Shown here: piece after piece, positions 1-9,826 of the stretch | Position numbering within the stretch: position 1 is the stretch's first letter | Layout of the letters: every line of letters begins with the position of its first letter | Assembly (NCBI GenBank): GCA_017540945.1 | Contig: JAFYAB010000097.1 | Span: forward strand, 1-9,826 | Length of the DNA stretch: 9,826 bases | Origin: Oscillospiraceae bacterium | Lineage (GTDB): Bacteria; Bacillota_A; Clostridia; Oscillospirales; Oscillospiraceae | Direction: 5' to 3' | Position numbers and translations under genes: made by a program | Notes under the pieces: model-generated | Databases searched by the model: none | What the model saw: the letters and a program-made list of their open reading frames with translations, nothing else | Told to the model about the DNA's origin: nothing

Positions 1-135
1 GGGGACGCTCTTACCCGTCAGGGTGAGCGTCCCGGCATTCGGAACGAATGCAATTTGCCGTAAGGCAAATCGGATCGTTTGCTTGCGCAAACGACGCATG
101 CTTCGCATGCGCGGACGAGCAATGCTCGTCCCTAC
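1..135. repeat. Multi-hairpin repeat core, copy 1 (truncated at window start)
   Basis: This is the first of five copies of a 138-bp core; the others start at 7083, 7268, 7453 and 9683. The first three bases (GTA) lie outside the window. The core is six consecutive inverted repeats: a GGACGCTC/GAGCGTCC stem with an inner ACCC/GGGT stem, GCATTCG/CGAATGC, ATTTGCC/GGCAAAT, TCGTTTGC/GCAAACGA, CGCATGC/GCATGCG and GGACGAGC/GCTCGTCC. It ends in CCTAC, which mirrors the GTAGG at the start of complete copies. Bases 1-141 are identical to 9686-9826. A repeat with this organisation resembles REP/BIME-type composite elements; no transposase is visible. Confidence 0.93.
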
Positions 136-192
136 ATCCCCTTTTGTAGCGCGGGCTATCAGCCCGCCCGTAGGGACAAGCAATGCTTGTCC
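136..192. repeat. Repeat tail: module-7 hairpin plus variant terminal hairpin
   Basis: After the core come a short linker and the seventh hairpin, GCGGGCT-ATC-AGCCCGC at 151-167. Directly after it, GTAGG leads into an extra hairpin, GGACAAGC-AAT-GCTTGTCC at 174-192. This last stem has the same layout and loop as the GGACGAGC-AAT-GCTCGTCC stem of the core, with one G-C pair replaced by A-T on both arms. It therefore looks like a variant of the same module capping the block before recN. Confidence 0.85.
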
Positions 193-198
193 GCACCC

Positions 199-228
199 TA
201 ATCCCTGATCCTTAATCCCTAATCCCTA
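199..228 (-). repeat. TAATCCC heptamer run upstream of recN
   Basis: Four heptamers in the TAATCCC orientation occupy 199-226 (one is degenerate, TGATCCT). The 19-base stretch at 210-228 is identical to 8240-8258 upstream of nadK. The run ends 4 bp before the recN Shine-Dalgarno sequence, so in this assembly the recN leader is made almost wholly of repeat DNA. The reverse complement is the GGGATTA type found at 6924-7017. Confidence 0.85.
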
Positions 229-244
229 AAACGGAGGTGGTCTC

Positions 245-1900
245 GTGCTGACGCTGTTACACATCGAAAACATAGCCGTTATTGAGACCGCCGACATCGC
301 CTTCGACCGGGGCTTCAACATCCTGACCGGCGAGACCGGCGCGGGCAAGTCCATCATCATCGACGCCATCTCCGCCATTTTGGGGGAGCGGGCATACCGG
401 GAGCTGATCCGCACCGGCGCGGACAGGGCCTTCGTCTCCGCCGTCTTCGACGGGGTGCCGGAGCTGCCCTGGTTCGCGGAATACGGCGTTCCCTGGGAGG
501 ACGAGCTGCTGATCCAGCGGGAGATCTTCCTGGACGGCCGGAACCTCTGCAGGGTCAACGGCAGGGGCGTGACCGTGGGGCAGCTCCGGGCGCTGGGCCG
601 CCGTCTCATCACCATCCACGGGCAGCATGACTCCCAGCAGCTCTTCGACGAGCAGACCCATCTGGGCCTGCTGGACGCCTTCGCGGCGGACGGAGAACTG
701 CTGGAGGCCTATCACCGGGCCTGGGAGAAGGTCCGCACCGCCAGGGCGGAGCTGGACCGGCTGAATCTGGACGAAAGCGAAAAGGCCCGCCGGCAGGAAA
801 TGCTCCAATTCCAGATCAAAGAGCTGGAACGGGCGGAGCTGAAGGCCGGGGAGGACGAGACCCTGGAGCAGCGCCAGAGGCTGCTGATGAACGGGGAGAA
901 GCTCAGCGCCGCTCTGAACGAGGCCGTGACCGCCCTCTTCGGCGACGAGGACCGCCAAGGCGCCGAGGAGCTGCTGGACGAGGCCCTTTCCGCGGTATCG
1001 GGGGCGCTTCGCTGGGACGATTCCCTGCGCGGTCCCTGTGACAGCCTGCGGGAGCTGCGCTTCGCCCTCAGCGACGCCGGTGAGATCCTGCGGGACCGCC
1101 GGGACAGCCTGGGGGACGCCGAAGCGGAGCTGGACGAGATCGGAGCCAGGCTGGATCTGATCCACAAGCTCCGCCGGAAATACGGCTCCAGCTGCGCGGA
1201 GATGCTGAAATACCTGGAAAAAGCGAAGGCGGAGCTGGACGATATCCTCTTCGCCGACGAGAAGCTGCGCCAGGCGGAGAAGCTCCACGAGGCCGCGGTC
1301 AGCGCAGCAAGGGAAAAGGCGCTGGAGCTGCGGGCTGTCCGGACCCAGGCGGCAAAGGAGCTGGAGACCCGGATCTGCCGGGAGCTCTCGGAGCTCAATA
1401 TGCCGAAGGTGCGCTTTCTCTGCGATTTTGAAGAGACCGAGCTGGGCCCGGAGGGGATGGACGCCCTGCGTTTTTTGATGTCGGCCAATCTGGGCGAGGC
1501 CCTGAAGCCCCTGTCCAAGGTGGCCTCCGGCGGCGAGCTGGCCCGGATCATGCTGGCCATGAAGAACGTGATGGCCCGGCAGGACAGCGTTTCCACCCTG
1601 ATCTTCGACGAGGTGGACGCCGGCGTATCGGGCCGGGCCGCCCAGAAGGTCGCAGAGAAGCTTCGCAAGGTTTCGGAGGGCCGTCAGGTCCTCTGCGTCA
1701 CCCATCTGCCCCAGATCGCGGCGTTGGCGGAGCACCATCTGCTGATCGAGAAAAGCGAGCGCCGGGGCAGGACCTACACCGAGGTCGCCGTCCTGGACCG
1801 CCGGGGCCGCATCGACGAGCTGGCCCGCATGATCGGCGGCGCCGTCATTACCGAGACCACGCGCAGGAGCGCGGAAGAAATGCTTGCAGCTTCCGGATAG
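245..1900 (+). CDS. recN: DNA repair protein RecN
   Basis: RecN is a cytoplasmic SMC-like ATPase that gathers at DNA double-strand breaks and promotes recombinational repair. The 551-residue product is of normal family length. The start is the GTG at 245, 7 bases after a strong GGAGG (233-237). Visible features are the N-terminal LLHIENIAVIE, Walker A GETGAGKS (residues 29-36), a long charged coiled-coil middle (about 150-370), the ABC signature SGGEL (428-432) and Walker B LIFDE (452-456), followed by the conserved CVTHLPQIAA segment. The gene is separated from the membrane-protein gene by 12 bp, so they are probably cotranscribed. In many Firmicutes recN follows argR; here argR sits at the opposite end of the window (see findings). 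No SOS box was recognised upstream, where the DNA is repeat sequence. Confidence 0.97.
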   Translation: MLTLLHIENIAVIETADIAFDRGFNILTGETGAGKSIIIDAISAILGERAYRELIRTGADRAFVSAVFDGVPELPWFAEYGVPWEDELLIQREIFLDGRNLCRVNGRGVTVGQLRALGRRLITIHGQHDSQQLFDEQTHLGLLDAFAADGELLEAYHRAWEKVRTARAELDRLNLDESEKARRQEMLQFQIKELERAELKAGEDETLEQRQRLLMNGEKLSAALNEAVTALFGDEDRQGAEELLDEALSAVSGALRWDDSLRGPCDSLRELRFALSDAGEILRDRRDSLGDAEAELDEIGARLDLIHKLRRKYGSSCAEMLKYLEKAKAELDDILFADEKLRQAEKLHEAAVSAAREKALELRAVRTQAAKELETRICRELSELNMPKVRFLCDFEETELGPEGMDALRFLMSANLGEALKPLSKVASGGELARIMLAMKNVMARQDSVSTLIFDEVDAGVSGRAAQKVAEKLRKVSEGRQVLCVTHLPQIAALAEHHLLIEKSERRGRTYTEVAVLDRRGRIDELARMIGGAVITETTRRSAEEMLAASG

Positions 1901-1912
1901 ACAGGTGATAAG

Positions 1913-3445
1913 ATGAAAAGAAAATCCGACAAAGGGCTGAATCCGTCGAAACGCTCCCTGGCCTTTCCGCTGACGGTCCTGCTTTCCTACGTCCTGCTGC
2001 TGATGATGTCCTACGGCTTTCCCGTTCTGGGGGACGACTGGGTCTTTCTCCCGGCCCTGGGGTCCAAGGCCTCGCTGCTGGAGCCCTTCCGCGCCGGCTG
2101 GGATACCGCCGCCCAACACTACATCACCACCAACGGACGACTGCTGGGAAATTTTATGGTGAAGTTCTGCTCCTATTCCAAGCTGCTGCGGGAGCTGATC
2201 CGCTGCGGGATCATCCTGGGCATCTGCCTCTGCGTGGATCGGCTCAGCGGCGACGGGAAGCAAAGGAGCGCTTTCTGTTATCTGATCGGCTTTACGCTGC
2301 TGGTGGCGATCCCCGCAAGGATCGCGGCGCAGACCTACGCCTGGAGCTCCGGCTTCTTCAACTATGTGCCCCCCACGCTGCTCTATCTGTTCTACGCCCG
2401 CTATGTCCGGGGGATCTTCTGCGGGGAAGGGCCGGAGAGCTCTCTGCTCCGCTGTCTGGGCCTCTTTCTGCTGGGCCTGGCCGGGTCCCTGTTCATGGAG
2501 AACCAGACCATCGGCTTCTGCCTGCTGTCGCTGGGGGTCTTCGCGGCGGATTGGATCCGCGGGAAGAAGCTGCGGCCCGAGCTGCTGCTGTGCTTCCTGG
2601 GCTCCGCCCTGGGCTGCTGCCTCATGTTCTGCGCGCCGGGCTATCACATGGTGGGCGAAGGGAACTACCGCAGTCTGCCCCAGGACCTTGCGGCGCTGAT
2701 CCAGGTGGTCCAGGAAAATTTTGAAACCCTCTCCGGCTATCTGATCCGCGGCAACAGCCTTGTGATCCACCTGCTGTCCGTCTGCGGGGCGGCCCTCTGT
2801 CTGCGGCGATACCCCCGGGCAAGCCGGAGGCTTCGACTGTTTTTGCTGTGCTCCATGGCGGTCTATCTCTGCTGTCCCGTAATCTTCTACGCCCAGGACA
2901 AGCTTTTCAGCCGCTACCATTTCCTGCTGGACTTTGCCGCCACCCTGATCTACTTCCTGAACCTGTTCCTGACCGGCCTGCTGGTGCCGGAAAAGAAGAC
3001 GGCGCGCTTCCCGCTGATCTTTTTCACCCTGTCCTTTGTGCTGTTCCTGTCGCCCCTGATGATCGTCCATCCCCTGGGCCCGCGGAACTGCTATTTCTTC
3101 GCGGTGCTGCTGATCGCCATGACCATGAATCTGCTGCGTCTGGCCCTGGGGGATCTGACGGCACTGCGTCCGCTGCGGGCCGCGGTCTGTCTGGCCTGCT
3201 GCCTGGTGCTGCTGGGCAATCTCTGGGTCTATTACCGCAACGGCAGGACGGAGCAGCTGCGGAATCAGATCGTCGCCGAAGCCATGGAGCGGGGTGATAC
3301 AAGCATCACCCTGCCAAGCTTCCCCTATCCGATCTATACCCATCGAGGCAATTCCAGCGCCATGACCTGGTACTATTACTATCAGAGCAAAGGCGACATC
3401 ACCTTTGAATACCAATCCTACGGCGATTGGATATCCACACACTGA
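1913..3445 (+). CDS. Polytopic membrane protein of unknown function (DUF6056-like)
   Basis: This 510-residue protein has a basic N-terminus and roughly 11-13 hydrophobic segments (for example about 16-36, 84-104, 117-135, 220-240, 306-326, 335-355 and 365-385), so it is an integral membrane protein. After the first segment lies an extracytoplasmic-looking loop with GDDW (40-43) and NGR (74-76). This layout recalls DUF6056-type proteins and GT-C glycosyltransferase-like membrane proteins, in which acidic residues in the first loop are important. The C-terminus (about 450-510) is hydrophilic and rich in aromatics, with WYYYYQSKG. The start ATG at 1913 has AGGTGA a few bases upstream. It lies between recN and tyrS with gaps of 12 and 20 bp. 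The family assignment comes from memory of motif layout, and no substrate can be named. Confidence 0.8.
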   Translation: MKRKSDKGLNPSKRSLAFPLTVLLSYVLLLMMSYGFPVLGDDWVFLPALGSKASLLEPFRAGWDTAAQHYITTNGRLLGNFMVKFCSYSKLLRELIRCGIILGICLCVDRLSGDGKQRSAFCYLIGFTLLVAIPARIAAQTYAWSSGFFNYVPPTLLYLFYARYVRGIFCGEGPESSLLRCLGLFLLGLAGSLFMENQTIGFCLLSLGVFAADWIRGKKLRPELLLCFLGSALGCCLMFCAPGYHMVGEGNYRSLPQDLAALIQVVQENFETLSGYLIRGNSLVIHLLSVCGAALCLRRYPRASRRLRLFLLCSMAVYLCCPVIFYAQDKLFSRYHFLLDFAATLIYFLNLFLTGLLVPEKKTARFPLIFFTLSFVLFLSPLMIVHPLGPRNCYFFAVLLIAMTMNLLRLALGDLTALRPLRAAVCLACCLVLLGNLWVYYRNGRTEQLRNQIVAEAMERGDTSITLPSFPYPIYTHRGNSSAMTWYYYYQSKGDITFEYQSYGDWISTH

Positions 3446-3451
3446 GCAAAC

Positions 3452-3457
3452 AGGAGA
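3452..3457 (+). promoter_or_regulatory. tyrS ribosome-binding site
   Basis: AGGAGA lies 8 bases before the ATG at 3466. It fixes the tyrS start there rather than at an in-frame TTG at 3427, which would overlap the preceding gene and add 13 unconserved residues. Confidence 0.8.
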
Positions 3458-3465
3458 AACATACC

Positions 3466-4689
3466 ATGGGAATTTACGAAGAACTGGTCGCCCGGGGGCT
3501 GATCGCCCAGGTGACCAACGAGAACGAGATCCGCGAGATGATCAACGCAGGCAAGGCCACCTTCTACATCGGCTTTGACTGCACCGCCGACAGCCTCACC
3601 GCAGGGCACTTTATGGCCCTGACCCTGATGAAGCGCCTGCAGCTGGCGGGCAACAAGCCCATCGCCCTGATCGGCGGCGGCACCACCATGATCGGCGACC
3701 CCTCCGGCCGCAGCGACATGCGCAAGATGCTGACCAAGGAGGACATTGAGCACAACGCCGCCTGCTTCAAGCGGCAGATGGAGCGCTTCATCGAGTTCGG
3801 CGAAGGGAAAGCGCAGATGGTCAACAACGCCGACTGGCTGCTGGACCTCAACTATGTGGAGCTGCTGCGGGAGGTGGGCGCCTGCTTCTCCGTCAACAAT
3901 ATGCTGCGGGCCGAGTGCTACAAGCAGCGCATGGAGAAGGGCCTGTCCTTCCTGGAATTCAACTATATGATCATGCAGTCCTACGACTTCTACCATCTGT
4001 ACAAGGCCTACGGCTGCAATATGCAGTTCGGCGGCGACGATCAGTGGTCCAATATGCTGGGCGGCACGGAGCTGATCCGCCGCAAGCTGGGCAAGGACGC
4101 CCACGCCATGACCATCACTCTTCTGACGGACTCCCAGGGCAAGAAGATGGGCAAGACCGCCGGCAACGCGGTCTGGCTGGACCCCAACAAGACCAGCCCC
4201 TTCGAATTCTACCAGTACTGGCGCAATGTGGGGGACGCGGACGTGCTCAAGTGCATCCGAATGCTGACCTTCCTGCCCCTGGAGCAGATCGACGAGATGG
4301 ACCGGTGGCAGGGCGAGCAGCTCAACCGGGCCAAGGAGATCCTTGCCTGGGAGCTGACGAAGATGGTCCACGGAGAGGCCGAGGCCGACAAGGCCCAGAA
4401 CGCGGCCCGGGCCCTGTTTTCCGCCGGCGTGTCCGACGAGAATATGCCCACCACCACCCTCAGCGAGGCGGATCTCAAGGACGGAAGCATCGACGTGATC
4501 AGCGTGCTCACCGCCTGCAAGCTGGCTGCCTCCCGTTCCGAGGCCCGGAAGCTGATCCAGGGCGGCGGCGTCACCGTCAACGACGAGAAGATCGCCGCCA
4601 TCGACCGCAGCTACACCGCCGAGGAGCTGAAGGCCGGCCTGCATATCCGCAAGGGCAAAAAGGTGCATCATAAAGCGATCCTGCAATAA
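3466..4689 (+). CDS. tyrS: Tyrosyl-tRNA synthetase (class I, TyrRS)
   Basis: TyrRS charges tRNA-Tyr with tyrosine in the cytoplasm. The 407-residue product matches the bacterial family. The Rossmann domain has the HIGH-box variant TAGH (45-48) inside GFDCTADSLTAGH, the tyrosine-pocket segment with YMIMQSYDF, the GGDDQWSN motif and a KMSKS-type loop KMGKT (227-231). The C-terminal S4 RNA-binding domain lies at about 344-404, with AASRSEARKLIQGGGVTVND. The gene follows the membrane-protein gene by 20 bp. That leaves no space for its own T-box leader, so expression probably depends on the upstream recN-side promoter unless a promoter lies inside the preceding gene. A hairpin follows the stop codon. 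Confidence 0.97.
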   Translation: MGIYEELVARGLIAQVTNENEIREMINAGKATFYIGFDCTADSLTAGHFMALTLMKRLQLAGNKPIALIGGGTTMIGDPSGRSDMRKMLTKEDIEHNAACFKRQMERFIEFGEGKAQMVNNADWLLDLNYVELLREVGACFSVNNMLRAECYKQRMEKGLSFLEFNYMIMQSYDFYHLYKAYGCNMQFGGDDQWSNMLGGTELIRRKLGKDAHAMTITLLTDSQGKKMGKTAGNAVWLDPNKTSPFEFYQYWRNVGDADVLKCIRMLTFLPLEQIDEMDRWQGEQLNRAKEILAWELTKMVHGEAEADKAQNAARALFSAGVSDENMPTTTLSEADLKDGSIDVISVLTACKLAASRSEARKLIQGGGVTVNDEKIAAIDRSYTAEELKAGLHIRKGKKVHHKAILQ

Positions 4690-4691
4690 AC

Positions 4692-4713
4692 GCTTTCCCC
4701 CTCGGGGGAAGGC
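4692..4713 (+). terminator. Hairpin after tyrS, possible weak intrinsic terminator
   Basis: A 9-bp stem (GCTTTCCCC with GGGGAAGGC, one G-T wobble) closes a CTCG tetraloop just 2 bp after the tyrS stop codon. Only TTT follows before GGCT, so the U-tract is poor. CCCC/GGGG hairpins of this style are common as intergenic repeats in Oscillospirales-type genomes, so it may be a stabiliser or repeat rather than a terminator. Confidence 0.45.
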
Positions 4714-4760
4714 TTTGGCTGAAATCATTTTGCATTCAGATAGAAAAGGAGGCTATTCCT

Positions 4761-5456
4761 ATGCCTGAACAGACCCAATTCCGCGCCGCGCTTCACGGCT
4801 ACAACCGGGAGGACGTGGTCAATTTCCTGGACCGGATGAGCCGGGAGCACGAGGAGGAGCTGCGCCGTCTGCGGGACCAGAACGAACAGCTCCGCGCCCA
4901 GCTGGAGGAGGCCCGGCAGAGCCTGGAAACCGCAGGGGAGAACCCCGAGACCGAAAAGGCCCTGGCCGACGCCCAGGCCCTGACCGCGGATCTGCGGGGC
5001 CGCTGCGAGGAGCTGGAGGCTCAGGTCCGGAGTCTGGAGGAGCAGCTCTCCGAGGCCCGGGCGGAGCAGAAGGCCGAGACCGTCCCCATGAAGGTCAGCC
5101 AGGAGCTCTCCGATCCCATCCCCCCCGTGGCGGAGCTGCTGCCCGTGCAGACGGCCCCCTCCAAGGACTATACCGAGCTGGAGCTGGCGGCCTATCGCCG
5201 GGCGGAGCTGGCGGAGCGTCTGGCCCGGGAGCGGGCCGGGGACGTCTATCGGCAGGTCCAGTCCGTGTTCGAGCAGTCCAATGAGAAGCTGGAGACCGGC
5301 AGGGCGGATCTGGAGCAGCTGACCGGCGCCCTGAACGACAACGTCAACGATCTGCTGCGCCTGCTGACCCACATCCACAGCGCCTACGATCAAGCCGCCC
5401 TCAGCTTCGGCGAGATCGGCGCCCGGAACCGGGAGATTCTGGAGGAGGAGATCTGA
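4761..5456 (+). CDS. DivIVA-domain coiled-coil protein
   Basis: DivIVA-family proteins bind curved or septal membrane and organise division or polar growth in Gram-positive bacteria. The 231-residue product begins with a DivIVA-like N-terminal segment (FRAALHGYNREDVVNFLDRM, residues 7-26). It continues as a Glu/Arg/Leu-rich coiled coil (about 27-115), a Pro-containing hinge (about 118-140) and a second helical region to the end. No membrane segment is seen. The start ATG at 4761 follows AAGGAGG (4746-4752) with an 8-base gap. The stop overlaps the pncB start by one base, so the two are translated together, although they have no known functional link. It could be DivIVA itself or a paralogue such as a GpsB-like protein; its length favours a DivIVA-like assignment. 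Confidence 0.85.
   Translation: MPEQTQFRAALHGYNREDVVNFLDRMSREHEEELRRLRDQNEQLRAQLEEARQSLETAGENPETEKALADAQALTADLRGRCEELEAQVRSLEEQLSEARAEQKAETVPMKVSQELSDPIPPVAELLPVQTAPSKDYTELELAAYRRAELAERLARERAGDVYRQVQSVFEQSNEKLETGRADLEQLTGALNDNVNDLLRLLTHIHSAYDQAALSFGEIGARNREILEEEI
5441..5450 (+). promoter_or_regulatory. pncB ribosome-binding site inside the divIVA-like gene
   Basis: GGAGGAGGAG near the end of the upstream gene lies 5 bases before the ATG at 5456, which shares its A with the upstream TGA stop. This favours 5456 over the internal ATG at 5477, which has no such site, and implies translational coupling. Confidence 0.8.
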
Positions 5457-6904
5457 TGGAGGGCGAAAACCTGACCATGCTCTGCGACTTCTACGAGCTG
5501 ACCATGGCCAACGGCTACTTCCTGACGGGGAAAAAGGACACGATCTCCTACTTCGACGTCTTCTTCCGCTCCATCCCCGACCAGGGGGGCTTCGCCATCA
5601 CCGCCGGTCTGGAGGACGTGGTGCGCTACATTCAGAACCTGCGCTTCACCGAGGAGGACATCGCCTATCTGCGGAGCAAGGGGCTCTTTGACGAGGACTT
5701 TCTGGACTATCTGCGCCGCTTCCGCTTCACCGGCGACATCTGGGCCATCCCCGAGGGCACCCCGGTATTCCCCAACGAGCCCGTGCTGACGGTGCGGGCC
5801 CCCGCCATTGAGGCCCAGTTCATCGAGACCTATCTGCTGCTGGCCCTGAACCACCAGAGCCTGATCGCCACCAAGGCCAACCGCATCGTCCGGGCCGCCG
5901 AGGGCCGCACGGTGCTGGAATTCGGCTCCCGCCGGGCCCAGGGGGCCTCCGGCGCCATCAACGGCGCCCGGGCCTGCTACATCGGCGGCGTCAACGGCAC
6001 CGCCTGCACCATCTCCGACGAGCGCTACGGGGTCCCCGCCGGGGGCACCATGGCCCATTCCTGGGTCCAGATGTTCGACTCCCAGTACGAGGCCTTCAAG
6101 CGCTACTGCGAGATCTATCCCACCAACGCCATTTTGCTGGTGGACACCTACAACACCCTGCGCTCCGGCATCCCCGATGCCATCCGGGCCTTCAACGAGG
6201 TGCTCAAGCCCAAGGGCATCACCCGATGCGGGATCCGCATCGACTCCGGCGACATGACCTATCTGACCCGCAAGGCCCGGGAAATGCTGGACGAGGCGGG
6301 CTGGACAGAGTGCAAGATCTCCGTCTCCAATTCCCTGGACGAGTATATCATCAAGGACATCCTGGCCCAGGGCGCGAAGATCGACCTCTTCGGCGTGGGC
6401 GAGCGGATGATCACCGCCAAGTCGGAGCCGGTCTTCGGCGGAGTCTACAAGGTCTGCGCCGTGGAGGACGAGCAGGGGAGGGTGATCCCCAAGATCAAGG
6501 TCAGCGAGAACGTGGGCAAGATCACCAACCCCCACTATAAGAAGCTCTGGCGCTTCTATGGCCGGGACACGGGAAAGGCCATCGCCGACTATCTGAGCGT
6601 CTACGACGAGACCGTGGACGACTCCGGCGACTTTGAGATCTTCGATCCCGAGGCGATCTGGAAGCGGAAGACGGTCTACAACTTCGAGGCCAAGGAGCTG
6701 CAGGTCCCCATCTTCCGAAACGGCGAGCTGGTCTATAAGCTGCCCGCCCTCCGGGAGATCCGGGCATACTGCGCCGCCCAGGTGGACAGCCTCTGGGACG
6801 AGGTCAAGCGCTTCGACAACCCCCATCACTACTATGTGGACCTGAGCCAGAAGCTCTGGGACATCAAGCAGGCCATGCTGTTACAAGCCGGGAAGAAATT
6901 GTAG
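5456..6904 (+). CDS. pncB: Nicotinate phosphoribosyltransferase
   Basis: The enzyme makes nicotinate mononucleotide from nicotinate and PRPP (ATP-coupled), the first step of the Preiss-Handler route to NAD. The 482-residue product fits the family. It opens with MLCDFYELTMANGYF (8-22) and contains LEFGSRRAQG, the GTMAHSW segment whose His201 corresponds to the phosphorylated active-site histidine of the family, LVDTYNTLRSGIP, GIRIDSGD and GVGERMITAKSEPVFGGVYK, which matches the phosphoribosyl-binding region. The gene overlaps the divIVA-like stop by 1 base. No NAD-responsive riboswitch or operator is visible because its start lies inside the upstream gene. Downstream lies repeat DNA and no clear U-tract terminator. 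Confidence 0.96.
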   Translation: MEGENLTMLCDFYELTMANGYFLTGKKDTISYFDVFFRSIPDQGGFAITAGLEDVVRYIQNLRFTEEDIAYLRSKGLFDEDFLDYLRRFRFTGDIWAIPEGTPVFPNEPVLTVRAPAIEAQFIETYLLLALNHQSLIATKANRIVRAAEGRTVLEFGSRRAQGASGAINGARACYIGGVNGTACTISDERYGVPAGGTMAHSWVQMFDSQYEAFKRYCEIYPTNAILLVDTYNTLRSGIPDAIRAFNEVLKPKGITRCGIRIDSGDMTYLTRKAREMLDEAGWTECKISVSNSLDEYIIKDILAQGAKIDLFGVGERMITAKSEPVFGGVYKVCAVEDEQGRVIPKIKVSENVGKITNPHYKKLWRFYGRDTGKAIADYLSVYDETVDDSGDFEIFDPEAIWKRKTVYNFEAKELQVPIFRNGELVYKLPALREIRAYCAAQVDSLWDEVKRFDNPHHYYVDLSQKLWDIKQAMLLQAGKKL

Positions 6905-6923
6905 GATCGTGTATCAGGGGCAA

Positions 6924-7017
6924 GGGATTAAGGATTAGGGATTAAGGATTAGGGATTAGGGATTAAGGATTAGGGATTAAGGATTAGGAATTAAGAATTA
7001 GGGATTAAGGATTAGGG
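6924..7017 (+). repeat. Telomere-like GGGATTA/AGGATTA heptamer array
   Basis: Thirteen consecutive 7-base units occupy 6924-7014, followed by a final GGG. The units are GGGATTA or AGGATTA, mostly alternating, with two decayed copies (GGAATTA, AGAATTA) at 6987-7000. There are no indels, so the 7-base phase is kept throughout. The G-tracts every 4-5 bases could allow a two-layer G-quadruplex on this strand. The array lies between the pncB stop and the hairpin repeat block. Confidence 0.95.
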
Positions 7018-7034
7018 TGGGAAGAGAGATCAGG

Positions 7035-7082
7035 GATCCCCGCTTGTAGCGCGGGCTATCATCCCGCACGATACGTGCCGCC
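7035..7082. repeat. Partial hairpin-repeat unit (module 7 and spacer only)
   Basis: This matches the tail of the 185-bp unit: GATCCCCGC, a module-7 hairpin (GCGGGCT-ATC-ATCCCGC at 7051-7067, one arm base changed so the stem has a mismatch) and the GATACGTGCCGCC spacer leading into the first full core. The same leading partial unit precedes the copy after argR (9635-9682), so GATCCCCGC marks the left boundary of a block. Confidence 0.85.
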
Positions 7083-7267
7083 GTAGGGGACGCTCTTACC
7101 CGTCAGGGTGAGCGTCCCGGCATTCGGAACGAATGCAATTTGCCGTGAGGCAAATCGGGTCGTTTGCTTGCGCAAACGACGCATGCTTCGCATGCGCGGA
7201 CGAGCAATGCTCGTCCCTACATCCCCTTATGTAGCGCGGGCTATCAGCCCGCCTGATACGCGCCGCC
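7083..7267. repeat. 185-bp seven-hairpin repeat unit, tandem copy A
   Basis: The unit consists of a 138-bp core (7083-7220) plus module 7 and a spacer. Hairpins lie at 7088-7117 (8+4 bp, GTCA loop), 7120-7136 (7 bp), 7138-7155 (7 bp, GTGA loop), 7160-7179 (8 bp, TTGC loop), 7180-7196 (7 bp), 7198-7216 (8 bp) and 7236-7252 (7 bp). Core termini GTAGGGGACG and CGTCCCTAC are inverted relative to each other apart from one extra G. Relative to the other copies, this core carries a private change, GGTC for GATC, at 7159. Confidence 0.95.
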
Positions 7268-7452
7268 GTAGGGGACGCTCTTACCCGTCAGGGTGAGCGT
7301 CCCGGCATTCGGAACGAATGCAATTTGCCGTGAGGCAAATCGGATCGTTTGCTTACGCAAACGACACATGCTTCGCATGCGCGGACGAGCAATGCTCGTC
7401 CCTACATTCCCTTTTGCAGCGCAGGCAATCAGCCCGCCCGATACGCGCCACC
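7268..7452. repeat. 185-bp seven-hairpin repeat unit, tandem copy B
   Basis: Exactly 185 bp after copy A. Its core (7268-7405) differs from copy A in the loop of hairpin 4 (TTAC), at the junction base before that hairpin, and at the base of hairpin 5 (ACATGC for GCATGC). Module 7 is decayed (GCAGGCA-ATC-AGCCCGC), leaving two mismatched pairs. Confidence 0.95.
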
Positions 7453-7624
7453 GTAGGGGACGCTCTTACCCGTCAGGGTGAGCGTCCCGGCATTCGGAAC
7501 GAATGCAATTTGCCGTAAGGCAAATCGGATCGTTTGCTTACGCAAACGACACATGCTTCGCATGCGCGGACGAGCAATGCTCGTCCCTACATCCCCTTTT
7601 GCAGCGCAGGCAATCAGCCCGCCC
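7453..7624. repeat. Seven-hairpin repeat unit, tandem copy C (172 bp, lacks spacer)
   Basis: Exactly 185 bp after copy B. The core (7453-7590) differs from copy B only in the hairpin 3 loop (GTAA instead of GTGA). Module 7 is decayed in the same way as in copy B. The 13-base GATACGCGCCACC spacer is missing, and the unit instead joins the terminal hairpin beginning GTAGGGG. Confidence 0.95.
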
Positions 7625-7628
7625 GTAG

Positions 7629-7647
7629 GGGCGCTCATTGAGCGCCC
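7629..7647. repeat. Terminal hairpin of the repeat block
   Basis: This is a perfect inverted repeat, GGGCGCTC-ATT-GAGCGCCC, preceded by GTAGG. It closes the tandem block as the 174-192 hairpin closes the block upstream of recN. Its arms equal the outer arms of hairpin 1 (GGACGCTC/GAGCGTCC) with one compensated A-T to G-C change. Confidence 0.85.
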
Positions 7648-7666
7648 GAAGCCCCCCGCCCGGACG

Positions 7667-7684
7667 AGGGATTAGGGATTAAGG
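7667..7684 (+). repeat. Left 18-bp inverted heptamer repeat flanking the four-helix-bundle gene
   Basis: AGGGATTAGGGATTAAGG is the exact reverse complement of 8240-8257. The pair encloses 591 bp holding the AT-rich small gene. Because both arms are built from heptamers, the match may reflect the repeat family rather than element ends. Confidence 0.75.
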
Positions 7685-7753
7685 ATCAGGGTGTGTTAAG
7701 AGGAAAGGGAGAAGAGGGCTTGCTTGGTTTCGATCAGCAATCAGAGTTGCATT

Positions 7754-8110
7754 ATGAACAGTTTTGAAAAGTTGGTTTATTGGCAAAAGGCCAGACAATT
7801 GACAAAAGAGATTTATTCACTGACGTCACTTTTCCCAAAAGAAGAACAGTATGGATTGTCTGCTCAAATCAGAAGAGCTGCTGTCTCAATCTCTTCCAAT
7901 ATTGCAGAAGGATACGGCAGACAATATCGTGCGGATTACATCCATTTTTTGAATGTTTCCCGCGGTTCTTGTTATGAAGTAATGTCCCAGCTGCTGCTTT
8001 GCATCGATTTGGGTTTCATACAGGAACAACAGGCGAAGAAATCACAGGAACTGTGTGAAGAGATCGGAAAAATGTTGAATTCCGCAATTCAGTCCCTGCA
8101 GAATAAATAA
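7754..8110 (+). CDS. Four-helix-bundle protein (23S rRNA intervening-sequence protein family)
   Basis: The 118-residue product matches the small all-helical family first seen encoded in 23S rRNA intervening sequences and related to the Avd accessory protein of diversity-generating retroelements. Diagnostic segments are FEKLVYWQKARQLTKEIY at the N-terminus, LSAQIRRAAVSISSNIAEGYGR in the centre and the final EIGKMLNSAIQSL helix. The molecular role of stand-alone members is not established. The chosen ATG at 7754 starts the conserved part but has no clear Shine-Dalgarno sequence. A TTG at 7724 follows a GGAAAGGGAGAAGAGGG stretch and would add 10 residues. The gene is visibly more AT-rich than its neighbours, is not inside an rRNA gene, and is bracketed by inverted heptamer repeats, which suggests a separate origin. 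Confidence 0.88.
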   Translation: MNSFEKLVYWQKARQLTKEIYSLTSLFPKEEQYGLSAQIRRAAVSISSNIAEGYGRQYRADYIHFLNVSRGSCYEVMSQLLLCIDLGFIQEQQAKKSQELCEEIGKMLNSAIQSLQNK

Positions 8111-8239
8111 TTCGGGTTTAAGGATTCAGATGTGGAAACAGGAAAAAGAGCGGAGCGGCTGTAATCCCTTTACAAGCTTTGATAAAAATCGCTGTGAATT
8201 CCACGGTGGTATGTCTCTGAACCCTATACCCTGTCCCCA

Positions 8240-8258
8240 CCTTAATCCCTAATCCCTA
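8240..8258 (-). repeat. TAATCCC heptamer run upstream of nadK (right inverted repeat)
   Basis: The run contains two full TAATCCC heptamers. It is identical over 19 bases to 210-228 upstream of recN, and its first 18 bases are the exact reverse complement of 7667-7684. It ends 8 bp before the nadK Shine-Dalgarno sequence. Confidence 0.85.
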
Positions 8259-8266
8259 TTCAAATT

Positions 8267-8272
8267 AAGGAG
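8267..8272 (+). promoter_or_regulatory. nadK ribosome-binding site with long spacing
   Basis: AAGGAG lies 16 bases before the ATG at 8289, longer than the usual 5-9. No closer site is visible, and an in-frame TAA at 8277-8279 rules out any earlier start. The long gap may lower nadK translation. Confidence 0.55.
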
Positions 8273-8288
8273 AATTTAACAGAATTCT

Positions 8289-9149
8289 ATGAAACGTGTA
8301 GTCATGACCCCCAACCCCTACCGCGACCGGGATTTCTCCTGCGTGCGGGAGGCCAAGCGTATCCTGGAGGAGTCCGGCGTTGAGGTCAAGGTCTGTCTTG
8401 CCTTTGACCTGGATCCCAGCTTTGTGCTCCCCGACACGGTGGAGCTGAGCGATCTGCAGACCGAGCTCAGGAGCGCCGACGCCCTGATCTGCTTCGGCGG
8501 TGACGGGACCATCCTCCACAGCTCCAAGCTGGCTATGCGCCGGGGGATCCCCATTCTGGGCGTCAACATCGGAACCGTGGGCTTTATGGCGGAGCTGGAA
8601 TCCGGCGAGATGCGGCTGCTTGCCAAGCTGGCCACGGACGATTACCAGATCGACGAGCGCATGACCATCTACGTCCGGCTGATCCACGAGGGCCGGACCA
8701 TCTATCGGGACACCGCCCTCAACGACGCGGTGATCACCAAGGGCGCCGTGGCCCGGGTCATCCAGACCGCCGTTTTTCTCGACGGCGTGGAGGCCATGAA
8801 CTTCAACGGCGATGGGCTGATCGCCGCCACCCCCACGGGCTCCACGGCCTATTCCATGTCCGCCGGGGGACCGATCGTGGAGCCCCAGGCCGACAACATC
8901 ATCCTGACGCCCATCTGCGCCCACAACCTGCAGCCCCGGAGCCTGATCGCCTCGCCCCAGCGCAAGGTGGAGATCCAGGTGGGCCGCATCAACCGCCGCA
9001 ACGCCTTTTTGTCGGTGGACGGCGGCAAGGCCGTGCGGGTCTACACCGGCGACCGGATCCTGCTGGAGATGGGCAACCAGAAGACCATGCTCTTGAAATT
9101 AAAGAACACCACGTTCTTTGATATAGTGAAGTCGAAACTCAACCAGTGA
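8289..9149 (+). CDS. nadK: NAD kinase
   Basis: NAD kinase phosphorylates NAD to NADP in the cytoplasm. The 286-residue product has typical length. Key motifs are GGDGT (70-74) in the nucleotide-binding N-domain, GVNIGTVGFMAEL (91-103), LNDAVITKG (144-152, the NE/D motif position) and GDGLIAATPTGSTAYSMSAGGP (174-195), the conserved C-domain NAD-binding segment. The ATG at 8289 is the first possible start after an in-frame stop. argR follows after 21 bp, so the two are probably cotranscribed, as is common in Firmicutes (nadK-argR-recN). Usual upstream partners such as tlyA are absent; the four-helix-bundle gene and repeats stand there instead. Confidence 0.97.
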   Translation: MKRVVMTPNPYRDRDFSCVREAKRILEESGVEVKVCLAFDLDPSFVLPDTVELSDLQTELRSADALICFGGDGTILHSSKLAMRRGIPILGVNIGTVGFMAELESGEMRLLAKLATDDYQIDERMTIYVRLIHEGRTIYRDTALNDAVITKGAVARVIQTAVFLDGVEAMNFNGDGLIAATPTGSTAYSMSAGGPIVEPQADNIILTPICAHNLQPRSLIASPQRKVEIQVGRINRRNAFLSVDGGKAVRVYTGDRILLEMGNQKTMLLKLKNTTFFDIVKSKLNQ

Positions 9150-9157
9150 CCGAAAAT

Positions 9158-9163
9158 GGAGAG
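9158..9163 (+). promoter_or_regulatory. argR ribosome-binding site deciding the start
   Basis: GGAGAG lies 7 bases before the ATG at 9171. The alternative in-frame ATG at 9156 overlaps this site and has only ACCGAAA before it, so 9171 is preferred. Confidence 0.8.
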
Positions 9164-9170
9164 AATAAAC

Positions 9171-9623
9171 ATGAAATCTCAGAGACAAACCAAAATTTTG
9201 GAAATCATCGCATCCAAGGACATCGAGACCCAGGAGCAGCTGCTGGAAGAGCTGCGCCAGGCCGGTTTCCACAGCACCCAGGCCACCATCTCCCGCGACA
9301 TCAAGGAGCTCCGCATCCTCAAGGACCTGACCGCCATGGGCACCTATCGCTACTCCATCGGCACCAAGGAGACCTCCGGCGCCTTCTCGAACCGCTTGAA
9401 CTCCATCTTCAAGGAGAGCGTCATCAGCTATGACTACGCCCAGAACATCGTGGTGGTGAAGACCCTCCCGACCCTGGCGCCCGCCGCGGGCCGCGCCATC
9501 GACGCCATGAACATGTCCGTGGTGGTGGGCACCCTGGCAGGCGACGACACCCTGCTGATCATCATGCGGGACGTCCAGTCCGCCATCGGCTTCTGCATCG
9601 AGATCAAGAAGCTGCTGGATTGA
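9171..9623 (+). CDS. argR: Arginine repressor ArgR
   Basis: ArgR is a hexameric, arginine-dependent DNA-binding protein that represses arginine synthesis and can activate catabolic genes. From the ATG at 9171 the product has 150 residues, as expected. The N-terminal winged helix-turn-helix spans about 1-65 with the recognition region STQATISRDIKEL (35-47). The C-terminal oligomerisation and arginine-binding domain (about 80-150) contains TLAPAAGRAIDAM and GTLAGDDTLLI, whose paired Asp125-Asp126 match the arginine-contacting aspartates. It lies 21 bp after nadK. In related genomes recN usually follows; here a hairpin repeat begins 11 bp after the stop codon, and its first hairpins may act as the transcript end. 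No ARG box was recognised in the window. Confidence 0.97.
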   Translation: MKSQRQTKILEIIASKDIETQEQLLEELRQAGFHSTQATISRDIKELRILKDLTAMGTYRYSIGTKETSGAFSNRLNSIFKESVISYDYAQNIVVVKTLPTLAPAAGRAIDAMNMSVVVGTLAGDDTLLIIMRDVQSAIGFCIEIKKLLD

Positions 9624-9634
9624 TGCGCCACGAT

Positions 9635-9826
9635 GATCCCCGCCTGTAGCGCGGGCTATCAGCCCGCCCGATACGCGCCACCGTAGGGGACGCTCTTACC
9701 CGTCAGGGTGAGCGTCCCGGCATTCGGAACGAATGCAATTTGCCGTAAGGCAAATCGGATCGTTTGCTTGCGCAAACGACGCATGCTTCGCATGCGCGGA
9801 CGAGCAATGCTCGTCCCTACATCCCC
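9635..9826. repeat. Multi-hairpin repeat, copy after argR (runs off window end)
   Basis: A leading partial unit (GATCCCCGC, module-7 hairpin GCGGGCT-ATC-AGCCCGC at 9651-9667, GATACGCGCCACC spacer) is followed by a complete 138-bp core at 9683-9820 and ATCCCC. Bases 9686-9826 are identical to 1-141. The unit starts 11 bp after the argR stop, so the strong hairpins could end or protect the nadK-argR transcript. Confidence 0.93.

Follow-up and report, generated by a model that had tools for sequence, protein, structure and literature searches.

A probable tandem cluster of compound REPINs with GNA-loop hairpins in Clostridia and candidate RAYT partners in related genomes

RAYTs are single-strand-cutting HUH transposases related to IS200/IS605. 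One REP super-family is defined by a GTAG tag plus a palindrome, with stems mostly of 6–9 bp, some structured spacers and REPtrons, and in P. putida degenerate GTAG units are joined to unrelated stem-loops (PMC3733652). An E. coli RAYT is on record as cleaving REP DNA in single-stranded form, at GTAG (PMC3733652). In Pseudomonas fluorescens SBW25, REPINs were proposed to move as doublets and to build ordered tandem arrays, the largest of which holds four REPINs plus a REP over more than 700 bp (Bertels and Rainey 2011, PMC3116915); a figure legend of the same paper contrasts a long-hairpin with a clover fold. The literature already covers REPINs and their RAYTs, tandem arrays of REPINs and some structured spacers. 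In the available passages of Quentin 2018 (PMC6006769) Clostridia are named only for IS200 subclass 1.1, palindrome-defined REP candidates are on record for three Bacillota (PMC12306157), and 20 of 250 palindromic gut RNA candidates were left as possible REPs (PMC8040213). Separately, GNA or GNNA loops closed by G-C pairs form extraordinarily stable, nuclease-resistant DNA minihairpins (PMC4686876). Among the top-ranked results in the open-access literature we found no description of clostridial REPINs accompanied by RAYTs, and none of GNA minihairpins in REPINs.

Here we describe a hairpin-rich block in a 9,826-nt contig of an Oscillospiraceae bacterium (the whole stretch is called the window below). 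The block is very probably a tandem cluster of RAYT-type REPINs. Because its elements end in GTAG-tagged palindromes, are dispersed in relatives and have REP-flanked RAYTs there, we read it as a REPIN cluster and not primarily as a terminator, an mRNA stabiliser or an RNA gene.

Anatomy of the array and its surroundings

Repeat finding recovered three tandem copies with an exact 185-bp period (7036–7625, 3.2 copies, 95% match), in agreement with the three evenly spaced units of the initial annotation. The seven hairpins that it had counted per unit resolve into six in a 138-bp element, which starts with GTAG and ends with CTAC, and a solo GTAGC hairpin in a 47-bp linker (Table 1). The linker hairpin is GTAG-bearing and intact once and is decayed in the remaining linkers. 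The end of the block, previously set at 7624, has to be moved, since a complete third unit would run to about 7637. Palindromes are far denser than in shuffled sequence: 259 of the 605 bases of 7036–7640 lie in perfect palindromes (arm of at least 6), whereas 100 Markov-1 shuffles averaged 29 such bases and the highest of them reached 105.

The 138-bp elements consist of two half-units, A and B, that face each other in inverted orientation, and each half carries a GTAG-REP followed by two further hairpins, H1 and H2, on its own strand. The REPs thus stand as inverted pairs with their tags outward and a spacer between them, which is the REPIN layout. A strict scan for GTAG hairpins gave 10 matches in the window, all inside repeat zones, and the element copies sit between Pfam-matched genes. 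No RAYT gene was found within the 9,826-nt window.

Table 1. Repeat features of the window, with positions counted from its first base
Feature	Position	Strand	Evidence
Left-end copy, without the GTA of GTAG; element end at 135	1..141		exact redundancy with right end
Two solo REPs, GTAGCGCGGGC.. and GTAGGGACAAGC.., between end copy and recN	146..192	+	REP scan
Degenerate solo REP preceding unit 1	7046..7067	+	sequence; missed by strict scan
Compound REPIN copy 1, 138 bp, GTAG ... CTAC	7083..7220		DNA folding (six hairpins), repeat families
Half A outer hairpin, long REP class GTAG+GGGACGCTC..TTACCC..	7087..7118	+	fold
H1 of half A, GCATTCG-gaa-CGAATGC, GNA loop	7120..7136	+	palindrome scan, fold
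H2 of half A, ATTTGCC-gtga-GGCAAAT, GNNA loop	7138..7155	+	palindrome scan, fold
H2 of half B, TCGTTTGC-gcaa-GCAAACGA (minus-strand reading)	7160..7179	-	fold, half-unit comparison
H1 of half B, CGCATGC-gaa-GCATGCG (minus-strand reading); contains GCGAAGC	7180..7196	-	fold
Half B outer REP, GTAGGGACGAGCATTGCTCGTCC; identical sequence flanks G006 RAYT (L148)	7198..7220	-	REP scan
Linker solo REP, GTAGCGCGGGCTATCAGCCCGC; identical sequence flanks G023 RAYT (L153)	7231..7252	+	REP scan
Compound REPIN copy 2	7268..7405		repeat families, REP scan
Compound REPIN copy 3	7453..7590		repeat families, REP scan
Solo REP GTAGGGGCGCTCATTGAGCGCCC; differs by one loop base from REPs around G015 RAYT (L161)	7625..7647	+	REP scan
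Solo REP GTAGCGCGGGCTATCAGCCCGC after argR	9646..9667	+	REP scan
Right-end compound REPIN copy, after argR	9683..9820		repeat families, REP scan

DNA folding of copy 1 (138 nt) gave z = -10.4 and -9.1 for the two strands and predicted six separate hairpins on either; the 185-bp unit folded as RNA gave z = -6.9 and -7.1. Such stability on both strands would also suit an array that serves chiefly at the RNA level, with stacked hairpins that end transcription or stabilise mRNA and are selected at gene ends. A transcription end and an mRNA stabiliser were among the suggestions of the initial annotation; E. coli REPs have been reported as mRNA stabilisers (PMC12306157), and REPs are mostly found downstream of coding regions (PMC3733652). 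However, no terminator-like site (G+C-rich stem, then T run) occurs in 6850–7800, where 1.3 are expected from shuffles. The further proposal of a structured-RNA element was not borne out either, as no Rfam family matched the window at its gathering score and the strongest of the weak matches, with 15 bits where 100 are required, is at chance level.

The first 141 bases of the window are exactly its last 141 bases (1–141 and 9686–9826). Assemblers habitually leave k-mer-sized overlaps at contig ends, and this redundancy looks like such an overlap with k = 141. The genes nadK, argR, recN and tyrS are kept together in many relatives. We measured the argR–recN spacing by tblastn in 80 relative loci, and in the 39 where both genes were matched the gap was 13–101 bp in 36, -1 in two (probably spurious matches) and 840 bp in one. 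In the nearest relative locus (L001; TyrS 83%, ArgR 93%) the two genes are 28 bp apart; this is the sole empty-site comparison, is between species and depends on our reading of the contig ends. Since argR and recN adjoin in many relatives and lie at opposite ends of the window, the two end copies may be a single copy between argR and recN, and the contig may be an assembly loop artefact through the repeat. The two flanking copies noted earlier are thus present, but they may be one. Repeats of this kind are a warning, because they break metagenome assemblies and may loop them.

The gene next to the array (7754–8110, upstream of nadK) encodes a 23S rRNA intervening-sequence (four-helix bundle) protein and is by eye A+T-richer than its surroundings. 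Genes of this family (PF05635) occur in 42 of the 98 relatives described below, with up to 12 matches per genome. Heptad runs (GGGATTA/GGATTAA) accompany the repeats at 6925–7017, 7665–7690, 196–229 and 8240–8260; their orientation is opposite on the two sides of the gene, and they are rare in relatives. A mobile cassette of this gene, with the hairpins as its borders, would account for the adjacency to the array and for the inverted heptads on both sides. Of 30 PF05635 loci examined in relatives, 16 of them from repeat-positive genomes, only two have a GTAG hairpin, neither of the window's class, and only two have heptads; although the family is so common in relatives, the link was rejected from these loci, and we consider the cassette scarcely credible. 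The heptads were likewise discarded as part of the element, with only two dimers in 388 kb of relatives' sequence, one of them within 300 bp of REPs. Between recN and tyrS lies a gene for a DUF6056 membrane protein (1913–3445), which tblastn at 1e-8 found in none of the 80 relative loci.

REP classes and compound elements in related genomes

The comparison set comprised 98 genomes around the nearest relative, with the nearest genome (G001) included. The window's REP class, GTAGGGAC(A/G)AGC.., was matched in 23 of them, against 0 for a reversed-pattern control, and the H1–H2 core in 18, so the repeat is not confined to its contig; such confinement was one of two outcomes that the initial annotation had named as fatal to its proposal. 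Copies of the REP class are dispersed within a genome at up to 155 places (G023), those of the core at up to 47 (G017). In one genome, G067, the REP class occurs at 34 places together with neither the H1–H2 core nor a RAYT match.

We counted 210 GTAG-tagged hairpins in 388 kb of sequence drawn from G001 and ten repeat-positive relatives, many stretches of which were chosen around repeat matches, against 0 in the shuffles (one Markov shuffle for each of 20 stretches). In the 80 tyrS loci, which include L001 and span 1.29 Mb, there are 19; this figure does not purely reflect chance, because some resemble REPs of other classes. The core itself had no match in the 80 tyrS loci at 1e-3. Pattern searches found the exact long core in 0 stretches of the genome_contigs and viral_contigs collections and the outer hairpin pattern in 0 of viral_contigs, and blastn of 7036–7640 against phages and plasmids gave no match.

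Relatives mostly share one grammar: GTAG, the REP hairpin, 1–2 bases, H1, often one A, H2, a spacer, and then the reverse. Within it, hairpins are recombined in new combinations. We found 18 paired elements with inverted, outward-tagged REPs; one irregular, overlapping oddity (L115) was excluded, leaving 17 regular elements that still include near-copies (three in L147, two in L084, and the pair L081/L098). The long REP class of half A recurs in L090 (G011) and L091 (G026), with close variants in L088 (G021) and L095 (G015); no RAYT for this class was identified among those fetched from relatives.

By crude ORF calls, and after removal of short ORFs containing two or more repeats, 152 of the 210 REPs lie outside predicted ORFs and 58 inside. 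The REP-bearing gaps, by the same crude calls, are convergent in 10 cases, divergent in 9 and co-directional in 25, against 34, 35 and 85 for all gaps of at least 40 bp (the two sets of counts are not strictly nested). As these proportions match, gene ends are not preferred. This speaks against hairpins selected as RNA at gene ends and, together with the missing terminator-like site, against a transcription end or mRNA stabiliser.

RAYT genes beside the elements

The Pfam Y1 profile (PF01797) gave weak matches in relatives, along with some strong IS200-like ones (for example G010:C9 and G014:C148). Of 21 matches fetched, 17 RAYT-like proteins were aligned (alignment A1), with L152 (a response-regulator frame) and L164–L166 (a longer Y1 type) excluded. 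Most of the weak matches are proteins of about 160 aa. For the nine A1-type proteins scanned, the best NCBIfam family was REP_Tyr_transpos (NF047646), with E-values from 1.6e-15 to 4.2e-22 and 57–79 bits against a cut-off of 80. Both HUH histidines, a Tyr and an Asn are invariant in A1. The latter two align, by manual residue count, with Y115 and N119 of the E. coli TnpA-REP structure 4er8, which the A1 profile matches at E 1.8e-14; Y115 we take to be the catalytic tyrosine. Among the matches listed for the G006 protein, at least 120 homologues, four are named RayT by JGI and others are entered as 'transposase' of Oscillospiraceae or Clostridia.

At E ≤ 1e-10, A1-type RAYTs were found in 33 of the 98 genomes, 17 of the 23 that are repeat-positive and 16 of the 75 that are repeat-negative (Fisher p 7e-6, kinship uncontrolled). 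The six remaining repeat-positive genomes, G001 among them, were without an A1 match at this threshold. In REP-positive genomes all 16 fetched A1-type RAYTs, at least six of which are also A1 rows, have GTAG hairpins within 250 bp in a loose scan, 14 of them on both sides; in genomes without the window's REP class this holds for 5 of 14, one on both sides. Beyond the RAYT flanks, GTAG hairpins occur at 0.66 per kb in positive and 0.29 per kb in negative genomes. The strict scan missed the REP flanks of L156, L157 and L159, which were read by eye.

The REP class that flanks a RAYT varies between genes, and the more alike two RAYTs are, the more alike their REPs tend to be (Mantel r 0.51, p 1.5e-4, 15 pairs, with one REP per RAYT picked by eye). 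Full compound elements flank the RAYT on both sides in L147 (G011) and on one side in L148 (G006). Their outer REPs are of the window's half-B class, and the window's solo REP classes are carried by the L153 and L161 RAYTs; the agreement in sequence is given in Table 1. Small size and inverted ends would also fit a MITE of another transposase, such as a DDE element, in which GTAGGG/CCCTAC would be simple terminal inverted repeats. But the ends are GTAG-tagged hairpins, and the adjoining transposases are Y1/RAYT-like, with a likeness that follows that of the REP, and we regard such a MITE as most improbable. The suggestion of a composite mobile element in the initial annotation is supported: ends are inverted and GTAG-tagged, copies are dispersed, and matching RAYTs exist in relatives.

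Several observations concern RAYT genes more widely. Those in L155, L150 and L161 are accompanied by long regular arrays of one REP, for example with ten copies at 48-bp steps in L155:2414–2868, and G023 has several RAYT-REP classes within one genome. The stretches with the longer Y1 proteins (L164–L166, from G025, G001 and G026) contain no GTAG hairpin; the one from the nearest genome (L165, G001:C97) encodes a Y1 transposase of about 250 aa that scores 76 bits for REP_Tyr_transpos. In L237 (G025) a RAYT is flanked by GTAGGGGCGCGT-type REPs, and in G001 (L084) REPs of this class make up one end of mixed elements. Each end of such an element may be served by a different RAYT.

Loop classes, a proposed half-site and known systems

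We collected 66 half-units, five of them from the window, by stem pairing with the loops left free. Read on the GTAG strand, 59 of the 66 H1 loops are GNA (1 reversed) and 59 of the 66 H2 loops are GNA or GNNA (1 reversed), whereas REP loops are of neither type in any of the 66. Background triloop hairpins (207) have no strand bias, with 24 GNA and 30 TNC. Half-units share ancestry; counted by detected stem, the figures become 18 of 21 for H1 and 13 of 18 for H2, some stems being mere extensions of others. An eye count of the matches listed for H1, at least 150 cores, gave 145 GNA loops. In the 22 four-base H2 loops the third place has no purine bias (12 GNRA, 9 GNYA, 1 other).

The stems, on the other hand, covary. 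Alignment A2 kept 24 of 30 deduplicated nhmmer matches (near-duplicates and one truncated row were dropped). Alignment A3 kept 22 of about 40 listed matches: half-A matches, duplicates and odd rows, among them L092, L105, L168, L182, L094 and L175, were left out, and two L101 rows were lengthened by a few bases. In each alignment 9 pairs were changed on both sides, which 0 of 500 shuffles reached, although covariation alone cannot tell DNA from RNA. Further pair types, one of five measures, were not above shuffles (92 of 500 reached the count for A2 and 270 of 500 for A3), and H2 of half A had no compensatory pair in the half-unit alignments.

The loops follow the GTAG tag and not transcription, and only 12 of the 22 four-base loops are GNRA, unlike the bias expected for RNA tetraloops; this is suggestive of DNA, more than of RNA, as the selected molecule. 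With the evidence on gene ends, this makes the RNA device an unlikely account of the array.

The halves of an element are unlike: H1 and H2 stems differ between halves in all 17 regular elements, even in the seven whose outer REP stems are identical. The two outer REPs of L147 are predicted to pair with each other as DNA, giving a long stem topped by the inner hairpins, and one strand of L103 is predicted to fold in the same way; for the window element the prediction is separate hairpins. The strand bias of the loops and the unlikeness of the halves suggest selection on single-stranded DNA.

Taken as a whole, a REPIN cluster moved by a RAYT is very probably the right explanation. The elements would be non-autonomous miniature units mobilised in trans: a RAYT would recognise the GTAG-REP of a half-unit while the locus is single-stranded, then excise and paste the element, and the array could arise through repeated insertion or unequal exchange. 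H1 and H2 would then act as stable DNA minihairpins, by which the strand might stay folded, its ends presented and nucleases away; this role is plausible, though somewhat less likely than not. More tentative still is the proposal that GTAG-REP, H1 and H2 together make up a three-hairpin half-site, the functional unit of these REPINs, and that selection has kept its H1 and H2 as GNA/GNNA minihairpins on the GTAG strand. Being unlike, the two ends would each fold locally as single-stranded DNA and avoid collapse into one long hairpin, so that the transposition intermediate is protected or presented. If true, the extraordinarily stable GCGAAGC-type fold would here have found a use in a genome. 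The pattern of stems free to covary and loops held, nearly always on the tagged strand, to a stable class offers a clue to how REPINs may be selected as single-stranded DNA.

This reading brings uncultured gut Clostridia into the range of REPIN/RAYT biology, and a single genome among them can carry several RAYT-REP pairs. The initial annotation knew of no named family with this layout and had set a match to a described repeat or transposon family as its second refuting outcome; the exact layout is indeed unmatched, but the kind is already described, and the window's repeats are a new family of REPs and REPINs. Like those of SBW25, the elements are inverted, hairpin-forming REP doublets in ordered tandem arrays of near-identical copies, with compensatory changes and a class-specific RAYT beside clusters (PMC3116915). 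In SBW25, however, the spacer of one REPIN pairs into a hairpin (PMC3116915), whereas the clostridial element has four extra GNA/GNNA hairpins and unlike halves. With the GTAG super-family (Di Nocera et al. 2013, PMC3733652) they share GTAG at one stem end and inverted dimers or heterodimers. The phyla named in the available text of that paper are Proteobacteria, Cyanobacteria, Chloroflexi and PVC, with Firmicutes and Clostrid- absent there, while the present family is from Clostridia; the fixed REP-H1-H2 half-unit is a clostridial feature that is not among the descriptions in that text.

The proteins share with known RAYTs and TnpA-REP (PMC6006769, PMC2817692, 4er8) the HUH motif, the Tyr, the Asn, a length of about 160 aa and REP flanks, but have diverged from them, as their scores below the NF047646 cut-off indicate. 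RepRanger candidates (PMC12306157) are likewise palindromic intergenic repeats, and two clostridial-looking species are tabulated; those candidates follow palindrome and energy rules derived from E. coli, with no RAYT mentioned in the accessible part of the paper, whereas the clostridial family is tied to RAYTs. Finally, H1 and H2 resemble the d(GCGAAGC)-type minihairpins (Hirao, Yoshizawa, via PMC4686876) in having a GNA/GNNA loop and at least two G-C pairs, and H1 of half B contains the very sequence of d(GCGAAGC). The passages on these minihairpins in PMC4686876 present them as in vitro motifs, with no tie to transposition; the clostridial H1 and H2 are genomic.
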